Source: Rhabdobacter roseus
GTDB lineage: Bacteria; Bacteroidota; Bacteroidia; Cytophagales; Spirosomataceae
Direction: 5' to 3'
DNA: 64,000 nucleotides
Assembly: GCF_014202275.1 (NCBI RefSeq)
Contig: NZ_JACHGF010000005.1
Coordinates: 124,001-188,000 of the forward strand
Below are positions 1-64,000 of the stretch, one piece after another. How positions within the stretch are numbered: the stretch's first letter is position 1; each line of letters starts with the position of its first letter. Both the position numbers and the translations under genes were made by a program. The notes below the pieces were generated by a model that worked only from the letters and a program-made list of their open reading frames with translations, searched no databases and was not told the DNA's origin.

Positions 1-695
1 AGAACGTCAAGGCGCTGGTGCAGTACCATGAGTTTGATCTCTTCGGTACGCAAGAGGCCCTGCGCGGACAGCTGGACGACGTCGCGGAACTGAAGGAGTT
101 TGCCTTCCTGGGCAAAGGCCGCGACGACGGGCAGCAAGGCGGTGAGCACTCGGCCATTTTTTACCGGAAAGATCGTTTCAAGGTACTTGAATCCGGTGAT
201 TTCTGGCTGAGCGAAACGCCCGACGTACCCGGCAAAGGCTGGGACGCCACCTGCTGCAACCGCATCTGCTCCTGGGCCAAGTTTCAGGATCTGAACACGA
301 AGAAACAGTTCTACTTCTTCAGCGTCCACTTTGATCACCAGGGCGTAAAAGCGCGGCAGGAGTCGGGCAAGCTGATGGTAAAAAAGATCCAGGAGATTGC
401 CAAAAGTACCCCCGCCATCTGCGTGGGCGACTTCAACTCCACACCCGATACGGAGCAGATCAAGCACATGCAGACGCTCCTGAGCGATGCTCACCAGGTG
501 ACCAAAGTACCGCCCTACGGTCCCGAAGGTACCTTCAACGCCTTCAAGTGGGACGCCCCCCTGCGCGACCGCATCGACTACATTTTTGTGAGTCCGAAAA
601 TACAGGTGCTTAAGTATGGGGTTTTAACCGACGCCAAGGAGCAGCGCTTTCCTTCCGACCACCTGCCGGTGGTAGCCAAAATAACGCTTGACTAG
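1..695 (+). CDS. Endonuclease/exonuclease/phosphatase family protein, 5'-truncated by the window edge
   Basis: This is the C-terminal 230 or so residues of an EEP-fold phosphohydrolase (DNase I / sphingomyelinase-like metal-dependent phosphoesterase). The frame is open to the left edge, so the real start lies outside the window. Visible family motifs are GTQEA (metal-binding Glu), SVHFDHQG, VGDFNSTP (Asp/Asn), DRIDYIFVS and the terminal SDHLPVVA (catalytic His). It aligns without gaps to the complete gene at 980-1825, so it probably also has a signal peptide and works in the periplasm or outside the cell. The substrate is unknown: members cleave nucleic acids, phospholipids or sugar phosphates. 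The two copies are a tandem duplication with a 1130-nt period; this copy differs mostly in the last 40 residues. Confidence 0.85.
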   Translation, partial: NVKALVQYHEFDLFGTQEALRGQLDDVAELKEFAFLGKGRDDGQQGGEHSAIFYRKDRFKVLESGDFWLSETPDVPGKGWDATCCNRICSWAKFQDLNTKKQFYFFSVHFDHQGVKARQESGKLMVKKIQEIAKSTPAICVGDFNSTPDTEQIKHMQTLLSDAHQVTKVPPYGPEGTFNAFKWDAPLRDRIDYIFVSPKIQVLKYGVLTDAKEQRFPSDHLPVVAKITLD

Positions 696-979
696 TACGA
701 TCACGTGCTCAACGTGGCCGTAGGCCGGACAGATTCCCAGGCAAGGAAGTACCAGCGTAGGTACTTTGTTTCCACTTCTTTTGGGTATAAAGGGTGGACC
801 ACGCTCATCAAGCTGCACGCGACGACCAAAAAGCTGCGCACCAAAATGATCCGCGACGACGGCGAGGTAGTGGTGGGGCCGTATACGCTGAAAAGGAAAT
901 GAGGCTGGACCATTCGCCAAGTGTCTTAAGAAATAATGCGTATTTTTGGCGCATCATTCCTTCACTTTTTATGTACAAC

Positions 980-1825
980 ATGCAAAAAATCGTCCTGATC
1001 TGGCTGGGGGTTTTCTTCCTGGCCACCTTTCCTTCGGTAGCCCAAAAAACGGCTACCATTAACGTAGCTACCTACAACCTGCGCTATAACACCGCCAGCG
1101 ACGGCGTGAACGCCTGGCCCAACCGCAAGGAGAACGTCAAGGCGCTGGTGCAGTACCACGAGCTCGACCTCTTCGGTACGCAGGAAGCCCTGCGCGGACA
1201 GCTGGACGACGTCGCGGAACTGAAGGAGTTTGCCTTCCTGGGCAAAGGCCGCGACGACGGGCAGCAAGGCGGTGAGCACTCAGCCATTTTTTACCGCAAA
1301 GACCGCTTCAAGGTACTTGAGTCCGGCGATTTCTGGCTGAGCGAAACGCCCGACGTACCCGGTAAAGGCTGGGACGCGACCTGCTGCAACCGCATCTGCT
1401 CCTGGGCCAAGTTTCAGGATTTGAATACCAAAAAACAATTCTACTTCTTCAGCGTCCACTTCGACCACCAGGGCGTGAAGGCACGACAGGAGTCGGGTAA
1501 GCTGATGGTAAAAAAGATTCAGGAGATTGCCAAAAGTACTCCCGCCATCTGCGTGGGCGACTTCAACTCCACGCCCGAAACCGAGCAGATCAAGCACATG
1601 CAGACGCTCCTGAACGATGCTCACCAGGTGACCAAAATGCCTCCCTACGGCCCCGAAGGTACCTTCAACGCCTTCAAGTGGGACGCCCCCCTGCGCGACC
1701 GCATCGACTACATTTTTGTAAGTAAAAACATCGAAGTGCAAAAGTACGCCGCCCTCACCGACGGCAAAGACCAGCGCTTCCCCTCCGACCACCTGCCGGT
1801 AGTAGCCAGGGTATTGATCAAGTAA
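980..1825 (+). CDS. Secreted endonuclease/exonuclease/phosphatase family protein
   Basis: This is a complete EEP-fold metal-dependent phosphohydrolase of about 281 residues. The start at 980 gives a clean signal peptide (MQKIVLIWLGVFFLATFPSVA, with Ala-Gln at the cleavage site); an ATG at 971 would add three residues. Catalytic motifs in order are TYNLRYN near the mature N-terminus, GTQEA, FDHQG, VGDFNSTP, DRIDYIFVS and SDHLPVVA, the full set expected for the fold. It is the second member of a tandem pair with the truncated gene at 1-695. A hairpin terminator follows at 1851-1899. Reaction: hydrolysis of a phosphodiester or phosphomonoester; the natural substrate cannot be read from sequence. 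Confidence 0.87.
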   Translation: MQKIVLIWLGVFFLATFPSVAQKTATINVATYNLRYNTASDGVNAWPNRKENVKALVQYHELDLFGTQEALRGQLDDVAELKEFAFLGKGRDDGQQGGEHSAIFYRKDRFKVLESGDFWLSETPDVPGKGWDATCCNRICSWAKFQDLNTKKQFYFFSVHFDHQGVKARQESGKLMVKKIQEIAKSTPAICVGDFNSTPETEQIKHMQTLLNDAHQVTKMPPYGPEGTFNAFKWDAPLRDRIDYIFVSKNIEVQKYAALTDGKDQRFPSDHLPVVARVLIK

Positions 1826-1850
1826 GTTTCTAGGTTTTATAAAGTACCTC

Positions 1851-1899
1851 AAAATACCCCGCCCCCAGAGCCAACTACCTCTAGGGAGCGGGGTACTTT
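1851..1899. terminator. Bidirectional hairpin between convergent genes
   Basis: Arms 1851-1862 and 1888-1899 pair over 12 positions with one mismatch; the core is TACCCCGC/GCGGGGTA and the outer ends supply A- and T-rich flanks. It lies between the ends of the plus-strand EEP gene and the minus-strand DUF1801 gene. The right arm contains the window-wide word GGTACTTT, and a separate AAAGTACC lies just upstream at about 1841. Confidence 0.6.
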
Positions 1900-1908
1900 G
1901 TTGTTTAT

Positions 1909-2316
1909 TCATTTCTCCACCAACGCAAGCCAGGCCCTGAGCACCGCCCGTAGCGCTTCTTCCTTGGCTTTTAGCTCCTCCCGGGTCCGGATCGTGACGA
2001 GCCGTCGGCCGTCGGTATAGGTACCTTCCAGCACGCCCGAGGGGTCGGGTACTTTAGCACCCGTCGGGAACACCAGCAGCACGTAGCCCCGGTGCAGGTT
2101 CAGCACCGCGATGTCGCGCTTGTACTCTTTGGGATCGAAGGGTTTCATCTCGCCCGTGTAAAAGAAGCTGGGCGAGTTCCACTTGATCTGCTCGCCGATG
2201 GCCGCGTCGGTACTGAGGATCAGCTGCCGGACGCCCTCCACAAGGTCGGCCAGCGGCGGTGGTAGCTGCTCCATAAAGTCGGCCACGGTGGTGGCGGTCG
2301 CCTTCGTTTTTGCCAT
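1909..2316 (-). CDS. DUF1801 domain-containing protein
   Basis: This is a small cytoplasmic protein of 135 residues. It shows the DUF1801 (YdhG-like) pattern: an N-terminal helix VADFMEQLPPPLADLVEGVR, then EQIKWNSPSFFYTGE, a core strand DIAVLNLHRGYVLLVFP, GVLEGTYTDGRRLVTI, and a C-terminal helix with many Ala and Glu residues. Proteins of this family adopt a small alpha/beta fold and have no established biochemical role. No signal peptide is seen. It begins only a few bases after the stop of the sialate O-acetylesterase on the same strand, so the two are probably co-transcribed, although a functional link is not obvious. Confidence 0.85.
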   Translation of the reverse strand: MAKTKATATTVADFMEQLPPPLADLVEGVRQLILSTDAAIGEQIKWNSPSFFYTGEMKPFDPKEYKRDIAVLNLHRGYVLLVFPTGAKVPDPSGVLEGTYTDGRRLVTIRTREELKAKEEALRAVLRAWLALVEK

Positions 2317-2321
2317 GTTGA

Positions 2322-4253
2322 TTAGCGTTTGGTTTGAATACTGGCTTCAAAGGGCGAAGCCGGTAGCTGCTCGCGGTTGTACAGATTGGCCCCCGCCGGG
2401 TTGTCGGCCCAGGCGTAGCGGACGTAGTACGGGTCAGGTACCTGGTCGCTCCACACCACCACCCGCGGGCCTTTGATTTCGGCACTCGCCCACACAAATT
2501 TTTTGTCTTTTCCGGCCACGGCAAAGTACCTCAGCGCTTGGCCATCTACCGCCCGCAGGCCGCCACCGACCTCGCTAAACGCCACCGTCAGCTTATTTCC
2601 CCGCCTCTGCACCGACGCGTAAAGCGGCCCCGAAGCCACCACCTGCCGGTCGCCATAGGCCAAGCGCCGGGCCTGCAGCGCCAGCCGCCTGCCTACGTCC
2701 TGCTTGTTGAGCGGGTGAATGTCGTTCCACTCGCCCAGGTCAATGGCCACCGCCAGGCCCGTATTGGGTGCCGAGAGCGCCGCTCGCTGCGCCTGCCGTA
2801 GCTCCGCCCAGGTACTTTCCGAGGGCTCGGGCTGCGGCTCCAGGTAGTTGGCCAGTTGCACCCCAATGAACGGCAGGTCGCTGCGCTGCCAGTGTTGCCG
2901 CCAGTCGGCGATGAGCGTCGTGAGCAGATCGGCGTAGTCGGCGGGGCGCTCGGCGTTGGACTCGCCCTGGTACCAAAGTACCCCCTTGACGGGGTAGCTC
3001 GTAAGCGGGGCAATCATGGCGTTGAAGAGGCCCAGCGGCTTCCAGCGCACAAAGGTCGGGGCCGCCAGCGGGTCCATCCGGGTACCTACCTGGTACTTCC
3101 AGGTACCTTGCAGATCCAGCGTATCCTTTCCAATAACAAGCCCGTAGGGTTTATCCGGCACGAAGCCGCCCTTTCCGGCGCTGTTGATCACCCGCACGGC
3201 AATGGTGTTTAAGCCCTCTTGCAGCAGGCCGGGGGGTACTTTGTACTTGCGGGGTGGGTACTGGTAGCTCGTCGTGCCCACGAAAGTACCGTTGATAAAG
3301 GCTGAGTCGGCATCGACGATGCGCCCCAGGAGCAGCTTGGCCGGTTGGCCCAGCGCCTGGGCGGAGATCGTCACTTGCTTCCGAAACCACACCACGCCCT
3401 GGGTACTTTCAGGTACCTGGTCGGCCCAGTAGCCCGGCAGCTGCATGGTAGGCCAGGCGGTGTCGTCCAGTTGCGGGGCCGCCCATTTGTTTTTCAGGCC
3501 CTGGTCGGTTTGGTTCAGCCGGGCGTACCACGCGTCGCTGCGCCGCTTGTCCTCCGTTTCGATTTGCCGGATCAGGTTCCGATCCTTGAAGCGCTGCGCC
3601 TCCTGGTAGTAGGTCGGGAATTTTTTGAGGGTCGCTTCGCTGATCCAGGCCTCGGCAGGCGAGCCCCCCACGGCCGCGTTGATCAGCCCGATGGGTACCT
3701 GGTACTTTTCGTAAAGCTCGTTAGCAAAAAAGTACCCCACCGCGCCAAACCTCAGGATATGCTCCGGGGTGGCGGGTCGCCATTCGCCCGCAGGAAAATC
3801 GGCTTCGGGTTTTTCGAAATTATACCGATCAGGTACCTCAAACTGCCGGATGTTCGGGTTGTTAATTCTAGCGATCAGCGCCGCGTAGGTATCTTCCACC
3901 CGGCTCATGGGAATCTCCATGTTGGACTGCCCGCTGCACAGCCACACATCGCCAAAAAGTACGTCGCGAAGCTGGATTTGGTTGCTGCCCGTAAACGTGA
4001 GGTCGTAGGGCCCGCCCGCGGGCTGCGGCGGTAGAGGTACCTGCCATTTCCCGGCCTGGTCGGTTACGGTGCGGTATTGCTTTTGGTTAAAATCCACCAC
4101 TACTTGTTCGCCCGGCGAAGCCCAACCCCAGAGGGTAATGGGTACTTCGCGCTGCAACACCGCGCCGTGGCTCATGAGCCGGGGTAGTTTGATCTGCGAA
4201 TAGGTAGCCGCGCTAAGCAAAGAGGCGACGACCAGCAGCAAAATTCTTTTCAT
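2322..4253 (-). CDS. Sialate O-acetylesterase (SASA / GDSL-like carbohydrate esterase)
   Basis: This 643-residue secreted esterase has signal peptide MKRILLLVVASLLSAATYSQ. The nucleophile block is WLCSGQSNM (Ser near residue 110). GVLWYQGESN supplies the oxyanion-hole region, and the late DIHPLNKQDVGRR holds the Asp/His of the triad. A beta-sandwich domain (about 280-390) is inserted between the halves of the hydrolase fold, as is usual for bacterial 9-O-acetylsialate esterases; related enzymes also deacetylate xylan and pectin sugars. It most likely removes acetyl groups from glycans in the periplasm before glycosidase attack. No sialidase or NanA-type gene is present here, so sialic acid is not a safe substrate. 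The DUF1801 gene follows directly. Confidence 0.88.
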   Translation of the reverse strand: MKRILLLVVASLLSAATYSQIKLPRLMSHGAVLQREVPITLWGWASPGEQVVVDFNQKQYRTVTDQAGKWQVPLPPQPAGGPYDLTFTGSNQIQLRDVLFGDVWLCSGQSNMEIPMSRVEDTYAALIARINNPNIRQFEVPDRYNFEKPEADFPAGEWRPATPEHILRFGAVGYFFANELYEKYQVPIGLINAAVGGSPAEAWISEATLKKFPTYYQEAQRFKDRNLIRQIETEDKRRSDAWYARLNQTDQGLKNKWAAPQLDDTAWPTMQLPGYWADQVPESTQGVVWFRKQVTISAQALGQPAKLLLGRIVDADSAFINGTFVGTTSYQYPPRKYKVPPGLLQEGLNTIAVRVINSAGKGGFVPDKPYGLVIGKDTLDLQGTWKYQVGTRMDPLAAPTFVRWKPLGLFNAMIAPLTSYPVKGVLWYQGESNAERPADYADLLTTLIADWRQHWQRSDLPFIGVQLANYLEPQPEPSESTWAELRQAQRAALSAPNTGLAVAIDLGEWNDIHPLNKQDVGRRLALQARRLAYGDRQVVASGPLYASVQRRGNKLTVAFSEVGGGLRAVDGQALRYFAVAGKDKKFVWASAEIKGPRVVVWSDQVPDPYYVRYAWADNPAGANLYNREQLPASPFEASIQTKR

Positions 4254-4408
4254 CCAGGTTGTAGGTTGCTATCAATATCCTACCAAGATAGCCACTCGAC
4301 CGCTAGATTTCCAAGGGAAAAGGGTTATTTATACAGCACAAAAAACGGCGGCATCAAGCCGGAAGTACCCGCTTGGTGCCGCTAAAAATAGTTCCGAACC
4401 AGGTACCT

Positions 4409-5290
4409 TTAAAGCGCAAACGAATCGGCCAAAGTACCCTTCACGCCGGGGCGGCAGCGGAACAAACTACCTGTCAGGGGGTACTTTTCGAGCTGTTCGT
4501 CGCTGACGCCGTCGCGGGCGGTGGTGATGTACAAAGTACCCAAGTCGGCGTCGCCGAAGGCGCAGGACGTGACATTCACGGCGGGTACTTCTACCTCGGC
4601 CAGTAGTTGGCCGGTTTGGGGGTCGTAGCAACCTACCCGCTGGCCGTCCCAAAAGCCAATCCAGAGCTTGCCTTCGGCGTCGATGCACATGCCGTCGGGC
4701 GAGCCGCCTTCCTCGGGCTTCACCACCACGCGCTCGTTCGTCAAAGTACCTTTTTCGGAGTCATAGTCAAAAGCCCGCACGCACGACTCCGACGTCTCGA
4801 TGAAGTACATCGTACGGCCGTCGGTGGTCCAGGCCATGCCGTTGGGGATGGTGCAGTGGTCGCGCACGAGGCGGAGTTGCAGCGCCCCGTCAAGGCAGTA
4901 CAGTGCTCCGGCTTTATCTTCGCTCTCGGTGCTCATGGTACCTACCCACAAGCGGCCGTCGGGTGCGCACTTGCCGTCGTTGCAGCGGTTGGCAGGTTTG
5001 TCTTTTTCTACGTCTACGAGCGCCGTGAGGGCTTCTGTGGCCGGGTCGAAGCTGGCGATTTCGCCCTGCAAGGCCACCACCAAGGTACCTGGCTGCGCGC
5101 CAGGTACCAGCGCGCTCACTTTTTTGGGGAGCTTCCAGTGCTGGTGCGTTTGGCGCTCGGGGTCGTACTGATGTACCTTTTGTTGTTCAATATCCACCCA
5201 GTATAGCTTCTGCTCTTCCGGGTGCCACAGGGGGCCTTCGCCCAGGGTTGCCTCCAGCTCGAGCGCTACTTCCGCTTGGTACTTCTTCAT
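4409..5290 (-). CDS. SMP-30/gluconolactonase/LRE family protein
   Basis: This is a six-bladed beta-propeller lactonase of 293 residues without a signal peptide. Family features are EGPLWHPEEQKLYWVDIEQ near the N-terminus (metal-binding Glu), RCNDGKCAPDGRLWVGTM (Asn and substrate-binding loop), PNGMAWTTDGRTMYFIET, and SPDGMCIDAEGKLWIGFWDG (metal-binding Asp). Members hydrolyse sugar lactones such as gluconolactone or L-arabinonolactone, or act on related lactones, using one divalent cation. The closest downstream gene on this strand is the sialate O-acetylesterase 155 nt away, so linkage is possible but unproved. The exact lactone cannot be deduced. Confidence 0.88.
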   Translation of the reverse strand: MKKYQAEVALELEATLGEGPLWHPEEQKLYWVDIEQQKVHQYDPERQTHQHWKLPKKVSALVPGAQPGTLVVALQGEIASFDPATEALTALVDVEKDKPANRCNDGKCAPDGRLWVGTMSTESEDKAGALYCLDGALQLRLVRDHCTIPNGMAWTTDGRTMYFIETSESCVRAFDYDSEKGTLTNERVVVKPEEGGSPDGMCIDAEGKLWIGFWDGQRVGCYDPQTGQLLAEVEVPAVNVTSCAFGDADLGTLYITTARDGVSDEQLEKYPLTGSLFRCRPGVKGTLADSFAL

Positions 5291-5438
5291 GTTGATGAGT
5301 TATGTTGATGAATTGTTTTCTCCGTAGTATATACTTTCTGCGGGCCGAAAAGTTTAGCGGGGGTACTTTGCAAACCACCCGTTGCAACTGGCGGGAGCGG
5401 GGTACTAAAAACCATCAGTTACAAACTGGCGGTAACGG

Positions 5439-5475
5439 AAGTACCCTCCAGAGCCTTTTCTCATGGAGGGTACTT
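5439..5475. terminator. Hairpin downstream of the zinc-ribbon gene pair
   Basis: Arms 5439-5450 and 5464-5475 are a perfect 12-bp inverted repeat (AAGTACCCTCCA with its complement), loop 13 nt. It lies just past the stop of the minus-strand gene ending at 5506. There is no long T-run on the minus-strand side, so terminator activity is uncertain. The arms are built from the window's common AAGTACC word. Confidence 0.4.
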
Positions 5476-5505
5476 GAGATCAACTCCCTGGTTTTCAAGA
5501 GAAAA

Positions 5506-6123
5506 TCACTCTTTATTTTTTCGCTTAATGGAATAAATACCATTTTGCTGATGCCACTCCTTCAGTTCCGCTTTTGGGTATCCTATACGGAAATCTATAT
5601 ACGACGTATCGACATCGGCCGTTTCCATTTTATAGCCCGAGGTAGAGCCGTACATATTCATGTGCACGAACAAGGTATCTTCCTGAACGTCAACTACCCG
5701 GAAACCCATAAATTCGGCTTGTCCCGTTGGTTTAAAAACATACACGTCTCCTACCTCTGGATGCTCCAGGTACTCAGACTTCTCGGCTCTTACATCATTA
5801 CTACTAATTATAGAATGGAAGAAAACAATGAATAAAAGAGGAAAACCCATGTAGTAGGTAAGGGGGATTTTAACTTCACTTTTTAGAGTATTATAGAGCC
5901 CATATATTTCTTCGTTGGTTTTCTTTACTTCCTCAGTATATCCACAATGAGAACACAGCACCGCTCCCGTGCGTCCCATCGAAAAAAAGGGAATCCAGAA
6001 TAAGTGGGCGTAGCTCGTAAATACGGATAGTGCAAGGGTATTCTTCTGCTCACAGTTTGGGCATGGAGCATTTAATTGCCAAGCTTTTTTAAACTTGGTT
6101 CTTCTTCCGCGAATAAGAAACAT
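5506..6123 (-). CDS. Zinc-ribbon membrane protein, function unknown
   Basis: This 205-residue protein starts with a zinc-ribbon of the type often annotated zinc-ribbon_15: MFLIRGRRTKFKK, then CPNC at about residues 21-24, a hydrophobic HLFWIPFFSMGRTG turn, and CSHC at about 57-60. A predicted membrane segment follows (YYMGFPLLFIVFFHSI). The C-terminal 80 residues form a predicted soluble beta-rich domain (VGDVYVFKPTGQAEFMGFRVVDVQEDTLFVHMNMYG). It lies in AT-rich DNA and is preceded 15 nt upstream by a second, smaller zinc-ribbon gene, so the two look like one transcript. No biochemical role is known. Confidence 0.7.
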   Translation of the reverse strand: MFLIRGRRTKFKKAWQLNAPCPNCEQKNTLALSVFTSYAHLFWIPFFSMGRTGAVLCSHCGYTEEVKKTNEEIYGLYNTLKSEVKIPLTYYMGFPLLFIVFFHSIISSNDVRAEKSEYLEHPEVGDVYVFKPTGQAEFMGFRVVDVQEDTLFVHMNMYGSTSGYKMETADVDTSYIDFRIGYPKAELKEWHQQNGIYSIKRKNKE

Positions 6124-6138
6124 GGTGTAAGTGATTAG

Positions 6139-6468
6139 TTAGAAGAGGGATGAAATAAGAGATGAAATAAGCCAATACCCTATGAGTACCGGCCCGATGT
6201 AGAGGGTCCAGGGAAGCTTGGCCCGGTCCCTGTAATTGTTGAGCTCGGCGCGGTATTGGTCGTCAAAGGCTGCTTCCTGTAGAAAATGCTTACAGCTCTG
6301 GCACTGCGAGTAGAAGCTTTTTCCTAATGGAAATACTTTTAAGAAGCCGAAGTAGGAATAGGAATAATAGTAGTAGAAATTCAATTTCCTTGGGCTGTGG
6401 CAATACTTGCAATCAATATCATAAGACGTAGCTAAGTATTCGGGGTCAGCGTCTTTAATTCCAATCAT
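6139..6468 (-). CDS. Small zinc-ribbon protein with C-terminal membrane helix
   Basis: This is a protein of about 109 residues when started at the internal ATG (MIGIKDADPEYLATSYDID), which I prefer over an ATG 36 nt upstream. It has two CxxC pairs (CKYC, CQSC) spaced like the zinc ribbon of the following gene, with FLKVFPLGKSF in the same turn position, and a C-terminal hydrophobic helix (LYIGPVLIGYWLISSLISSLF). It is probably a divergent paralogue of its downstream neighbour and membrane anchored. AT-rich codon use sets it apart from nearby genes, which suggests transfer. Function unknown. Confidence 0.6.
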   Translation of the reverse strand: MIGIKDADPEYLATSYDIDCKYCHSPRKLNFYYYYSYSYFGFLKVFPLGKSFYSQCQSCKHFLQEAAFDDQYRAELNNYRDRAKLPWTLYIGPVLIGYWLISSLISSLF

Positions 6469-6504
6469 AAAGAGGTTAATAATTAATGGAGGGTTAAATA
6501 GCAC

Positions 6505-7226
6505 TATTCAGACGAATACCTATCTGAGCAATAAAATAATACTTTACATTTCATGGAAAATGCAACCGAAATGGCACCGATGTATTACTTAGCTCAAGCT
6601 AGGTATAGAGTAGAAGGCGTAGTACATCCACCAATCATTCATACTAAGAGAAATGATAAAATTGATTTGGAAAACTACAATACGTAAAAAGTGCAATCTT
6701 CTATTAGACCCCTTAAAAAGGAATCAAAGATTTTATTGATACTGACCGGAAAGTTGAATTTGATTCAATGCCGAAAGATACTAGCACAGCTATCATTAAA
6801 TCAAATTTTATGCTCTATTTTTTTAAAATATAAAACCAAGCCAGTTACAAAACGGACACAAACGGAGCAAAGTATACTTTGCTTTTTGAATTAATAAAAA
6901 GCATGGGATAACCACCTTGAAAGCTGAAGTCCCTACCTACGAATGGCCGAAAAATACCAGGATTGAAAAAAAATAAAGTACCCCACGCTTGGGATTAGTG
7001 AATACGTTTATAAAGTACCTTGTAGAATTTCCCTGCTATAAAATTCAGAAGCGTTTACAACTAACTTACGGGTCAATAACGCGCCTTCGGGGCCGCGTAG
7101 CGGTCGAATGTTTGTAGGTCGCTGCGATGGAGAAAAGTGCCCCGCGTGCCTTTCATACCTTTGCTCATTACGTTATCTGATTAGCTTTTACCGAATTATC
7201 TTTGGCAACTATTTAGCTAAGTGGTA
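6505..7226. other. AT-rich intergenic stretch before the IS110 element
   Basis: Over 700 bases contain no convincing gene. A 44-codon open frame at 6553-6687 (starting MENATEMAPMYYLAQ) and a longer one at 6691-6894 lack family features. The AT-rich part ends near 7080. The GC-richer segment 7078-7172 reads on the minus strand as a 31-codon frame starting MSKGMKGTRGTFLHR and may be a dispersed repeat. The left boundary of the IS110 element lies somewhere in 7050-7226. Confidence 0.4.
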
Positions 7227-7378
7227 GGGGATGGATAAAAACAGCAGTGCCGTAGGTGCCTGACACCGTTGCCTATGTGTGTTCCCATCCCCCTGCTTTA
7301 ACCGCATCGGCGGCCCGGCAACACCGGACAGTTTGTTAGGCCTCGAGCCTGTGTGCATGATGAAGGTGCGGTTAAAGC
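7227..7378 (+). ncRNA. Candidate bridge RNA of the IS110 element
   Basis: The region directly upstream of the transposase start folds into two consecutive long stem-loops: stem 7227-7234/7285-7292 (GGGGATGG with CCATCCCC, loop about 50 nt), then a 12-bp perfect stem 7295-7306/7367-7378 (GCTTTAACCGCA with its complement, loop 60 nt). IS110-group elements are known to encode a bridge RNA of roughly 150-200 nt in the non-coding end preceding the recombinase; its two internal loops pair with target and donor DNA. Position, size and two-loop layout match, so I infer that this is that RNA. The guide segments were not resolved. Confidence 0.6.
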
Positions 7379-7403
7379 TCACTTAGCCCTAAACTCTACA
7401 ACA

Positions 7404-8420
7404 ATGATAACAAATTACATCGGAATCGATATTGCCGCCCGCTCCTTTGTTTCAGCTCGGCCCACGCCTACTGCCAGCTATCAGATCCAACGGTGGGACT
7501 ATCAGACGCCCCAGCAGATTGCTCGATTCATCGAAAGTCTGAATCCTCAGACCGATCAGTGTGTATTGGAAGCCACCGGTAACTACCACCTGCGGTTGAC
7601 CTATGCGCTGCTCGAAGCAGGCATTTCGGTTTCGGTCGTCAATCCACTGTCGGTCAAGCGCTATGGTCAGATGCTAGCGTCCATCACCAAAACGGATCAG
7701 CGCGATGCGGTTTTGTTGGCTCGGTACGGTCAGCAACAACGTCCGGCACCCTACCGACAACCCGATCAACATTTGCAGTACTTGCGCCAACGGCGGATGG
7801 TACTCAGCCAGTTGCAACAACAACGGCAGGCCTTGGCTAACCAGCAACATGCCCTGTGTGTCCATCCCCAACCTGATGCTTTTAGTCAGCAAATCCTCGA
7901 CCAACAGCTAGTTTATATCGAGCAGGCAATTGCCGATTTACAAGCTCAGATTAACCAACTAGTTGCCGATCACTACCAGCAGTCTCGCCAGCTACTAGCC
8001 TCCATACCGGGCTTCGGAACCGTTAGCACGGCCGTTTTTCTGGAGGCCTTAGCGGGTTTTGAGGGTTGGCAACAGCCTGGCGCAAGTAAAGCCTTTGTGA
8101 AATATATAGGTCTGGCTCCCACGCTCCACCAATCGGGTCGTTCGGTCCGAGGTGGAAGCCACATCAATCGTTCGGCGGTGCCCTGGTTGCGGCAGAAGTT
8201 GTGGTTACCGGCCTGTACATTAGCCATGAGGCTCAAAACCGACACAGTCTTTCAACGCTTGTACATACGCTTACGACAGGGGGGGGAATCCTTCAAAGAA
8301 GCCATCATTGCCGTTATGCACAAATGGGTTCGGGTAGCCTTAGCCGTTTTACAATCGGGAAAACCATTCGATCCTGGATTAAACTTGACAACCGAAGAAA
8401 ATTTGGCCAATGCCTTGTGA
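7404..8420 (+). CDS. IS110-family transposase (DEDD recombinase)
   Basis: This 338-residue recombinase, started at the ATG giving MITNYIGIDIAARSF, has the N-terminal RuvC-like DEDD domain (GIDIAARSF; VLEATGNYH; TKTDQRDAVLLARYG), a central coiled stretch rich in Gln (LSQLQQQRQALANQQ), and the C-terminal transposase_20 domain (LASIPGFGTVSTAVFL, KYIGLAPTLHQSGRS, GGSHINRSAVPWLRQ). Length and domain order are normal and the frame is intact, so the element may be active. IS110 recombinases join donor and target DNA guided by a bridge RNA. A long non-coding region lies upstream rather than downstream of the gene, which fits the IS110 group rather than IS1111. Confidence 0.95.
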   Translation: MITNYIGIDIAARSFVSARPTPTASYQIQRWDYQTPQQIARFIESLNPQTDQCVLEATGNYHLRLTYALLEAGISVSVVNPLSVKRYGQMLASITKTDQRDAVLLARYGQQQRPAPYRQPDQHLQYLRQRRMVLSQLQQQRQALANQQHALCVHPQPDAFSQQILDQQLVYIEQAIADLQAQINQLVADHYQQSRQLLASIPGFGTVSTAVFLEALAGFEGWQQPGASKAFVKYIGLAPTLHQSGRSVRGGSHINRSAVPWLRQKLWLPACTLAMRLKTDTVFQRLYIRLRQGGESFKEAIIAVMHKWVRVALAVLQSGKPFDPGLNLTTEENLANAL

Positions 8421-8427
8421 AATTTGA

Positions 8428-8529
8428 CAGTTCATAGGTACGTAACCAGCGTTGGGGTTGCGTACCTAAAGGCACGCTGACGGATTTGGGTGGCCCTTTT
8501 AGCTATAAACATCGTGTGCCTATGAACTG
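8428..8529. repeat. Nested inverted repeats after the transposase
   Basis: Outer arms 8428-8438 and 8519-8529 are an 11-bp perfect inverted repeat (CAGTTCATAGG with its complement). Inside the left part a second hairpin has arms 8437-8447 and 8456-8466 (GGTACGTAACC against GGTTGCGTACC, one G-U type mismatch). This may be the right end of the element, or a host palindrome that served as target, since IS110 elements can insert into structured repeats. Confidence 0.5.
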
Positions 8530-8664
8530 ATTCGGCTCATCATTAGGGATGCGTGAATGAGCTCTAAACGCTCTCCCGCCGCGCATGATTGTACAGAGCA
8601 CTTTAAGAAAATAGTTACTGACTTACTCCCTCATCAATAAGCGAGGGGTACTTTTACTCTCTGA

Positions 8665-11600
8665 CTACTTCCTACCAGCCCCACGGTACTGATAAGCCTT
8701 CAGCGGCTGCTGATTCACGCCAAAGAGCAGCGTGGTACCGATGGGCAGTACGCTCCGGACGTCGCCCGTGAGCCGGAAGCCCGACTGCTGCTGCGGCACG
8801 TAGGTGAAGCCGCCGCGCCCGTCGCCGCGCAGAAGTACCCCGTGGTTGGCGTCGAACTTACCCAGCCGCAGCCGTCCCCGGCTGATGTTGCCGCAGAGGA
8901 GCAGGTCCTGGTGGCCGTCCTGGTCGTAGTCCAGCGCCGTGATGGTAAACACCGGCGACAGCTGCGCTTCAAGGGGCAGTGGGCTAAGCTGAAACTTCCC
9001 GGCGGGGGTACTTAGGAAGCAGGCCGTCTGGAGGTAGTTGGCTTCCAGGCGCTGGGCGCTTTCGAGCTCCGTGGCCGAAAATAGCTCATCCAGGGTTACG
9101 TCGGCGTAGCTTTTGTAGTTGGGGTAGCGCGCGCCCATGCCGCTCATTTGGCTCACGAGCTCGTCGCGGGTGAGGTAGGGGTAGTTTTTGCCCTGGATGT
9201 AAAAACTCAGGATGGGATCGAGGGTGCCGTTTTTGTCAAAATCCTTGTAGTGCAGCGAGGCGGGTTGCTGGTCGCTGGCTTTCACCTGGGAGTTGAGGCC
9301 CTGGTTTCCTACTACCAGGTCGGGTTTGCCGTCGCCGTTGAGGTCTTGTACCAGGAGCCGGTTCCACCAGCCGCGGTAGGGCTTGTCGAAGTAGTCGGTG
9401 GTTTTATCCGCTAATTTTTTTCCTTCGTTGATCAGCACCGTCACGGGCATCCACTCACCCACCAGGACGAGGTCCGGCTTTTGGTCGTTATTCAAATCCA
9501 CCGCCGCCGCATCCGTCACCAGGCCGATCTGCTGTAGCTCGGGAGCCAGGGTACTTGTCTGGTCGCGGAAGTGCCCCTGGCCGTCGTTGACGAGCAGGTA
9601 GCTGCGGGGTACTTCGGGGTACTTGCCCGGCACTACGCGTCCGCCCACAAAAAGATCCGGCCGGCCATCGCCGGTGAAATCGGCAGCGCACACGGCTCCA
9701 GTACTGGTGAGGAAGGCGGGGAGGGCGTTGGTAGTGAGCGTAAAAGTACCCTGGCCGTCGTTGAGGTAGAGGCGGTCTTGCAGGCGCGCGTCCTCCGGCG
9801 CGAAATCGGCGTAGCCGCCGTGGCCTACGTAGAGGTCCAGGGTACCGTCGCCGTTGGCGTCAAAAAACACCGCCGCGGTAGTTTGGCTGGCTTTATCGGC
9901 CTCAAACGCGGGGGTACTTTTAAGTACGAATCGTCCGTCTTTTTGCTGCAGGTACAGCCCGTTGGCCTGGCCTTTGGCTCCGCCTACCAATACATCGTCC
10001 AGGCCATCGCCGTTGACGTCGCCCTTGGCCAGGACCGGCCCCGCAAACGACAACGGATTGACCAATAAAGGTTGCCGGTAAAAATCATTGAGCACCGGCG
10101 TAGCCTCCGTATGGGCAATGGGCGCCTTTACTTCCTGGTACAGTGCCGGTACCGGGCCGGGACGACGGTAGGGCTCGGTGGCGTCTTTTTCGGATAGCGT
10201 AAGTACCTGGTCGGCTTGGACGTTGCGAAGTACCTGCTGCCGCTCGCCACCGGTGCGGCGGGTACCTGGCCACACGATCCGGAGCGAGTCGATGGTCGTT
10301 TTTTCACCCAGCCCAAAGTGCAGCACCGGCGACACGCTCGACTGGTACCCGCGCGTAGGTACCTGCTCCAGGTACTGCTGCGCGCCACCGCTGTAGAGCG
10401 TCAGCTGCGCGCCAATCCCTTGCGTGTTGGGGGCGGTACCTTGGGTTTTTACTTTGAGGTAGTGGTGTTTGTGACGCTGATCCGTTTCATTTTTAAAAAT
10501 AAAGGCGGGTTTATTGACATTGTTGATCACCAGGTCCAGGTCGCCGTCGTTGTCCAGGTCGGCGTAGATCGCACCGTTGCTGTGCGAGGCCGTATCGAGC
10601 CCCCAGGCGCGGGTCACGTTCGTAAACGTTAAGTCACGGCCGTTGGCAAAGGCGTAGTTGGTGAGGTTGGAGGAAGGAATCTGATACACAAGCTCCAGCA
10701 CGTCGCTCCGCTGAATTCCCTGCTGCTTGTTCTGGATGAAATCGCTCATGTACTTCAGGAAGTCCATGTTGGTGTAGTCGCGCAGGTACCCGTTGGTGAT
10801 GTAGAGATCCTTCCAGCCGTTGTTGTCGAAGTCGGCCAATAGCGCCGACCAGCTCCAGTCGGTATTGGATACGCCCGCCAGTTGGCCTACTTCCCGGAAG
10901 CCGCCGTTGCCGTCGTTGATATGCAGCATGTTGCGCATGTACTGGTAGTTGAAGCCCAGCCGCACGTTCAGGTTAAATTTCTCGTAATTGTCAGGGGCCA
11001 TGAGCAGCTTCTGGCGGCGGTTGCTTTCGGGCAGCATATCCAGCGAAAAAATGTCGGGCCGGGCGTCGTTGTTGACGTCGGCCAGGTCGCTGCCCATCGA
11101 AAAGTGCGACGTATGCCCCAGGCTCGTGGCGGCCTGGTCGGTGAAGGTACCGTTGCGGTTGTTGATGTAGAGGTAGTCAGCTACCTGGTAGTCGTTGGAG
11201 ACGTAGAGGTCCGGCCAGCCGTCGCCGTTGACATCCGACACCCCCGCCCCCAGCCCGTACGACAAGGCCGAGCTTTGAATGCCCGCTTCGCGGGTTATGT
11301 CTTTAAAAGTACCTCCGTCGTTGCGGTAGAGCCGCGAGCCGTTCATCGGGTCGTCCTGCCGGAGCATTTCGGCCGTTCCCAGCTCGTTCAGAACGGGCAG
11401 CGACTTGGGGTTGTGGTTGAGCAGAAATACGTCCAGATCACCGTCTTTGTCGTAGTCGAAAAAGGTAGCCTGGGTGCTGGTGGCTTCGCTGGCCAGGCCG
11501 TACTGCTCGGCCTGCTCCAGAAAGCGGGGAACGCCCTGGGCGTCGGGCCCCTGGTTAATGAACAGTTCATTTTTTCGTTTTTCGGGCGGGTAGTTACCTG

Positions 11601-12030
11601 AGTAGCAAAGATAAATATCCAGCAGACCGTCGCCGTTGACGTCCGCCATCGTGACGCCCGTTTTCCAGCCCGCTTCGCGCCCGGCCACCCCGGCTTGCGC
11701 GGTGACGTCGTCAAATTGCAAACTACCCCGGTTGAGGTAGAGCTGGTTAGGCACCATGTTGGCCGAGAAGTAGAGGTCTTCCAGGCCGTCGCCGTTAAGG
11801 TCGCCCACGGCTACGCCACCGCCATTGTAGAAATACTCATACATGAGTACGTTGGCGTTGAGGCCTTCGGTGAGCGTATTTTCAAAGGAAACGCGCGTTT
11901 GCTCCGGGGACATCAGCGTAAAAAGCGGAGGTACCTGGGAGGTACTTTCTGCTTCGTCCGAAGTCGATTTTTGACAACTAGCCAGCGCTACCATTGCCCC
12001 CAGCGCCAGGAGGTACCTTAAGCATTTCAT
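8665..12030 (-). CDS. Large FG-GAP/VCBS repeat lipoprotein with ASPIC/UnbV domain (CRTAC1-like)
   Basis: This protein of about 1121 residues uses the ATG giving MKCLRYLLALGAMVALASCQ, a lipoprotein signal with lipobox LASC; an upstream ATG adds six residues. The body carries many FG-GAP/VCBS units with calcium-binding DxNxDGxxD loops (DLNGDGLEDLYF, DVNGDGLLDIYL, DYDKDGDLDVFL, DFTGDGRPDLFV), predicting integrin-like beta-propellers. An ASPIC/UnbV segment sits mid-protein (about 530-620; GYQSSVSPVLHFGLGEK, SLRIVWPG). Such proteins are typical partners of SusC/SusD pairs and are presumed surface-exposed binding or scaffold proteins. It follows the SusC-SusD genes on the same strand, separated by a terminator-like hairpin at 12094-12133. 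The ligand is unknown. Confidence 0.88.
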   Translation of the reverse strand: MKCLRYLLALGAMVALASCQKSTSDEAESTSQVPPLFTLMSPEQTRVSFENTLTEGLNANVLMYEYFYNGGGVAVGDLNGDGLEDLYFSANMVPNQLYLNRGSLQFDDVTAQAGVAGREAGWKTGVTMADVNGDGLLDIYLCYSGNYPPEKRKNELFINQGPDAQGVPRFLEQAEQYGLASEATSTQATFFDYDKDGDLDVFLLNHNPKSLPVLNELGTAEMLRQDDPMNGSRLYRNDGGTFKDITREAGIQSSALSYGLGAGVSDVNGDGWPDLYVSNDYQVADYLYINNRNGTFTDQAATSLGHTSHFSMGSDLADVNNDARPDIFSLDMLPESNRRQKLLMAPDNYEKFNLNVRLGFNYQYMRNMLHINDGNGGFREVGQLAGVSNTDWSWSALLADFDNNGWKDLYITNGYLRDYTNMDFLKYMSDFIQNKQQGIQRSDVLELVYQIPSSNLTNYAFANGRDLTFTNVTRAWGLDTASHSNGAIYADLDNDGDLDLVINNVNKPAFIFKNETDQRHKHHYLKVKTQGTAPNTQGIGAQLTLYSGGAQQYLEQVPTRGYQSSVSPVLHFGLGEKTTIDSLRIVWPGTRRTGGERQQVLRNVQADQVLTLSEKDATEPYRRPGPVPALYQEVKAPIAHTEATPVLNDFYRQPLLVNPLSFAGPVLAKGDVNGDGLDDVLVGGAKGQANGLYLQQKDGRFVLKSTPAFEADKASQTTAAVFFDANGDGTLDLYVGHGGYADFAPEDARLQDRLYLNDGQGTFTLTTNALPAFLTSTGAVCAADFTGDGRPDLFVGGRVVPGKYPEVPRSYLLVNDGQGHFRDQTSTLAPELQQIGLVTDAAAVDLNNDQKPDLVLVGEWMPVTVLINEGKKLADKTTDYFDKPYRGWWNRLLVQDLNGDGKPDLVVGNQGLNSQVKASDQQPASLHYKDFDKNGTLDPILSFYIQGKNYPYLTRDELVSQMSGMGARYPNYKSYADVTLDELFSATELESAQRLEANYLQTACFLSTPAGKFQLSPLPLEAQLSPVFTITALDYDQDGHQDLLLCGNISRGRLRLGKFDANHGVLLRGDGRGGFTYVPQQQSGFRLTGDVRSVLPIGTTLLFGVNQQPLKAYQYRGAGRK

Positions 12031-12093
12031 ACACGAGAGAGGAAGCAAAGTACCTTATGCCGGTGGGGTACTTTGGTAGGGTTAAAAATACAA

Positions 12094-12133
12094 AAAGAAA
12101 CTATGCCGCCCCGGAGGCCAGCATAGTTTCTTT
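12094..12133 (-). terminator. Hairpin between SusD and the FG-GAP lipoprotein gene
   Basis: Perfect 13-bp inverted repeat, arms 12094-12106 and 12121-12133 (AAAGAAACTATGC with its complement), loop 14 nt. It follows the SusD stop at 12154 and precedes the FG-GAP gene start at 12030. The T-rich end on the minus strand (GTTTCTTT) suits termination, possibly partial, which would lower expression of the distal gene. Confidence 0.6.
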
Positions 12134-12153
12134 GATTACTAAACTCAGGGTAC

Positions 12154-14010
12154 TTAGTAGCCCGGATTCTGGACCAGATTTTTGTTCCGGTTCATTTCGT
12201 CGCGGTGAATGGGCATAAAGTATACCTTATCGGCCCAGGCCCGGTTTTCCTTACCAGGGTCTATTTCAAAAACGGTATAAGAGTAGTTGTAGCTATTCTT
12301 ATCGTAGCGATACACACTCACCGATGCGCCCGGCTTCAGGGTACCCACGATGTTGATGCCGTTGGCCTTCCGGTTTAGGGTAGTGGGGGCAATCATCCAG
12401 CGACGGACGTCGTAGTAGCGTTGCTCCTCAAAGGCCATCTCAATCCGTTTTTCCTGACGGAAGCGTTCTTTCAGCGCCGCCCCAGACTCCGTGATGGCGG
12501 GCATACCGGCCCGGAAGCGGATCTTGTTCAGCCAGGCGCGGGCTTCCGCATCCTGCCCCAGCTCAATGCTGGCCTCGATGTAGTTAAACACGATCTCGGT
12601 GTAGCGAATCATGGGCCAGGGTACTTCCTGCCAGGTGTTCTGGTCTACGATAGCCGGGTTGGGATCGATAAACTTCCGTACGTAGTAGCCGGTGTAGCTT
12701 CCGTTCCAGTCTTCGATGGGGCTGCTGCGGGTATCAAGGCCAAAGTGCGTGGTTTTGGTACCCGAAGCACTTCCTACTTCGTAGCGTCCGGTCTGGATTT
12801 GGCCGAGCGGATCGCGGGGGGCGTTGGCCGAGCTGCGGGGCTTCCACTGCGTGCCGTCGTACATGATGGAAGCATAGAAACGAGGGTCGCGGTTTTCGTA
12901 AGGTGCCTGCGCCTGCGCGGGGTTGCTCCAGGAGAACTTCGTACCATCCATCATTTCGTAGTCATCTACCAGCAGCTGTACTGGCGTGTTACCCGCCCAG
13001 TTGTTGTAGCCGTTAGGACCATTGTAAAGTCCCTGACGGCCGCCGTTCTCCTGCTTCAGGTTAATGAAGTAGCGGGCCAGGATCAGCTCGTTCTGTCCGC
13101 CGTTTCTGGACAGGGAGTTGTTCATGTAGTTGGTAGTACCCTGCTGCGCGCTCACGGGCTCCGTGAGGTTCATCAGGTTGCCCGAGGCCATATCCAGTAC
13201 CGCTTTGGAAGCGTCCCTGGCTTTTTGCCAGCGCTCCGTGCGGTTACCGCTGAGATACCCTACTAGCTCCGGTTTTGTGTACGAAGCAATCACACTCGAC
13301 TTCGCTTTGGCCGTAGGGTTGTCATAAAGGTCGCTGGCTGCGTAGGTCAGCATCCTTGATTTCAACGCCAAGGCAGCCGTTTTGGTAGCCCGTCCGGCGG
13401 CCATTGAGCGGCCATCCAGTAAGGCGGCGGCCTCATCCAGATCCTTCACAACGAAGTTTACGGTTTGCTCCCAAGTACCTCTCGGGGTCATATAATCTTC
13501 CTCGCCCAGTTCAAAAGGACGATCGATCAAAGGTATTCCGCCGTAGTTACGCGCCAATTGGTGGTAGTAATAAGCCCGCAGAAACTTAGCTTCTCCCTTG
13601 AGACGATCCACGATGCCGCCCGTGTTAGGAAACTGCGCATTTTCAAGCTTTTGCAGGGCCAGGTTGGCCGCCCGGATGCGCAGGTACATTTGCTGCCAGG
13701 TACGGGTACCGCTGATCCAGCCAATATCGGCGGGGTTGGTCCGTCCTTCCGTCACCGTGGTAATACCCCGGCCGGGGTGCGTAAAGAGAGCCTCGTCGGT
13801 CAGAGAAGCCAGCATTTGCTCCTCGAAACCACCCATTTGAAAGCCCGCGTAGATTTCCGTCACAAAGGCTTCGGCGAGGGGGGCATCAGACCACACCGCA
13901 TTTTCCGAAAGCTCGTTCAGCGGCTGCGTGTTCACAAAATCATCGCTACAGCTAGTCGTGATAAGCAGGGATGCTACGCACGCTAAACCTACTAATTTAT
14001 ATCTTTTCAT
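12154..14010 (-). CDS. RagB/SusD family nutrient uptake outer membrane lipoprotein
   Basis: This 618-residue lipoprotein has signal MKRYKLVGLACVASLLITTSC, lipobox ending in Cys, followed by SDDFVNTQPLNELSENAVW, a usual SusD start. TPR-like helices follow (FLRAYYYHQLARNYGGIPLID is the conserved block near residue 150) and the C-terminal SusD domain has RFRQEKRIEMAFEEQRYYDVRRW and NKNLVQNPGY at the end. SusD proteins sit on the cell surface as a lid on the SusC channel and bind the substrate. The gene begins 20 nt after the SusC stop, so the two form one operon. Substrate unknown; no glycoside hydrolase is linked, which argues against a classic polysaccharide locus. Confidence 0.93.
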   Translation of the reverse strand: MKRYKLVGLACVASLLITTSCSDDFVNTQPLNELSENAVWSDAPLAEAFVTEIYAGFQMGGFEEQMLASLTDEALFTHPGRGITTVTEGRTNPADIGWISGTRTWQQMYLRIRAANLALQKLENAQFPNTGGIVDRLKGEAKFLRAYYYHQLARNYGGIPLIDRPFELGEEDYMTPRGTWEQTVNFVVKDLDEAAALLDGRSMAAGRATKTAALALKSRMLTYAASDLYDNPTAKAKSSVIASYTKPELVGYLSGNRTERWQKARDASKAVLDMASGNLMNLTEPVSAQQGTTNYMNNSLSRNGGQNELILARYFINLKQENGGRQGLYNGPNGYNNWAGNTPVQLLVDDYEMMDGTKFSWSNPAQAQAPYENRDPRFYASIMYDGTQWKPRSSANAPRDPLGQIQTGRYEVGSASGTKTTHFGLDTRSSPIEDWNGSYTGYYVRKFIDPNPAIVDQNTWQEVPWPMIRYTEIVFNYIEASIELGQDAEARAWLNKIRFRAGMPAITESGAALKERFRQEKRIEMAFEEQRYYDVRRWMIAPTTLNRKANGINIVGTLKPGASVSVYRYDKNSYNYSYTVFEIDPGKENRAWADKVYFMPIHRDEMNRNKNLVQNPGY

Positions 14011-14030
14011 AGTCTTTTCAATTTACAGAA

Positions 14031-17000
14031 TTAGAATGCAGCCGTTAAACCCACGTTGATGATCTTCTGCTGAGGGTAGTAGTAGCCCGTTGCGTTGGCA
14101 GCCTCAGGATCGAACGCTTTCATTTCACTGACCGTGAACAAGTTCATGCCGTTGAAGTAGAACCGTAGGTTGCTCATGCCAATTTTACTAATGATCGAAG
14201 TAGGCAGCGTATAGCCCACCTCCAGGTTTTTCAGACGAACGTAATCCGTACTGCGCAGCCAGTAGGTGTTATTTCCGGAGAAATACTGGTCACTCCGGTT
14301 GGCGATGCGGGGGTGTACGCTGCTGGGGTTTTCGATGGTCCAGCGGTTTTCGTACACTTCCAGCAGGTAGTTTCCTATGTTCCCAGATTCACCCGTACTG
14401 ATGTACTGTTGAGCACCCGCCGCGCCCTGAATCAGCACCGTCAGGTCGATATTTTTGTAGCTTCCGCCCAGGTTGATTCCGCCCGTGAAGAGAGGAATGT
14501 TGGTCCGGTTGTTCCGTATCATATCATCCGGTGTAATCTTCCCGTCGGGTACATTCGTAGGATTTCCGTTGGCATCGCGCCCACCAATGTCCTTGTACTT
14601 CATATCGCCGGGGCGCAGGGTGTTCACGATCGCCGAGTAGTTGATGGTGTTGGCGTCGATCTCAGCCTGGTCTTTGAATACCCCGTCGTAGAGGTACATC
14701 TGGTACGTAAACATGGGTTTACCCGTGGTACGTTGCCAATCCGGGGCACCGGGTGCTTCGTCCCAGAACAGAATTTTATTCTGAGCATAGCCCCCATTAA
14801 TGCTGACGTTGTACTTGAAGTCGTTGATCTGGTTGCGGTAGCCTATGTTAAATTCCCACCCTTTGTTGGACACCTCACCAATATTTTGGCGGGGAAGTGT
14901 TAAGCCGGTACTTTGGGGAACGGAGGCATTTTTCGTCCAAAGGATGTTCGTACGCTTGTTCCAGAAGGCATCTAGTTCAAAGAACAAGTCGCCGTTAAAC
15001 AATTGTCCTTCCATTCCAATGTTGGAATTGGTAGCCACCTCCCAGGTAATGCTCCGGTTCGGGATGCGGGCCTCAAACAGGGTTTTCACCTCCTGGTTTC
15101 CAATGATGTGGGACCGGAAACCGTAAGTTGACAAGTACTGGTAACGATCGATTTGGTCATTACCCAGCTGTCCGATCGACCCCCTTACCTTCAGGAAGTT
15201 GACGGTAGGGATATTGTTTTTCCAGAAGCCTTCCTCCGAAACAACCCATCCCGCCATGACGCCTGGGAAGAATCCGTAGCGCGTCTCTTGGGGGAAAATA
15301 TCCGAACCATCGTACCGCCACAGGAACTCCGCAATGTACTTCTCTTTGTAGTTGTACCCTACCCGACCGAAGTAGTTGATACGGGCAATTTCAAAAGCCC
15401 CCCCGTTGTTGTTCCGCTGCAAATCACCCCCCGCAAACATTTGATCCAGGGTCGTCGAGAGGAAGAAGCGGCGGTAAGCTGAGAAGTTATCTCCTTCGAT
15501 GGTCTCGCGGTTGGTACCGGCCAACAGATTCAGAGTATGGTCACCAAAGGTTTTGTCGTAGGAAAGTACCCCTCCCAGCAAGATATTTAGTTGGTTGTTA
15601 TTTCCCAGGTTCAGGTTAGGATCGGCCGGGCCGCGTCGGCTCGCTACCAGTACGGGCGTTACGCCATCGGCTTCGAAGCCACTTCCGCGCTGGTAGAGCG
15701 TCCAGGGTATCTCCCAGCGCTTGGTATTACGGCTCAGGTAGTCAATGGCCGCCGTACCCGTAAACTTAAGACCATCTACGCCCGGAACCTTAATTTCCAG
15801 CGTTCCGTTGGTTTGCAGGTAGTTGCGCGTATCGCGGTCGTACCCGCTCAAATCCGTCGTGATCACCACCGGGTTCTCTCCGTTTTCGATGTCCGGACCA
15901 GGCCGTCCGTCGGGCCAATAGGCCTGCTCCTGCGGCTTGCCCCGCATCAGCATCCGGAAGATCGTTTCGGCCGACTTGGTCGGGAAACCCCGGCCTTCCT
16001 GCCGACCCACCACGCCCAAATTGACGTTAACGTACTTGTTTACTTTCGCATCCAGGTTCAGGCGCAGGTCGTACTGCTTGTAGCCCGTAGCGGAGTTGAT
16101 GTAGTAGGCATCCTGGTTCTGGTAGCCCAGCGAGGCCAGGTAGCGCACAGCTTCGGTTCCGCCGTTTAGCTGTACGTTATGACGTACCTGCGGCGAGTTT
16201 CTCTTTAGCGTAGCCCCAAACCAATCCGTATCCGGGTGGCCCCAGGGATCGGAGCCATCCTGGTACTTACGAATGGCGTCCGGTGAGAAAGGTGCGTTAC
16301 GTACGGTGCCGTTGGGCCGCGTGAATGAACCCGTCGTTTTGTACGCCTGGTTGGCGGCGGCCCACTCCGATACGGGTAGTTCGTAAATGTGCAGGTCGTT
16401 CAACATGCTGGTGTACTGAGCCGCATTGGCTACCTTAGGAATGACTGTGGGGTTCGACCAGCCCTGATTGAGCGAATAGGAAAGTTCGGGCTTGCCGGTT
16501 TTCCCTTTTTTGGTCGTGATCAGAATAACCCCGTTGGCTGCGCGCGATCCGTAAATAGCCGCGGCGGCATCTTTCAGAACCGAGATACTCTCGATGTCGG
16601 CCGGGTTGATCCGGTCGAGCCCACCGGCCCGGTTAGGAATTCCGTCCACAACAATGAGAGCACCGTTGTTATTGAGGGTATTAGCACCCCGTATCCGGAT
16701 CGTCGAGCCATCGTAGCCCGGCTCACCGCTTCGGTTTACGGCCGTAACGCCCGGTAGGCGTCCCGCCAGGGAGTTAGAAAGGTTCAGGGCGGGCGATTTT
16801 ACCAGGTCTTCTCCTTTTACTGACACAACCGAGCCCGTGATCGTTTCCTTCTTCTGAGTACCGTACCCTACCACAATCACCTCACCGAGGGATTTGATAT
16901 CGGTACTTAAAGTAACATTAACGGTAGAACGATTATCAACATTCACTTCCTGGGTTAGGTATCCAATGAATGAAAACACCAACGTAGCACCCGGGCTGGC

Positions 17001-17219
17001 CGTCACGGAGTACTTCCCGTCTCCGTCCGTAACGGTACCCACCGTGGTAGATTTAACGACCACACTCACGCCCGGCAGCGCTTGCCCCTGCTCGTCGGTG
17101 ATCGTTCCTTTTACAGATACGCTTTGCGCCATTACGCCCAGGGCCGAAGCCAGGAATAAACAAAGCGCGTACATACACCTCCTCATGATGAGATGTGTCC
17201 TTTGCGTAGAAAATTTCAT
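14031..17219 (-). CDS. SusC/RagA family TonB-linked outer membrane protein
   Basis: This TonB-dependent transporter has about 1062 residues. I chose the ATG at 17219 (MKFSTQRTHLIMRRCMYALC) because it gives a short basic region before a hydrophobic signal ending in GVMAQ; ATGs at 17246 and 17186 are alternatives. Domain order: carboxypeptidase-D regulatory-like domain (VKGTITDEQGQALPGVSVVV, about 35-120), TonB-box region and plug (GEVIVVGYGTQKK; IRIRGANTLNNN; VLKDAAAAIYGSRAANG), then a long beta-barrel ending in GLTAAF. It imports a ligand captured by the adjacent SusD using TonB-ExbBD energy. No dedicated anti-sigma/sigma pair is beside it. Confidence 0.93.
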   Translation of the reverse strand: MKFSTQRTHLIMRRCMYALCLFLASALGVMAQSVSVKGTITDEQGQALPGVSVVVKSTTVGTVTDGDGKYSVTASPGATLVFSFIGYLTQEVNVDNRSTVNVTLSTDIKSLGEVIVVGYGTQKKETITGSVVSVKGEDLVKSPALNLSNSLAGRLPGVTAVNRSGEPGYDGSTIRIRGANTLNNNGALIVVDGIPNRAGGLDRINPADIESISVLKDAAAAIYGSRAANGVILITTKKGKTGKPELSYSLNQGWSNPTVIPKVANAAQYTSMLNDLHIYELPVSEWAAANQAYKTTGSFTRPNGTVRNAPFSPDAIRKYQDGSDPWGHPDTDWFGATLKRNSPQVRHNVQLNGGTEAVRYLASLGYQNQDAYYINSATGYKQYDLRLNLDAKVNKYVNVNLGVVGRQEGRGFPTKSAETIFRMLMRGKPQEQAYWPDGRPGPDIENGENPVVITTDLSGYDRDTRNYLQTNGTLEIKVPGVDGLKFTGTAAIDYLSRNTKRWEIPWTLYQRGSGFEADGVTPVLVASRRGPADPNLNLGNNNQLNILLGGVLSYDKTFGDHTLNLLAGTNRETIEGDNFSAYRRFFLSTTLDQMFAGGDLQRNNNGGAFEIARINYFGRVGYNYKEKYIAEFLWRYDGSDIFPQETRYGFFPGVMAGWVVSEEGFWKNNIPTVNFLKVRGSIGQLGNDQIDRYQYLSTYGFRSHIIGNQEVKTLFEARIPNRSITWEVATNSNIGMEGQLFNGDLFFELDAFWNKRTNILWTKNASVPQSTGLTLPRQNIGEVSNKGWEFNIGYRNQINDFKYNVSINGGYAQNKILFWDEAPGAPDWQRTTGKPMFTYQMYLYDGVFKDQAEIDANTINYSAIVNTLRPGDMKYKDIGGRDANGNPTNVPDGKITPDDMIRNNRTNIPLFTGGINLGGSYKNIDLTVLIQGAAGAQQYISTGESGNIGNYLLEVYENRWTIENPSSVHPRIANRSDQYFSGNNTYWLRSTDYVRLKNLEVGYTLPTSIISKIGMSNLRFYFNGMNLFTVSEMKAFDPEAANATGYYYPQQKIINVGLTAAF

Positions 17220-17793
17220 ACGATTGACATAAGTTGAATGATACAAAAAATAGATTAATTAAAGGGCAAAGAGGCAACAGAGAATCAAAGCCATAGGCTA
17301 TGAAACCAGCGTAGATCAGACTGCTATCCGGAAGCCGGACGGCCTGGCAAGAAGAAAAAAGTAAAGTAGTTTTCTATTGCATAGAGTAATGGGTTTACAA
17401 AAAATTCAAAGTACAATTTTACAACCATAAAGTGCCATAATCTTTCCGGCTATTGATTACTTATGACTGTTTTTTGATATTTTTGGTAAAATAGTAAGAA
17501 CAATTTAAGTAAAATAAAGCCAATTAGGCACTTGCAGTGTGGAGGAACTCTAAAGAAGGGAGGATATGAGACCGGAGCGGATTCGTCAAGAATTGCCCTA
17601 CTTTTATTCTTAAGCCAAATCTATTTAGTATTTACCATACATTTTATAAAAAACTTTAAATAATAAAGAATCTACTTATCTATTACGGATACATGGGTCA
17701 TAAAAAATCCCACTAGCACACGCGTTAGTGGGATTTTTTATGACCTAAGCTAAATGTAAAGCAGGAGGCATTCCAAAGCAGGTTAGGTACGAC
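17220..17793. other. SusC upstream region, AT-rich, no gene
   Basis: This 570-nt spacer precedes the minus-strand SusC gene. It holds the hairpin at 17696-17745 and a minus-strand -7-like box (TAGATTTG, 17623-17616) without a clear -33 TTTG. No open frame looks real. The SusC promoter is presumably here, giving a leader of up to about 390 nt. Confidence 0.4.
17696..17745. terminator. Strong bidirectional terminator
   Basis: Perfect 20-bp inverted repeat, arms 17696-17715 and 17726-17745, loop 10 nt. The stem contains A6/T6 tracts flanking GGGATT-type pairs so both strands end in a T-run. It closes the minus-strand transcript of the cytochrome gene ending at 17794 and insulates the SusC operon. 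Confidence 0.85.
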
Positions 17794-19305
17794 CTACTGC
17801 TTCTTATCCTTGGCGGGTACTTCGGGCGTGGGAGGTACTTCGCCCGCTTTTAAGAAAGCCGCAACGGCCGTCTCGTCCAGCCCGTTGATGATCTCCAGGT
17901 TAGGCCGCGCCTTGCGAAGCGCCACAATGCCGCTATCCGATACCGCTGACTGCCATATATAAACGCTTTTCAGGCCTTTCAGGGCGGCCAGCTCTTTCAG
18001 CCCGGCGTCGGTCACTTTGGTACCGATGAGGTTGAGGTACTCCAGGTAGGATAAGTTGGTCAGTTTTTTCAGGCCTGCATCCGTGATGGCCGTATGCTCT
18101 AAGTGTAATTTATTGAGATTTTTAAGCTTGGCTACTTCCGCCATGGCGGCGTCGGTGACCTGGGTACGGCCTAGCTTCAGCCATACGACCTGCTCCGACA
18201 GCGGGGCCAGCAAGGCCACCTGCCCATCGGCCAACGATGGCGCGTTGACGGCGCTCACCTCCACCAGGTTTTGTCCCTGGGCCAAAGGCATCACGAGCAG
18301 GTTCACTTTTTTCAACGACTCCACCGCCTTGGCGTCGGGCGCAGGTACCTGTAGGCTCAGCACCGCCGACTGGCTGCCCTCCGTCGACTCCGGCTCCTGC
18401 CCACCCTTGCTCAAAGTAGCCAACGCGGGCTTTATGGCCTCATTGACTTGGAGCTCGGCCACTTTTTTATCGGCGGGTGCGCCCTGGTCAATCCACCAGC
18501 TTAGCAAGTCAATCTGCGCGTTGGTCAGCTGCGTTTTGCCTTTGGGGGGCATGTGCTTGTCGTCTTCCAGCGGCAGCAGGCAGCGCTTGACCAGCTCGCT
18601 CTCAGCGCCTTTCCCAACCACAAATACGGCCCCATTTTCGCCTCCCTTCATCAACTTGTCCAGGCCATCCATGCGCAGGCCTCCCTTTTGTTTGGAGGCA
18701 TTGTGGCACTGCACGCACCGGACGTTCAGGATCGGCTGCACGATGTCCTGGTACACCAGTGCCTGCTCTACGTTGGCGATGGGTTTTAGCTCGGTGATCT
18801 CCTCGGCTCGGGGCGGCAGCCCCGCCAGCCCCCGGAAAGGCTCCGGCGTGTACTGCGTCAGGTACCCGTCGCCGTGGGTAAGCGAGCCGCCCTTGTGCCC
18901 CGCCAGCATGGTAAGCAACGTAGCAATGCCCAGCGCCGGTACGTAAAAGAGCGGCCCGAAAGGTACTTTGTCGGCAAAGCGCTCGGACTTGACCAGCCAG
19001 GCTACCCAGGCCAGAATCGCCACCCAAATACCCTGCCACTTGTGGTCATTGAGGAGCTGCTCTTCGTAGCCGCCGCCCAGCGAAAGCAGGTAGCCCGCTA
19101 CGCAGGCCAACGTAGCCCCCAGCGCCGACCACAGCAATACGAAGGCAATGGTGGAATCACTGACGGCGATTTTACCACTCCGTCGCCCCATTTCGAGCAG
19201 AGCAGCCAGCAATAGAAAACCAATGGGTAAATGAACCAGAACCGGGTGAAAACGTCCGAAAAAAATAGCCCAATCAGAGACCTGGAGGAGAATAGCAATC
19301 AACAT
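17794..19305 (-). CDS. DUF2231-like membrane protein with cytochrome c domain and leucine-rich repeats
   Basis: This is a three-part protein of 503 residues. Residues 1-150 form four or so membrane helices with VLVHLPIGFLLLAALLEMG, typical of DUF2231. Residues 180-280 are a planctomycete-type cytochrome c domain with heme motif CVQCH (about 197-201) and a distal Met candidate in HMPPKG, followed by LLSWWIDQGAP. Residues 370-480 are leucine-rich repeats (LNKLHLEHTAITDAGLKKL, then YLNLIGTKVTDAGLKEL). It probably passes electrons at the periplasmic face. It is the last gene of a three-gene set with the DUF1501 and DUF1549/DUF1553 proteins. The C-terminus is charged and proline rich. Confidence 0.82.
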   Translation of the reverse strand: MLIAILLQVSDWAIFFGRFHPVLVHLPIGFLLLAALLEMGRRSGKIAVSDSTIAFVLLWSALGATLACVAGYLLSLGGGYEEQLLNDHKWQGIWVAILAWVAWLVKSERFADKVPFGPLFYVPALGIATLLTMLAGHKGGSLTHGDGYLTQYTPEPFRGLAGLPPRAEEITELKPIANVEQALVYQDIVQPILNVRCVQCHNASKQKGGLRMDGLDKLMKGGENGAVFVVGKGAESELVKRCLLPLEDDKHMPPKGKTQLTNAQIDLLSWWIDQGAPADKKVAELQVNEAIKPALATLSKGGQEPESTEGSQSAVLSLQVPAPDAKAVESLKKVNLLVMPLAQGQNLVEVSAVNAPSLADGQVALLAPLSEQVVWLKLGRTQVTDAAMAEVAKLKNLNKLHLEHTAITDAGLKKLTNLSYLEYLNLIGTKVTDAGLKELAALKGLKSVYIWQSAVSDSGIVALRKARPNLEIINGLDETAVAAFLKAGEVPPTPEVPAKDKKQ

Positions 19306-19455
19306 ACGTTACGAGAGAATAGGTACTTGTGCCCAATCCGGGCCGCCCACCTAGTTTGTGTATTATAAAGCGTAAAGGGCTTACGATGTACTCAATCTAA
19401 AAAATATAAACTTTGCGCGGGGTAGCAGGCATTCCGCTTTTCTGCTAAAATTCCG

Positions 19456-20940
19456 CTAGGCCAAAATGGGCTTGACTACCTTCCCTGCCGTGTCGGTAAG
19501 GCGGAAGTTGCGTCCCTGGAACGGATACGTGAATTTTTCGTGGTCAAAACCCATCAGATGCAGAATGGTAGCTTGCAGGTCGTGGACGTGCGTGCGGTCT
19601 TTGACGCCGTAGTAGCCCAGCTCGTCGGTTTCGCCGTAGCTGATGCCTGGCTTCACGCCGCCACCGGCCATCCATACCGTAAAGGCCTCCAGGTGGTGGT
19701 CGCGGCCCATGAAGGGCAACGTTTGTCCGTCGCGGTTTTCCTGCATGGGCGTCCGGCCAAACTCGCCACCCCATACCACCAGCGTTTCGTCCAGCAGGCC
19801 GCGCATTTTCAGGTCCTGCAGCAATGCGGTTACGGCCTGGTCCGACTGGCGGCATTTGTTCATGAGGCCAATCTCGATGGCGCCGTCGGAGCTGGTACCG
19901 TGGGTATCCCAGCCCCAGTCGAAGAGCTGCACGAAGCGCACGCCGCTTTCTACCAGCTTACGCGCCAGCAGGCAGTTCATGGCAAAGGTACCTTCGCCGG
20001 GTTGTACGCCGTACATATCCAGTACGTACTGCGGCTCTTTGGATACGTCCATCACGTCGGGTACCGACATCTGCATCCGGAAGGCCATTTCGTACTGGCT
20101 GATCCGGGTCAGAATCTCGGGGTCTTTTACTTCCTCGTAGGTTTTTTGGTTAATCTCATTGATGGCTTCGATGGTTTGCTTGCGGAGGTCGCGGTTCATG
20201 CCGCTGGGGTCCGAAACGTACAGCACGGGGTCGCCGCCGGTACGGCATTGCACGCCCTGGTACACCGTAGGCAGGAAGCCACTCCCCCACACGCTTTTGC
20301 CGGCGTCGGGCTGCTTGCCCCCGGAGGCCAGGACGATAAAGCCCGGGAGGTTTTGATTCTCCGACCCCAACCCGTAGACCGACCACGCCCCCAGGCTGGG
20401 GCGCCCCAGCCGCGCGCTGCCCGTGTGCATCAGGAGCTGCGCGGGCGCGTGGTTGAACTGGTCGGTGTACATGGCTTTCAGAAAGCTTACGTCGTCGGCC
20501 ATGGTTTGGAGGTAGGGCAGGTAGTTGGAGATCCAGGCTCCCGATTGCCCGTGTTGCTTAAATTGCCCCTGCGGACCGAGCATCTTAGGTACCCCCTGGA
20601 TAAAAGCGAATTTTTTACCTTCCAGAAACTCCGCCGGACAGTCCACGCCGTGGTACTTGGCCAGCTCGGGCTTGTAGTCGAAGAGCTCCAGCTGCGAGGG
20701 CGCACCGGCCATGTGGATGTAGATCACCCGCTTGGCCTTAGGCGCAAACTGGGGGAGCCGCACGTCCATGGAGTTGGCCAGCTCGGCGGAGGCCGTCACG
20801 TTTCGCGGCTCGGAGCCGCAGGAACCCAGCAAAGCTCCCAGCCCAATCGCCCCCAGCCCAAAGCCACAGGTTTCCAGAAAATGACGCCGCGTCTGGCGTT
20901 GCAGATCGGCCTGCTGGAGTTCTTTTAGTAGCTTCTCCAT
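19456..20940 (-). CDS. DUF1501 domain-containing protein (Tat-exported)
   Basis: This 494-residue protein opens with a twin-arginine signal (RQTRRHFLETCGFGLGAIGL) followed by a lipobox-like LLGSCGS. The DUF1501 (sulfatase/alkaline-phosphatase-like) body includes KRVIYIHMAGAPSQLELFDYKP, SGAWISNYLPYL, RFVQLFDWGWDTHG, VVWGGEFGRTPMQ and GRDHHLEAFTVWMAGGGVKPG, with metal-ligand-like Asp and His residues. Members occur next to DUF1549/DUF1553 cytochrome proteins in planctomycetes, verrucomicrobia and Bacteroidota. The reaction is unproved; the fold suggests cleavage of sulfate or phosphate esters. It lies between its two partners on the same strand with 90-150 nt spacers. Confidence 0.88.
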   Translation of the reverse strand: MEKLLKELQQADLQRQTRRHFLETCGFGLGAIGLGALLGSCGSEPRNVTASAELANSMDVRLPQFAPKAKRVIYIHMAGAPSQLELFDYKPELAKYHGVDCPAEFLEGKKFAFIQGVPKMLGPQGQFKQHGQSGAWISNYLPYLQTMADDVSFLKAMYTDQFNHAPAQLLMHTGSARLGRPSLGAWSVYGLGSENQNLPGFIVLASGGKQPDAGKSVWGSGFLPTVYQGVQCRTGGDPVLYVSDPSGMNRDLRKQTIEAINEINQKTYEEVKDPEILTRISQYEMAFRMQMSVPDVMDVSKEPQYVLDMYGVQPGEGTFAMNCLLARKLVESGVRFVQLFDWGWDTHGTSSDGAIEIGLMNKCRQSDQAVTALLQDLKMRGLLDETLVVWGGEFGRTPMQENRDGQTLPFMGRDHHLEAFTVWMAGGGVKPGISYGETDELGYYGVKDRTHVHDLQATILHLMGFDHEKFTYPFQGRNFRLTDTAGKVVKPILA

Positions 20941-21031
20941 CCTTAAATAGTATTTGTATTGTTAAAGTACCCCAAGGTACCTGCTTAACTGGCAAGCCTG
21001 GGTACTTGTATTTCTTTTCTATTGAATTACC

Positions 21032-23767
21032 TTACTCCTTCGTCACGACCTCATCCAGGTTCAGCAGTACGTTGGCGGAAACCGTCAACGCCGCCAAACC
21101 GGGCGATTTTTTCTCGCCAAAGGTCAGCAGGCTATCCACTTCGTTTGGCTTCTTTTTAAATTCGGCCAATGCATGGTTATAAACCTTCAAAAGTACCCCC
21201 AGACGCTGCTCGTCCAGGCGGCGGTAGGTCAGCAGCCGGTAGCCTTCGGTAAGTTGCTGGGCGGGCGTTTTGCCCCGTTGCTGCATCGTTTCGGCCAGTT
21301 TCTGCGCCGACTCCAGGTACACCGGGTCATTGAGCGTGACCAGCGCCTGCAGCGGGGTGTTGGTGCGGATGCGCCGCGACTGGCAAAACTCCCGGCTGGG
21401 GGCGTCGAAGGTGACCATCGACGGGTACGGAGCGGTGCGCTTCCAGTAGGTATAGAGCGCCCGGCGATAGCGGTCTTCGCCCTCGCTAAGCTTCCAGCTT
21501 TCGCCGCTGTAGGGCGACAGCCAGATACCCTGCGGCTGCGGCGGCATCACGCTGGGGCCGTACATTTTTTTGGATAAAAGTCCGCAGGCGGCCAGGGCCT
21601 GGTCACGTACCTGCTCGGCGCTCAGGCGTACCCGTGGCCCGCGCGACAACCAGGTGTTGTACGGATCTTTTTCCAATTTCTCGGGCGAGGCCTCCGAGCT
21701 TTGCCGGTAGGTGGCCGACATCACCATTTGCTTGAGCAGCCGCTTGACGCTCCACTGGTAGTCTTCCATGAACGTGGCCGAAAGCCAGTCGAGCAGTTCG
21801 CGGTGCGTAGGCTCGATGCCCTGCGAGCCCAGGTCTTCGACGGTTTCCACCAGCCCCGCGCCAAAGAGCTGCTCCCAGAACCGATTCACGATGACCCGCG
21901 CCGTCAGCGGATTGTCCCGGCTCACCGTCCAGCGGGCCAGGCCCAGGCGGTTGCGGGGGAACTCTTTCGGCAGCGCGGCCAGCGAATGGGGTACATCCGG
22001 CTGCACTTCGGGGCCTTTCACGAGCCAGTTGCCGCGCTCAAAGACCTGCGTTTTGCGGGCCAGGTCGCCGGTACCTTCCCAGAAGATGGGGGTACTTTCG
22101 GTGCGGCTGGCCAGTACTTTGGTGTAATCATCCAGCACGGCCGTATAGGTAGGTAGTAGTTCGCCGGGCAGCGCTTCCTGAAAAGCCACCCATTTGATCT
22201 GCACCCACTTGGTAGGCGTAGTAGGGCTATCAAACGACAGGTACAGGTCGTGCTTGCCCTTTATGGCCGGCATGGGAAGGATGGATACCGTGTCGCGCTG
22301 GGGTACTTTGGTTTGTAAAAGTACCCTGCCGCCCAGCGAGTCGAGGGAAAGCGTCATGGTGGCCCCTTCGGCTCCGGTGCTGCTCTGCATCACAAAGCGG
22401 TTCTTGCCCGTCAGGGTCACGCCCGGTATGCGGCCCGAGCCCTGGTGCTGCGCGCCAAAAAACTTGGCGTCCAGCAGGGAGGCCTTCACGTACTGATCGA
22501 AATCGTGCGAGTTGATTTTGGGCTCCATCACCCGCATAAATTGCACATACTCACGCGCCTTTTGGGGCTGGTGGGTACTTATCCAGGCTTTTACCCGCTC
22601 CACCCGCGCCGAGTCTTCGCCTTTATAAAACCGCAGCGTGGGCGTTTCGGTCGTCACGTCTTCGTCGCGCGTGTTGTTAAAGAAAGCCATGTACTTGTAG
22701 TAATCCTCGTGCCGGAAGGGGTCGTACGGGTGGCTGTGGCACTGCACGCAGCTGAAGGTAGTTCCGCCCCATACCTCCCAGGTGGTATTGACGCGGTCGA
22801 TGAGCGCCGCCACCCGAAACTCCTCGTCCTGGGTACCTCCTTCGTCGTTGGTCATGGTGTTGCGGTGGAAGCCCGTCGCCACCAGTTGCTCGTCGGTGGC
22901 GTTGGGCAGCAGATCACCGGCCAGTTGCTCCACCGTAAACTGACTGAAGGGTTTGTCTTCGTTAAAGGACTTAATGACGTAGTCGCGGTAGCGCCAGATG
23001 CTCCGCCCCGGATCGCGCTCGTAGCCTTTGGTGTCGGCGTAGCGGGCCAGGTCCATCCACATGGCGGTCCAGCGCTCCCCGTAGGCGGGCGCTTTCAGCA
23101 GGCGGTCCACTACTTTTTCGTAGGCGTTGGGCGAGGTGTCTTTTAGGAAGTCGGCTACTTCTTGTTCCGTAGGTGGCAGGCCCGTCAGGTCCAGGCTCAC
23201 CCGCCGGATCAGCGTAGCGCGGCTGGCTTCGGCGGCCGGAGACAACTTCTGCTCTTTGAGTTTCTGGATGGTAAAGGGATCAATCTCGTTTTTGACCCAT
23301 TCGGTCTCGTTGTTTTTGGTTACCCCCAGCCTCGACCAGAAAGTACCCACCGAAGGTACCTCGGGTTTTTCCACGCGCTGGTACGCCCAGTGGTCGCCCC
23401 AGGTAGCGCCCTGGTCGATCCACTTCCGAAGTACCTCCACCTCGTCGTCGGTCAGGGGCGGGCCGTCTTTGGGCATTTTCTCGTCGGGGTCGTCGGTCAG
23501 GATGCGCCGGATCATCTCGCTGCTGGCGGCGTCGCCGGGTACCACCGGCCGCTTGCCCGACTTGCCAGGCTCGATGATTTCTTCCTCAAAAAGAAAGCTC
23601 ACGCCACCCGCCTTTTTCACCCCGCCGTGGCAGGCCATGCAGTGTTTGTTCAGGATAGGTTTTACGTCTGCGTTGTAATCTATCTTATCCCGAAACAGCC
23701 CCAGCCACGAAAACGAGGAAAGAAGCACTATAACTATCCCACAGAGGAGAAAAAACGTTTTTTTCAT
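21032..23767 (-). CDS. PSCyt1-DUF1549-DUF1553 domain protein
   Basis: This 911-residue exported protein has a signal/anchor MKKTFFLLCGIVIVLLSSFS, then a planctomycete cytochrome c domain with CMACH (43-47) and KWIDQGATWGDHWAYQ. DUF1549 follows (LIRRVSLDLTGLPPTEQEV; RWTAMWMDLARYADTKGYE; a second heme-like CVQCHSHPYDP), then a middle beta domain, and DUF1553 at the C-terminus (NRLGLARWTVSRDNPLTARV; NRFWEQLFGAGLVET; RTNTPLQALVTLNDPVYLE). It is the first gene of the minus-strand set. Family proteins are proposed to act in degradation of complex, often sulfated, glycans, but no enzyme activity is established. It may exchange electrons with the DUF2231 cytochrome two genes downstream. Confidence 0.9.
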   Translation of the reverse strand: MKKTFFLLCGIVIVLLSSFSWLGLFRDKIDYNADVKPILNKHCMACHGGVKKAGGVSFLFEEEIIEPGKSGKRPVVPGDAASSEMIRRILTDDPDEKMPKDGPPLTDDEVEVLRKWIDQGATWGDHWAYQRVEKPEVPSVGTFWSRLGVTKNNETEWVKNEIDPFTIQKLKEQKLSPAAEASRATLIRRVSLDLTGLPPTEQEVADFLKDTSPNAYEKVVDRLLKAPAYGERWTAMWMDLARYADTKGYERDPGRSIWRYRDYVIKSFNEDKPFSQFTVEQLAGDLLPNATDEQLVATGFHRNTMTNDEGGTQDEEFRVAALIDRVNTTWEVWGGTTFSCVQCHSHPYDPFRHEDYYKYMAFFNNTRDEDVTTETPTLRFYKGEDSARVERVKAWISTHQPQKAREYVQFMRVMEPKINSHDFDQYVKASLLDAKFFGAQHQGSGRIPGVTLTGKNRFVMQSSTGAEGATMTLSLDSLGGRVLLQTKVPQRDTVSILPMPAIKGKHDLYLSFDSPTTPTKWVQIKWVAFQEALPGELLPTYTAVLDDYTKVLASRTESTPIFWEGTGDLARKTQVFERGNWLVKGPEVQPDVPHSLAALPKEFPRNRLGLARWTVSRDNPLTARVIVNRFWEQLFGAGLVETVEDLGSQGIEPTHRELLDWLSATFMEDYQWSVKRLLKQMVMSATYRQSSEASPEKLEKDPYNTWLSRGPRVRLSAEQVRDQALAACGLLSKKMYGPSVMPPQPQGIWLSPYSGESWKLSEGEDRYRRALYTYWKRTAPYPSMVTFDAPSREFCQSRRIRTNTPLQALVTLNDPVYLESAQKLAETMQQRGKTPAQQLTEGYRLLTYRRLDEQRLGVLLKVYNHALAEFKKKPNEVDSLLTFGEKKSPGLAALTVSANVLLNLDEVVTKE

Positions 23768-24310
23768 TAGCCTTACTATAGAAGATACGCTACCGAGCTA
23801 GTTATAAAACCGATCGGCCTACTTTAAAAGTATAAAAGCCAGCCTTTTTAATGGTCTTTCCTCAATTAGTTTCCTGCTTTTTCTCCGCTTCTCCGCAACC
23901 GTGCAAGGTACCTTTTTAAGGTATAGACGAAAGTAGGGGTAGTTTGCCCTAGTTGGGTGATCTTATCTGAGCCAATTTAATAAATCCACCGCCCTATTTC
24001 ACTAATTTAACCCAAACGGTTATAGTTAAAATGTACTATCCATATAACCGCCACTTATAGCTAAACAACTATAAATGAATATACTATATCAAAACTAAGA
24101 TTATTATTAAAAAGTACCCTTCAAAAAATCCTATTCTATTTTTTTCGGCATCGTACCAGTTCCAACCAATCTAACGGCATTTTTTAAGCCCACAAAACCA
24201 GTAGAGTATCTTTTAACAAAATTTTTATTAGCATAATCCAATTATATTTCGATTAATTCTAGATCGACCAACTTTTATTGTAAAAACCGAAAAATAATAC
24301 CCTTAATATT

Positions 24311-24341
24311 TTGCATCATTTCGTTTTAACAATATATTTGA
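24311..24341 (+). promoter_or_regulatory. Bacteroidota-type promoter for the plus-strand SusC operon
   Basis: TTTG at 24311-24314, 19-nt spacer, TATATTTG at 24334-24341. This matches the Bacteroidota sigma-ABfr consensus (-33 TTTG, about 19-21 nt, -7 TAnnTTTG). Transcription would start near 24347, leaving a leader of about 430 nt before the SusC ATG at 24776. Confidence 0.6.
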
Positions 24342-24644
24342 TCTGTCAATTAAGAAAAAGCGACGACTTCTAAACCGACAAGTACCTTCCAGCCGCACTC
24401 GAAGTACTTGTAATTTAAGGTAGTCGGAACGAAGGCCCGCCGATTCACTAACTACGTGAATGGTAACAGCCCGTCATCCGATCTGCCTAGCACATTCATA
24501 AAGATATTATTCTGTACAAGCGTGAACGAGCAGCCTCGTTGATGGTGGGTATTTTATTGTCTGTAAACTACCCCCTTTCGCCAGCTGATCGTCCTCGACG
24601 GTGAGGATAACAGGGCTTTCCGGAAAAGCAAAAACAGGTCAAGA

Positions 24645-24711
24645 TTATGGCTGTGGCGGTTGCGTGCTCGTGTGTGCGGCCCATGAACGCGCTGACTTGC
24701 CACAGTCATAA
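24645..24711 (+). promoter_or_regulatory. Stem-loop in the SusC leader
   Basis: Arms 24645-24657 and 24699-24711 pair over 13 positions (TTATGGCTGTGGC with GCCACAGTCATAA, one G-U), loop 41 nt. It sits 65 nt before the SusC start and inside the transcribed leader predicted from the promoter at 24311. It could control translation or be a site for an antisense RNA. Confidence 0.4.
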
Positions 24712-24775
24712 CTTTCAGTACTTACATCACAACCTTAACACATTCTTCTGTCTGTTCACCAAATTGATATTCCTC

Positions 24776-27700
24776 ATGAAGAAAACTGTACTTCTATTTA
24801 TATGGGGCTGTTTGATCGCTACCGTTGGTACGGCGCAGGTGCGTCAGATCAAGGGTAAGATCACGGCCGTCGAGGATGGGCTCGGTTTGCCGGGTGCCTC
24901 TATTATATACAAGGGTACCAATATTGGTTCCAACACCGACGCCGATGGTAACTTTGCGCTCACCGTACCCGACGATGGGGTGCTGGTGGCGTCGTTTGTA
25001 GGCTATTTAACCCAGGAGATCGCCATTGGTAGTCAAACGCAGTTTGACATCAAGCTGGTCGCGGACATGCGTCAGCTGTCAGAAATCGTCGTAACGGCTT
25101 TTGGTATTGAGCGGGAGAAAAAAGCCCTGGGTTACACCGTGCAGGAAATTAAAGGAAGTGCGCTGACCGAGTCGCGCTCAACGAACGTGGCGAACGGGCT
25201 TTCCGGTAAAATCGCCGGGGTACGTATCCAGTCCAACGGCGGCCCTGGTAGCGGCTCTACCATCCAGATACGCGGGTCTTCGTCGATCTCCGGCAATAAC
25301 CAGCCGCTGATCGTCATCGACGGGGTACCTATGCAGCAAAGTGGCAACCGAACCATGGGAGGAGGAATATCTGAGGTGAACCCGGACGACATCAAAGAAA
25401 TGTCAGTACTGAAAGGACCCAACGCCGCGGCTCTGTACGGATCACGCGCTGCCAACGGCGTTATTCTGATCACGACCAAGAACGGACAAGGTACCAAAGG
25501 GCTGGGCGTGGAGGTCAACTCCAACGTGACCTTTGAGCGGCCCTGGGTGAAGCCTGACTTCCAAAATACCTACGGCGGTGGCAACGGCTACCGTACCTGG
25601 TACAGCGATGGACGCAGTGGCTCTATTACGAACCCGCTCGAAATCCAGCAGTACCGCGCCGTCTACGACGCTCGCTACCCGCTCACCGGCACGGCCGGTA
25701 CCGACGAAAGCTGGGGAGCACCCCTGGACGGCCGTCTGGTACGCCATTGGTGGAGCGGCAACGAGGTAGCGCCGCTCACGCCCCAGCCCAACAACTGGGA
25801 AGAGTACTGGAACACGGGCTCGACGATCAACAACAGCGTGGCCCTCTCGGGCGGTAACGACAAAGGCTTTTTCCGCCTGGCCCTTTCTCGCGTGGATCAA
25901 AAGGGGATCATGTATTACAACGACTTTCACCGCAACAACTTCCGGATCAACTCGGGCTATAACCTGGCCAAAAACGTCAGCGTGACCATGTCTGGTGAGT
26001 ACATCAAGTCGGGCTCGACCAACCGGGGCTACCAGTCGGGCCAGCAGTTTATCTGGTCGCACCGCCACATCTCCTGGGCTCAGCTGCGCGACTACGAAAG
26101 CTACATCGGCGTACACAACCAGCGCCAGGTAGCCAATCGGCCCGCGGATAACCTTCCGCCTAACTGGCAACATACGTTTTTCCTGAACCCTTTCTTTTCT
26201 AATAAAAAACTCCCGTACGGCAACGACAAAGACCGGCTTCTAGGAAACGTGGCGCTTAACTACAAAATAGCGCCCTACCTGAGCCTGATGCTACGGACGG
26301 GAACGGACGTGTGGAGCGACACCCGCATCAACATCACCAACTTCGAGCGCATCGGTAACGGAAACCGCACGCCGGGTAGCTTCAACGAAGAGGTACTTCG
26401 CAATCAGGAAAGCAACTCGGATGCTATCCTGACGTTTAATAAAGACATTACGCCCGACATCACCACCAACGTGCAGGTGGGGGGGATTATCCGGAGCAAC
26501 TACTACAAGCGGAACTACTTCAACGTGGGAGAGCTCGTTGTGGATGGGATTTACAACGCCGGTAACTCGGTACCCAGCCTGAACACCATCCAAAGCCGGA
26601 TCGAGCGGTCGCAGGTACAAAGCTTGTTTGGCGCAGCCAACTTCGGCTGGCGCAACATGATCTTCCTGGATCTGACCGCCCGCAACGACTGGTCAAGTAC
26701 CCTCCCCAGCAGCGCCCGTTCGTACTTCTACCCTTCGGCCTCGGTGAGTGCCGTAGTCACGGAGCTGCTTAATCTGAACAGCGACGTGCTCAGCTTTGGC
26801 AAAGTCCGCGCCAGCCTGGCCCAGGTAGGTAACGACGCCGATCCGTTCCGTCTGGCCCAGACGTTTACGGCCAATGGCTCCTGGAACGGCTCTCTCTCTA
26901 AATTTACCGAAAGTACCGAAATCGCGAACTCTTCGCTGAAACCCGAAATCACAACCGGACTGGAGTTAGGAGCCGACCTGCGGTTTATGCGCGGCAAAAT
27001 TGGCCTGGACGTAACCTATTATAGCCAAACGACCCGCAACCAGATCCTGGGCGTGGAGATCTCGAAAGCCAGCGGCTACGACCGCCGCGTACTGAACGCC
27101 GGAGAGGTAACCAACAAAGGGATTGAAATAGTGCTGTCCGGCAGCCCGGTAAAGCTGGCCAATGGTTTCTCCTGGGATGTGTCGCTGAACTTTGCCCGCA
27201 ACCGCAACGAGGTGGTTGAGCTGGCCGAAGGCCTTACGACCTACATCCTGGCTACGCAACGGGGGATGACGTCCGAAGCCCGCGTAGGACAGCCCTACGG
27301 TACCCTGTACGGCGTGGCGTTCCTGCGCTCACCGGACGGCCAGATCGTGTACGGCGATAACGGCCTGCCCCGCCTCAACCCCACGCAACAGATCATCGGA
27401 AACATCCAGCCCAACTGGACCGGCGGTATGTTGAATACCTTCTCTTTCAAAGGCATTACCCTCACGGCCCTGGTGGACGTGCGCATGGGGGGCGACATCT
27501 TTGATGAAGGTACCGGCACCGGCCGCTGGACGGGCCAATACGCCGAAACGGCCCTGGGACGCGAGGAAGGCGTTATTGGCAAGGGAGTACGTGAAATCAA
27601 AGGCGCCGACGGCTCGGTGAGCTACATCCCGAACGACATCATCGTGACGGCGAACCAACTCTACGCTTACAACAACCCCCGTAACTACCACGAAGCGGCG

Positions 27701-27952
27701 ATCTTCGACGCCAGCTACGTCAAGCTGCGTGAGCTGTCGCTGGGCTATAACATTCCGGCATCGCTGCTCAAAAAGATTCACATTCAATCGGCCAAGGTAT
27801 CGCTGGTGGGACGTAACGTGTGGATGATCTTCAAAAACACGCCCCATGTCGATCCTGAGTTTGATGCCAAAGGAGGCAACGGACAAGGTTTTGGGTACGG
27901 TGAGCTTCCCAGCTCCCGTAGCTTAGGGATGAACCTATCGTTCTCTTTCTAA
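24776..27952 (+). CDS. SusC/RagA family TonB-linked outer membrane protein
   Basis: This TonB-dependent transporter has about 1058 residues, started at MKKTVLLFIWGCLIATVGTAQ, a clear signal peptide. An N-terminal carboxypeptidase-regulatory-like domain (IKGKITAVEDGLGLPGASII) is followed by the TonB-box/plug region (SEIVVTAFGIEREKKALGYT; IQIRGSSSISGNNQPLIVID; VLKGPNAAALYGSRAANGVI) and a beta-barrel ending LGMNLSFSF. The VVTAFGIEREKKALGYTVQ block marks a SusC subgroup distinct from the copy at 14031. A SusD-like gene and a small lipoprotein follow in the same operon. It takes up an unknown ligand; the linked aminotransferases hint at an amino compound, which is inference only. Confidence 0.93.
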   Translation: MKKTVLLFIWGCLIATVGTAQVRQIKGKITAVEDGLGLPGASIIYKGTNIGSNTDADGNFALTVPDDGVLVASFVGYLTQEIAIGSQTQFDIKLVADMRQLSEIVVTAFGIEREKKALGYTVQEIKGSALTESRSTNVANGLSGKIAGVRIQSNGGPGSGSTIQIRGSSSISGNNQPLIVIDGVPMQQSGNRTMGGGISEVNPDDIKEMSVLKGPNAAALYGSRAANGVILITTKNGQGTKGLGVEVNSNVTFERPWVKPDFQNTYGGGNGYRTWYSDGRSGSITNPLEIQQYRAVYDARYPLTGTAGTDESWGAPLDGRLVRHWWSGNEVAPLTPQPNNWEEYWNTGSTINNSVALSGGNDKGFFRLALSRVDQKGIMYYNDFHRNNFRINSGYNLAKNVSVTMSGEYIKSGSTNRGYQSGQQFIWSHRHISWAQLRDYESYIGVHNQRQVANRPADNLPPNWQHTFFLNPFFSNKKLPYGNDKDRLLGNVALNYKIAPYLSLMLRTGTDVWSDTRINITNFERIGNGNRTPGSFNEEVLRNQESNSDAILTFNKDITPDITTNVQVGGIIRSNYYKRNYFNVGELVVDGIYNAGNSVPSLNTIQSRIERSQVQSLFGAANFGWRNMIFLDLTARNDWSSTLPSSARSYFYPSASVSAVVTELLNLNSDVLSFGKVRASLAQVGNDADPFRLAQTFTANGSWNGSLSKFTESTEIANSSLKPEITTGLELGADLRFMRGKIGLDVTYYSQTTRNQILGVEISKASGYDRRVLNAGEVTNKGIEIVLSGSPVKLANGFSWDVSLNFARNRNEVVELAEGLTTYILATQRGMTSEARVGQPYGTLYGVAFLRSPDGQIVYGDNGLPRLNPTQQIIGNIQPNWTGGMLNTFSFKGITLTALVDVRMGGDIFDEGTGTGRWTGQYAETALGREEGVIGKGVREIKGADGSVSYIPNDIIVTANQLYAYNNPRNYHEAAIFDASYVKLRELSLGYNIPASLLKKIHIQSAKVSLVGRNVWMIFKNTPHVDPEFDAKGGNGQGFGYGELPSSRSLGMNLSFSF

Positions 27953-27990
27953 TCACGTAGCCCCAGATTGACTAAAAAAAAGTTTATCCT

Positions 27991-29472
27991 ATGAAAAGAA
28001 TACTAAACTATAAGATGGTTTGCGCGACCGCACTCGCCGGGCTACTCACCATCAGCAGCTGCACCGACGGCTTTGATAAAATGAATACCGATCCCAACAG
28101 CCCGACGGCCATTGGAGCGCAGTACCTGCTTCCTACCGGACTGGAAGCCTCCATCGACCGTTACTGGGGACACCGCACGCGCTTTGAGCGGATTAACATC
28201 GATGCCGCGGAGCTGTACGTGCAGCACCTGACCCGCAACATCTACTCCAACGAAGGCGATGACTACACGGTATCGCCCGCGCTGGTGGCCAACAACTGGA
28301 AAGGCTTCTTCAATGACGCCCTGCTGAACTTTCAGCGCATCATCATCCAGTCGGCACCGGATGGTACGGCCCCCAACGCCAACTACGAAGGCGTAGCGCT
28401 GGTGATGCGTACCTGGGTGTTCTCGCTGCTCACGGATATGTACGGGGCCATTCCCTACTCGGAAGCCATTAAAGGCACCTCGGGTGAGCCCATCTACACG
28501 CCTAAGTACGATGCCATGGAGCAGGTGTACGCCGGTATGCTGAACGACCTGAAAACCGCCAACGAGAAGCTAAGTACCTCGGGACCGGCCATCGCGGGCG
28601 ACATCTTGTACAGTGGCGATATTCTGAAGTGGAAAAAGTTTGCTAACTCACTGCGGCTGCGACTGGCCAACCGCCAGGCGGCTAAGAAACCCGCCGAGTC
28701 GCGGGCGATCTTCGCCGAAATCCTGGGTGACCCGGCCAAGTACCCTATCTTCACGAGCAACGCCGACAACGCCCAGCTCAACTGTACCACGGTACTGCCC
28801 AGCAACAACGAGTGGCACCAGGTGATGATCCAGGACGGCCGGACCGACTGGAACATCAGCAAAACGCTGGCCGACAAAATGAATGCCCTGGGTGATACCC
28901 GCATTACGGTGTATGCCAACCCCAACAAGGATGGCAAGTACGAAGGCCACGCCAACGGACTACCTGACGCCATCGCCACCGGGTACCTGGCTACCAGCTC
29001 TACCATCGGCAACTACTTTACCCGGGCCAATGCCCCGGAGGTAGTGATGACGCTGTCGGAACTGAACCTGATCCTGGCCGAAGCGGCCCTGGACGGAGAC
29101 ATTCCGGGTGGCGACGCCCAGGGGTACTTTGAAAAAGGCATCGCGGCTTCCTTTACCCAATTTGGCCTGACGGTACCTGCCAACTACCTGGCCACCGTTG
29201 GCCCTGTTACCCGCGAAAAGGTACTTGACCAAAAGTGGATCGCTTTGTTTGGCCAGGGGGTAGAGGCCTGGATCGAATGGCGTCGTACGGGCTTCCCCGT
29301 ATTTCCTACCCCGGACTCACGCGCTATTCTGCAAAACAACGGCATACTACCTACCCGCTTCCCCTACCCCAACTCCGAGTATTCGCTCAACGAAGCCAAC
29401 GTCAAGGCGGGCGAAGCACTCAACGGCGGCGCGAATACGATGCAAACCAAACTTTGGTGGGCCGAGAAATAG
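27991..29472 (+). CDS. SusD-like outer membrane lipoprotein (SusD/RagB superfamily)
   Basis: This 493-residue lipoprotein has signal MKRILNYKMVCATALAGLLT ending in lipobox ISSC. The mature start TDGFDKMNTDPNSPTAIGAQ is characteristic of the SusD-like 2 subgroup. Helical TPR-type repeats follow, with ALVMRTWVFSLLTDMYGAIPYSE matching the conserved second block and LRLANRQAAKKPAESRAIF mid-protein. The C-terminal part has WIALFGQGVEAWIEWRRTGFP, also typical. It lies 38 nt after its SusC partner. The role is surface capture of the substrate for SusC. Confidence 0.9.
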   Translation: MKRILNYKMVCATALAGLLTISSCTDGFDKMNTDPNSPTAIGAQYLLPTGLEASIDRYWGHRTRFERINIDAAELYVQHLTRNIYSNEGDDYTVSPALVANNWKGFFNDALLNFQRIIIQSAPDGTAPNANYEGVALVMRTWVFSLLTDMYGAIPYSEAIKGTSGEPIYTPKYDAMEQVYAGMLNDLKTANEKLSTSGPAIAGDILYSGDILKWKKFANSLRLRLANRQAAKKPAESRAIFAEILGDPAKYPIFTSNADNAQLNCTTVLPSNNEWHQVMIQDGRTDWNISKTLADKMNALGDTRITVYANPNKDGKYEGHANGLPDAIATGYLATSSTIGNYFTRANAPEVVMTLSELNLILAEAALDGDIPGGDAQGYFEKGIAASFTQFGLTVPANYLATVGPVTREKVLDQKWIALFGQGVEAWIEWRRTGFPVFPTPDSRAILQNNGILPTRFPYPNSEYSLNEANVKAGEALNGGANTMQTKLWWAEK

Positions 29473-29515
29473 GAACGCAACCCGTACGTAGTTCACCGAA
29501 AAACAGCATTTCACT

Positions 29516-29998
29516 ATGAAAAAAATACTTATCCATTGCTTATCCGCAGCTTGCCTGCTTTCAACGGCTCTTTTTGTTACTTCCTGCAAAGTGGATGATC
29601 CCTTCGTGGATCGGGTGGTAGCGCCCGTGCTGGTAGACATCGTAGGGGCTCCCTACGCGGCTCCTTTCGGAGCAGAACCTACCGTGACGTACCCAGCTAC
29701 CGACGCCCGGGTAATTCTGACGGCCCGCCTCCTCGAACTCGACAAAACCAATATCCTGGATTATACCAAGGGTATTGATTCCATTCCGGTTGCTAATATT
29801 GCCATGAAGATTACCCTCCGCACCGGTGCTACGCTGGGCGAAGTAACTTCGGATGCCAACGGAATGGTAAGGCTCGAAAAAACCTGGGCAGAACTAGGCG
29901 TAGCGGCACCGCGGGCCGGTTCGAATGTGAGAATATCCTGGACCGGGAGCTATAAAGGAATTACGTTTACCCGGCTGTCTCAAGTACAGGCCAGGTAG
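29516..29998 (+). CDS. Small lipoprotein of the SusCD operon, unknown function
   Basis: This 160-residue protein has lipoprotein signal MKKILIHCLSAACLLSTALF with lipobox VTSCK. The mature part appears all beta, resembling an immunoglobulin or Cna-B-like sandwich (VTYPATDARVILTARLLELD; IAMKITLRTGATLGEVTSDA; NVRISWTGSYKGITFTRLS). It lies 43 nt after the SusD-like gene and before a strong terminator, so it completes the operon. Small extra lipoproteins in this position often bind ligand at the surface. I do not recognise a named family. Confidence 0.75.
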   Translation: MKKILIHCLSAACLLSTALFVTSCKVDDPFVDRVVAPVLVDIVGAPYAAPFGAEPTVTYPATDARVILTARLLELDKTNILDYTKGIDSIPVANIAMKITLRTGATLGEVTSDANGMVRLEKTWAELGVAAPRAGSNVRISWTGSYKGITFTRLSQVQAR

Positions 29999-30010
29999 TC
30001 AACTGGACTT

Positions 30011-30055
30011 GCTATACCTGCTGGTCTATACATACATAGAGCCAGCAGGTATAGC
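30011..30055 (+). terminator. Terminator of the second SusCD operon
   Basis: Perfect 14-bp inverted repeat, arms 30011-30024 and 30042-30055 (GCTATACCTGCTGG with its complement), loop 17 nt, followed by ATTTT. It begins about 12 nt after the lipoprotein stop. Confidence 0.8.
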
Positions 30056-30176
30056 ATTTTCTCCGAAAAAATTGAATCAAAATATTGAATACTAATTCAT
30101 TAGGCGTTAAATTACTCTTGTCTTAGAAAGTACTTGTCCTGTTTACTATTTACCTATCAACCAACATCTAGTCACA

Positions 30177-31364
30177 ATGAATCAAAAACTTAACCGCCGC
30201 GACTTACTCAAATCTGGTTTGATGACCCTGGGTGGCCTTGCCGTAGCCCCTCACCTGACCGCCGGTGCCTTCGGTGACTCGTCCCTTACGCTGGACCCCG
30301 AGCAGCGGATCTACCGCAGCCCGATGGTACGCGAGTACTTTCTGGACAATACGAACGCTCCCAAAATCGTGGCGAAACTCAACGCCAACGAAAATCCCTA
30401 CGGTCCGCCCATGTCGGCCCGGAAAGCCGTGGCCGAATCGGTTGAACGCGGCAACCGCTACGCCTGGCAGGAAATGTACGACCTGATCGGAAAGATAGCC
30501 AAGAAAGAAGGCGTTACGCCCGAACATATCATGATGGGCCCCGGCTCTTCGGACCTGCTGGAAAAAGTAGCGCTGGTACTTTTCATGAACGGCAAAGGCA
30601 ACGTCGTGTCGGCTGATCCGTGTTACATGTCGCTGGTCAACGTAGCCAAAACCGTCGGCGCGAGCTGGAAGGCCGTTCCGTGTACGTCTGACTGGTCACA
30701 CGACCTGAAGGCCATGGAAGCCGCCGTCGACAGCGAGACCAAACTGGTGTATATTTGTAATCCCAACAACCCCACGGGTAGCATTACGTCCGGCAAAGAG
30801 CTGTTGGATTTCTGCTCGCGGGTTTCGGAAAAAGTACCCATTTTTGTTGATGAAGCTTACATTGAACTAGCCGTTGGCGCCGATACCCAAAGCATGGTGT
30901 CGCTATTGGCTCAGAAGAAAAACGTGATCGTAGCCCGTACCTTCTCCAAAATCATGGGAATGGCGGGTATCCGCGTAGGGTACATGGCCGCACAGCCGGA
31001 GTTCCTGGCGCAGATCCAGAAAATCACGCGCGGGGGTATGGGTATCTCCTACACCTCCATTTTTGCCGCCTCCGCCAGCATGGACGACACTGAGTTTCAG
31101 GTAACAACCCGCAAGCTCAACCACGAAGCCAAGCTATACCTCTACGAAAACCTCGACAAGATGGGCTACAAGTACATTCCTTCCTATACCAACTTCGTGA
31201 TCTTCCCGATTGGGATGTCAGGGCGGGATTTGCTCTCTAAGATGTCGGCCAAGGGCATTGGTGTGCGGGCGTTTGAAATCCAGAACAAGCCGTGGTGTCG
31301 GGTGAGCATCGGTACGATGGACGAAATGAAACTCTTCGTAGGTGCCTTGCAGCAAATAAGCTAA
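30177..31364 (+). CDS. Tat-exported PLP-dependent aminotransferase, class I/II (HisC-like)
   Basis: This fold-type I aminotransferase of 395 residues carries an N-terminal twin-arginine signal (LNRRDLLKSGLMTLGGLAVA). Core motifs are KLNANENPYGPP (HisC-like start), MGPGSSDLLEKVA, VYICNPNNPTGS (PLP-ring binding), IFVDEAYIELA (Asp) and VARTFSKIMGMAGIRVGYM with the Schiff-base Lys. Histidinol-phosphate aminotransferases share this layout, but export and the absence of his genes argue against that role. Tat transport fits a protein folded around PLP in the cytoplasm. It should transaminate an amino acid in the periplasm. A near relative lies two genes downstream, with a permease between them. Confidence 0.87.
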   Translation: MNQKLNRRDLLKSGLMTLGGLAVAPHLTAGAFGDSSLTLDPEQRIYRSPMVREYFLDNTNAPKIVAKLNANENPYGPPMSARKAVAESVERGNRYAWQEMYDLIGKIAKKEGVTPEHIMMGPGSSDLLEKVALVLFMNGKGNVVSADPCYMSLVNVAKTVGASWKAVPCTSDWSHDLKAMEAAVDSETKLVYICNPNNPTGSITSGKELLDFCSRVSEKVPIFVDEAYIELAVGADTQSMVSLLAQKKNVIVARTFSKIMGMAGIRVGYMAAQPEFLAQIQKITRGGMGISYTSIFAASASMDDTEFQVTTRKLNHEAKLYLYENLDKMGYKYIPSYTNFVIFPIGMSGRDLLSKMSAKGIGVRAFEIQNKPWCRVSIGTMDEMKLFVGALQQIS

Positions 31365-31412
31365 CACGGAGCCGGGCTCTCCTGGCGTGGAAGGCCCGCC
31401 CAACCCTCACAC

Positions 31413-31463
31413 AAGCGTAGTCTCTCGATCAGGTAGAAAGGTCCCTGATGGGAGGCTACGCTT
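31413..31463 (+). terminator. Imperfect hairpin after the first aminotransferase
   Basis: Arms about 31413-31432 and 31444-31463 form a long stem (AAGCGTAG and CTC blocks pair with GAG and CTACGCTT; ATCAGG with CCTGAT) with a few mismatches. It is followed by only a short T-run (CTTTACC), so termination may be partial and the permease may be read through. Confidence 0.5.
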
Positions 31464-31550
31464 TACCCACTACCTAATCAAACATCCTGGTTTTCAGGAT
31501 TAATTATCTATTAAGACGAAAGTAGTAGTCTTTAAATACCACCTGTGTTT

Positions 31551-32645
31551 ATGAGCGACGCCCTGCAAAAAACCATCACCCTACTTTTACTGATTGGCCT
31601 GGGATTGGTACTTCGATCAAAATTTAAAAACAAAGAACAGACCAATGGGATCAAGGAGATCGTGCTGTCAGTAGCACTTCCCTCCACCATCTTCATTGCC
31701 TTAATGAAAATTCACGTCGATACCACTCTCATCCTGGTGCCGCTGGTTACGTTGGTTTTCAACTTTTTTATGTACCTCATTTCGCCCTTTGCGCTGTCGC
31801 TTTTTGGCGTTGAGCGGCACAGTGCTACGGGCCGCACGCTCATGATGCTCATTCCTTCGCTGGCACCGGGCTTGTCGTGTTTTCCGTTCATTGCCGAGTT
31901 TTTGGGGGAAGACAGCCTGGCTATGGCCGCCATGGCCGACGTCGGCAATAAGTTCTTTGTGCTTATCTTTCTGTATATGATCGCGATGGGCATGTACCTG
32001 AAAAACAGCGCCAGCGAAACCTCCAATTTGGGCAGCAAGATCAAAAGCCTGCTCCTGAGTTTACTGAAAGAACCGATCAACATTCTTATCTTGCTGGCGT
32101 TTATTCTGCTCAGCCTGGGCATTAACTACCAGGCTTTTCCACCCGTCATTGCCGAGCTATTTGACAAAACCAGCGCGCTCATGACGCCCCTGGTGCTGAT
32201 CTTCATTGGCCTGGCCGTGCAGCTACGGGAGGGTAAAAAGAAACTCGTTACGTCCATCCTGTTTTTTCGGGCGGGGGTTACGATGCTATTCAGCGCGGCC
32301 ATCATTACCATTTTTAACATCAGTGATTTAAAAATGATGCTGCTGGCTACGGTGATTCCGCTCAGCTCGGCCAGCTTCTGGCCGTTTGCGCACATTTCGG
32401 CCTTCAACCTCAAAGAAGACGCCAACGGGCAATCCAAGGAGCGGCGGACGTTCGACATGGAGCTGGCCGTACTGCTGCTGGCTTTCTCGCTGCCCTTCTC
32501 AACGGTATTGATCCTGGGTATCCTTTCTACGGGTACTTTCTTCGCCGACGTCACGACGCTGATCACCTCCGGGCTGATCCTCATTGGCCTGGGTGCCGTC
32601 CCAAACTTAGTAAGTAAGGTCTTCGTGCGGCTGTCCAAGGCCTAG
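31551..32645 (+). CDS. AEC-family (auxin efflux carrier-like) membrane permease
   Basis: This 364-residue integral membrane protein has about ten hydrophobic segments, started at the ATG giving MSDALQKTITLLLLIGLGLV. The layout, with an N-terminal helix, KEIVLSVALPSTIFIALMKI near residue 40 and a repeat after a cytoplasmic loop near 160-175, resembles AEC/bile-acid-type carriers (Mem_trans family), which move carboxylates and amino-acid-like anions. It is placed between two exported aminotransferases, so it may carry their keto- or amino-acid product or substrate across the inner membrane. Direction and ligand cannot be read from sequence. Confidence 0.72.
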   Translation: MSDALQKTITLLLLIGLGLVLRSKFKNKEQTNGIKEIVLSVALPSTIFIALMKIHVDTTLILVPLVTLVFNFFMYLISPFALSLFGVERHSATGRTLMMLIPSLAPGLSCFPFIAEFLGEDSLAMAAMADVGNKFFVLIFLYMIAMGMYLKNSASETSNLGSKIKSLLLSLLKEPINILILLAFILLSLGINYQAFPPVIAELFDKTSALMTPLVLIFIGLAVQLREGKKKLVTSILFFRAGVTMLFSAAIITIFNISDLKMMLLATVIPLSSASFWPFAHISAFNLKEDANGQSKERRTFDMELAVLLLAFSLPFSTVLILGILSTGTFFADVTTLITSGLILIGLGAVPNLVSKVFVRLSKA

Positions 32646-32705
32646 GCTGGCTTCCTTAATTCGTTTTTTGCAAAAAAACTTCCTTCACCTTAATCCCCGA
32701 GCCCC

Positions 32706-33842
32706 ATGACAACGTTCAACCGCCGCAACTGGCTGCGCTCTGCCGCCGCGCTCACGGCCGGCGTTGCGGTCACTGATTTTTGGCGGCCTGCCGAAGCAGC
32801 CGAAGTAGGTTTGCCGCACCTGGCCGGTATGGCGATCAAAGCCCGGCTTAGCTCCAACGAGAATCCGCACGGTCCTTCGCCCAAGGCGCAGAAGGTTATA
32901 GCGGCGGCCATTCCGTCCAGCTACATGTACCACCGCGAGTCGTCCATGAAGCTGCGGAAGCTCATTGCGGCGGAGAACGGACTCACCGAAGACCACGTGA
33001 TCCTGGGCGCGGGCTCCGGGGAGTTGCTGGTGGCTACGGCGCTGTGCTACGCCATGAAAGGCGGGCCTAAGAGCCACATCGTGGGGGGCGACCTCACCTA
33101 CATGCAGCTCATCAGCGCGGCCAAAAAAGTTGGCGTAGACTTTAAAGGGGTACCTCTCACGGCGGATTTGGATTACAACCTGAATGCCATGCTGTCGGCC
33201 ATTGACGGTAGTACTTCCCTGGTATACCTCTGCAACCCCAACAATCCCACCGGCATCCCCGTCGACTCGGCCCAACTGGCGGCTTTCTGCCAAACGGCCA
33301 CGAAGCAAAAACCGGTGTTTATCGACGAGGCCTACATCGACTACGTATCAGATCCCAAAACGGCCACCATGACCGAGTGTATCCGTAAGGGGCAGGATGT
33401 GATCATCGCCCGTACGTTTTCCAAGGTACATGGCTTCGCCGGCCTGCGCGTAGGGTACCTGCTGGCCAAGCCCGAGATTGTCAATACCATCCGGAATTTC
33501 TACGCCGGGGGCGGCGGAATCTGTGCTACCTCCATTCAGGGAGCCGTGGTGAGCTACCAGGACGCCGACTTTATGAAGTACTCGCTCCAGAAAACCGAAG
33601 AGGCCAAGCAGTACCTCTACGCCTTGCTCAAAAGCAAAGGCTATACGCCCATTCCTTCTTCTACCAATTTTGTACTTTTCCCACTGAAGTCGGACGGCAG
33701 GGCCTTTGTGGGCGAAATGGCCAAGCAGGGCGTGTCGATCAAGCACTGGGACTACCGCGGGCAGTCGTACTGCCGGGTGAGCCTGGGTACCATGGAAGAA
33801 ATGAGGTACTTTGGCGATGCTTTCCAGAAAATAGCGGTCTAA
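32706..33842 (+). CDS. Second Tat-exported PLP-dependent aminotransferase (HisC-like)
   Basis: This 378-residue paralogue of the enzyme at 30177 has twin-arginine signal TTFNRRNWLRSAAALTAGVA. Motifs are RLSSNENPHGPS, LGAGSGELLVATALC, VYLCNPNNPTGIP, VFIDEAYIDYVS and IARTFSKVHGFAGLRVGYL with the PLP Lys; the C-terminus has FVLFPLKSDGRAFVGEMAKQ and SYCRVSLGTMEEM. The gene follows the permease by 60 nt and precedes the Hint-domain gene. Two different exported aminotransferases side by side suggest coupled transamination of a donor and an acceptor in the periplasm, which is inference. Confidence 0.87.
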   Translation: MTTFNRRNWLRSAAALTAGVAVTDFWRPAEAAEVGLPHLAGMAIKARLSSNENPHGPSPKAQKVIAAAIPSSYMYHRESSMKLRKLIAAENGLTEDHVILGAGSGELLVATALCYAMKGGPKSHIVGGDLTYMQLISAAKKVGVDFKGVPLTADLDYNLNAMLSAIDGSTSLVYLCNPNNPTGIPVDSAQLAAFCQTATKQKPVFIDEAYIDYVSDPKTATMTECIRKGQDVIIARTFSKVHGFAGLRVGYLLAKPEIVNTIRNFYAGGGGICATSIQGAVVSYQDADFMKYSLQKTEEAKQYLYALLKSKGYTPIPSSTNFVLFPLKSDGRAFVGEMAKQGVSIKHWDYRGQSYCRVSLGTMEEMRYFGDAFQKIAV

Positions 33843-33851
33843 CCAACATGG

Positions 33852-33887
33852 CTTAGGGCCAACCAGGTACCTGGTTGGCCCTAAGCA
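33852..33887. terminator. Perfect 36-bp palindrome with no loop
   Basis: Arms 33852-33869 and 33870-33887 are exact complements, with GGTACC at the centre. It sits between the second aminotransferase and the Hint-domain gene, 10 nt after the stop, followed by ATTTAACC. It probably acts as a terminator or RNA-stabilising hairpin; a protein-binding palindrome is also possible. Confidence 0.6.
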
Positions 33888-33902
33888 TTTAACCTACCTA
33901 GG

Positions 33903-34505
33903 ATGAAAATACGCTTGATGCTGGTGGCTACGGCCGTAGCCGCTACCCTTTCCGTAAGTACCTTGGCGCAGTCCAAAAAACAACAGAAAAGGTACCTTGC
34001 CGCGCAGGAAGTGCCTCAGGGCGATGCAACGAAAGAAAACGCCCCGGCTTTTTTTCCCGCTTACGCGTCCGTCACGATGGCCGACGGTACTTCCAAGCCC
34101 ATTTCAAAAGTATGCGCGGGCGAGCGGATCAAGTGCTACTACGAAGGCCAACTCACCACCACCCACGTAAAAGAGGTAGCCACAGCCGCCCTTACTTCCA
34201 TCACCGAGCTGTACCTACGGCCCGTCGACGAAGTGACCGCCAGCCGCCAAAGCTGGCCGATGGTACCGGCACTCTTGCTGGAAGCCACGCCCAATCACCC
34301 CGTGCAGACGCTGGCTGGACGCAAGCTGGTGAGTGAGCTTAAGAAAGGCGACGTGCTGCTGCGCTACGAAGCCGCCACGGGCCTGCTCTCGGCCTGGAAA
34401 GTGGGCCTCATTCAAGCCAAAGCCCGCCCGGTTGCCACGGCCTGTACCCTACGCACCGAAATGGGTTCCTTCCTAGTAGAAAATCTGGTGGTGCTGGATC
34501 GGTAG
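33903..34505 (+). CDS. Secreted protein with a stand-alone Hint (hedgehog/intein) domain
   Basis: This 200-residue protein has signal peptide MKIRLMLVATAVAATLSVST ending LAQ. The remainder matches the Hint fold pattern: an opening strand VTMADGTSKPISKVCAGERI (compare the common MADGS-KPIEDV-VGD form), VTELYL-like mid strands, block B ATPNHPVQTLAGRKLVSELK with the conserved T-x-x-H, GDVLLRYEAATGLL, and a closing strand FLVENLVVLDR. The usual catalytic Cys/Ser at the domain start is replaced by the Ala-Ser-Val context, and the final His-Asn is absent, so protein splicing is unlikely; cleavage or ester formation remains possible. No obvious extein. It lies 60 nt after the aminotransferase. Confidence 0.6.
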   Translation: MKIRLMLVATAVAATLSVSTLAQSKKQQKRYLAAQEVPQGDATKENAPAFFPAYASVTMADGTSKPISKVCAGERIKCYYEGQLTTTHVKEVATAALTSITELYLRPVDEVTASRQSWPMVPALLLEATPNHPVQTLAGRKLVSELKKGDVLLRYEAATGLLSAWKVGLIQAKARPVATACTLRTEMGSFLVENLVVLDR

Positions 34506-34527
34506 GGGTACTTTGGGTATACTCACA

Positions 34528-34576
34528 AAAAAGATCAGGGCCTGTCTTCAAGTAGAAGGGAGGCCCTGATCTTTTT
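34528..34576. terminator. Bidirectional terminator between the Hint and DUF2693-like genes
   Basis: Arms 34528-34543 and 34561-34576, perfect 16-bp inverted repeat (AAAAAGATCAGGGCCT with its complement), loop 17 nt, T-runs on both strands. Located between convergent genes. Confidence 0.85.
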
Positions 34577-34601
34577 GTATATTTTCCTGAAAGTACCCCT
34601 A

Positions 34602-34934
34602 CTAAGCCGCCAGCAGGAGGTTGGCTACTTTGCACGAGCGCCAGTCCATGCGCTGGGCGTCGAAGTAGGTGAGTACGCTGAGTTGCGGCTCTCGCTCGCT
34701 TTTAGGCGTATAGTCGGTATGTAGCAGATCGAGCTGCAAAGTACCTGCCGCCGGGCGAAACGACCCGTCTTTTTTGCGGTAGACAAAGGCCACGATGCCC
34801 TCGTTCATGGCCTTGCGAAGTTTGTAAGAAGCCCAGGCCTTACGCAGTGCCTCGGCAAAGTTAGTGCAGTCGGGCAGAACCGACCAGGCCGTCGAAAATA
34901 CCTGTGATCTATCTTGGTTGGTTAGCTTGTTCAT
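34602..34934 (-). CDS. DUF2693/WYL_2-like small beta-barrel protein
   Basis: This is a cytoplasmic protein of 110 residues. The core IVAFVYRKKDGSFRPAAGTL followed by VLTYFDAQRMDWRSCKVANL matches the DUF2693 (WYL_2, Sm-like SH3 barrel) pattern seen in many Bacteroidota, in which the domain resembles the ligand-sensing WYL module. N-terminal helix FAEALRKAWASYKLRKAMNE. No partner gene is evident: the neighbour on the same strand ends elsewhere and the region upstream is AT-rich. Possible nucleic-acid or small-ligand binding; no known role. Confidence 0.6.
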   Translation of the reverse strand: MNKLTNQDRSQVFSTAWSVLPDCTNFAEALRKAWASYKLRKAMNEGIVAFVYRKKDGSFRPAAGTLQLDLLHTDYTPKSEREPQLSVLTYFDAQRMDWRSCKVANLLLAA

Positions 34935-35064
34935 CGCTTTTGCTATTCTATTTCATGAGCTATAAAGTACCTTTTATAGAACACAAAACAGAGCAAAATC
35001 ATTACACCATTTAGTAACTATTTTCAATGTAAAACTATTAATAATCAATAAGTTAATAAAAAAT

Positions 35065-35140
35065 AAAGTACCCCTGCCAACCCTATAGGTTTAGGTACTT
35101 TCAATCCTGAAAGTACCCTTCAGGAAGCGGGGGTACTTTC
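35065..35140. repeat. Cluster of four AAAGTACC/GGTACTTT words; terminator-like
   Basis: AAAGTACC at 35065-35072 and 35110-35117 alternates with GGTACTTT at 35094-35101 and 35132-35139. The last pair forms a 10-bp perfect stem (35109-35118 with 35131-35140, loop 12 nt) right after the minus-strand EEP gene stop, where a terminator is expected. Confidence 0.6.
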
Positions 35141-35142
35141 AC

Positions 35143-36174
35143 TCAATCCAACTCAACCTCTGCCACGACGGGCAGGTGGTCGGAGGCAAATTTGTACTTC
35201 GTGCCGATCTTCTGGCCGTCCGTCATAGTGGTAATGACCCGGGCGTTTTTGACCCACTCGGCGCGGTTCATGCTGTACAGGACGTGGTCGATCCACTCCC
35301 GGTGCTGCACGTTGTTAAAAATAGGGTCTTTGAACGTAGTAGTGTAGATGCTGTCGAAGCGCAGCGCATCCTGGTCTTTGGGCGGCAGCGCGTCAAAGAG
35401 CGCGTTGCCCAGGCACAGAAACGGCCGCCAGACGTTGCCCATGAGCTGCTCGATGGCACTACCCAGCAGGCGCTTCTCGCTGGCGTCCATGCCCGGCCCG
35501 TCGTTGATGTCGCCGCACACGATGAGCGGAATGCGCTGCGTGGCAACATCGCCGAGGTACTTGTCCAGAAACTGCACGCGGATCTGGCGGGTCTGGGCCA
35601 GGAGCTTCTTGCGGTTGGCGTCGGCCATGGCCCACCACTTGCTCCATTCGTAGGCGTCAAAAATACCCTTGCTTTTCAGATGAAGCCCCAAGATCCGAAA
35701 CGCCTCTCCCTGGGCCGTCACGATTTCGGCGTACAACGGGAAGCGCTCAAATTGGTACTTTTCGATGATCCCGTCGTTTTGGTTGGGTAGTTCAAAGGGC
35801 TGAAAAACGGGTAGCTGGCGGGTATCAAAGAAGCGGATGGGCTCCTCGGCGTGCAGCAGCCCGCGGTCGGTCCGGACGGCGCAGCCAATGCACTGTGACG
35901 ACCCCGAGGTGGGTTGCAGCCGGACTACCCAGGTACCTTCCACGTCGTCCTCAAAAAACAGGTTCAGCTCTTTCTCTTGGTTGGGGCCTTCTACTACCAC
36001 CACGATATCCGGTGCCAGCTCGTTGATGACCCCACTCAGGTGGTTGCGGCGCGTCCGTACCGTCGTCGAGGGGGCGTGCTGGGGTTTGTGCGTATCGGCG
36101 CGGAAATTCCCGTTTTGATCAAACAGGTCATTCATCCACTCCATGTTCCACAGGAGCAATTTCAGGTTTGCCAT
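35143..36174 (-). CDS. Endonuclease/exonuclease/phosphatase family protein
   Basis: This cytoplasmic EEP-fold phosphohydrolase has about 343 residues; I use the ATG giving MANLKLLLWNMEWMNDLFDQ, since the 15 upstream residues lack family character. Motifs are LLWNMEWMND (metal and phosphate ligands), DIVVVVEGPN (Glu), LGLHLKSKG, VCGDINDGPGMD (Asp-Asn), WIDHVLYS and ASDHLPVVAEV with the catalytic His. It differs clearly from the secreted pair at 1-1825 in lacking a signal peptide and in its insertions (KKLLAQTRQIRVQFLDKYLG). Likely a phosphodiesterase or nuclease; substrate unknown. Confidence 0.85.
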   Translation of the reverse strand: MANLKLLLWNMEWMNDLFDQNGNFRADTHKPQHAPSTTVRTRRNHLSGVINELAPDIVVVVEGPNQEKELNLFFEDDVEGTWVVRLQPTSGSSQCIGCAVRTDRGLLHAEEPIRFFDTRQLPVFQPFELPNQNDGIIEKYQFERFPLYAEIVTAQGEAFRILGLHLKSKGIFDAYEWSKWWAMADANRKKLLAQTRQIRVQFLDKYLGDVATQRIPLIVCGDINDGPGMDASEKRLLGSAIEQLMGNVWRPFLCLGNALFDALPPKDQDALRFDSIYTTTFKDPIFNNVQHREWIDHVLYSMNRAEWVKNARVITTMTDGQKIGTKYKFASDHLPVVAEVELD

Positions 36175-36266
36175 AGGGTTGGACGTTGGTTGTTCCTCAA
36201 TTTCGCCTAAAAAACCCATTCCTCCGTGTTAAATTTTTATTTCTTCGTAAGTGGCGAGGGTACTAA

Positions 36267-38111
36267 TTAGTTGCCGTGAGGCCAATTTCCCTGCTTAGTA
36301 AGTACCAGCACCGACTTGACAATATTCCCCCGATCAAAGAGCGTAATGCTGTGAATGTCCTTGTGGGGTAACGACGCGACCGTATTGTATCCCGACGGTA
36401 CTCCGTCGATGTAGATGTCGTCGAATCGCCGGTGCGGGGCCAATATCCAGTATTTTTGAAAAAGGATACTATCCCTAGCATAGTCCGTATGGTAGTACAG
36501 CGTTCTTGTCTGGTAGTTGGTTGCCGTAACTTGCTGGGGCTTCATTTTCTGTTCAAAAGCCTTGTACACATGCGCCGGACGGTTTTTTGCAAATCGCCGC
36601 TCGGCTTCTTGTTTGTCCTCTTTCAGTACCTTGCTGATCCACTCGGAGGGTACTTCACCGCCCGACCGCCCCCCCTTTTTGCCAAGTGTATAAAATCCGT
36701 ACTGATGATGTGTAGGTGACGGGATTTCACTTTTCGGCCCAAAACTCCATCCATTCCCAATTTTTACGACTAAATGATCAAGGTAGGTTTCAATATCTGA
36801 GCGGAACATAAAGTCATACTTTTCGGGCCGTTCATAGCTTAGTTCTATAATTTCTACCTTTTGCCCGTAGCGTTCGAGCGCCGTGGCTATGCGCGTGATG
36901 TCGTCCATAGTACAAAGGGCTGTTATGGCCCAGTAGAGCGTATCGTTGCTTTCGTACGCGTAGCGAAAGGGCGGAGCGGGATTTACCACCTCTAAAGGTA
37001 CCATTGAAACAGGTCTTATCGTATCGGTGGTAGGCTTTGAAACGACTTGCTCCGGCTCCTCCAAAGGTACTTCCTGACTCACCCTTTCTTCTTCCGGCTC
37101 CACGGTAGGTAGCGCAGCTTCCACGATCGGCCGCACCACCGGCGGGGCGAATTGCACGATTCGCGCGCGGTAGGGTGCCACCAGGGCCGACGACCCGTAA
37201 AGTACCCCCAGCAGCAGTGCGTACCTACCCGCGGCTCGCCACGACGACGGCCGACGGTTCATCATCCGGATGCGCTTCTTCAACGTCGTCTGGGCAAACG
37301 AATGCGTGAAGGGTACTTCCTGGGCTTGCAGCGCCATTTTCAACAGGTGGTGCTGGTAGTGTTTTTTCTCGAAGCCCTGTCCCAGCACGGCGCGGTCGGC
37401 CAGGTACTCCAGGTTCTCCTCCACGAGCCGCTGGTGCCACCAGGCCACCGGATTGAACCAAAGTGCCGCCCGCAGTACCTCGGCCAGCAGCAGGTCCAGG
37501 CTGTGCCACTGCCGGGCGTGCTCGGCCTCGTGGGTCAGGATTTCGGCCAGTTCCTGCGGACTGTGCGCCTCGGGATTGTACACCACCCAGCGGAAAAACG
37601 AGTACGGAGCCGCCGTTTGTTTATCACACACGAGAAGTAGTCCATCGACCGTGCGCTCGGCGGGGCATTTACGCAAACGGCTCACCAGGCGACAGGTACC
37701 TACCAGCAGCCGTAGCAGCAAGGTACCTGCGCCCAGCAGGTAGAGCGCCAGCAGCCACTCCGCCCAGCCCCAAGTACCTACCCAGGCCAGCGCGGAGGTA
37801 CTTTCGGGTACCGGTTGAAACTGAGAAAGGGGTACTTGGGAAGTAGCCAGCGTATTTTCAGCAATGAGGGTACTTTCCAGCACGGGCCAGAGAGCCACGC
37901 GCTGCACCTGCTGCTGTACCTGCTGCTGCACCTGGGCGGGGCCCCAGTGGGCCAGAGGTACCCACGGCAGCAGCCAGGCCGCCAGCACATTGATCCAGAG
38001 CAAAGAGCGATTGAGGCCCGAAAAGGTTTCGCGCCGTACCAGCCAGCGGTAGCCGAGCGTCAGCAGCGCCAGCGTCACGCTGACTTTCAGTAGGTAAGGA
38101 AGTAGGTACAT
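36267..38111 (-). CDS. BlaR1/MecR1-type M56 peptidase sensor, copy A
   Basis: This 614-residue membrane sensor-protease has N-terminal membrane helices (LLPYLLKVSVTLALLTLGYR; LLALYLLGAGTLLLRLLVGT), then the M56 domain with zinc motif EILTHEAEHARQWHS (HExxH form HEAEH, about 194-198) and DLLLAEVLRAALWFNPVAWW, and a further helix AGRYALLLGVLYGSSALVAP. After about residue 345 a unique region follows, ending in a plug-like YIDGVPSGYNTVASLPHKDI. The first 345 residues are almost identical to copy B. In this family a bound ligand triggers cleavage of the BlaI repressor encoded upstream at 40044. An ATG one codon earlier exists; I follow the copy B start. Confidence 0.87.
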   Translation of the reverse strand: MYLLPYLLKVSVTLALLTLGYRWLVRRETFSGLNRSLLWINVLAAWLLPWVPLAHWGPAQVQQQVQQQVQRVALWPVLESTLIAENTLATSQVPLSQFQPVPESTSALAWVGTWGWAEWLLALYLLGAGTLLLRLLVGTCRLVSRLRKCPAERTVDGLLLVCDKQTAAPYSFFRWVVYNPEAHSPQELAEILTHEAEHARQWHSLDLLLAEVLRAALWFNPVAWWHQRLVEENLEYLADRAVLGQGFEKKHYQHHLLKMALQAQEVPFTHSFAQTTLKKRIRMMNRRPSSWRAAGRYALLLGVLYGSSALVAPYRARIVQFAPPVVRPIVEAALPTVEPEEERVSQEVPLEEPEQVVSKPTTDTIRPVSMVPLEVVNPAPPFRYAYESNDTLYWAITALCTMDDITRIATALERYGQKVEIIELSYERPEKYDFMFRSDIETYLDHLVVKIGNGWSFGPKSEIPSPTHHQYGFYTLGKKGGRSGGEVPSEWISKVLKEDKQEAERRFAKNRPAHVYKAFEQKMKPQQVTATNYQTRTLYYHTDYARDSILFQKYWILAPHRRFDDIYIDGVPSGYNTVASLPHKDIHSITLFDRGNIVKSVLVLTKQGNWPHGN

Positions 38112-38177
38112 CATAAGAGTACGTTTTATCTACGTTACCAAAATCCACTTCACACTATCTCCAGTAACAACTCGCCC

Positions 38178-39983
38178 TCACTCCTTCATGAACACGATTA
38201 CGAAATCCTGCTCTGGATTATACTTAGTATAAATCATAACTTCGTAGGCATCTGCATATGGTATTTTATTAATGGCCTCAAAAGTCGAGGGTTGATCATT
38301 TTTGAAGAACAACGCATTCCTTAAGCGCTCGCCTATTCGTAAAGTACCATCTTCCTTGATTCCCATTCCCAGACGCTCCGAAAATCCCTTGGCTTTTTGT
38401 TCTTTTATCCATTCTTCCGTAATGGTGAAATTTGACCCTCCCATGCTGGGCTTCTCACCAAAATTGTTTTTAATCACCTCCGCTTTTATTCTTTCAACCA
38501 GGTACTTCATCCGATTCGTCTCCTTTCTTTTGAGAGCCTCTTCGTAATCACTCTTCATTTTTTCCCGAAGCTGGCTAGGTAAAGACAAATTACGCCCAAC
38601 CGCCCTTACACCTGTACTATACAAAGCGGCTGTACCTTCTATCGGCTCATTAGCCTCCGCTTTCGAACCTGAGGATGCACCACCTCCCCCATTTTCTATC
38701 ACCGAAAATCTCATACTCTCCAGAAACGCCCTTTGTGAATCATACTTCAGCTCATCGATGAAAAAATCCCCATTGTTCTTACGGATAGTTTCCCGAATCG
38801 TCATGAGTTCATCCATGCTGATGAGCGGCGTGATGATCCAGAAAATCGTGTCGTTGCGCATGACGCAGTAGGGTGAAATCACTTCCTCCTGGGCTTCAAG
38901 CTTCGTTGGTGTAAAGGTACTTTCTACCTTAAGCTGGGGTACTTTCTCCGGTACGGATACTTCGTCGGTTTTCTTTTCCGGTTCCGCAGCGGGTAGCGCC
39001 GCTTCCACGATGGGTCGCACCACCGGCGGGGCGAATTGCACGATTCGCGCGCGGTAGGGTGCCACCAGGGCCGACGACCCGTAAAGTACCCCCAGCAGCA
39101 GTGCGTACCTACCCGCGGCTCGCCACGACGACGGCCGACGGTTCATCATCCGGATACGCTTCTTCAACGTCGTCTGGGCAAACGAATGCGTGAAGGGTAC
39201 TTCCTGGGCTTGCAGCGCCATTTTCAACAGGTGGTGCTGGTAGTGTTTTTTCTCGAAGCCCTGTCCCAGCACGGCGCGGTCGGCCAGGTACTCCAGGTTC
39301 TCCTCCACGAGTCGCTGGTGCCACCAGGCCACCGGATTGAACCAAAGCAACGCCCGCAGTACCTCGGCCAGCAGCAGGTCCAGGCTGTGCCACTGCCGGG
39401 CGTGCTCAGCCTCGTGGGTCAAGATTTCGGCCAGTTCCTGCCGACTGTGCGCTTCGGGATTGTACACCACCCAGCGAAAAAACGAGTACGGGGCCGCCGT
39501 GCGCGGGTCTGCCACCAGGCGCAGGCCGTCGGTGGTGCGCTCGAAGGGTAGTTGGCGCAGACGCCGCGCCAAGCCCAAAGTACCCATCAGCAGCCGCAGC
39601 AGCAAGGTACCTGCGCCCAGCAGGTAGAGCGCCAGCAGCCATTCGCTCCAACCCCAAGTACCTACCCAGGCCAGCACCGAGGTACTTGCGGGCGCGGGCT
39701 GGTAATGAGGGAGGGGTACTTGGGAAGTAGCCAGCGTCTTTTCAGAAATAAGGGTACTTTCCAGCACCGGCCAGGGAGCCACGCGCTGTACCTGCTGCTG
39801 CACCTGGGCGGGGCCCCAGTGGGCCAGAGGTACCCACGGCAGCAGCCAGGCCGCTAGCACGTTGATCCAGAGCAGAGAGCGGTTGAGGCCCGAAAAGGTT
39901 TCGCGCCGTACCAGCCAGCGGTAGCCGACGGTCAGTAGCGCCAGCGTCACGCTGACTTTCAGTAGGTAAGGAAAGAGGTACAT
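38178..39983 (-). CDS. BlaR1/MecR1-type M56 peptidase sensor, copy B
   Basis: This 601-residue paralogue lies immediately upstream of copy A. The N-terminal membrane helices and M56 zinc protease (THEAEHARQWHSLDLLLAEV) are nearly the same protein as copy A, lacking one four-residue VQQQ unit near residue 65. The extracytoplasmic C-terminal region (about 350-601) is unrelated to copy A: SPYCVMRNDTIFWIITPLIS, GGGGASSGSKAEANEPIEG, and a Lys/Glu-rich helical tail. Order on the strand is blaI, copy B, copy A, with 60-70 nt gaps, so one operon is likely. Neither C-terminal part looks like a beta-lactam-binding transpeptidase domain. Confidence 0.87.
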   Translation of the reverse strand: MYLFPYLLKVSVTLALLTVGYRWLVRRETFSGLNRSLLWINVLAAWLLPWVPLAHWGPAQVQQQVQRVAPWPVLESTLISEKTLATSQVPLPHYQPAPASTSVLAWVGTWGWSEWLLALYLLGAGTLLLRLLMGTLGLARRLRQLPFERTTDGLRLVADPRTAAPYSFFRWVVYNPEAHSRQELAEILTHEAEHARQWHSLDLLLAEVLRALLWFNPVAWWHQRLVEENLEYLADRAVLGQGFEKKHYQHHLLKMALQAQEVPFTHSFAQTTLKKRIRMMNRRPSSWRAAGRYALLLGVLYGSSALVAPYRARIVQFAPPVVRPIVEAALPAAEPEKKTDEVSVPEKVPQLKVESTFTPTKLEAQEEVISPYCVMRNDTIFWIITPLISMDELMTIRETIRKNNGDFFIDELKYDSQRAFLESMRFSVIENGGGGASSGSKAEANEPIEGTAALYSTGVRAVGRNLSLPSQLREKMKSDYEEALKRKETNRMKYLVERIKAEVIKNNFGEKPSMGGSNFTITEEWIKEQKAKGFSERLGMGIKEDGTLRIGERLRNALFFKNDQPSTFEAINKIPYADAYEVMIYTKYNPEQDFVIVFMKE

Positions 39984-40043
39984 AGGATGATCAGTTTGGT
40001 GTTTTTATACGTGCGGAAAATGGGGGTACTTTGGGGTACTTAT

Positions 40044-40433
40044 TCAGGAAGGGGTACTTTCATCGTCGTCGGGGCTTTCAATTTCCCGCAAGATGTCGCG
40101 GAGCTCGTGGGCGCTGATTTTTTCCTTGCGGGCAAAGTACGCCACCATGTCACGGTACGAATTATTGAAGTAGTCGCCAAGTACCTTGCGCATCACAAAC
40201 TGGTTTTGGTAGGCTTCTTTGCTCACCAGGGGGTAGTACTGGTGCAGGTTGCCGTAGAGCCGGTGTGCCACGTAGCCTTTTTCTTCCAGATTACGCACAA
40301 TGGTCGACACCGTGTTGTAGTGCAGCGGCGGGGCCGTGAAGCGCGGCAGCATGTCTTTGACGAAGGCCTGCTCCATTTCCCAGAGCACCTGCATTACTTC
40401 TTCTTCTTTGTTGGTCAGTTTTTCTAGTTCCAT
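40044..40433 (-). CDS. BlaI/MecI/CopY-family transcriptional repressor
   Basis: This 129-residue regulator has a winged-helix N-terminal domain: LTNKEEEVMQVLWEMEQAFV, KDMLPRFTAPPLHYNTVSTI (recognition helix) and VRNLEEKGYVAHRLYGNLHQ, then the dimerisation helices FNNSYRDMVAYFARKEKISA. It represses its own operon, including the two M56 sensors downstream, and is inactivated by M56-mediated cleavage. A dyad array for it lies 15 nt upstream at 40448-40481. The last 20 residues are acidic. Confidence 0.92.
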   Translation of the reverse strand: MELEKLTNKEEEVMQVLWEMEQAFVKDMLPRFTAPPLHYNTVSTIVRNLEEKGYVAHRLYGNLHQYYPLVSKEAYQNQFVMRKVLGDYFNNSYRDMVAYFARKEKISAHELRDILREIESPDDDESTPS

Positions 40434-40447
40434 GCCTCTAAGGTACT

Positions 40448-40481
40448 ACTATATTTATAGTTTGCAAACTATTTTTATAGT
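40448..40481 (-). promoter_or_regulatory. Dyad operator array upstream of blaI
   Basis: Two ACTAT-N4-ATAGT dyads at 40448-40461 and 40468-40481 are spaced 20 bp centre to centre; between them their inner halves create a perfect 16-bp palindrome ATAGTTTGCAAACTAT (40457-40472). The spacing places two dimers on one face of the helix, as for BlaI/MecI operators. It lies just before the blaI start at 40433. Confidence 0.6.
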
Positions 40482-40683
40482 ATTTAAATAAAAAAGTGAT
40501 TGAATGGTATTTAAAGTACCTCAGCGAAGCAGGAAAGAAAAGGGAAAGGGCGCGCAGGTACCTGGACACCACGTAGAAAGTACAAAGCCAGAAATAAACC
40601 AGAAGGTACTTTTAGAGGGTACCTAGCGGAGCAACGCCAAAAAATGAGTAGTATTGAAAAGTACCTTTTATTGACCCCGCGCT

Positions 40684-41268
40684 ATGCCCGAAGTACCTCA
40701 CGCACTCCGCCAACTCGTCGACGCCGTGCATCCCCTGCCCCAAGAAGCCTGGGCCGACTTTGCCACCATCTGGAAACCCTACACCGCCCGGCGCAAGGAA
40801 ATGCTGCTCGCCGCCGGAGAGCGGGCGGCGTACCTCTATTTTGTGCAGGAAGGGGTGCAGCGTGTATATTGGTACGACGACCAGGGTCGGGAGGCCACGC
40901 TGGTGTTTACCTACGCACCGTCGTTTGGCGGCGTGCTCGATGCGCTGCTGCTGAGGCAGTCTTCACGTTACTACTACGAAGCGCTTACGCCCTCGGTGTT
41001 TTTGCGGGCGTCAGTCGAGGATCTGTTTGCCCAGATGCAGGCGCATTCGGCGGTGGAAGTACTGGTACGGCAAGGCCTCACCCACGCGCTGGCGGGGGTA
41101 CTTGAGCGGCTGGTGGAGCTGCAGTGCTACTCGTCCGAAGAAAAGCTGCGGGAGCTCCTGCGGCGCAGTCCGCACATGCTGCAACGCGTGCCGCACAAGT
41201 ACCTGGCCAACTACCTGGGTATCGACGCCACGAATTTCAGCAAATTGATCAATCAGATCCGGATCTAG
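40684..41268 (+). CDS. Crp/Fnr family transcriptional regulator
   Basis: This 194-residue protein has an N-terminal cyclic-nucleotide-binding-like beta-roll (AAGERAAYLYFVQEGVQRVY; YDDQGREATLVFTYAPSFGG) lacking a clear cAMP-binding RxxS signature, followed by a long dimer helix and a degenerate C-terminal helix-turn-helix (VPHKYLANYLGIDATNFSKL). This short form, with LLRRSPHMLQRVPHKYLANY, is common in Bacteroidota, where the ligand is unknown. It is transcribed away from blaI; the YtxH-like gene converges on it. Targets are unknown. Confidence 0.87.
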   Translation: MPEVPHALRQLVDAVHPLPQEAWADFATIWKPYTARRKEMLLAAGERAAYLYFVQEGVQRVYWYDDQGREATLVFTYAPSFGGVLDALLLRQSSRYYYEALTPSVFLRASVEDLFAQMQAHSAVEVLVRQGLTHALAGVLERLVELQCYSSEEKLRELLRRSPHMLQRVPHKYLANYLGIDATNFSKLINQIRI

Positions 41269-41277
41269 AAAATGCCC

Positions 41278-41637
41278 CTACACCAGCGGCGAATCACCCG
41301 CCGGGGTACCGGCCGACGGGGATCCGGCCGACGCCGTAGGCGGCGCGTCCGAGGCGGGCTGGGTAGCCCCGGCGAATTTCTCCATGAGGTCGTTCAGGAT
41401 TTTTTCAATGTCGGGAAAATTCTCCTTCAAGGCTTCGGCTCCTTTGGTTTTGAGCTGCGCAAAGTACTCGGGTGCTTTCTCGGCGGCTTCGGTCGCTTCG
41501 GTTCTCAGCCCTTCGGCCTTGGCTTTCAAATTTTCTACCAGTTTTTCTCCCTCTTCGGTTTGGAAGTACTTTTGAAGGGCTACGCCCGCGGCGGCACCCA
41601 GGATAAACGTAGCAAGATGTTTGGCGTTGACACTCAT
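41278..41637 (-). CDS. YtxH-like small membrane-associated protein
   Basis: This 119-residue protein has a single N-terminal hydrophobic segment (LATFILGAAAGVALQKYFQT) followed by an amphipathic helical region with Lys/Glu repeats (GEKLVENLKAKAEGLRTEAT; FAQLKTKGAEALKENFPDIE), the layout of YtxH-domain proteins linked to envelope or general stress. The tail is low-complexity Pro/Ala/Ser (QPASDAPPTASAGSPSAGTP). Function is inferred only from layout. Confidence 0.6.
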   Translation of the reverse strand: MSVNAKHLATFILGAAAGVALQKYFQTEEGEKLVENLKAKAEGLRTEATEAAEKAPEYFAQLKTKGAEALKENFPDIEKILNDLMEKFAGATQPASDAPPTASAGSPSAGTPAGDSPLV

Positions 41638-41674
41638 AGCAGTTAGGATTTTTGGAGTACTACTAAATAAAAAA

Positions 41675-41706
41675 CCAGGATCGGTTAGGGTACTAACAAA
41701 TCCTGG
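41675..41706. terminator. Hairpin between the SIMPL and YtxH-like genes
   Basis: Outer arms 41675-41680 and 41701-41706 (CCAGGA with TCCTGG) enclose an inner stem 41684-41688/41693-41697 (GTTAG with CTAAC). It lies about 20 nt after the SIMPL-protein stop and is flanked by A/T tracts. Confidence 0.5.
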
Positions 41707-41725
41707 CTCCTATTAGTTATTTTAG

Positions 41726-42457
41726 TTACTGAATTTCAAAAGCGGCCTGCATCCGGTAGCTGATCTTGATCTTCTGATACTCCAGATCACTGTCCGGAGC
41801 CGCATCTGCCGACTCGGCCGCCATCATGCGCACGTTGGCTTTGGCCAGCATGGGCTGCGGGTAGTAGAGGTTATCTTCCAGCTCCCGGATCATGATCACC
41901 GGCCCGGCCTTTTGGTCAATGGCCGCCAGCAGGTAAACGGCTTTTTCCTTGGCGGCTTTCAGGGCGTTAATCTTCACCTGCTTTTTCAGCTCCTCCTTCT
42001 GCGAGTGATCCACCCGGCTGATGTTGGCGTACTGGATGCCCCGGCTTTCGATCTTCGAGAGAATCCCGTCGAGCTTATCGGCCCGGTCTACTTTGAGCAG
42101 GTACTGCTTGCTTTCCAGGAAGGTACTTGGCTTCTTTTTCTTGTCCCAGTAGTTTTGGTACCCGCCCAGGCCGCTCACCGTGAGGGCTTCTTTGGGCAAA
42201 CCCGCGGCAGCCACGGCTTTGGTCAGCTGCTGCTCCAGGGTACTTATGGTCACTTTGTCCTTCTGGTTTTTTTCGTCCTTGAAGTACTCCCGCAGCGACA
42301 CCGTAAAGTACAACTCATCGGGCGTTATTTCCATTTCGGCAAAGCCGGTCACTTCGATGTTACGGGTGGGTTTTTCGTCCGTACGGGTACTTTGGGCAGC
42401 AGCCAGTCCCAGGGTCGAGACGAGCATAGTGAGGGTAAGCAAAGCTTGTTTTTTCAT
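41726..42457 (-). CDS. SIMPL domain (DUF541) periplasmic protein
   Basis: This 243-residue exported protein has signal MKKQALLTLTMLVSTLGLAA. The SIMPL/DUF541 domain starts with RNIEVTGFAEMEITPDELYF, continues with the helix VTISTLEQQLTKAVAAAGLP, KYLLKVDRADKLDGILSKIE and the closing KISYRMQAAFEIQ. Members form oligomeric rings in the periplasm and protect against oxidative or envelope stress; no catalytic residues are known. It lies downstream of the aromatic-catabolism genes on the same strand, 102 nt after the flavin reductase, with no evident functional link. Confidence 0.85.
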   Translation of the reverse strand: MKKQALLTLTMLVSTLGLAAAQSTRTDEKPTRNIEVTGFAEMEITPDELYFTVSLREYFKDEKNQKDKVTISTLEQQLTKAVAAAGLPKEALTVSGLGGYQNYWDKKKKPSTFLESKQYLLKVDRADKLDGILSKIESRGIQYANISRVDHSQKEELKKQVKINALKAAKEKAVYLLAAIDQKAGPVIMIRELEDNLYYPQPMLAKANVRMMAAESADAAPDSDLEYQKIKISYRMQAAFEIQ

Positions 42458-42559
42458 GGCTCAATGTTGATAAAAAATGAAGGTACTTGGTAAATAAAAC
42501 GTGCTCGGAGCGAATGGCCCCCAACTACCCCTCTATGACCCGCGCCGGTGGCAAAAGGT

Positions 42560-43438
42560 TTAAAGGGTACTTTGGAGTAATGTGAGCCAGGCTTCATGGA
42601 CCTGCCCCCGCGCCAGGAGCTTCTGCGCGTGAAGATGCAGTAGATCAGGCAGGTACTGGCAGCCCAGGCGGGCTTCTTCGTGCAGGGCCATCATGGCAGG
42701 CGTCTGCCGAAATCTTTCTATTTCGGCGCGCGTAGGTACCTCCAAGACGCTCCCCAGGCGGCCCAGGTCGTTGCCGGTGAGGATGCGGGAGGTACGCACC
42801 GCCTCGGGTAGGGCATCCACGCCTACGCCCATCTGCGGGCGGGGTACTTCAAAGAGTGCCGCGCCGCTGGCCCGCGCGTACCAGTCGCCCCCCAAGCGGG
42901 CCACCCAGTCGGTGCGGTGCTGGTCGATCCGCCCGTTTTCGTCCAGGATTTCTTCGGAAAAATGCGCTAAAATAACCTCCGCGATCACCAGCTCCATGCT
43001 GCCGATGGTCTTGATCTCAAGTACCTGGCACTCAAACTGCGCCGGCGACTCCCCTACGCGCGGCGGCCGTACGCGCTCCGATGCCACCGCCGTAAAGCCC
43101 GCCTTCACAAACTCATCGACGCCCCGCTCAAACTCCGCACTCGTCAGCGACATTTGCTCCACCATGGCGTAGCTCACCATGTTGATCACCAGCTCGGGTA
43201 CTTCCAGCAGGTTGAGGGACGTGTGCTTGGCCGTATTATCGCGCCCGCGGCGGTTGGGCGCAAAGACCAAAATGGGCGGGTCGATGCCCATGACGTTAAA
43301 GAAACTAAACGGACTAAGGTTCACGCGCCCGGCGGCGTCTACCGTGCTGGCAAACGCAATGGGCCGCGGCGCTACCGCCGAGTTGAGGTAGGCGTAGAAG
43401 GCGCGCGCGCTGAGCTGGGACGGATCAAGGGTTTTCAT
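42560..43438 (-). CDS. Flavin reductase-like protein (FMN-binding split barrel)
   Basis: This 292-residue cytoplasmic protein is of the flavin-reductase-like split-barrel family: AYLNSAVAPRPIAFASTVDA (FMN contacts), RVNLSPFSFFNVMGIDPPIL, TAKHTSLNLLEVPELVINMV, and ESPAQFECQVLEIKTIGSM. A C-terminal extension of about 90 residues (VPTRAEIERFRQTPAMMALH) is unusual for plain flavin reductases. The start overlaps the end of the fumarylacetoacetase gene by 14 nt, a sign of translational coupling. It often accompanies tyrosine-degradation genes in Bacteroidota; its exact reaction here is unknown. Confidence 0.85.
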   Translation of the reverse strand: MKTLDPSQLSARAFYAYLNSAVAPRPIAFASTVDAAGRVNLSPFSFFNVMGIDPPILVFAPNRRGRDNTAKHTSLNLLEVPELVINMVSYAMVEQMSLTSAEFERGVDEFVKAGFTAVASERVRPPRVGESPAQFECQVLEIKTIGSMELVIAEVILAHFSEEILDENGRIDQHRTDWVARLGGDWYARASGAALFEVPRPQMGVGVDALPEAVRTSRILTGNDLGRLGSVLEVPTRAEIERFRQTPAMMALHEEARLGCQYLPDLLHLHAQKLLARGQVHEAWLTLLQSTL

Positions 43439-44699
43439 AGGCCGATGGTACTATTTTTCCGCGTACTTCCCCAAAACCAACCCGACTATTTTCAGTTCGG
43501 GCCCAGCCGCGCATCACCACCTCGTCGCCGTCGAGCAGGTAGGTACGTGCGGCGCCCGTAGGTAGTTGTAGGGGCTTGCGTCCGCCTTCGGTGAGCTCCA
43601 GCAGGCAGCCGTGCGCGTCCGGGCCCTCACCCCCGCTGATGGTACCCGTAGCCAGCAGGTCGCCCACCCGCAGGTTACAGCCCGTAACGGTATGGTGCGC
43701 TACTTGCTGCCGGATGTTCCAGTACAGGTACCTGGCGTTGGTGCGCGTCACGACGGCGGGGGTACTTTGGGAAGTGATGATTTCGACGGTTAATTGAAGA
43801 TCAAAATTGAGCGCGCCGGTGGTTTGCAGGTAGGGCAGCGGCGCTGGATCTTGCACCGGACCGGGTACCCGAAACGGCTCCAACGCCGCCAGCGGTACCA
43901 CCCAGGGTGAAATAGACGAAGCAAAATTCTTACTCAGGAACGGCCCCAACGGCTGGTACTCCCAACGCTGAATATCCCGCGCCGACCAGTCGTTGAAAAG
44001 TACCAATCCAAAGATATAATTCTCCGCTTCGGCAGCGGGTACAGGTACCCCCAGCCGTGATTCTTTACCAATAATAAAGCCCAGCTCCAGCTCAAAATCC
44101 AGCGCCTGGGTAGGTTCAAAAACCGGGACAGTCGCCTCTCCGGAAAGTACCTGTCCCCACGGCCGCCGGATCGGAGTACCCGAAACCACGATGGACGAAG
44201 CCCGCCCGTGGTAGGCCACTGGCAGGTACTTCCAGTTGGGCAGCAGCGGGTTGTCGGGCCGGAAGAGCTTGCCCACGTTGGTGGCGTGCTCCTGGCTGGA
44301 ATAAAAATCGGTGTAGTCACCGATCTGGACGGGTAAGTGTAGCGTAGCCGCCGCTTGCTCCACAAGTACCTCCTCGGCCCCGGCGCGCAGGCCCGCCTCG
44401 GGCTCAGTGAGCAGTTGGCGCAGCCGCTGGCGGAGGGCCTGATGCGCCGCCGCGCCCAGGGCGATGAAAGCATTGAGGGTAATTTGCCGAAAAACCAGCT
44501 TCGCTTCGGCGTAGCGGGCCTCCCAGTCGTGAAAAAGGCCGAGCCGGGCGGCTTCGGCCAAGTCGATGATCCACGTCCCGATGGCCACCCCGACCCGCTT
44601 TTCTTCCGAAGCCGCCGTACTAAAAATCCCGTACGGTAGGTTTTGGAAGGAAAAATCGGAGTCGGCCGGGATTGCCAGCCAGGAAGTGGCTTGGGTCAT
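43425..44699 (-). CDS. fahA: Fumarylacetoacetase
   Basis: This 424-residue hydrolase catalyses the last step of tyrosine degradation, fumarylacetoacetate to fumarate plus acetoacetate. The N-terminal SH3-like domain (SDFSFQNLPYGIFSTAASEE; RVGVAIGTWIIDLAE) is followed by the FAH domain: DYTDFYSSQEHATNVGKLFR with the metal Asp and catalytic His, PVAYHGRASSIVVSGTPI, FELELGFIIGKESRLG with metal Glu residues, FNDWSARDIQRWEYQPLGPF with metal Asp, and TGTISGGEGPDAHGCLLELT. Length is normal. It overlaps the MarR gene upstream by 4 nt and the flavin reductase downstream by 14 nt. Confidence 0.95.
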   Translation of the reverse strand: MTQATSWLAIPADSDFSFQNLPYGIFSTAASEEKRVGVAIGTWIIDLAEAARLGLFHDWEARYAEAKLVFRQITLNAFIALGAAAHQALRQRLRQLLTEPEAGLRAGAEEVLVEQAAATLHLPVQIGDYTDFYSSQEHATNVGKLFRPDNPLLPNWKYLPVAYHGRASSIVVSGTPIRRPWGQVLSGEATVPVFEPTQALDFELELGFIIGKESRLGVPVPAAEAENYIFGLVLFNDWSARDIQRWEYQPLGPFLSKNFASSISPWVVPLAALEPFRVPGPVQDPAPLPYLQTTGALNFDLQLTVEIITSQSTPAVVTRTNARYLYWNIRQQVAHHTVTGCNLRVGDLLATGTISGGEGPDAHGCLLELTEGGRKPLQLPTGAARTYLLDGDEVVMRGWARTENSRVGFGEVRGKIVPSAYENP

Positions 44700-45139
44700 T
44701 CTTTGTCGCTAAAATTATTGTAGATCGAATCCATGAGGCGTACAAACTGCTGGTAGTCGGCCTCGCTGAGGTCCCCCCAGCCGATTCGCCGGATCTCGGC
44801 CACGATCGGGAAGGCCTTTGTATAGGTACTTTCGCCTTTGGCCGTCAGGAAAAGATTGAACTTGCGGCGGTCTCCGGCGGCCATGCGGCGCTCCACCAGT
44901 CCTTTTTTCTCCAGCAGATCCACGATGCGCGTCACCGTCGGGGGGTCCTTGTAGGTCACTTCGGCCAGGGAATTTTGACTGGTACCTTCGTCGCGGGAGA
45001 TATGATCGATCAATACCCACTGGTCTACCGTCAAATCAATCCCGGCTTCATTCAGGCGCTTTTGCAAGGCATTGCGTATTTTCTTGATTGTGGTATCAAT
45101 CTTAAAAAAATAGGCGCGTTGGTCGGAATGATGCGTCAT
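44696..45139 (-). CDS. MarR-family transcriptional regulator
   Basis: This 147-residue winged-helix regulator has IKKIRNALQKRLNEAGIDLT, then VDQWVLIDHISRDEGTSQNS, LAEVTYKDPPTVTRIVDLLE (recognition helix) and KKGLVERRMAAGDRRKFNLF (wing). It sits inside the aromatic-catabolism cluster, overlapping fahA by 4 nt, so it probably senses a pathway intermediate and controls these genes. A palindrome over its own promoter (45197-45212) supports autoregulation. The ligand is unknown. Confidence 0.9.
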   Translation of the reverse strand: MTHHSDQRAYFFKIDTTIKKIRNALQKRLNEAGIDLTVDQWVLIDHISRDEGTSQNSLAEVTYKDPPTVTRIVDLLEKKGLVERRMAAGDRRKFNLFLTAKGESTYTKAFPIVAEIRRIGWGDLSEADYQQFVRLMDSIYNNFSDKE

Positions 45140-45176
45140 ATCGTTTAGCTAAAGGTTTATCTCTGTTATCCTGCTG

Positions 45177-45212
45177 CAAAGATAGTGCGCACCAACTATT
45201 AGTTTACTAATA
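45177..45212 (-). promoter_or_regulatory. marR promoter with overlapping palindromic operator
   Basis: On the minus strand a -7 box TATCTTTG occupies 45184-45177. A perfect 7-bp dyad with 2-nt centre (TATTAGT-TT-ACTAATA, 45197-45212) covers the -33 position, where no TTTG is seen. A repressor bound there would block the promoter of marR-fahA-flavin reductase. Confidence 0.45.
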
Positions 45213-45237
45213 AAATTTGATTTATTTTGAAATATAT

Positions 45238-45972
45238 TTAGTAAAATACCGACTTGCCTATCATTTCATCTAATAATTCTCCGATTTCCGGCACCGACTC
45301 ATAAAGCTGTCGGTACGAATCAATGACAAAGTAGCGTTCCTGGAAGCGGTCGATGTGGTAAGGCGTCCGTAACAAGGTAGCTACGTCGAAGTCGATTTTA
45401 GGTACTTCCGCGCTCAGGCAGTGCTGACTTTCCCCCGGCGACGACAGAATACCGCCGCCGTAAATCTTGAGGGTACCTTCTTCCCGGATCAGCCCAAACT
45501 CAACCGTATACCAGTACAGCCGCGAGAGGCATTGCAGAGCCTCCTCACTGTCGATATGCCGCAGCGCTACCCGGCTTAGATCGGCCATGAAATCACAGAA
45601 GGCCTGGTTGCTGAGCAGCGGCACGTGCCCAAAGGTATCGTGAAACATGTCGGGCTCCTCGAGGTAGTCGAGCTGCTCGGGGCTCCGCAGCCAGGTCGAG
45701 GCCGGAAACTGCCGGTGGGCCAGGAGCTCGTAAAACGCGCGGTGGGGAATCAGCCCCGGCACTACGTACACCTCCCAGCCCGTGAGCGCGCGCAGGCGGG
45801 GGTTGGTGTCTTCGTTGAAGTTTGGAATGTGATCCGCGACGAAGCCTACTTGCCCGAGGCCGTCGAGGTAGGCGCGGCTGGCAATAGCCGGTAGCTGCTC
45901 CATTTGCCGTTCAAAAAGCCGCCTCCACGTAGCGTGGTCGGCGGCAGTATAGGTGTCATACGCTTGATCCAT
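45238..45972 (-). CDS. phhA: Phenylalanine 4-monooxygenase
   Basis: This 244-residue iron- and pterin-dependent hydroxylase converts phenylalanine to tyrosine. The monomeric bacterial form lacks the regulatory ACT domain of animals. Key blocks are YTAADHATWRRLFERQ at the start, VPGLIPHRAFYELLAHRQFP, PEQLDYLEEPDMFHDTFGHV (the two iron His) and LYWYTVEFGLIREEGTLKIY (iron Glu). GGGILSSPGESQH forms the active-site rim. It lies 60 nt after hppD on the same strand, so hmgA-hppD-phhA can be one transcript. The tetrahydropterin-recycling dehydratase (PhhB/PCD) is not in the window. Confidence 0.95.
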   Translation of the reverse strand: MDQAYDTYTAADHATWRRLFERQMEQLPAIASRAYLDGLGQVGFVADHIPNFNEDTNPRLRALTGWEVYVVPGLIPHRAFYELLAHRQFPASTWLRSPEQLDYLEEPDMFHDTFGHVPLLSNQAFCDFMADLSRVALRHIDSEEALQCLSRLYWYTVEFGLIREEGTLKIYGGGILSSPGESQHCLSAEVPKIDFDVATLLRTPYHIDRFQERYFVIDSYRQLYESVPEIGELLDEMIGKSVFY

Positions 45973-46032
45973 GGCTTAAATCTGTTTTTTGAAAGTACCC
46001 TTGACCCTCTGCCCCTAACCCTATGCCCCCTG

Positions 46033-47163
46033 CTATAAAGTACCCCGCCGCGCCTGCTCCCGCTCGATGGCCTCAAAAAGTGCCTTGAAATTTCCTTTGC
46101 CGAACGACTTCGCCCCTTTGCGCTGGATTATCTCGAAAAATAACGTGGGACGGGGCATGATGGGTTTGGTAAAAATCTGTAGCAAGTACCCTTCCTCGTC
46201 GCGGTCCACCAGAATACCCAGCCGACTTAGCTCCGCCATTTCTTCGTCGATGGTACCTACCCGTTGTTGCAGGTCCAGGTAGTAGGCCGCAGGTACCTGC
46301 AAAAACTCCACGCCCCGGCTGCGCAGGGCTTCAACGGTCGCGATGATGTCGTCGGTAGCGACGGCGATGTGCTGTACGCCCGGCCCGCCGTAGAAGTCGA
46401 GGTACTCTTCGACCTGCGATTTTTTGCGGCCTTCGGCGGGCTCGTTGATCGGGAACTTGATGCGCCCGTTGCCATTGCTCATGACCTTGCTCATGAGCGC
46501 GGTGTAGTCGGTAGAAATGTCTTTGTCGTCAAAGGAAACCAACTGCTGGAAGCCCATCACCTCGGCGTAGAAGCGCACCCACTCGTTCATTTCGTTCCAG
46601 CCCACGTTGCCCACCAGATGGTCGACGTACCTCAGGCCCACGGCTTCGGGGCGGTAGGTAGGCTCCCAGGGTACATAGCCCGGCAGGAAAGTACCCTGGT
46701 AGTTTTTGCGCTCCACGAACAGATGCACCGTATCGCCGTAGGTGAATATGCCGGACTGAACTACCTGACCGTGCTCGTCCTGCTCGGTGGTCGGTTGCAG
46801 AAAAGGCCGCGCGCCGCGCCGTACGGTTTCTTCGTAAGCGTGGGTAGCGTCGTCCACCCAGAGCGCAATGACGCGTACGCCGTCGCCGTGGCGGTCGAGG
46901 TGCAAACCGATGGTGGTACCTCCTATCAGCGGCGAGGTCAATATCAGCCGGATCTTGCCCTGCACCAGCACGTACGACTCGCGGTCGCGCTGGCCGGTCT
47001 CGAGGCCCGCGTGCGCCAGCGGCTGAAAGCCGAAGGCCGTCTGGAAGTAGTGCGCCGCCTGGAGGGCGTTGCCTACGTAGAGCTCCAGGTAGTCGGTACC
47101 ATTGATGGGTAAAAAATCCACCTCATCGGGTACCTGAACGTCTTTTATTTCCAATGCTTCCAT
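46033..47163 (-). CDS. hppD: 4-hydroxyphenylpyruvate dioxygenase
   Basis: This 376-residue Fe(II) enzyme forms homogentisate from 4-hydroxyphenylpyruvate. Two vicinal-oxygen-chelate domains are seen: FLPINGTDYLELYVGNALQA (N-terminal, non-catalytic) and LRYVDHLVGNVGWNEMNEWV (first iron His), FYGGPGVQHIAVATDDIIAT (second His), and TLFFEIIQRKGAKSFGKGNF (iron Glu and the conserved C-terminal helix). Length and order are standard. Located between hmgA and phhA with gaps of about 60 nt, all on the minus strand. Confidence 0.95.
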   Translation of the reverse strand: MEALEIKDVQVPDEVDFLPINGTDYLELYVGNALQAAHYFQTAFGFQPLAHAGLETGQRDRESYVLVQGKIRLILTSPLIGGTTIGLHLDRHGDGVRVIALWVDDATHAYEETVRRGARPFLQPTTEQDEHGQVVQSGIFTYGDTVHLFVERKNYQGTFLPGYVPWEPTYRPEAVGLRYVDHLVGNVGWNEMNEWVRFYAEVMGFQQLVSFDDKDISTDYTALMSKVMSNGNGRIKFPINEPAEGRKKSQVEEYLDFYGGPGVQHIAVATDDIIATVEALRSRGVEFLQVPAAYYLDLQQRVGTIDEEMAELSRLGILVDRDEEGYLLQIFTKPIMPRPTLFFEIIQRKGAKSFGKGNFKALFEAIEREQARRGTL

Positions 47164-47219
47164 GTTACTTTCTTTATTTTGTTGATGAATTGAAGTACCT
47201 TATTCTGAATGGTTTTACG

Positions 47220-48377
47220 CTATTCCAGCCAGCTCGCAAAGTACCGGCCGTCGTCGAGCGCCAGGGCGGCCTCGGTGAGCATGAGCGGCCGGAAAGTATC
47301 CACCATCACGGCCAGCTCGTGCGTTTCGGTTTTGCCGATGCTGCGCTCGTAGGCTCCCGGATGCGGCCCGTGCGGAATCCCGCCCGGATGCAGCGTGATG
47401 TGCCCCGGCGCTACGTCGTTGCGGCTCATGAAGTCGCCATCGACGTAGTAAAGTACCTCGTCGGAGTCGATGTTGCTGTGGTTGTAAGGGGCCGGAATGG
47501 CCTTGGGGTGGTAGTCGTAGAGCCGCGGACAAAACGAACACACCACGAAGGCGTCGGTCTGGAAGGTTTGGTGTACGGGCGGCGGCTGGTGAATGCGCCC
47601 CGTGATGGGTTCAAAATCGTGGATCGAAAAGCCCCAGGGATAGTTGTAGCCGTCCCAGCCCACAACATCGAACGGGTGGTAGGCGTAGACGAGCTCGTGG
47701 AGCATCCCTTGCTTTTTGATCTTGATGAGAAAATCGCCCGCTTCGTCGTGCGTCTCCAGGTAGTGGGGTAGTTTGTAATCCCGCTCGCTCATGGGCGCGT
47801 GCTCCAGCAGCTGTCCGAAGTGGTTGCGGTAACGCTTGGGCGTGTAAAGGGGCGTGTGCGATTCGAGGTAAAAAAGGCGGTTGTCGGGCGTATCAAATTC
47901 GATCTGGTAAATCATGCCGCGCGGAATGACGAGGTAGTCGCCGTACACAAACGGCAACGTACCCAGCAGCGTACGCAGCCGCCCCGAGCCCCGGTGGACA
48001 AACAGCAGCTCGTCGGCATCGGCATTTTTGTAAAAGTACCCCGTCAGCGAACGCTGCGGTGCCGCCAGGCCGATGGTGACGTCGCGGTTGAGCAGCAGAG
48101 GTACCCGGCTTTGGAGGTAGTCTTCGGCCGGGGCCAGCTCAAAGCCTTTCAGCTTGCGCATGGTAAGGTTGTGTTCCACCGCGACACGCGGCCGTACGTC
48201 CAGCGGCGGCCCTACCGACTTCACCTGCGTGGGCCGGTGAATGTGGTACAGCAGCGACGACATGCCGTCGAAGCCAATCGTACCAAATACCTGCTCCTGG
48301 TACAGCCCGCCGTCGGGCTTCTCAAACTGCGTGTGGCGCTTGTGGGGGATCGTCCCCTGTCGGTGGTAGATGGGCAT
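47220..48377 (-). CDS. hmgA: Homogentisate 1,2-dioxygenase
   Basis: This 385-residue cupin-fold Fe(II) ring-cleaving enzyme converts homogentisate to maleylacetoacetate. Features are MPIYHRQGTIPHKRHTQFEK at the start, the central barrel RGMIYQIEFDTPDNRLFYLE, the metal-binding HPGGIPHGPHPGAYERSIGK block (His and Glu ligands), and THELAVMVDTFRPLMLTEAA near the end. It is the first gene of the aromatic cluster. Upstream at 48423-48439 is an ATTGTT/AACAAT dyad that may bind the MarR regulator. Confidence 0.93.
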   Translation of the reverse strand: MPIYHRQGTIPHKRHTQFEKPDGGLYQEQVFGTIGFDGMSSLLYHIHRPTQVKSVGPPLDVRPRVAVEHNLTMRKLKGFELAPAEDYLQSRVPLLLNRDVTIGLAAPQRSLTGYFYKNADADELLFVHRGSGRLRTLLGTLPFVYGDYLVIPRGMIYQIEFDTPDNRLFYLESHTPLYTPKRYRNHFGQLLEHAPMSERDYKLPHYLETHDEAGDFLIKIKKQGMLHELVYAYHPFDVVGWDGYNYPWGFSIHDFEPITGRIHQPPPVHQTFQTDAFVVCSFCPRLYDYHPKAIPAPYNHSNIDSDEVLYYVDGDFMSRNDVAPGHITLHPGGIPHGPHPGAYERSIGKTETHELAVMVDTFRPLMLTEAALALDDGRYFASWLE

Positions 48378-48422
48378 AGCGCGTATGGTTTAACGGCAAA
48401 CTCAAGTCAAAGCAAAACAACT

Positions 48423-48439
48423 ATTGTTTAGGCAACAAT
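48423..48439 (-). promoter_or_regulatory. Possible operator upstream of hmgA
   Basis: ATTGTT (48423-48428) and AACAAT (48434-48439) form a 6-bp dyad with 5-nt spacer, 46 nt before the hmgA start. It lies among other TTG/CAA repeats in an AT-rich stretch. It differs from the palindrome before marR, so a shared regulator is not assured. Confidence 0.3.
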
Positions 48440-48550
48440 TATACAAACAAACTACCCATTAAGTCAAATTGTTTGAACTATTTTTATTTTAAATAAGAGG
48501 AAAGGGAGGGGAAAGAGGTACCTAAGATACCCGAGCGCAGGAATAAAGCC

Positions 48551-48590
48551 CAAAACGCCCAGCGGACAATTTTATTCGCTGGGCGTTTTG
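48551..48590. terminator. Bidirectional-looking terminator downstream of ppc
   Basis: Perfect 14-bp inverted repeat, arms 48551-48564 and 48577-48590 (CAAAACGCCCAGCG with its complement), loop 12 nt, ending in TTTTG on both strands. Placed in the 342-nt spacer between hmgA and ppc. Confidence 0.75.
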
Positions 48591-48618
48591 GATGAATTTT
48601 CAGGGATTAGCCTCTGTA

Positions 48619-48675
48619 GTTCGCGTTGCAAACGCAAACTAACGTACTGGGCTGGTTCGCGTTTGCAACGCGAAC
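48619..48675. repeat. REP-like long inverted repeat
   Basis: Arms 48619-48639 and 48655-48675 match as inverted repeats at 20 of 21 positions with a 15-nt loop (TAACGTACTGGGCTG). Each arm is itself almost palindromic around GTTGCAAAC or GTTTGCAAC. Such nested extragenic palindromes resemble REP elements. No second copy is in this window. Confidence 0.5.
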
Positions 48676-48719
48676 CCTCTACCGCTTATCTCTTCAAAGT
48701 ACCTGAAGGTACTTTGCCT

Positions 48720-51305
48720 TTAAGCCGAATTCCGGGCGGCGTTGATAATCCCGAACATGGCCCGCATCACGAGCTTGTTGTACATCTCTACGTCGACAGG
48801 TAGGGTTTTGGGATCTTCGGCCAGCATCTGCAGGGCGTACTGCTGGATGGTGATCAGCGGCAGCACGATCCGCTCCCGAATCCGGATCGACTCCTTGGAT
48901 ACGTTGTTGTTGCTGAGCAGCTCGCCCTGGCCCGATACGTCGAGCAGGAGCTGGGTGGTAAGCTGAAACTCATCGTACATTTTTTCCCAAAACTCCTTGT
49001 ACTCTTTCTCCTCACGCAGGTAGGCGGTGGCCGGAAAAAAGGCTTTGGAAAGCGACTGCATCGAATTTTCGATGAGCGTGCGGAAAAAGAGCGATTTCTG
49101 GTACAGCTTCCGTACTTCCTCCTGCTTGCCGCGCTCGCTCAGCTCTTTGATGGCACTCCCAAAACCGTAAAAGCCCGGTACATTTTGTTTCATCTGTGCC
49201 CAGGACCCCACAAACGGAATGGCCCGCAGGTCCTCAAATTTTAGTCCTTCGTCGTCGTTGCCGCGCTTGGTGGGGCGGCTCCCGATGTTGGTTTGGCCGT
49301 AGAAGCGGAGCGGCGTTTTTTTGTCAAGGTACTTGACAAACATCGGGTGGTTCTTCAGGTCCAGGTAGGCCTGGTAGGCTACTCCCGCCAGCTCTTCCAG
49401 CAGGGCTTTGTCGGCCTCATTGAGCTGCTCGTCTTTGCGGCCCGTGCTGAAGAGGTAGTTTTCCAACCCGGCGGAAAACAAGCGCTCGAGGTTGTACTCG
49501 GCCGTTGACACCGTGCCGTAGTTGGAGCTGATGGTTTGCCCCTGTACGGTGAGTTGAATCTCTTTATCCTCAATGTCTTTGCCCAGCGAGGCGTAGAAAT
49601 TCTGATTGTTGCCACCACCGCGCGCGGGCGGCCCCCCCCGGCCGTCGAAGAAGGTTACTTTGATATCAAACTCGCGGGAGATCTTGGTCAACTCCTCCTT
49701 AGCCGTATAGATAGACCAGTTGGCGCGCAGGTACCCCCCATCTTTGGTGCCATCCGAAAAGCCCACCATGATGGTTTGGTGGTTGTCGCGCTGGGCCAGG
49801 TGCGCGCGGTAGTAGTCGTTTTCGTAGAGCGTACGCATGACGGTGGCGGCATTCGCCAGGTCATCTACGGTTTCGAAGAGCGGCACGATGTCCAGCGCCA
49901 GGTACCCTTTTTCGTCCGCAATGAGGTTTTTGGCCAGCGCTACCACCGCCATTACGTCCAGCGCCCGCGTAGAATTACTGATGACGTACCGATGCGCTCC
50001 GGCTTCGCCGTTGAGCGACTGGATGGTCCGGATGGCCCGGATCGAGCCCAGAATATCCTTGGTCGTCTCGTCGTCGTAGTCGTCGTCGCGCAGCGGGATG
50101 TCCAGCGAGAGCAGCAGGTCGATCTTTTTCGCTTCGTCCCAGCCTTCGTAATCGCTGTACTTCAGGAGCGGGATTTTTTTCTCCAGGCGCGTCAGGATGT
50201 CTTTCCAGGCTTTGGTATGCTTCCGGCTGTCCTGCCGTACGTCCAGGCTGGCAAAGAAAAAGCCAAATAGTTTTAGTTTCAGGATAAATTCATCCAGCAA
50301 TTCCACAAAGAGCCCCTGGTGCTTATCCACCAGTACCTGGCGCGCCTCGAGCAGCTCCTGGGTGAGCTCGTCTACGTGGGAGTACCCCTCCTCAAAGGGG
50401 CCGAAAATGGTGCTGTTCATTTTTCGCTCCGCGCGGGCCACGGTATCCTCCACGCCCTTGAAGGTCAGGCGGCGTTTCAGGTTACGGAGGTCGCGGTAGT
50501 AGGCGCGCAGCAGCGAGTCACGCAGCCGGGCCGCTACTTTAAGGGTAGTTTGGGCGTTAACGAAAGGATTCCCGTCGCGATCGCCGCCCGGCCAGAAGCC
50601 CAGCCGAAACACCTGCGGGTAAGGCCACTCGTGGGCTGACAGCTTGAGGTTCTGGATGAGCTTGAGCAGAATCGACGGAATGGCCTCGTAAAAGACATTC
50701 TCCAGAAACCAAACCAGGCTTAGGGCTTCGTCGTAAGGCGTAGGCTTGGTGTGGTTGATGAAGGCCGTTTTGCCCAGCTGCAGCAACAGCTGATTGACGG
50801 CCGTAAAATCATTTTCGCGGATGGCCGCCTCCAGGTCGTTGATGATCCCAAGTACCTTGCCGGGATAAAACTGCGTGGGGTGGGCCGTCAAGACAATCCG
50901 AACGCTGAAGTCTTTGAGCTTGGCCAGCATCTTCTTCCGCAGGGCGTCGCTATCGAGGCGGTCCATGAGGTAGGTCACCGAGCCTTTGCCGTTCATCTCG
51001 TGGGTACTGTCAAAGGCGGCGTCTTCCACCGAATCAAAAAGGACCACCTGCCGCTCGATGTACTGAATGAAGGCAAACAGCAAATCTACGCGCTCTTTGG
51101 GCGTGGCGCTTTCCAGGTGTTCGCTAAAAAAATGCTCGATGATGTCGCGGGGCGACTTGCCGGCCTGAAATCCTTCCTCGCTCCGCTGGGTAAGCAGCGG
51201 CAGCAGGGAGCCCGTCTGGAAAATACCCCGATAGGGCAAACTCAGGAAAAGGCTATTAAAAATATTGTACTTCGTAACGACAGCATTCTGGAAAACGTGG
51301 TTCAT
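48720..51305 (-). CDS. ppc: Phosphoenolpyruvate carboxylase
   Basis: This 861-residue enzyme adds bicarbonate to PEP to form oxaloacetate. Motifs are IVLTAHPTQFYPGKVLGIIN (catalytic His; the usual Glu after TAHPT is Gln, which I believe is a Bacteroidota-type variant), VFRLGFWPGGDRDGNPFVNA, VGFSDGTKDGGYLRANWSIY, TFFDGRGGPPARGGGNNQNF (substrate loop) and RAIPFVGSWAQMKQNVPGFY. The C-terminus ends NAARNSA rather than the common NTG. A possible minus-strand -7 box TATCTTTG (51357-51350) lies 45 nt before the start. It supplies oxaloacetate for the TCA cycle. Confidence 0.93.
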   Translation of the reverse strand: MNHVFQNAVVTKYNIFNSLFLSLPYRGIFQTGSLLPLLTQRSEEGFQAGKSPRDIIEHFFSEHLESATPKERVDLLFAFIQYIERQVVLFDSVEDAAFDSTHEMNGKGSVTYLMDRLDSDALRKKMLAKLKDFSVRIVLTAHPTQFYPGKVLGIINDLEAAIRENDFTAVNQLLLQLGKTAFINHTKPTPYDEALSLVWFLENVFYEAIPSILLKLIQNLKLSAHEWPYPQVFRLGFWPGGDRDGNPFVNAQTTLKVAARLRDSLLRAYYRDLRNLKRRLTFKGVEDTVARAERKMNSTIFGPFEEGYSHVDELTQELLEARQVLVDKHQGLFVELLDEFILKLKLFGFFFASLDVRQDSRKHTKAWKDILTRLEKKIPLLKYSDYEGWDEAKKIDLLLSLDIPLRDDDYDDETTKDILGSIRAIRTIQSLNGEAGAHRYVISNSTRALDVMAVVALAKNLIADEKGYLALDIVPLFETVDDLANAATVMRTLYENDYYRAHLAQRDNHQTIMVGFSDGTKDGGYLRANWSIYTAKEELTKISREFDIKVTFFDGRGGPPARGGGNNQNFYASLGKDIEDKEIQLTVQGQTISSNYGTVSTAEYNLERLFSAGLENYLFSTGRKDEQLNEADKALLEELAGVAYQAYLDLKNHPMFVKYLDKKTPLRFYGQTNIGSRPTKRGNDDEGLKFEDLRAIPFVGSWAQMKQNVPGFYGFGSAIKELSERGKQEEVRKLYQKSLFFRTLIENSMQSLSKAFFPATAYLREEKEYKEFWEKMYDEFQLTTQLLLDVSGQGELLSNNNVSKESIRIRERIVLPLITIQQYALQMLAEDPKTLPVDVEMYNKLVMRAMFGIINAARNSA

Positions 51306-51374
51306 ACCGAGTGGAGCAGAATTATATTTTGAATCCTATTTCTCGGCCACAAAGATACCCCAAAATAATTGGTT

Positions 51375-52247
51375 TCAGGCTTTGGGATGGGCTTGCTGGT
51401 GGGATTTTTTCAACTTTTCAATGGAGTTGTGGGTATAAATTTGCGTAGCGGCCAGGTTGGCGTGGCCCAGTAGTTCTTTGATGGCGTTCAGGTCGGCTCC
51501 GCGGTTGAGCAGGTGCGTGGCGTACGTGTGGCGCAGCACGTGGGGGCTCTTCTGTTGCAGGGTGGTGACGGCCGAGAGGTACTTTTTGACCGTGCGCTGC
51601 ACAAAGACCGGGTAGGTCGCTTTGCCGCTGTCGGTGAGCAGCAGCGCCGGGGTACTTTCATCGGGCACGCGCTCGGGCAGGTACCTTTCCAGCAGCCGGG
51701 CCAGGCTCGGACTGATGGGGATCAGCCGTTGCTTGGCCCGCTTGCCCATCACCCGGATCAGTCGGCTTTCGGTGTCTACCTGACCTACCTCCAGCCCGAT
51801 GAGCTCCGACAACCGCATGCCGGTGCCGTACAGCAGCTCCAGCAGCAGGCGGTCGCGCAGGCCCGCGAAGCCTTCCGGAAAAGGTACTTCCTCAAAGAGT
51901 AGCGTCATGGCTTTCTCTTCCACGAAGGCAGGTAGTTTGCGCCGCGTTTTAAGCGAGCTGAGGCCCTGTGTCGGGTCTTTCAGGATGTGACTTTTCCGGC
52001 GCAGGTACTTGTAGTAGGAGCGCAGCGTGGCCATTTTGCGGTTTACCGAGGTCGGGTTAAGACCTTCCTCCACCAGGCTCACGATCCAGGAACGGAGCAT
52101 GGGCGGCGTGACGGTTTCGGGCGTGGCAAGTTCGTACTGGAAAAGCAGGTACTTGGCCAGTTGGTCGAGGTCGAGGCGGTAGGCCGTCAGAGTATGGTCG
52201 CTGACGCGCTTCTCGTAGCGCAGGTGTTCCAGAAACGATTCTATCAT
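51375..52247 (-). CDS. Tyrosine recombinase XerC/XerD
   Basis: This recombinase has about 290 residues, started at MIESFLEHLRYEKRVSDHTL. N-terminal SAM-like DNA-binding domain (LDLDQLAKYLLFQYELATPE), then the catalytic domain with GTGMRLSELIGLEVGQVDTE (first Arg), GKRAKQRLIPISPSLARLL (Lys region), and HVLRHTYATHLLNRGADLNA followed by GHANLAATQIYTHN (His-x-x-Arg, His, Tyr nucleophile). Length and residues fit a chromosomal-dimer-resolution Xer enzyme rather than a phage integrase. It lies after the S21 gene, a common Bacteroidota arrangement. Sequence alone does not separate XerC from XerD here. Confidence 0.9.
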   Translation of the reverse strand: MIESFLEHLRYEKRVSDHTLTAYRLDLDQLAKYLLFQYELATPETVTPPMLRSWIVSLVEEGLNPTSVNRKMATLRSYYKYLRRKSHILKDPTQGLSSLKTRRKLPAFVEEKAMTLLFEEVPFPEGFAGLRDRLLLELLYGTGMRLSELIGLEVGQVDTESRLIRVMGKRAKQRLIPISPSLARLLERYLPERVPDESTPALLLTDSGKATYPVFVQRTVKKYLSAVTTLQQKSPHVLRHTYATHLLNRGADLNAIKELLGHANLAATQIYTHNSIEKLKKSHQQAHPKA

Positions 52248-52262
52248 GGCCCCAACGTACAA

Positions 52263-52294
52263 AAAAAGGCCGTCTTTGCCAAGACGGCCTTTTT
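52263..52294. terminator. Terminator downstream of rpsU
   Basis: Perfect 14-bp inverted repeat, arms 52263-52276 and 52281-52294 (AAAAAGGCCGTCTT with its complement), loop 4 nt, T-run on the minus strand. It separates rpsU from the xer gene, which would then rely on read-through or its own promoter. Confidence 0.85.
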
Positions 52295-52358
52295 ACTAAA
52301 TATATACAATGATCCCAGGGTACTTTACTTTAGTACACGCAAAGTTACCGGCCGGATC

Positions 52359-52556
52359 CTAGTTTTCGTGGTGGTTGCCGTACATTCTTTCTTTGTACGC
52401 GGCACGCAGAATCTCAAAACGACGCTTTACGGATGGCTTCTCAAACGACGTACGAGCGCGTAGCTGGCGCATGGTACCCGTTCTTTCAAACTTCTTCTTG
52501 TAGCGTTTCAGCGCCCGGTCGATCGATTCGTTGTCTTTAATGTTTATGATAAGCAT
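52359..52556 (-). CDS. rpsU: 30S ribosomal protein S21
   Basis: This is a 65-residue basic protein of the small subunit. Sequence MLIINIKDNESIDRALKRYK followed by KKFERTGTMRQLRARTSFEK and PSVKRRFEILRAAYKERMYG has the bS21 pattern (xxVRxNEPxxxALRRFKR in proteobacteria; FERTGxxRxLRxRxxxEKPS is the Bacteroidota form). bS21 sits beside the anti-Shine-Dalgarno region of 16S rRNA, and in Bacteroidota helps hide it, which fits the scarcity of SD sites seen here. Followed by a strong terminator. Confidence 0.96.
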   Translation of the reverse strand: MLIINIKDNESIDRALKRYKKKFERTGTMRQLRARTSFEKPSVKRRFEILRAAYKERMYGNHHEN

Positions 52557-52687
52557 AAGGAAAATAAAATATGATGTTTTTATAGTTTCTGAATTGGGAC
52601 TGCAAAGGAAATATACATTTAGCAGAAAATCAAGGGCTCACGCATCTAATTTTCTCTTATTTTTGGGCGTTCCATCACTGCTCCGCT

Positions 52688-53632
52688 ATGAACCGTCGTT
52701 TGGGTATCATTGACTTAGGTACCAATACCTTCCACCTGCTCATTGTCGAAAAGACGAGCGCGGGCCTTATTACCCTCTTTCGGGAAAGCCGACCGGCCCG
52801 CATTGGCCAGGGCGGCATCAACCTACGCACCATCACCGAGGCCGCCCTGGCGCGGGCACTGGAGGTACTTCGTTACTTTCGGGAAACCCTCGACCAGTAC
52901 CAGGTACCTGCCCACCGCACCCACGCCTTTGGCACCAGCGCCATCCGCAACGCCGAGAACAGGGCGGCATTTTGCGACACCATCCTCCACGAAACCGGCA
53001 TCGACGTCACCGTCATCGACGGCGACCAAGAGGCGCAGTACATCTACCACGGGGTACGCTCGGCCCTGGACCTGGGCTCCGACAACGCGCTCATCGTGGA
53101 CATTGGCGGCGGTAGCGTGGAGTTTATCATCGGCAACCAGGAGCAGCTCTTCTGGAAGCAGAGCTTCGAGATCGGTGGCCAACGGCTCATGGAACGCTTC
53201 ATGCGGCACGACCCGCTCACCGAAAGCGACCGCAAACGGCTCTATGGGTACTTTGAGGAGCAACTCATTCCGCTGACCAACGCCGTGCACCAGTACGCCC
53301 CTAGCCTTCTTATTGGCTCCTCAGGTACCTTTGATACGCTGGTGGATATGGACTACCAGCACCGCCTGGGCGAATGGCCGCCGCGCAGCCAGACGGGCTT
53401 CGAACTACCCGTAGAAGAATTTTACCGGAGCTACGAATTACTGCTCACCCGTTCGCACGACGAGCGGCTGCAGCTACCGGGCATGATCGAGCTCCGCGTG
53501 GACATGATCGTGGTGGCCGTGTGCCTGATCGACTACCTGCTGCGTGCCTACGAACTCCGCCAGATGCGCGTGTCTACCTACGCGCTAAAGGAAGGCGTAC
53601 TGGCCCAAAAAGGACTAGAGCTGGACTTATGA
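52688..53632 (+). CDS. Ppx/GppA family exopolyphosphatase/guanosine pentaphosphatase
   Basis: This 314-residue ASKHA-fold phosphatase has the ATP-binding-like motifs RRLGIIDLGTNTFHLLIVEK (phosphate 1), HAFGTSAIRNAENRAAF and LIVDIGGGSVEFIIGNQE (phosphate 2), and a closing YLLRAYELRQMRVSTYALKE GVL block. It is short, lacking the C-terminal HD domain of E. coli Ppx, as in many Bacteroidota. The role is hydrolysis of polyphosphate or pppGpp in stress control. A -7-like box TATTTTTG at 52658-52665 lies just upstream. Confidence 0.9.
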   Translation: MNRRLGIIDLGTNTFHLLIVEKTSAGLITLFRESRPARIGQGGINLRTITEAALARALEVLRYFRETLDQYQVPAHRTHAFGTSAIRNAENRAAFCDTILHETGIDVTVIDGDQEAQYIYHGVRSALDLGSDNALIVDIGGGSVEFIIGNQEQLFWKQSFEIGGQRLMERFMRHDPLTESDRKRLYGYFEEQLIPLTNAVHQYAPSLLIGSSGTFDTLVDMDYQHRLGEWPPRSQTGFELPVEEFYRSYELLLTRSHDERLQLPGMIELRVDMIVVAVCLIDYLLRAYELRQMRVSTYALKEGVLAQKGLELDL

Positions 53633-53687
53633 GGCTTTCTTTTTATTTCATAAAATCAAAGTACCTTACAAACGGATAAAGTACCCC

Positions 53688-54347
53688 ATGAAGCAACACA
53701 ACCTGGTAGTCTCCCGCACGGCCCGCTACTTTACGCTGGGTGAGCTACAAGCCAGTACCCGCCGCGTGTGGTTTGTGCTGCACGGCTACGGGCAGTTGGC
53801 GGAGCATTTCTTGCGCAAATTTGAGGTACTTCAGGACGAGCATACGCTCATCGTTGCGCCCGAAGCGTTGTCGCGCTTTTATTCTCAAAGTACCTCTTCG
53901 CGAGGTACCTCGGAGCGCGTAGGGGCCAGCTGGATGACCCGCGAAGAACGCCAAAGTGAAATAGACGACTACGTGGCCTACCTCGACGCGCTGTACCAGG
54001 CCGTGTTTCAGGGCTACGACGATGACCAGGTGGAAGTCACGATTCTGGGCTTTTCGCAGGGTACCGCCACCGCCTGCCGCTGGCTCGACCGCGGCCGACC
54101 ACACTGCCAGCGGCTCATCCTCTGGGCGGGGTACTTTGCCCACGGCCTCACCAATCTCATTAATCCTGACCAGCTACCCGCCCAAAGTACCTACTACGTC
54201 TACGGCACGCGCGACGAGTACCTGGCCAAGCTGGACGCCCCCAAGTACCTGGCCAACTTACAACGTGAAGTACCTTCGCTGCAGGTACTGGCGTACGAAG
54301 GCGGCCATAGTATCAATCCGGAGGTACTGGCGGCTCACTTTCGGTAA
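53688..54347 (+). CDS. Alpha/beta hydrolase (phospholipase/carboxylesterase family)
   Basis: This is a 219-residue cytoplasmic serine esterase. RRVWFVLHGYGQLAEHFLRK supplies the oxyanion hole, VTILGFSQGTATACRWLDRG has the nucleophile Ser in GFSQG, Asp is in YYVYGTRDEYLAKLD, and the His is in LAYEGGHSINPEVL. This matches the YpfH/acyl-protein thioesterase-type carboxylesterase group. The gene follows the Ppx gene by 55 nt and its last 13 nt overlap the end of the convergent SDR gene. Substrate unknown. Confidence 0.85.
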   Translation: MKQHNLVVSRTARYFTLGELQASTRRVWFVLHGYGQLAEHFLRKFEVLQDEHTLIVAPEALSRFYSQSTSSRGTSERVGASWMTREERQSEIDDYVAYLDALYQAVFQGYDDDQVEVTILGFSQGTATACRWLDRGRPHCQRLILWAGYFAHGLTNLINPDQLPAQSTYYVYGTRDEYLAKLDAPKYLANLQREVPSLQVLAYEGGHSINPEVLAAHFR

Positions 54348-55087
54348 ACTGTCGTGGCGGCGGCCTGTGCGGCGGCCAGGATCGTGAGGTCGGCGATGGT
54401 GACGTGCGCGGGTGCGTTGACGGCGTACCGGATGGCGTCGGCGATGTCTTCGGCCCGCAGCGGATCGAAGCCTTCGTAGACCTTGGCGGCGCGGGCTTCG
54501 TCGCCTTTGAAGCGTACATTGGAAAACTCCGTCTCTACGGCACCGGGTGCTACGTTGGTAACTTTGATGCCGTGCTGGGTCAGGTCCAGCCGCATGCCTT
54601 CGCTCAGGGCTTCTACGGCGGCCTTAGAAGCACAGTACACGCTTCCGTTGGCGTAGGTTTGCTTGCCCGCAATGGAGCTGATGTTGACAATGTGCCCGCG
54701 CCCGCGCGCCACCATGCCCGGCGTCACGGCCCTGGTCACGTACAGCAGTCCTTTCACGTTGCTGTCCAACATGGCGTCCCAGTCGGCGGGGTCGTTTTCG
54801 TGGAGGGGGCCAAAGCCGTGCGCATTACCGGCGTTATTGATCAGGATGTCGATTTCCTGCCAGGCCGAAGGCAACGAATCCAGTGCTTTCACGACCGCTT
54901 CCTGATTTTGGACGTCAAATACGAGCGACGTGATCCGTACCTGCGACGACAGCGCCACGGTTAGTTCCTTGAGGCGTTCCTGGCGGCGTCCGCACAGAAT
55001 GAGGTCAATCCCGGCTTGGGCAAAGGCTTCGGCGGTGGCTTTTCCGATGCCGGAGGTAGCGCCGGTAATAAGGGCAATGCGTGACAT
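54335..55087 (-). CDS. SDR family NAD(P)-dependent oxidoreductase
   Basis: This 250-residue classical short-chain dehydrogenase starts at the ATG giving MSRIALITGATSGIGKATAE; a longer reading adds 12 residues. The glycine motif TGATSGIG and an LCGRRQERL loop suggest NADP preference; NNAG-type motif DILINNAGNAHGFGPL; catalytic Ser-Tyr-Lys is in IVNISSIAGKQTYANGSVYC ASKAA. It is close to the YdfG/serine-3-dehydrogenase type of general SDR. Convergent with, and overlapping, the esterase gene by 13 nt. Substrate not deducible. Confidence 0.9.
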   Translation of the reverse strand: MSRIALITGATSGIGKATAEAFAQAGIDLILCGRRQERLKELTVALSSQVRITSLVFDVQNQEAVVKALDSLPSAWQEIDILINNAGNAHGFGPLHENDPADWDAMLDSNVKGLLYVTRAVTPGMVARGRGHIVNISSIAGKQTYANGSVYCASKAAVEALSEGMRLDLTQHGIKVTNVAPGAVETEFSNVRFKGDEARAAKVYEGFDPLRAEDIADAIRYAVNAPAHVTIADLTILAAAQAAATTVYRK

Positions 55088-55169
55088 AAGGCTTTGGTTT
55101 GTGATGGGAATAGATTTGAACAAATATGCGAAAAGCGGTGTATTCTAGCTATTCAAAGCCATAAAAAAC

Positions 55170-56330
55170 ATGCCTACCCGCCCCATCTACCTGGACTACA
55201 ACGCGACCACGCCTCTGGACCCGCGCGTACTTGAAGCCATGTTACCCTGGTTTACGGAGCACTTTGGCAACGCCGCCAGCCGCACCCACCTCTACGGCTG
55301 GGAGGCCGAAGAAGCCGTAGTCCAGGCACGGAACCAGCTGGCAAGTACCCTGGGGGCGAGCGAAAAGGAAATCGTTTTTACGAGTGGCGCTACCGAAGCC
55401 AACAACCTGGCCATTAAGGGTACTTTTGAAGCCCGGCGGACGCAAGGTACCCACCATTATATTACGGTAGCGACCGAACACAAAGCGGTACTCGATCCCT
55501 TCCGGCACCTGGAGCAGTGGGGCGCTGACGTTACCTACCTTACTCCCAGCCCGGACGGGCTTATTAGCGCCGCCCAGATCGCCGAGGTACTTCGCCCCGA
55601 TACGGTGCTGGTGTCGGTGATGTACGCGCATAACGAAATCGGCGTGGTGCAGCCTATTGGCGAAATCGGCGCCCTTTGCCGGGCGCACGGGGTACTTTTT
55701 CATACTGATGCCACGCAGGCCGTGGGGAAAATACCGGTTGATGTGCAGGCCGACGCCATTGATCTGCTGAGCTTGTCGGCACATAAATTCTACGGACCCA
55801 AAGGCGTGGGTGCGCTGTACGTTCGTAAAGGAGTGAAGCTGACCGCCCAACTGGACGGCGGCCGCCACGAGCGCGGCCTGCGCTCAGGTACCTTGAACGT
55901 ACCGGGCATTGTGGGTTTGGGAAAAGCCTGCCAACTGGCTGCGCAGGAAATGAGTACCGAAAGCCCGCGCCTCAAGTATCTGCGGGATTTGCTGGAAGAA
56001 ACAATCTTGCAACAAGTACCTGATACCCGCATCAACGGCCACAGGACGCACCGCCTGCCGCAGGTGACCAATATTTCGTTCGGTGGAGTGGACGGCGAGC
56101 AGCTTCTGCTCCACCTCAACCGCCTGGCGGTGTCTAGCGGCTCAGCCTGTACTTCCGCTTCGGTGGAGCCCTCCTACGTTCTGAAGGTACTTGGACTGGA
56201 CGACGCCCTGGCCTACGCTTCGCTCCGCTTCAGCCTCGGGCGCTTCACAACCGAAGCCGAGGTGGTAGCCGCCGCCCGGCACGTACAGGAGGTAGTAGCC
56301 CGGATGCGGAACCAGGTACCTTTCGCGTAG
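55170..56330 (+). CDS. Cysteine desulfurase (NifS/IscS-type)
   Basis: This 386-residue PLP enzyme removes sulfur from cysteine for Fe-S cluster or thio-nucleotide synthesis. Motifs are PIYLDYNATTPLDPRVLEAM, FTSGATEANNLAIKGTF, DATQAVGKIPVDVQADAIDL, SLSAHKFYGPKGVGALYVRK with the PLP Lys, ERGLRSGTLNVPGIVGLGKA, and SGSACTSASVEPSYVLKVLG with the catalytic persulfide Cys in a group-I (IscS/NifS) loop. The genes around it are not isc genes, so a stand-alone role is possible. It is followed by a terminator. Confidence 0.94.
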   Translation: MPTRPIYLDYNATTPLDPRVLEAMLPWFTEHFGNAASRTHLYGWEAEEAVVQARNQLASTLGASEKEIVFTSGATEANNLAIKGTFEARRTQGTHHYITVATEHKAVLDPFRHLEQWGADVTYLTPSPDGLISAAQIAEVLRPDTVLVSVMYAHNEIGVVQPIGEIGALCRAHGVLFHTDATQAVGKIPVDVQADAIDLLSLSAHKFYGPKGVGALYVRKGVKLTAQLDGGRHERGLRSGTLNVPGIVGLGKACQLAAQEMSTESPRLKYLRDLLEETILQQVPDTRINGHRTHRLPQVTNISFGGVDGEQLLLHLNRLAVSSGSACTSASVEPSYVLKVLGLDDALAYASLRFSLGRFTTEAEVVAAARHVQEVVARMRNQVPFA

Positions 56331-56356
56331 TTTTTTTTCAAAGTACCCTTCCAAAT

Positions 56357-56388
56357 AAAAAGCCCGTCCTCCGGGAGGACAGGCTTTT
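56357..56388. terminator. Bidirectional terminator between cysteine desulfurase and ctp
   Basis: AAAAGCC-CGTCCTCC (56357-56372) pairs with GGAGGAC-AGGCTTTT (56373-56388), one mismatch. Located between convergent genes with a T-run each way. Confidence 0.7.
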
Positions 56389-56418
56389 CTTTGGTACTTA
56401 GAAAATCCAAATGACTAT

Positions 56419-58527
56419 TTACTTCTTCTTGGTTCCGACCAGGTTTGGCTCTTTGGACAGTACGATCAGATCCGCCACAATACGGCTCGTTTCGGTGAGG
56501 TAAATATCCTTTTTCTTAGCCTGGGTGGTTGGGGTACTTGGCGCATCTTCGTCCTCGTCTCCCTCGTCTTCACCCAGCTGGTTCAGCGCGGCACGTTTTT
56601 TCTCGGCCTCTTCACGTTCTTTTTTGCGCTTACTTTCCAGCAACGACACCGTTTTGTTTTCCCGGGCCTTGCGGAAACTCGCCAGGTCTTCTGCCAGCTT
56701 CTTCAGTTCTTCATCCGACTTCAGGCGCTGTTGGTAGTTATCGCGCAAACGAGCGACCAGCTTATCGCTGATGTTATTAGTCAGTTCATAGCGGGCAGAA
56801 GCGATCTGGTCCCAGGGCAGGGCGCTAGGTTGCGAGCCTTCGCCAAACTCATTGGCCGCAAAGGCGGTCGGCAGCTCCAGGTCGGGCATAACGCCGCGCA
56901 GCTGGGTGCTGCTACCATTCACGCGGTAGAACTTCGCTACGGTCATTTTCACCTGTCCCAGTTGCTCGCTTTCCTTGGGTGCCCACTGGTTCAGATCGAT
57001 GAGCGTTTGTACGGTACCTTTGCCGTAGGTTTGCTCACCCACAATGATGCCGCGCTTGTAATCCTGAATAGCCGCCGCGAAAATTTCCGATGCCGACGCG
57101 CTGAAACGGTTTACCATCACGGCCAGCGGACCGTTATAAGCAATCATCGGGTCGGTGTCGGACTGCACTTCGATGTCTCCCATCGACTCCTTCACCTGCA
57201 CCACGGGGCCTTTGTTAATAAAGAGACCCGTGAGCGAAATCGCCTCCACCAGGGAGCCTCCGCCGTTGTTACGCAGGTCAATTACCACGCCTTCCACGCC
57301 TTCTTTTTGCAACTCGGCAATCAGAGTTTGTACGTCACGCGTGGTGCTGGCAAACTCTTTCTCGCGCTGCTGGGCTCCTTCAAAATCCCGGTAGAAAATG
57401 GGAACGTCAATCACCCCAATCTTATAATCTTTGCCGTTCTGATTGATGGATACAATTTCTTTTTTAGCCCGCTGCTCTTCGAGTTTTACTTTCTCCCGGA
57501 CAATCCGGATCTCTTTGGGCGGGGTGTTGGGCAGGGCATTGGCGGGCAAAATCTGCAGCCGAACCACGGTACCTTTGGCACCTTTGATCAACTTCACGGC
57601 ATCGTCCACAAACCAGCCCACAATATCTACCATCTTGCCGTCATCTCCCTGCGCTACGGCCATGATACGATCTTCTTTTTTCACTTGCTTGCCTTTGAAA
57701 GCAGGCCCGCCAGGAATCACGTCTACAATTTTAATGTAGTTATCTTCCTCACGCAAGATGGCACCAATGCCTTCCAGCGACTGGCTCATATCCTGCTTGA
57801 AGCGATCCGCCGAGGTAGGCGACATGTAGTCGGTATGAGGGTCCAGCGACTCCGCAAAAGCGTTCATGTAAATCTGAAATACCTGCTCCGAACGGATACG
57901 CGCCAGGGCGCGGTCGCGGTTCTTATAGCGATCACGCAGGGTACTGGCCACGGTCGAATCGGGCTTCCCGGCCAGTTTCAGATCCAGGGCTTCGCTTTTG
58001 AGGTACTTCCGCCAAATATCGTTCAGCTCTTCGGCATTTTTGGACCAGGCCGCTTTTTCACGATCCGTATTCAAGGTTTCGTCCGTGGAGAAATCAAAGG
58101 GCTTCGTATCGGCCAGGAGCGTCTGAATGTAGTCGCTCCGCTCTTTATAGCGCTTCCGGAACAAATTATAGATTTCGTAGGGTACGTCCAGTTCGCCTTT
58201 GGTCAGGAAGTCGTCAAATGAGTAGCGGTGCTTTTCAAATTGCGCCACGTCCGAAGCCAGAAAGTACAGCCGACTACGATCTATATCGTCGAGGTACTTG
58301 GTATAGATCACCGAAGACAGCGAATCGTTCAGCTTGGTTTTCCGGTAATGATAGTTAGTCAGGATACGCGTAACGAGCTGCTCGGTCCGATACTGGGCAT
58401 TGGTGGGTTTTAGCTCCTCCTCGATGGTCGTTGACGACGGGACAAACTCCGCCCTTTGCTCCGGCGCGGGGCCCCGTTGCCATCCCAGCAATACCACGGG
58501 TATCAGCGTGATCAGGTACTTTCTCAT
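56419..58527 (-). CDS. Carboxy-terminal processing (tail-specific) protease, S41 family
   Basis: This is an exported serine protease of about 702 residues, started at the ATG giving MRKYLITLIPVVLLGWQRGP; a TTG two codons upstream is less likely. N-terminal helical domain, then a PDZ domain (GIGAILREEDNYIKIVDVIP; GPAFKGKQVKKEDRIMAV), the S41 catalytic core with VVIDLRNNGGGSLVEAISLT, NRFSASASEIFAAAIQDYKR (nucleophile Ser) and VGEQTYGKGTVQTLI (Lys), and a C-terminal DUF3340-like region rich in Lys/Glu. It resembles Prc/Tsp, which trims envelope proteins and lipoproteins. The FKBP isomerase gene is directly upstream on the same strand, so both act on envelope protein folding and turnover. Confidence 0.92.
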   Translation of the reverse strand: MRKYLITLIPVVLLGWQRGPAPEQRAEFVPSSTTIEEELKPTNAQYRTEQLVTRILTNYHYRKTKLNDSLSSVIYTKYLDDIDRSRLYFLASDVAQFEKHRYSFDDFLTKGELDVPYEIYNLFRKRYKERSDYIQTLLADTKPFDFSTDETLNTDREKAAWSKNAEELNDIWRKYLKSEALDLKLAGKPDSTVASTLRDRYKNRDRALARIRSEQVFQIYMNAFAESLDPHTDYMSPTSADRFKQDMSQSLEGIGAILREEDNYIKIVDVIPGGPAFKGKQVKKEDRIMAVAQGDDGKMVDIVGWFVDDAVKLIKGAKGTVVRLQILPANALPNTPPKEIRIVREKVKLEEQRAKKEIVSINQNGKDYKIGVIDVPIFYRDFEGAQQREKEFASTTRDVQTLIAELQKEGVEGVVIDLRNNGGGSLVEAISLTGLFINKGPVVQVKESMGDIEVQSDTDPMIAYNGPLAVMVNRFSASASEIFAAAIQDYKRGIIVGEQTYGKGTVQTLIDLNQWAPKESEQLGQVKMTVAKFYRVNGSSTQLRGVMPDLELPTAFAANEFGEGSQPSALPWDQIASARYELTNNISDKLVARLRDNYQQRLKSDEELKKLAEDLASFRKARENKTVSLLESKRKKEREEAEKKRAALNQLGEDEGDEDEDAPSTPTTQAKKKDIYLTETSRIVADLIVLSKEPNLVGTKKK

Positions 58528-58536
58528 AAGCAATGT

Positions 58537-59298
58537 CTATTTTAGGATTTCTAATAACTCTACTTCAAAAACCAACGCCGAGTTAGGGCCGATGGCAGGT
58601 CCGGCGGCCCGCTCCCCGTAAGCAATCTGCGACGGTAGGTACAGCTTCCATTTGGAGCCTACGGGCATCAGTTGCAGGGCTTCCTGCCAGCCGGGAATGA
58701 CGCCGTTGACCGGGAACTCGACGGGCTCGCCGCGTTCCACTGAGCTGTCAAAAACCGTTCCATCCACTAAAGTACCATGGTAGTGTGCTTTTATGCGGTC
58801 AGTTTCGGACGGTTTGGGGCCTTCCCCCATCTTGATAACTTCGTACTGCAAGCCGCTCTGGGTAGTTTGTACGCCGGTTCTGGTCTTGTTTTGGGCCAGG
58901 AATTTTTCCCCTTTTTCTTTATTTTCTCTCCCCACCCGGGAAGATTGCTCCTGAAAGTACTCCCCAATGCACTGGTTGGCCTGCTCGGCCGTCAACAGCG
59001 TAGTACCCCCCTTCAGGGTTTCGTTAATGGCTTTCATCAAAAGCTCCGTATTGATTTCGGCCAGGCCCTGCCCTTTCAGAGAGCCCGCTACGCTGATGCC
59101 AATGGAATAGGCTACGGAGTCAAGCTGGGTTTTCAGCACGGGGGCCACTGTGCTGGCCGCCGGTTTCTCGGCTTGGGTCGCAGGTTTGGCCGTTGAAGCG
59201 GGTTTGGGTGAAGTCTTAGAGGTTTGAGCTACGCTAAGGGTTGCCATCCAGGTAGTACAGGCTACGGTGGCTACTAAGGTTCTAAAAGGGATGTACAT
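58537..59298 (-). CDS. FKBP-type peptidyl-prolyl cis-trans isomerase
   Basis: This 253-residue exported isomerase has signal MYIPFRTLVATVACTTWMAT. A low-complexity Thr/Ala/Lys linker is followed by an FkpA/Mip-like dimerisation helix region (DSVAYSIGISVAGSLKGQGL; LLMKAINETLKGGTTLLTAE) and a C-terminal FKBP domain (IKAHYHGTLVDGTVFDSSVE; GVIPGWQEALQLMPVGSKWK; LPSQIAYGERAAGPAIGPNS). It assists folding in the periplasm. The tail-specific protease starts 10 nt downstream, so they form a two-gene operon. Divergent from atpA. Confidence 0.93.
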   Translation of the reverse strand: MYIPFRTLVATVACTTWMATLSVAQTSKTSPKPASTAKPATQAEKPAASTVAPVLKTQLDSVAYSIGISVAGSLKGQGLAEINTELLMKAINETLKGGTTLLTAEQANQCIGEYFQEQSSRVGRENKEKGEKFLAQNKTRTGVQTTQSGLQYEVIKMGEGPKPSETDRIKAHYHGTLVDGTVFDSSVERGEPVEFPVNGVIPGWQEALQLMPVGSKWKLYLPSQIAYGERAAGPAIGPNSALVFEVELLEILK

Positions 59299-59531
59299 TC
59301 GATGGTTTAAAACTGCGGATTGAATACTAATTGAATAAGACGGATAAAAAACGAAAACATTTAGCTAAAAAACACAAGATAACCCTAAAAAAGTTTAAAG
59401 TGCAGCTAGTTAGGGTTAATTTAGCACTTTTAGGGTACCTGGATGGGTGAGCATTCTGAACTTAGAAAAGTATAATTTACTAAGTTCTATTTTTTTAAAA
59501 TGAATAACTATATATTAAGGAAATAAAACCC

Positions 59532-59539
59532 TAAATTTG
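59532..59539 (+). promoter_or_regulatory. Possible -7 box of the atpA promoter
   Basis: TAAATTTG matches TAnnTTTG and lies 51 nt before the atpA ATG in a 292-nt AT-rich spacer. No good -33 TTTG is seen 19-21 nt upstream, so the assignment is tentative. Confidence 0.35.
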
Positions 59540-59590
59540 CGGCAGTTTTTCAAAAACGTACTTCTACATTCAAAATAAGTCAATTATACT

Positions 59591-61171
59591 ATGGTATCTG
59601 TTAGACCGGACGAAGTTTCAGCCATTTTGCGTGAGCAACTTGCAGGCGCTAAAACGGAAGCCGAACTCGAAGAAGTAGGTACGGTGCTCCAGGTTGGTGA
59701 CGGCGTGGCGCGCATCTACGGCCTTTCCAAAGTACAAGCCGGAGAGCTCCTGGTGTTCGAAAACGGGTTGAAAGCCTTAGCGCTTAACCTCGAAGAAGAC
59801 AACGTTGGGGCGGTACTCCTGGGAGATTACAGTGAAATCAGCGAGGGTGCTACCGTGAAGCGCACCAAGGAAATCGCTTCGGTAAAAGTAGGCGATGGCA
59901 TCGTGGGCCGCGTAGTAAATACGCTGGCCGAGCCCATCGACGGCTTAGGCCCCATCCAGGGTGAGCTGTTCGAAATGCCCGTGGAGCGCAAGGCACCGGG
60001 GGTTATTTTCCGCCAGCCCGTTACCGAGCCGTTGCAAACGGGTATCAAGGCCATCGACGCCATGATCCCCATCGGTCGTGGCCAACGCGAGCTGGTGATT
60101 GGTGACCGCCAAACCGGCAAAACGGCGGTTTGTATCGATACCATCATCAACCAAAAAGAGTTTTACGACAAGGGTGAGCCCGTTTTCTGTATCTACGTAG
60201 CCTGCGGTCAGAAGGCCTCTACCGTAAAGCAGGTAGAAGCCACGCTGCGTCGTTACGGCGCTATGTCCTACACGGTAATCGTAGCCGCCAGTGCTTCCGA
60301 TCCTTCTCCCATGCAGTTCTTTGCTCCGTTTACGGGCGCTGCTATCGGAGAGTACTTCCGCGATACGGGCCGTCCGGCACTCGTGGTTTTTGATGACCTT
60401 TCCAAGCAAGCTGTAGCCTACCGTGAAGTGTCCCTGCTGCTTCGTCGCCCTCCCGGACGTGAGGCGTATCCCGGGGATGTATTTTACCTGCACAGCCGCT
60501 TGTTGGAGCGGGCCGCTAAGATTGTAGCCGATGACTCCATCGCGAAAAACATGAACGACCTCCCTCCCTCCCTGGCCAACAAAGTGAAAGGAGGCGGATC
60601 GCTGACGGCTCTCCCCATCATTGAGACCCAGGCGGGTGACGTGTCGGCCTACATTCCTACCAACGTAATTTCGATTACCGACGGACAGATCTTCCTGGAA
60701 AATAACCTCTTTAACGCCGGTATTCGTCCGGCCATCAACGTAGGTATTTCGGTATCACGCGTGGGAGGTAATGCGCAGATCAAGTCCATGAAAAAGGTAG
60801 CAGGTACCCTAAAGCTGGACCAGGCGCAGTTCCGCGAGTTGGAAGCCTTTGCCAAGTTTGGCTCTGACCTCGATGCCGCCACAAAACTGGCCATCGACCG
60901 GGGACGCCGTAACCTGGAAGTACTGAAACAACCTCAGTACTCGCCCGTCACGGTAGAACAACAGGTAGCCATCATCTATGCTTCTACGAAGGGGCTGCTG
61001 GACCGGGTACCCGTGGAAAAAGTACGGGAGTTCGAGGAAGAATTCCTGACCGTTTTGGCTGGGCAATACAGCGACACCCTGTCGGCTTTGCGCGCTGGTA
61101 AGCTCGACGACACGATTACTGGTGTAGTAGAACGAGTAGCCAAAGAGGTTGCGGCCAAGTACATAGCCTGA
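59591..61171 (+). CDS. atpA: ATP synthase F1 subunit alpha
   Basis: This 526-residue subunit carries the non-catalytic nucleotide site of F1. Motifs are the N-terminal beta-barrel [20 protein letters not shown], the Walker A loop [20 protein letters not shown], the stretch [40 protein letters not shown] and [17 protein letters not shown], with the usual C-terminal helical domain. The gene starts directly after a 292-nt spacer with no atpH, atpF, atpE or atpB upstream, although Bacteroidota often have them here. atpG follows. Confidence 0.97.
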
Positions 61172-61270
61172 TCATTGTCATTTATAGCGGGGTAAGAAGA
61201 GCGTGGAGAAGTACCCTACGAGTACTTGCCTCTCTCTTCTTCCCTGCCTTCCTCCTATTCATGTCTTAGT

Positions 61271-62158
61271 ATGGCAAGCTTAAAAGAAGTACGTAACCGG
61301 ATTGTTTCCGTCAATTCCACCCAACAGATTACCAAAGCGATGAAGATGGTGTCGGCGGCCAAGCTACGGCGGGCTCAGGACAGCATCATGCAAATGCGCC
61401 CTTACGCCCAAAAGCTCGGGGAAATGCTGGCGACGGTTTCGGCCGGTACGGAGACGGCTTTTGAAAGTCCGCTCAAGAAAGCCCGTCCGGTAGAGAAAGT
61501 ACTGATGATCGTTGTGACTTCGGATCGGGGTCTGGCCGGCGCTTTTAACAGCAATGTACTGAAAGCAACCCTGAACCGCATCGAAGCCCGCTACGCCGAG
61601 CAGGCTCGCCGGGGTCAGGTGGAGATTTTGGCCATCGGAAAAAAAGGAGCCGAAGCGCTGGCTCGCCGAGGGTATAAAGTAGATACCCGTTATACGGATC
61701 TGTTTACCCGCCTTAGCTTTGTGGCCGTCAAAGAAGCCGCCGAACAGATTATGGCCGCCTACTCGGAAGGCCAGTACGATGCCGTAGAGCTGGTCTTCAA
61801 CGAGTTCAAGAATGTGGCTACGCAAATCGTTCGGACCGAGCCGTACCTGCCCATCAGCAGCGACACCACGCCTGGTCCGGCGGGTAGTGCTTCGTCCGTA
61901 AACTACCTATTTGAGCCCTCCGAAGAAGAAATTATTACGGAGCTGATTCCCAAAACGCTCAAGGTCCAGCTGTACCGGGCCGTCCTGGAATCCAACGCCT
62001 CTGAGCACGGTGCCCGTATGACGGCCATGGACAAAGCAACCGATAACGCCCAGGAGCTTATCAAAGAGCTCAAGCTGGTGTATAACCGCACGCGTCAGGC
62101 AGCCATTACAAAAGAGATTCTCGAAATTGTGGGTGGTGCCGAAGCACTCTCCGCTTAG
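61271..62158 (+). CDS. atpG: ATP synthase F1 subunit gamma
   Basis: This 295-residue rotor-stalk subunit starts at the ATG giving MASLKEVRNRIVSVNSTQQI, 99 nt after atpA; upstream residues in the same frame lack gamma character. N-terminal coiled coil ITKAMKMVSAAKLRRAQDSI, central VVTSDRGLAGAFNSNVLKAT, and C-terminal coil RMTAMDKATDNAQELIKELK, LVYNRTRQAAITKEILEIVG, all standard. A strong terminator follows, so atpA-atpG form a complete unit. Confidence 0.96.
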   Translation: MASLKEVRNRIVSVNSTQQITKAMKMVSAAKLRRAQDSIMQMRPYAQKLGEMLATVSAGTETAFESPLKKARPVEKVLMIVVTSDRGLAGAFNSNVLKATLNRIEARYAEQARRGQVEILAIGKKGAEALARRGYKVDTRYTDLFTRLSFVAVKEAAEQIMAAYSEGQYDAVELVFNEFKNVATQIVRTEPYLPISSDTTPGPAGSASSVNYLFEPSEEEIITELIPKTLKVQLYRAVLESNASEHGARMTAMDKATDNAQELIKELKLVYNRTRQAAITKEILEIVGGAEALSA

Positions 62159-62172
62159 TAATGCTAAGCGTA

Positions 62173-62224
62173 GGGGAGCCAAAAAAAGACGCGGTAGTTG
62201 TACCGCGTCTTTTTTTGGCTCCCC
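62173..62224. terminator. Strong terminator after atpG
   Basis: Perfect 24-bp inverted repeat, arms 62173-62196 and 62201-62224, loop GTTG. The stem contains a seven-A/seven-T tract and a GC-rich cap (GACGCGGTA). Starts 15 nt after the atpG stop. Confidence 0.9.
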
Positions 62225-62392
62225 ATTCATATGAATAGAGTTCCAATTCAACTGCTCTTCGAACCGTCCGCGTAGTTTTTCCAAACAAAAGATATGATTT
62301 TGCACTTAGTCATCTATATTCAGGGATTCTTTGCTCACCTTATTTCTTTTTTGCATTGTTACTCAGTTATTCAATCCATTCCCAAACCAATC

Positions 62393-63127
62393 ATGCGTAA
62401 TTATTTAATGATCCGGCTTCTTTGTGTCGCGCTGCTCGCGACCGCCCTCCGTACGGCTTCGGCGCAAACCGTTGATGAGGTGATCGATAAGCACATTGCC
62501 GCCATGGGCGGAGCCAGCAAGCTTGCTAGTTTGAAAAGTATGAAGATGGAAGCCGCCGCCCAAGTGATGGGAATGGAATTCCCGTCTTCGACCACCGTAG
62601 TGCAGGGCCGCGGCCTGCGCAGTGAAACAACCGTGCAGGGCATGACCATCGTGAACGCACTCGATGGCGATAAAGGCTGGATGATCAACCCCATGGCGGG
62701 CCAGAATACGGCCGTTGCCCTACCCGAGGAACAAGTAAAGCTCTCAGCAGGGCAATTAGATCTGACTGGCCTTTACAATTACAAGCAAAAAGGTCACACC
62801 GCTCAATTGGCGGGGGAAGATAAGGTCAATGGCGCTCCGGTATACGTAGTAAAGGTAAAGCTCAACAACGGTATGGAGACCACTCATTACATTTCCAAGG
62901 AAACTAACTACATTCTGAAGACAGCCACGAACGTGCAGGCTGAGGGGCAGAATATGGTTGTGAACACCTCCTTTTCCAATTTCAAGCAAGTGGATGGGCT
63001 TACGCTCCCCTTCACCACCGAAATTGAGTCGGCAGCGATGCCTGGCGGAGCCATGACTATGACTATCAAGTCCGTGCAGGTGAATCCTACCGTCGATGAA
63101 AGCATCTTTGCCATGCCTAAAAACTAG
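62393..63127 (+). CDS. Secreted LolA/outer-membrane-lipoprotein-sorting-like protein
   Basis: This 244-residue exported protein has signal MRNYLMIRLLCVALLATALR ending ASAQ. Mature start TVDEVIDKHIAAMGGASKLA followed by a beta-rich fold (MKMEAAAQVMGMEFPSSTTV; KGWMINPMAGQNTAVALPEE; NNGMETTHYISKETNYILKT; SNFKQVDGLTLPFTTEIES; STIFAMP-like end SIFAMPKN) matches the LolA-like family annotated as outer membrane lipoprotein-sorting protein in Bacteroidota. It may bind lipid or a hydrophobic ligand in the periplasm; the true role is unknown. An in-frame start at 62294 would add 33 residues that do not look like a signal peptide. Confidence 0.75.
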   Translation: MRNYLMIRLLCVALLATALRTASAQTVDEVIDKHIAAMGGASKLASLKSMKMEAAAQVMGMEFPSSTTVVQGRGLRSETTVQGMTIVNALDGDKGWMINPMAGQNTAVALPEEQVKLSAGQLDLTGLYNYKQKGHTAQLAGEDKVNGAPVYVVKVKLNNGMETTHYISKETNYILKTATNVQAEGQNMVVNTSFSNFKQVDGLTLPFTTEIESAAMPGGAMTMTIKSVQVNPTVDESIFAMPKN

Positions 63128-63155
63128 GTACCTGGCTAATCTTTTTTTTAAGACA

Positions 63156-63184
63156 AAAGGCCTTCCTAAGTAGCGGAGGCCTTT
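63156..63184 (+). terminator. Hairpin after the LolA-like gene
   Basis: AAAGGCC-TTCC (from 63156) pairs with GGA-GGCCTTT (to 63184), loop about 8 nt, followed by GTGTTAAT. Short but GC-rich stem placed 29 nt after the stop. Confidence 0.6.
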
Positions 63185-63328
63185 GTGTTAATACAAGCAA
63201 GGCATTCCACATCATCAATAGAAGGAATTCCCCATCCGGCTTAAAGAAGGTACTTTAAAGGTATTGGAATGGTTATTTTGTTCTGAATGAACCAGATAAT
63301 GATTCATTTTACTAAAACTTGATATCTT

Positions 63329-63496
63329 ATGGCACGTCGAAGAGGAGAACCAGCTATACCCGCCACGGGAAAACCCATTATTGAACCCCCGGTGTATCCG
63401 TCCTACCCGACCAATACACCACCTTCATCCCCTCCTACCGTAGTTCCGAACCCGGAAGAGGAAGATGAGCGGGATCAGGATCGTACCAAAAAATAA
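63329..63496 (+). CDS. Small proline-rich protein of 55 residues
   Basis: This frame runs from ATG at 63329 to TAA at 63496 and encodes a charged, proline-rich peptide: MARRRGEPAIPATGKPIIEP, then PPVYPSYPTNTPPSSPPTVV, then a strongly acidic PNPEEEDERDQDRTKK. It has no signal peptide and no fold; it is probably disordered. It is flanked by AT-rich spacers and by hairpins at both ends, and a terminator lies 26 nt after the stop. Unrecognised family; the compositional bias makes chance less likely, but expression is unproved. Confidence 0.55.
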   Translation: MARRRGEPAIPATGKPIIEPPVYPSYPTNTPPSSPPTVVPNPEEEDERDQDRTKK

Positions 63497-63521
63497 AAAT
63501 TACCTTCTAAGTACCTATGGG

Positions 63522-63556
63522 TCCGATCTTGAACTCAGCGAGATCGGATCTTTTTT
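63522..63556 (+). terminator. Terminator after the proline-rich ORF
   Basis: TCCGATCT (63522-63529) pairs with AGATCGGA (63541-63548), loop 11 nt, followed by TCTTTTTTTT. Stem 8 bp. Confidence 0.7.
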
Positions 63557-63635
63557 TTAGGAAGCGAAACTTTTCTATGCGGATACATGTATATACATTA
63601 AATGTAAAAACATAAATCTTAAACAAAAATACACT

Positions 63636-64000
63636 ATGGCAACCGCAACCAAAACCGTATGGTCTGTTGATCCCACGCATTCCGAAATCCAGTTCAAGGT
63701 AAAACACTTAGTGATTTCCACAGTTACGGGCTACTTCCGACAATTTGAAGGGACCGTAGAAACCGAAGGCGAAGATTTTGAAACGGCCAAAATCCAGTTT
63801 TCGGCCGACGTGACCAGCGTAGATACCAACATGGAGCAGCGCGACCAGCACCTGCGCTCCGCCGATTTCTTCGATGCCGAAAAGTACCCCAAGCTCAGCT
63901 TTACGTCAACGAACGTTACAAAAACCGGGGAAGATACCTACAAGATTCTGGGCGATTTGACAATCAAGGACGTTACTAAACCCGTGGAGTTGAAAGCCGA
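63636..64000 (+). CDS. YceI family protein, 3'-truncated by the window edge
   Basis: The first 121 residues of a YceI-domain protein, running off the right edge. Sequence TKTVWSVDPTHSEIQFKVKH, STVTGYFRQFEGTVETEGED, KIQFSADVTSVDTNMEQRDQ, HLRSADFFDAEKYPKLSFTS and LGDLTIKDVTKPVELKA is the standard lipocalin-like YceI pattern (the VDP-HSxIxFxVxH and HLRSxDFFDxxxxP blocks). No signal peptide, so it is cytoplasmic, unlike E. coli YceI. YceI proteins bind isoprenoid or amide lipids; the ligand here is unknown. Full family length is about 170-190 residues. Confidence 0.93.
   Translation, partial: MATATKTVWSVDPTHSEIQFKVKHLVISTVTGYFRQFEGTVETEGEDFETAKIQFSADVTSVDTNMEQRDQHLRSADFFDAEKYPKLSFTSTNVTKTGEDTYKILGDLTIKDVTKPVELKA

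Follow-up and report, generated by a model that had tools for sequence, protein, structure and literature searches.

Two long stem-loops lie directly upstream of an IS110 recombinase gene in Rhabdobacter roseus, and the question that this locus raises is whether they form a bridge RNA, i.e., an RNA with one loop for the genomic target and another for the ends of the element itself. Such an RNA is to be expected here, since bridge RNAs are predicted in 85.7% of IS110s (PMC11208160). A preliminary description of the window (the whole 64,000-nucleotide stretch of DNA that was analysed) had proposed this reading, in which loop one would serve the target and loop two the donor, and had named covariation among homologues and complementarity of the loops to both flanks of each insertion as checks. 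We conclude with high confidence that the two-loop structure is the bridge RNA of an IS110-group insertion sequence. The case is built from sequence, namely the structure, its covariation, the matches of the loops, the ends of the element, empty sites and a promoter-like junction. The system may, as that description put it, be functional and programmable.

The element and its two-loop RNA

The left junction in the window reads GTGCCTTT followed by CATACC and the right junction reads GACAGTTCAT followed by AGGTACG, and these readings set the limits of the element (Table 1). The host genome (27 contigs) holds one full-length copy. The recombinase had been described as intact, with DEDD and C-terminal motifs, and this is borne out by the open frame and by residues D9, E56, D98, D101 and S244, which align with the catalytic D11, E60, D102, D105 and S241 of IS621 (numbering from PMC11208158). 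S257 was considered as the catalytic serine and rejected, as the IS621 alignment points to S244. The protein, whose 338 aa lie within the range of about 300-460 aa typical of IS110-group recombinases, carries the domains PF01548 (DEDD RuvC-like, 5.2e-20) and PF02371 (Transposase_20, 1.2e-13), scores 169.1 bits against NCBIfam NF033542, 'IS110 family RNA-guided transposase' (cut-off 140), and matches IS621 (4.7e-30) as well as the homologous recombinase of ISCro4 (chain 9t56_A, named ISCro4 transposase; 5.1e-26), the latter in a comparison of proteins. A protein scan of genome contigs gave three loci only, two of them from Larkinella punicea. The host genome also contains a second IS110-type recombinase (G000:C13:64344-64769), beside which the RNA model described below has no match at E ≤ 0.001.

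The stem-loops had been placed at 7227-7378, and the coordinates, letters, stem lengths and loop sizes given for them proved exact. In the target-binding loop (TBL), GGGGATGG (7227-7234) pairs with CCATCCCC (7285-7292) over 8 bp around a 50-nt loop; in the donor-binding loop (DBL), GCTTTAACCGCA (7295-7306) pairs with TGCGGTTAAAGC (7367-7378) over 12 bp around a 60-nt loop. In the predicted fold a basal stem (7216-7224/7379-7387) may close both loops; this stem, the apical hairpins of the two loops and an insert of 16 nt in the 5' arm of the DBL were absent from the preliminary description. The 192-nt region folds at -71.5 kcal/mol, compared with -58.05 ± 4.25 for shuffled sequences (z -3.16; 1 of 200 shuffles as stable). 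The window also has a small hairpin at 7191-7205, which 83 of 200 shuffles form as well, and a family-wide 5' stem-loop before the TBL was not supported, with only 2 of 41 elements standing out from shuffles. At gathering thresholds, no Rfam family matches in the window.

Table 1. Features of the element, its RNA, its ends and its target sequences, in positions of the window
Feature	Position	Strand	Sequence	Remarks
Whole IS110 element	7154-8435	+		Flanks match unoccupied copies of the repeat; ends as in the L. punicea and Spirosoma terrae copies
Left end (LE)	7154-7403			250 nt
IS110 recombinase (tnp)	7404-8420	+		338 aa; ATG 7404, stop 8418-8420, open frame
Right end (RE)	8421-8435			15 nt, including donor core AT (8434-8435)
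Left target flank and target core	7146-7153	+	GTGCCT + TT	Core TT at 7152-7153; part of interrupted palindrome arm
Right target flank	8436-8446	+	AGGTACGTAAC	Rest of interrupted arm
Right donor (RD)	7154-7163	+	CATACCTTTG	
Candidate -7 box	7156-7163	+	TACCTTTG	Fits Bacteroides -7 box TAnnTTTG
Candidate -33 element	8414-8417	+	CTTG	20 nt before TACCTTTG once ends are joined; consensus match only
Basal stem, 5' arm	7216-7224	+	GCTAAGTGG	Predicted to pair with 7379-7387
TBL	7227-7292	+		Stem 7227-7234/7285-7292; apical hairpin 7255-7267
Left target guide (LTG)	7245-7253	+	CAGTGCCGT	Equals top strand of exact sites in host repeat
Right target guide (RTG)	7270-7276	+	TGCCT + AT	Complementary to AGGCA, or to occupied-site AGGTA with one G-U
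DBL	7295-7378	+		Stem 7295-7306/7367-7378; apical hairpin 7338-7350
Insert in DBL 5' arm	approx. 7304-7321	+		16 nt, G+C-rich; without counterpart in L. punicea and S. terrae
Left donor guide (LDG)	7327-7333	+	GACAGTT	Identical to right-end sequence 8426-8432 (7/7)
Right donor guide (RDG)	7357-7361	+	ATGAT	Complementary to ATCAT, i.e., joined core and LE start
Basal stem, 3' arm	7379-7387	+	TCACTTAGC	
Element donor sequence			GACAGTTCATCATACC	
Occupied-type target			GTGCCTTTAGGTA	
S. terrae-type target			GAAGCTGTTTAAAC	Inferred

Conservation of the structure among homologues

Homologues were sought in overlapping sets of genomes from relatives (149), the family (222), the phylum (395) and the order (390), and the loci of the protein scan and the L. 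punicea matches were added. The 109 protein-match loci, together with the window, were reduced to 68 that passed the score limit and had an upstream donor-guide motif, and to 41 elements after removal of near-duplicates; poor stem calls (e.g., L130 and L049) were retained. Each stem was compared with swapped pairings, counting the elements in which its own pairing beats at least 95% of swaps. This held for the TBL stem in 37 of the 41, for the DBL stem in 12-13 and for the basal stem in 8, and for each stem none of 10,000 permutations reached the observed sum, counts that are not strict probabilities as the homologues share ancestry. L. punicea carries a single C-A mismatch in the basal stem, of which no more than 5 bp were called in S. 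terrae, and overall the stem is modestly supported.

For covariation, 16 distant homologues were aligned, leaving out the window, L. punicea and S. terrae; these sequences were picked by eye from 26 trimmed RNAs, which in turn came from 40 folded elements. RNAalifold predicted 30 pairs, 23 of them with two-sided changes. Four predicted pairs, which share positions with the donor guide and in no case show a two-sided change, were omitted from the count, leaving 26 pairs in six helices of which 23 show two-sided changes, and all 30 were kept in the covariance model. The 26 pairs are formed in 89.3% of cases compared with 67.4% in shuffles, none of 500 shuffles reached any of five measures, and a slide by one column brought the covariation score down from 0.658 to about 0.25. 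Since this alignment of eye-chosen sequences is also the source of the structure, these figures lean towards that structure. An earlier MAFFT alignment that included the window (18 sequences, 14 pairs predicted) had misaligned the donor stems and was replaced by the window-free one.

The covariance model built without the window found, as its sole match in the 64 kb up to an E-value of 10, positions 7214-7392 (53.9 bits, E 6.3e-11), and with the two-sided changes in 23 of 26 pairs this answers the first of the two checks in favour of the proposed RNA. There was no other match in the host genome at E ≤ 0.001 (150 of 445 candidates scored), and neither of two empty-site loci was matched. The model recovered 23 of 24 further IS loci at E ≤ 1, some of which closely resemble members of the model; L101 was missed and the weakest match was L108 (E 0.2). 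Locus L126 has a second, weaker match downstream.

In four homologues that form a sub-branch (L151, L154, L160 and L122), the left end is close to GTCGTACGTTTG and the donor guide has diverged to GAATAGTTCG or GGATAGTTCG; this sub-branch fits the general end motifs poorly.

Guides, insertion sites and the host repeat

Pairing between the loops and the sites of insertion was analysed across the same 41 elements. For the right target guide the test was anchored on both sides, with the right target (RT) taken from the conserved right end ACAGTTCAT and the guide from the stretch that precedes the final ATG in the TBL; 12 elements were omitted, eight without a usable right end and four without an ATG in the loop. 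In the remaining 29, Watson-Crick pairing at positions 1-5 was 90, 86, 86, 90 and 72% for the element's own target compared with 25-36% when swapped, a result reached in none of 100,000 permutations, and pairing at positions 6-7 was at background. Exceptions were L161, which scored 0, and L155 and L107, with 3 of 6. The unanchored version was weaker than the anchored one, giving 0 of 10,000 permutations with the constant CAT included (clear in 11 of 34 elements) and 2 of 10,000 when this CAT was left out (clear in 5 of 34).

The left target guide agreed with its own left target (LT) at 5.83 compared with 3.89 (0 of 100,000; clear in 13 of 29), and the right donor guide with its own core and RD at 5.00 compared with 3.74 (0 of 100,000; clear in 6 of 29), falling to 3.69 and 3.34 when the core was excluded (247 of 100,000; clear in 1 of 29). 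These anchored tests omitted the 12 of 41 elements without a left-end motif; the motif gave a wrong start for the window and for S. terrae, and both were kept in the count, where they work against the claim. In single elements the signals of the DBL stem, the basal stem, the left target guide and the right donor guide are often weak, which counts against the bridge-RNA reading. An unanchored scan of the left target and right donor guides, omitting five of the 41 elements with wrong-looking stem calls, gave 0 and 29 of 20,000, respectively. Loop segments thus match both flanks across insertion sites, the target and donor loops had been assigned the right way round, and the bridge-RNA reading of the preliminary description is supported by the loop matches to target and donor as well as by covariation.

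Among close relatives, the recombinase of L. punicea is 91% identical in protein, and that of S. terrae, a single element found as both L072 and L100, is 67% identical and sits at a different site. In S. terrae the left guide GAAGCTGTT is identical to the left flank (9/9) and the right guide GTTTA pairs with TAAAC of the right flank (5/5). Judging from these sequences, guide and site have changed together between the window and L. punicea on one side and S. terrae on the other.

Such changes bear on whether the structure instead acts in cis on the transposase mRNA, as a leader or attenuator, or is a target of small antisense RNAs in the way reported for ISPpu9. It lies directly upstream of the gene, where co-transcription is possible, and the expression of ISPpu9 is reportedly regulated by two small RNAs (PMC8450116). 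However, the loops of a leader would not be expected to vary in step with the insertion site, as they do here, and because of this guide-target covariation we regard a leader as a highly improbable explanation; an extra leader role could coexist with that of a bridge RNA.

The site itself belongs to a dispersed, REP-like palindrome, one arm of which is interrupted by the element; the palindrome's second arm is intact and so reveals what the broken one was. The flanks match many dispersed copies (50 matches in all in the host genome). Among 20 fetched repeat stretches, 17 have both halves around the site, two the right half only and one the left half only. Empty arms read GTGCCKYTAGGTACGCAAC, and the interrupted arm in empty copies is GCGTGCC-NN-TAGGTACGCAACC or a near variant; allowing at most two mismatches, this pattern has 37 matches in the host genome compared with one for its reversed control.

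The repeat, seen at 7000-7153 and 8435-8641 of the window and in loci L021-L040, is about 350 bp long and REP/BIME-like. At its centre is a palindrome whose arms are close to GCGTGCCNNTAGGTACGCAACC, and it carries another inverted motif; the host genome contains dozens of such arms, and L. punicea has related ones. Three host genes for Y1_Tnp (HuH) proteins exceed the family cut-off (G000:C1:407073, C17:58725 and C9:105903).

Joined together, the left target guide CAGTGCCGT and AGGCA, the complement of the right one, give the 14-mer CAGTGCCGTAGGCA, which is present in 14 of 178 fetched loci; these overlap and represent six distinct repeat copies, all in the host genome. The 14-mer occupies a second position of the same repeat, where the window guide matches at 14 of 14 positions, and the related GTGCCGTAGGCACG appears seven times in the host-genome listing. 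At least six sites in the host genome that match the guide exactly are unoccupied. The occupied site is the other position of the repeat, with GTGCC followed by three nucleotides before the junction instead of two, and it is not the best match of the window guide, a point against the bridge-RNA reading: the left guide shares GTGCC with it one nucleotide out of register, the right guide pairs through four Watson-Crick pairs and one G-U of five, and the guide core is GT compared with TT in the occupied target and AT in the donor. On the donor side, the right guide is paired at 5 of 5 positions with the next one mismatched.

The same offset recurs in L. punicea, which has many copies (26 matches, mostly broken at contig ends). 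All 26 loci gave junctions, although some left and right contig ends may stem from one insertion: GTRCC stands 2-3 bases before the element at 14 of 14 left junctions (background at that distance 0.96% in the window), and 13 of 13 right junctions start T[AG]GG[TC]ACG. The core at the left junctions is AT in eight and TT in six. Ten of the 14 left junctions share the one-nucleotide offset of the window and four lack it, and for this reason either pairing tolerates a one-nucleotide bulge or the register assigned to the guide is slightly off. The three-base and two-base patterns have 61 and 12 matches in the L. punicea genome and 34 and 20 in the host genome, where the reversed control of the two-base pattern has four; these counts are too small to read a site preference from them.

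The second repeat position in the window itself (8522-8529, - strand) reads CAGTTCATAGGCAC, and other copies read CAGTGCCGTAGGCAC or CAGTGCCATAGGCAC; CAGTTCAT is the right end of the element. An earlier insertion at the site that the guide matches best may have left the sequence at 8522-8529 as a scar; two small mutations would explain it too.

The unoccupied exact sites also raise the possibility, itself compatible with a bridge RNA, that this is a decaying copy in which the 16-nt donor-arm insert has damaged the RNA, the present insertion being the work of an earlier version. The element is present as a single copy, and the spacing from the TBL stem to the donor guide is 35 nt, compared with 8-21 nt in the 40 other non-redundant elements. 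Because of the insert, the 12-bp stem and 60-nt loop of the window are longer than those of its relatives, and the outer stem can compete with the conserved inner one. However, this outer donor stem is paired over 14 bp, more than in any of the 40 others, the recombinase frame is open with its catalytic residues in place, and the perfect matches of the guide to host-genome repeats suggest recent upkeep. We consider decay unlikely, albeit far from negligible.

Chance secondary structure combined with chance matches of the loops to repeats might be proposed as well, given that short matches are frequent by chance and that the single-sequence fold reached a z of only -3.16. Against this stand the model match, the covariation of pairs, the guide swap tests and the 14-mer matches taken together; the covariance-model match and the swap tests refute chance, to which we give next to no credence.

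The joined ends and comparison with known systems

Joining the ends of the element as a circle would bring ACAGTTCAT next to CATACC, and the sequence of this junction resembles a Bacteroidota promoter, with the consensus TAnnTTTG as given for Bacteroides (PMC7366714). With the ends joined, a TTG stands 19-21 nt before a TAnnTTTG-like box at the start of the left end in 23 of 26 elements, and it is at the exact 20-nt position in 27 of 34 right ends; the left-end box was located by its motif, unlike the TTG. A promoter within the left end, pairing TTTG at 7160 with TAGCTTTT at 7182, was considered and dropped in favour of the one at the joined ends. In IS621 the same arrangement of joined ends forms a sigma-70-like promoter (PMC11208160).

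By analogy with IS621, we propose that the excised element would form a circle, where the right and left ends, now joined, would create a promoter from which the left end is transcribed into about 220 nt of RNA, both the transcription and this length being taken from IS621. The recombinase, as in IS621, would bind this RNA. The TBL would then pair with both strands of the genomic target, i.e., the REP-like palindromic repeat, and the DBL with both strands where the ends of the element itself are joined, upon which the recombinase would exchange strands at the dinucleotide core in the manner of IS621.

The likeness to IS621, as described in PMC11208160 and PMC11208158, covers the location of the RNA, inside the left end and ahead of the recombinase gene, the order of TBL and DBL, each with a stem, left guide, apical hairpin and right guide, the pairing of the left guide with the bottom strand and the right guide with the top strand, the insertion of IS110 elements into REP elements and the promoter, here a candidate, from RE-LE joining. 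The two differ in that the core here is AT, TT or GT (donor, target and guide) and CT in IS621, the promoter-like sequence is of the Bacteroides type here and of the sigma-70 type there, the right target guide here has 5 nt plus the core, a basal stem may close both loops here, and no family-wide counterpart of the 5' stem-loop of IS621 was found. The seekRNA of ISEc21 (PMC11187229) likewise derives from noncoding sequence that precedes tnp, and its bottom-strand match comes ahead of its top-strand match; it differs in that a 74-nt form is the more abundant there. ISPpu9, ISPpu10 and ISPa11 of Pseudomonas are described as inserting specifically into repetitive extragenic palindromes (PMC1525189), a likeness, to elements of other hosts, in the description of REP insertion. 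The IS1111 group, with its guide RNA in a long right end, is not matched, as the right end here is 15 nt and the RNA lies in the left end.

More tentatively, the differences from IS621 could mark a Bacteroidota branch of bridge RNAs, characterised by a three-way junction at the basal stem, a circle-junction promoter for a Bacteroidota sigma factor lying over the donor core, and a one-nucleotide register tolerance by which one guide would serve two positions of the same repeat; we rate this combination as possible but rather doubtful. Among the top-ranked results, titles and abstract starts of open-licence PMC papers gave no Bacteroidota bridge RNAs, which is weak evidence of absence, and the word start 'Bacteroid' has 0 occurrences in the main text of PMC11208160.

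The family of RNA-guided recombinases has been known since 2024, and the element described here is a well documented further member. Bridge recombinases are under development as genome-writing tools, the founding work having been done with IS621, an element of E. coli (PMC11208160). This element and its relatives provide a Bacteroidota set with clean ends, to which a single genome contributes over twelve natural insertion sites; the set might be of use in hosts in which promoters of the E. coli type fail. They also offer a case of natural reprogramming between close relatives, i.e., the window and L. punicea compared with S. terrae, and the one-nucleotide offset at most occupied repeat sites poses a concrete question on guide register.

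Palindromes may lie beside several other homologues too. Loci L104, L105, L123, L124 and L136 adjoin sequences starting CATTCCGA, CATTGCGAG or CATTTCGACG, some of them palindromic by eye, and the targeting of palindromes may therefore recur with different guides in other homologues.
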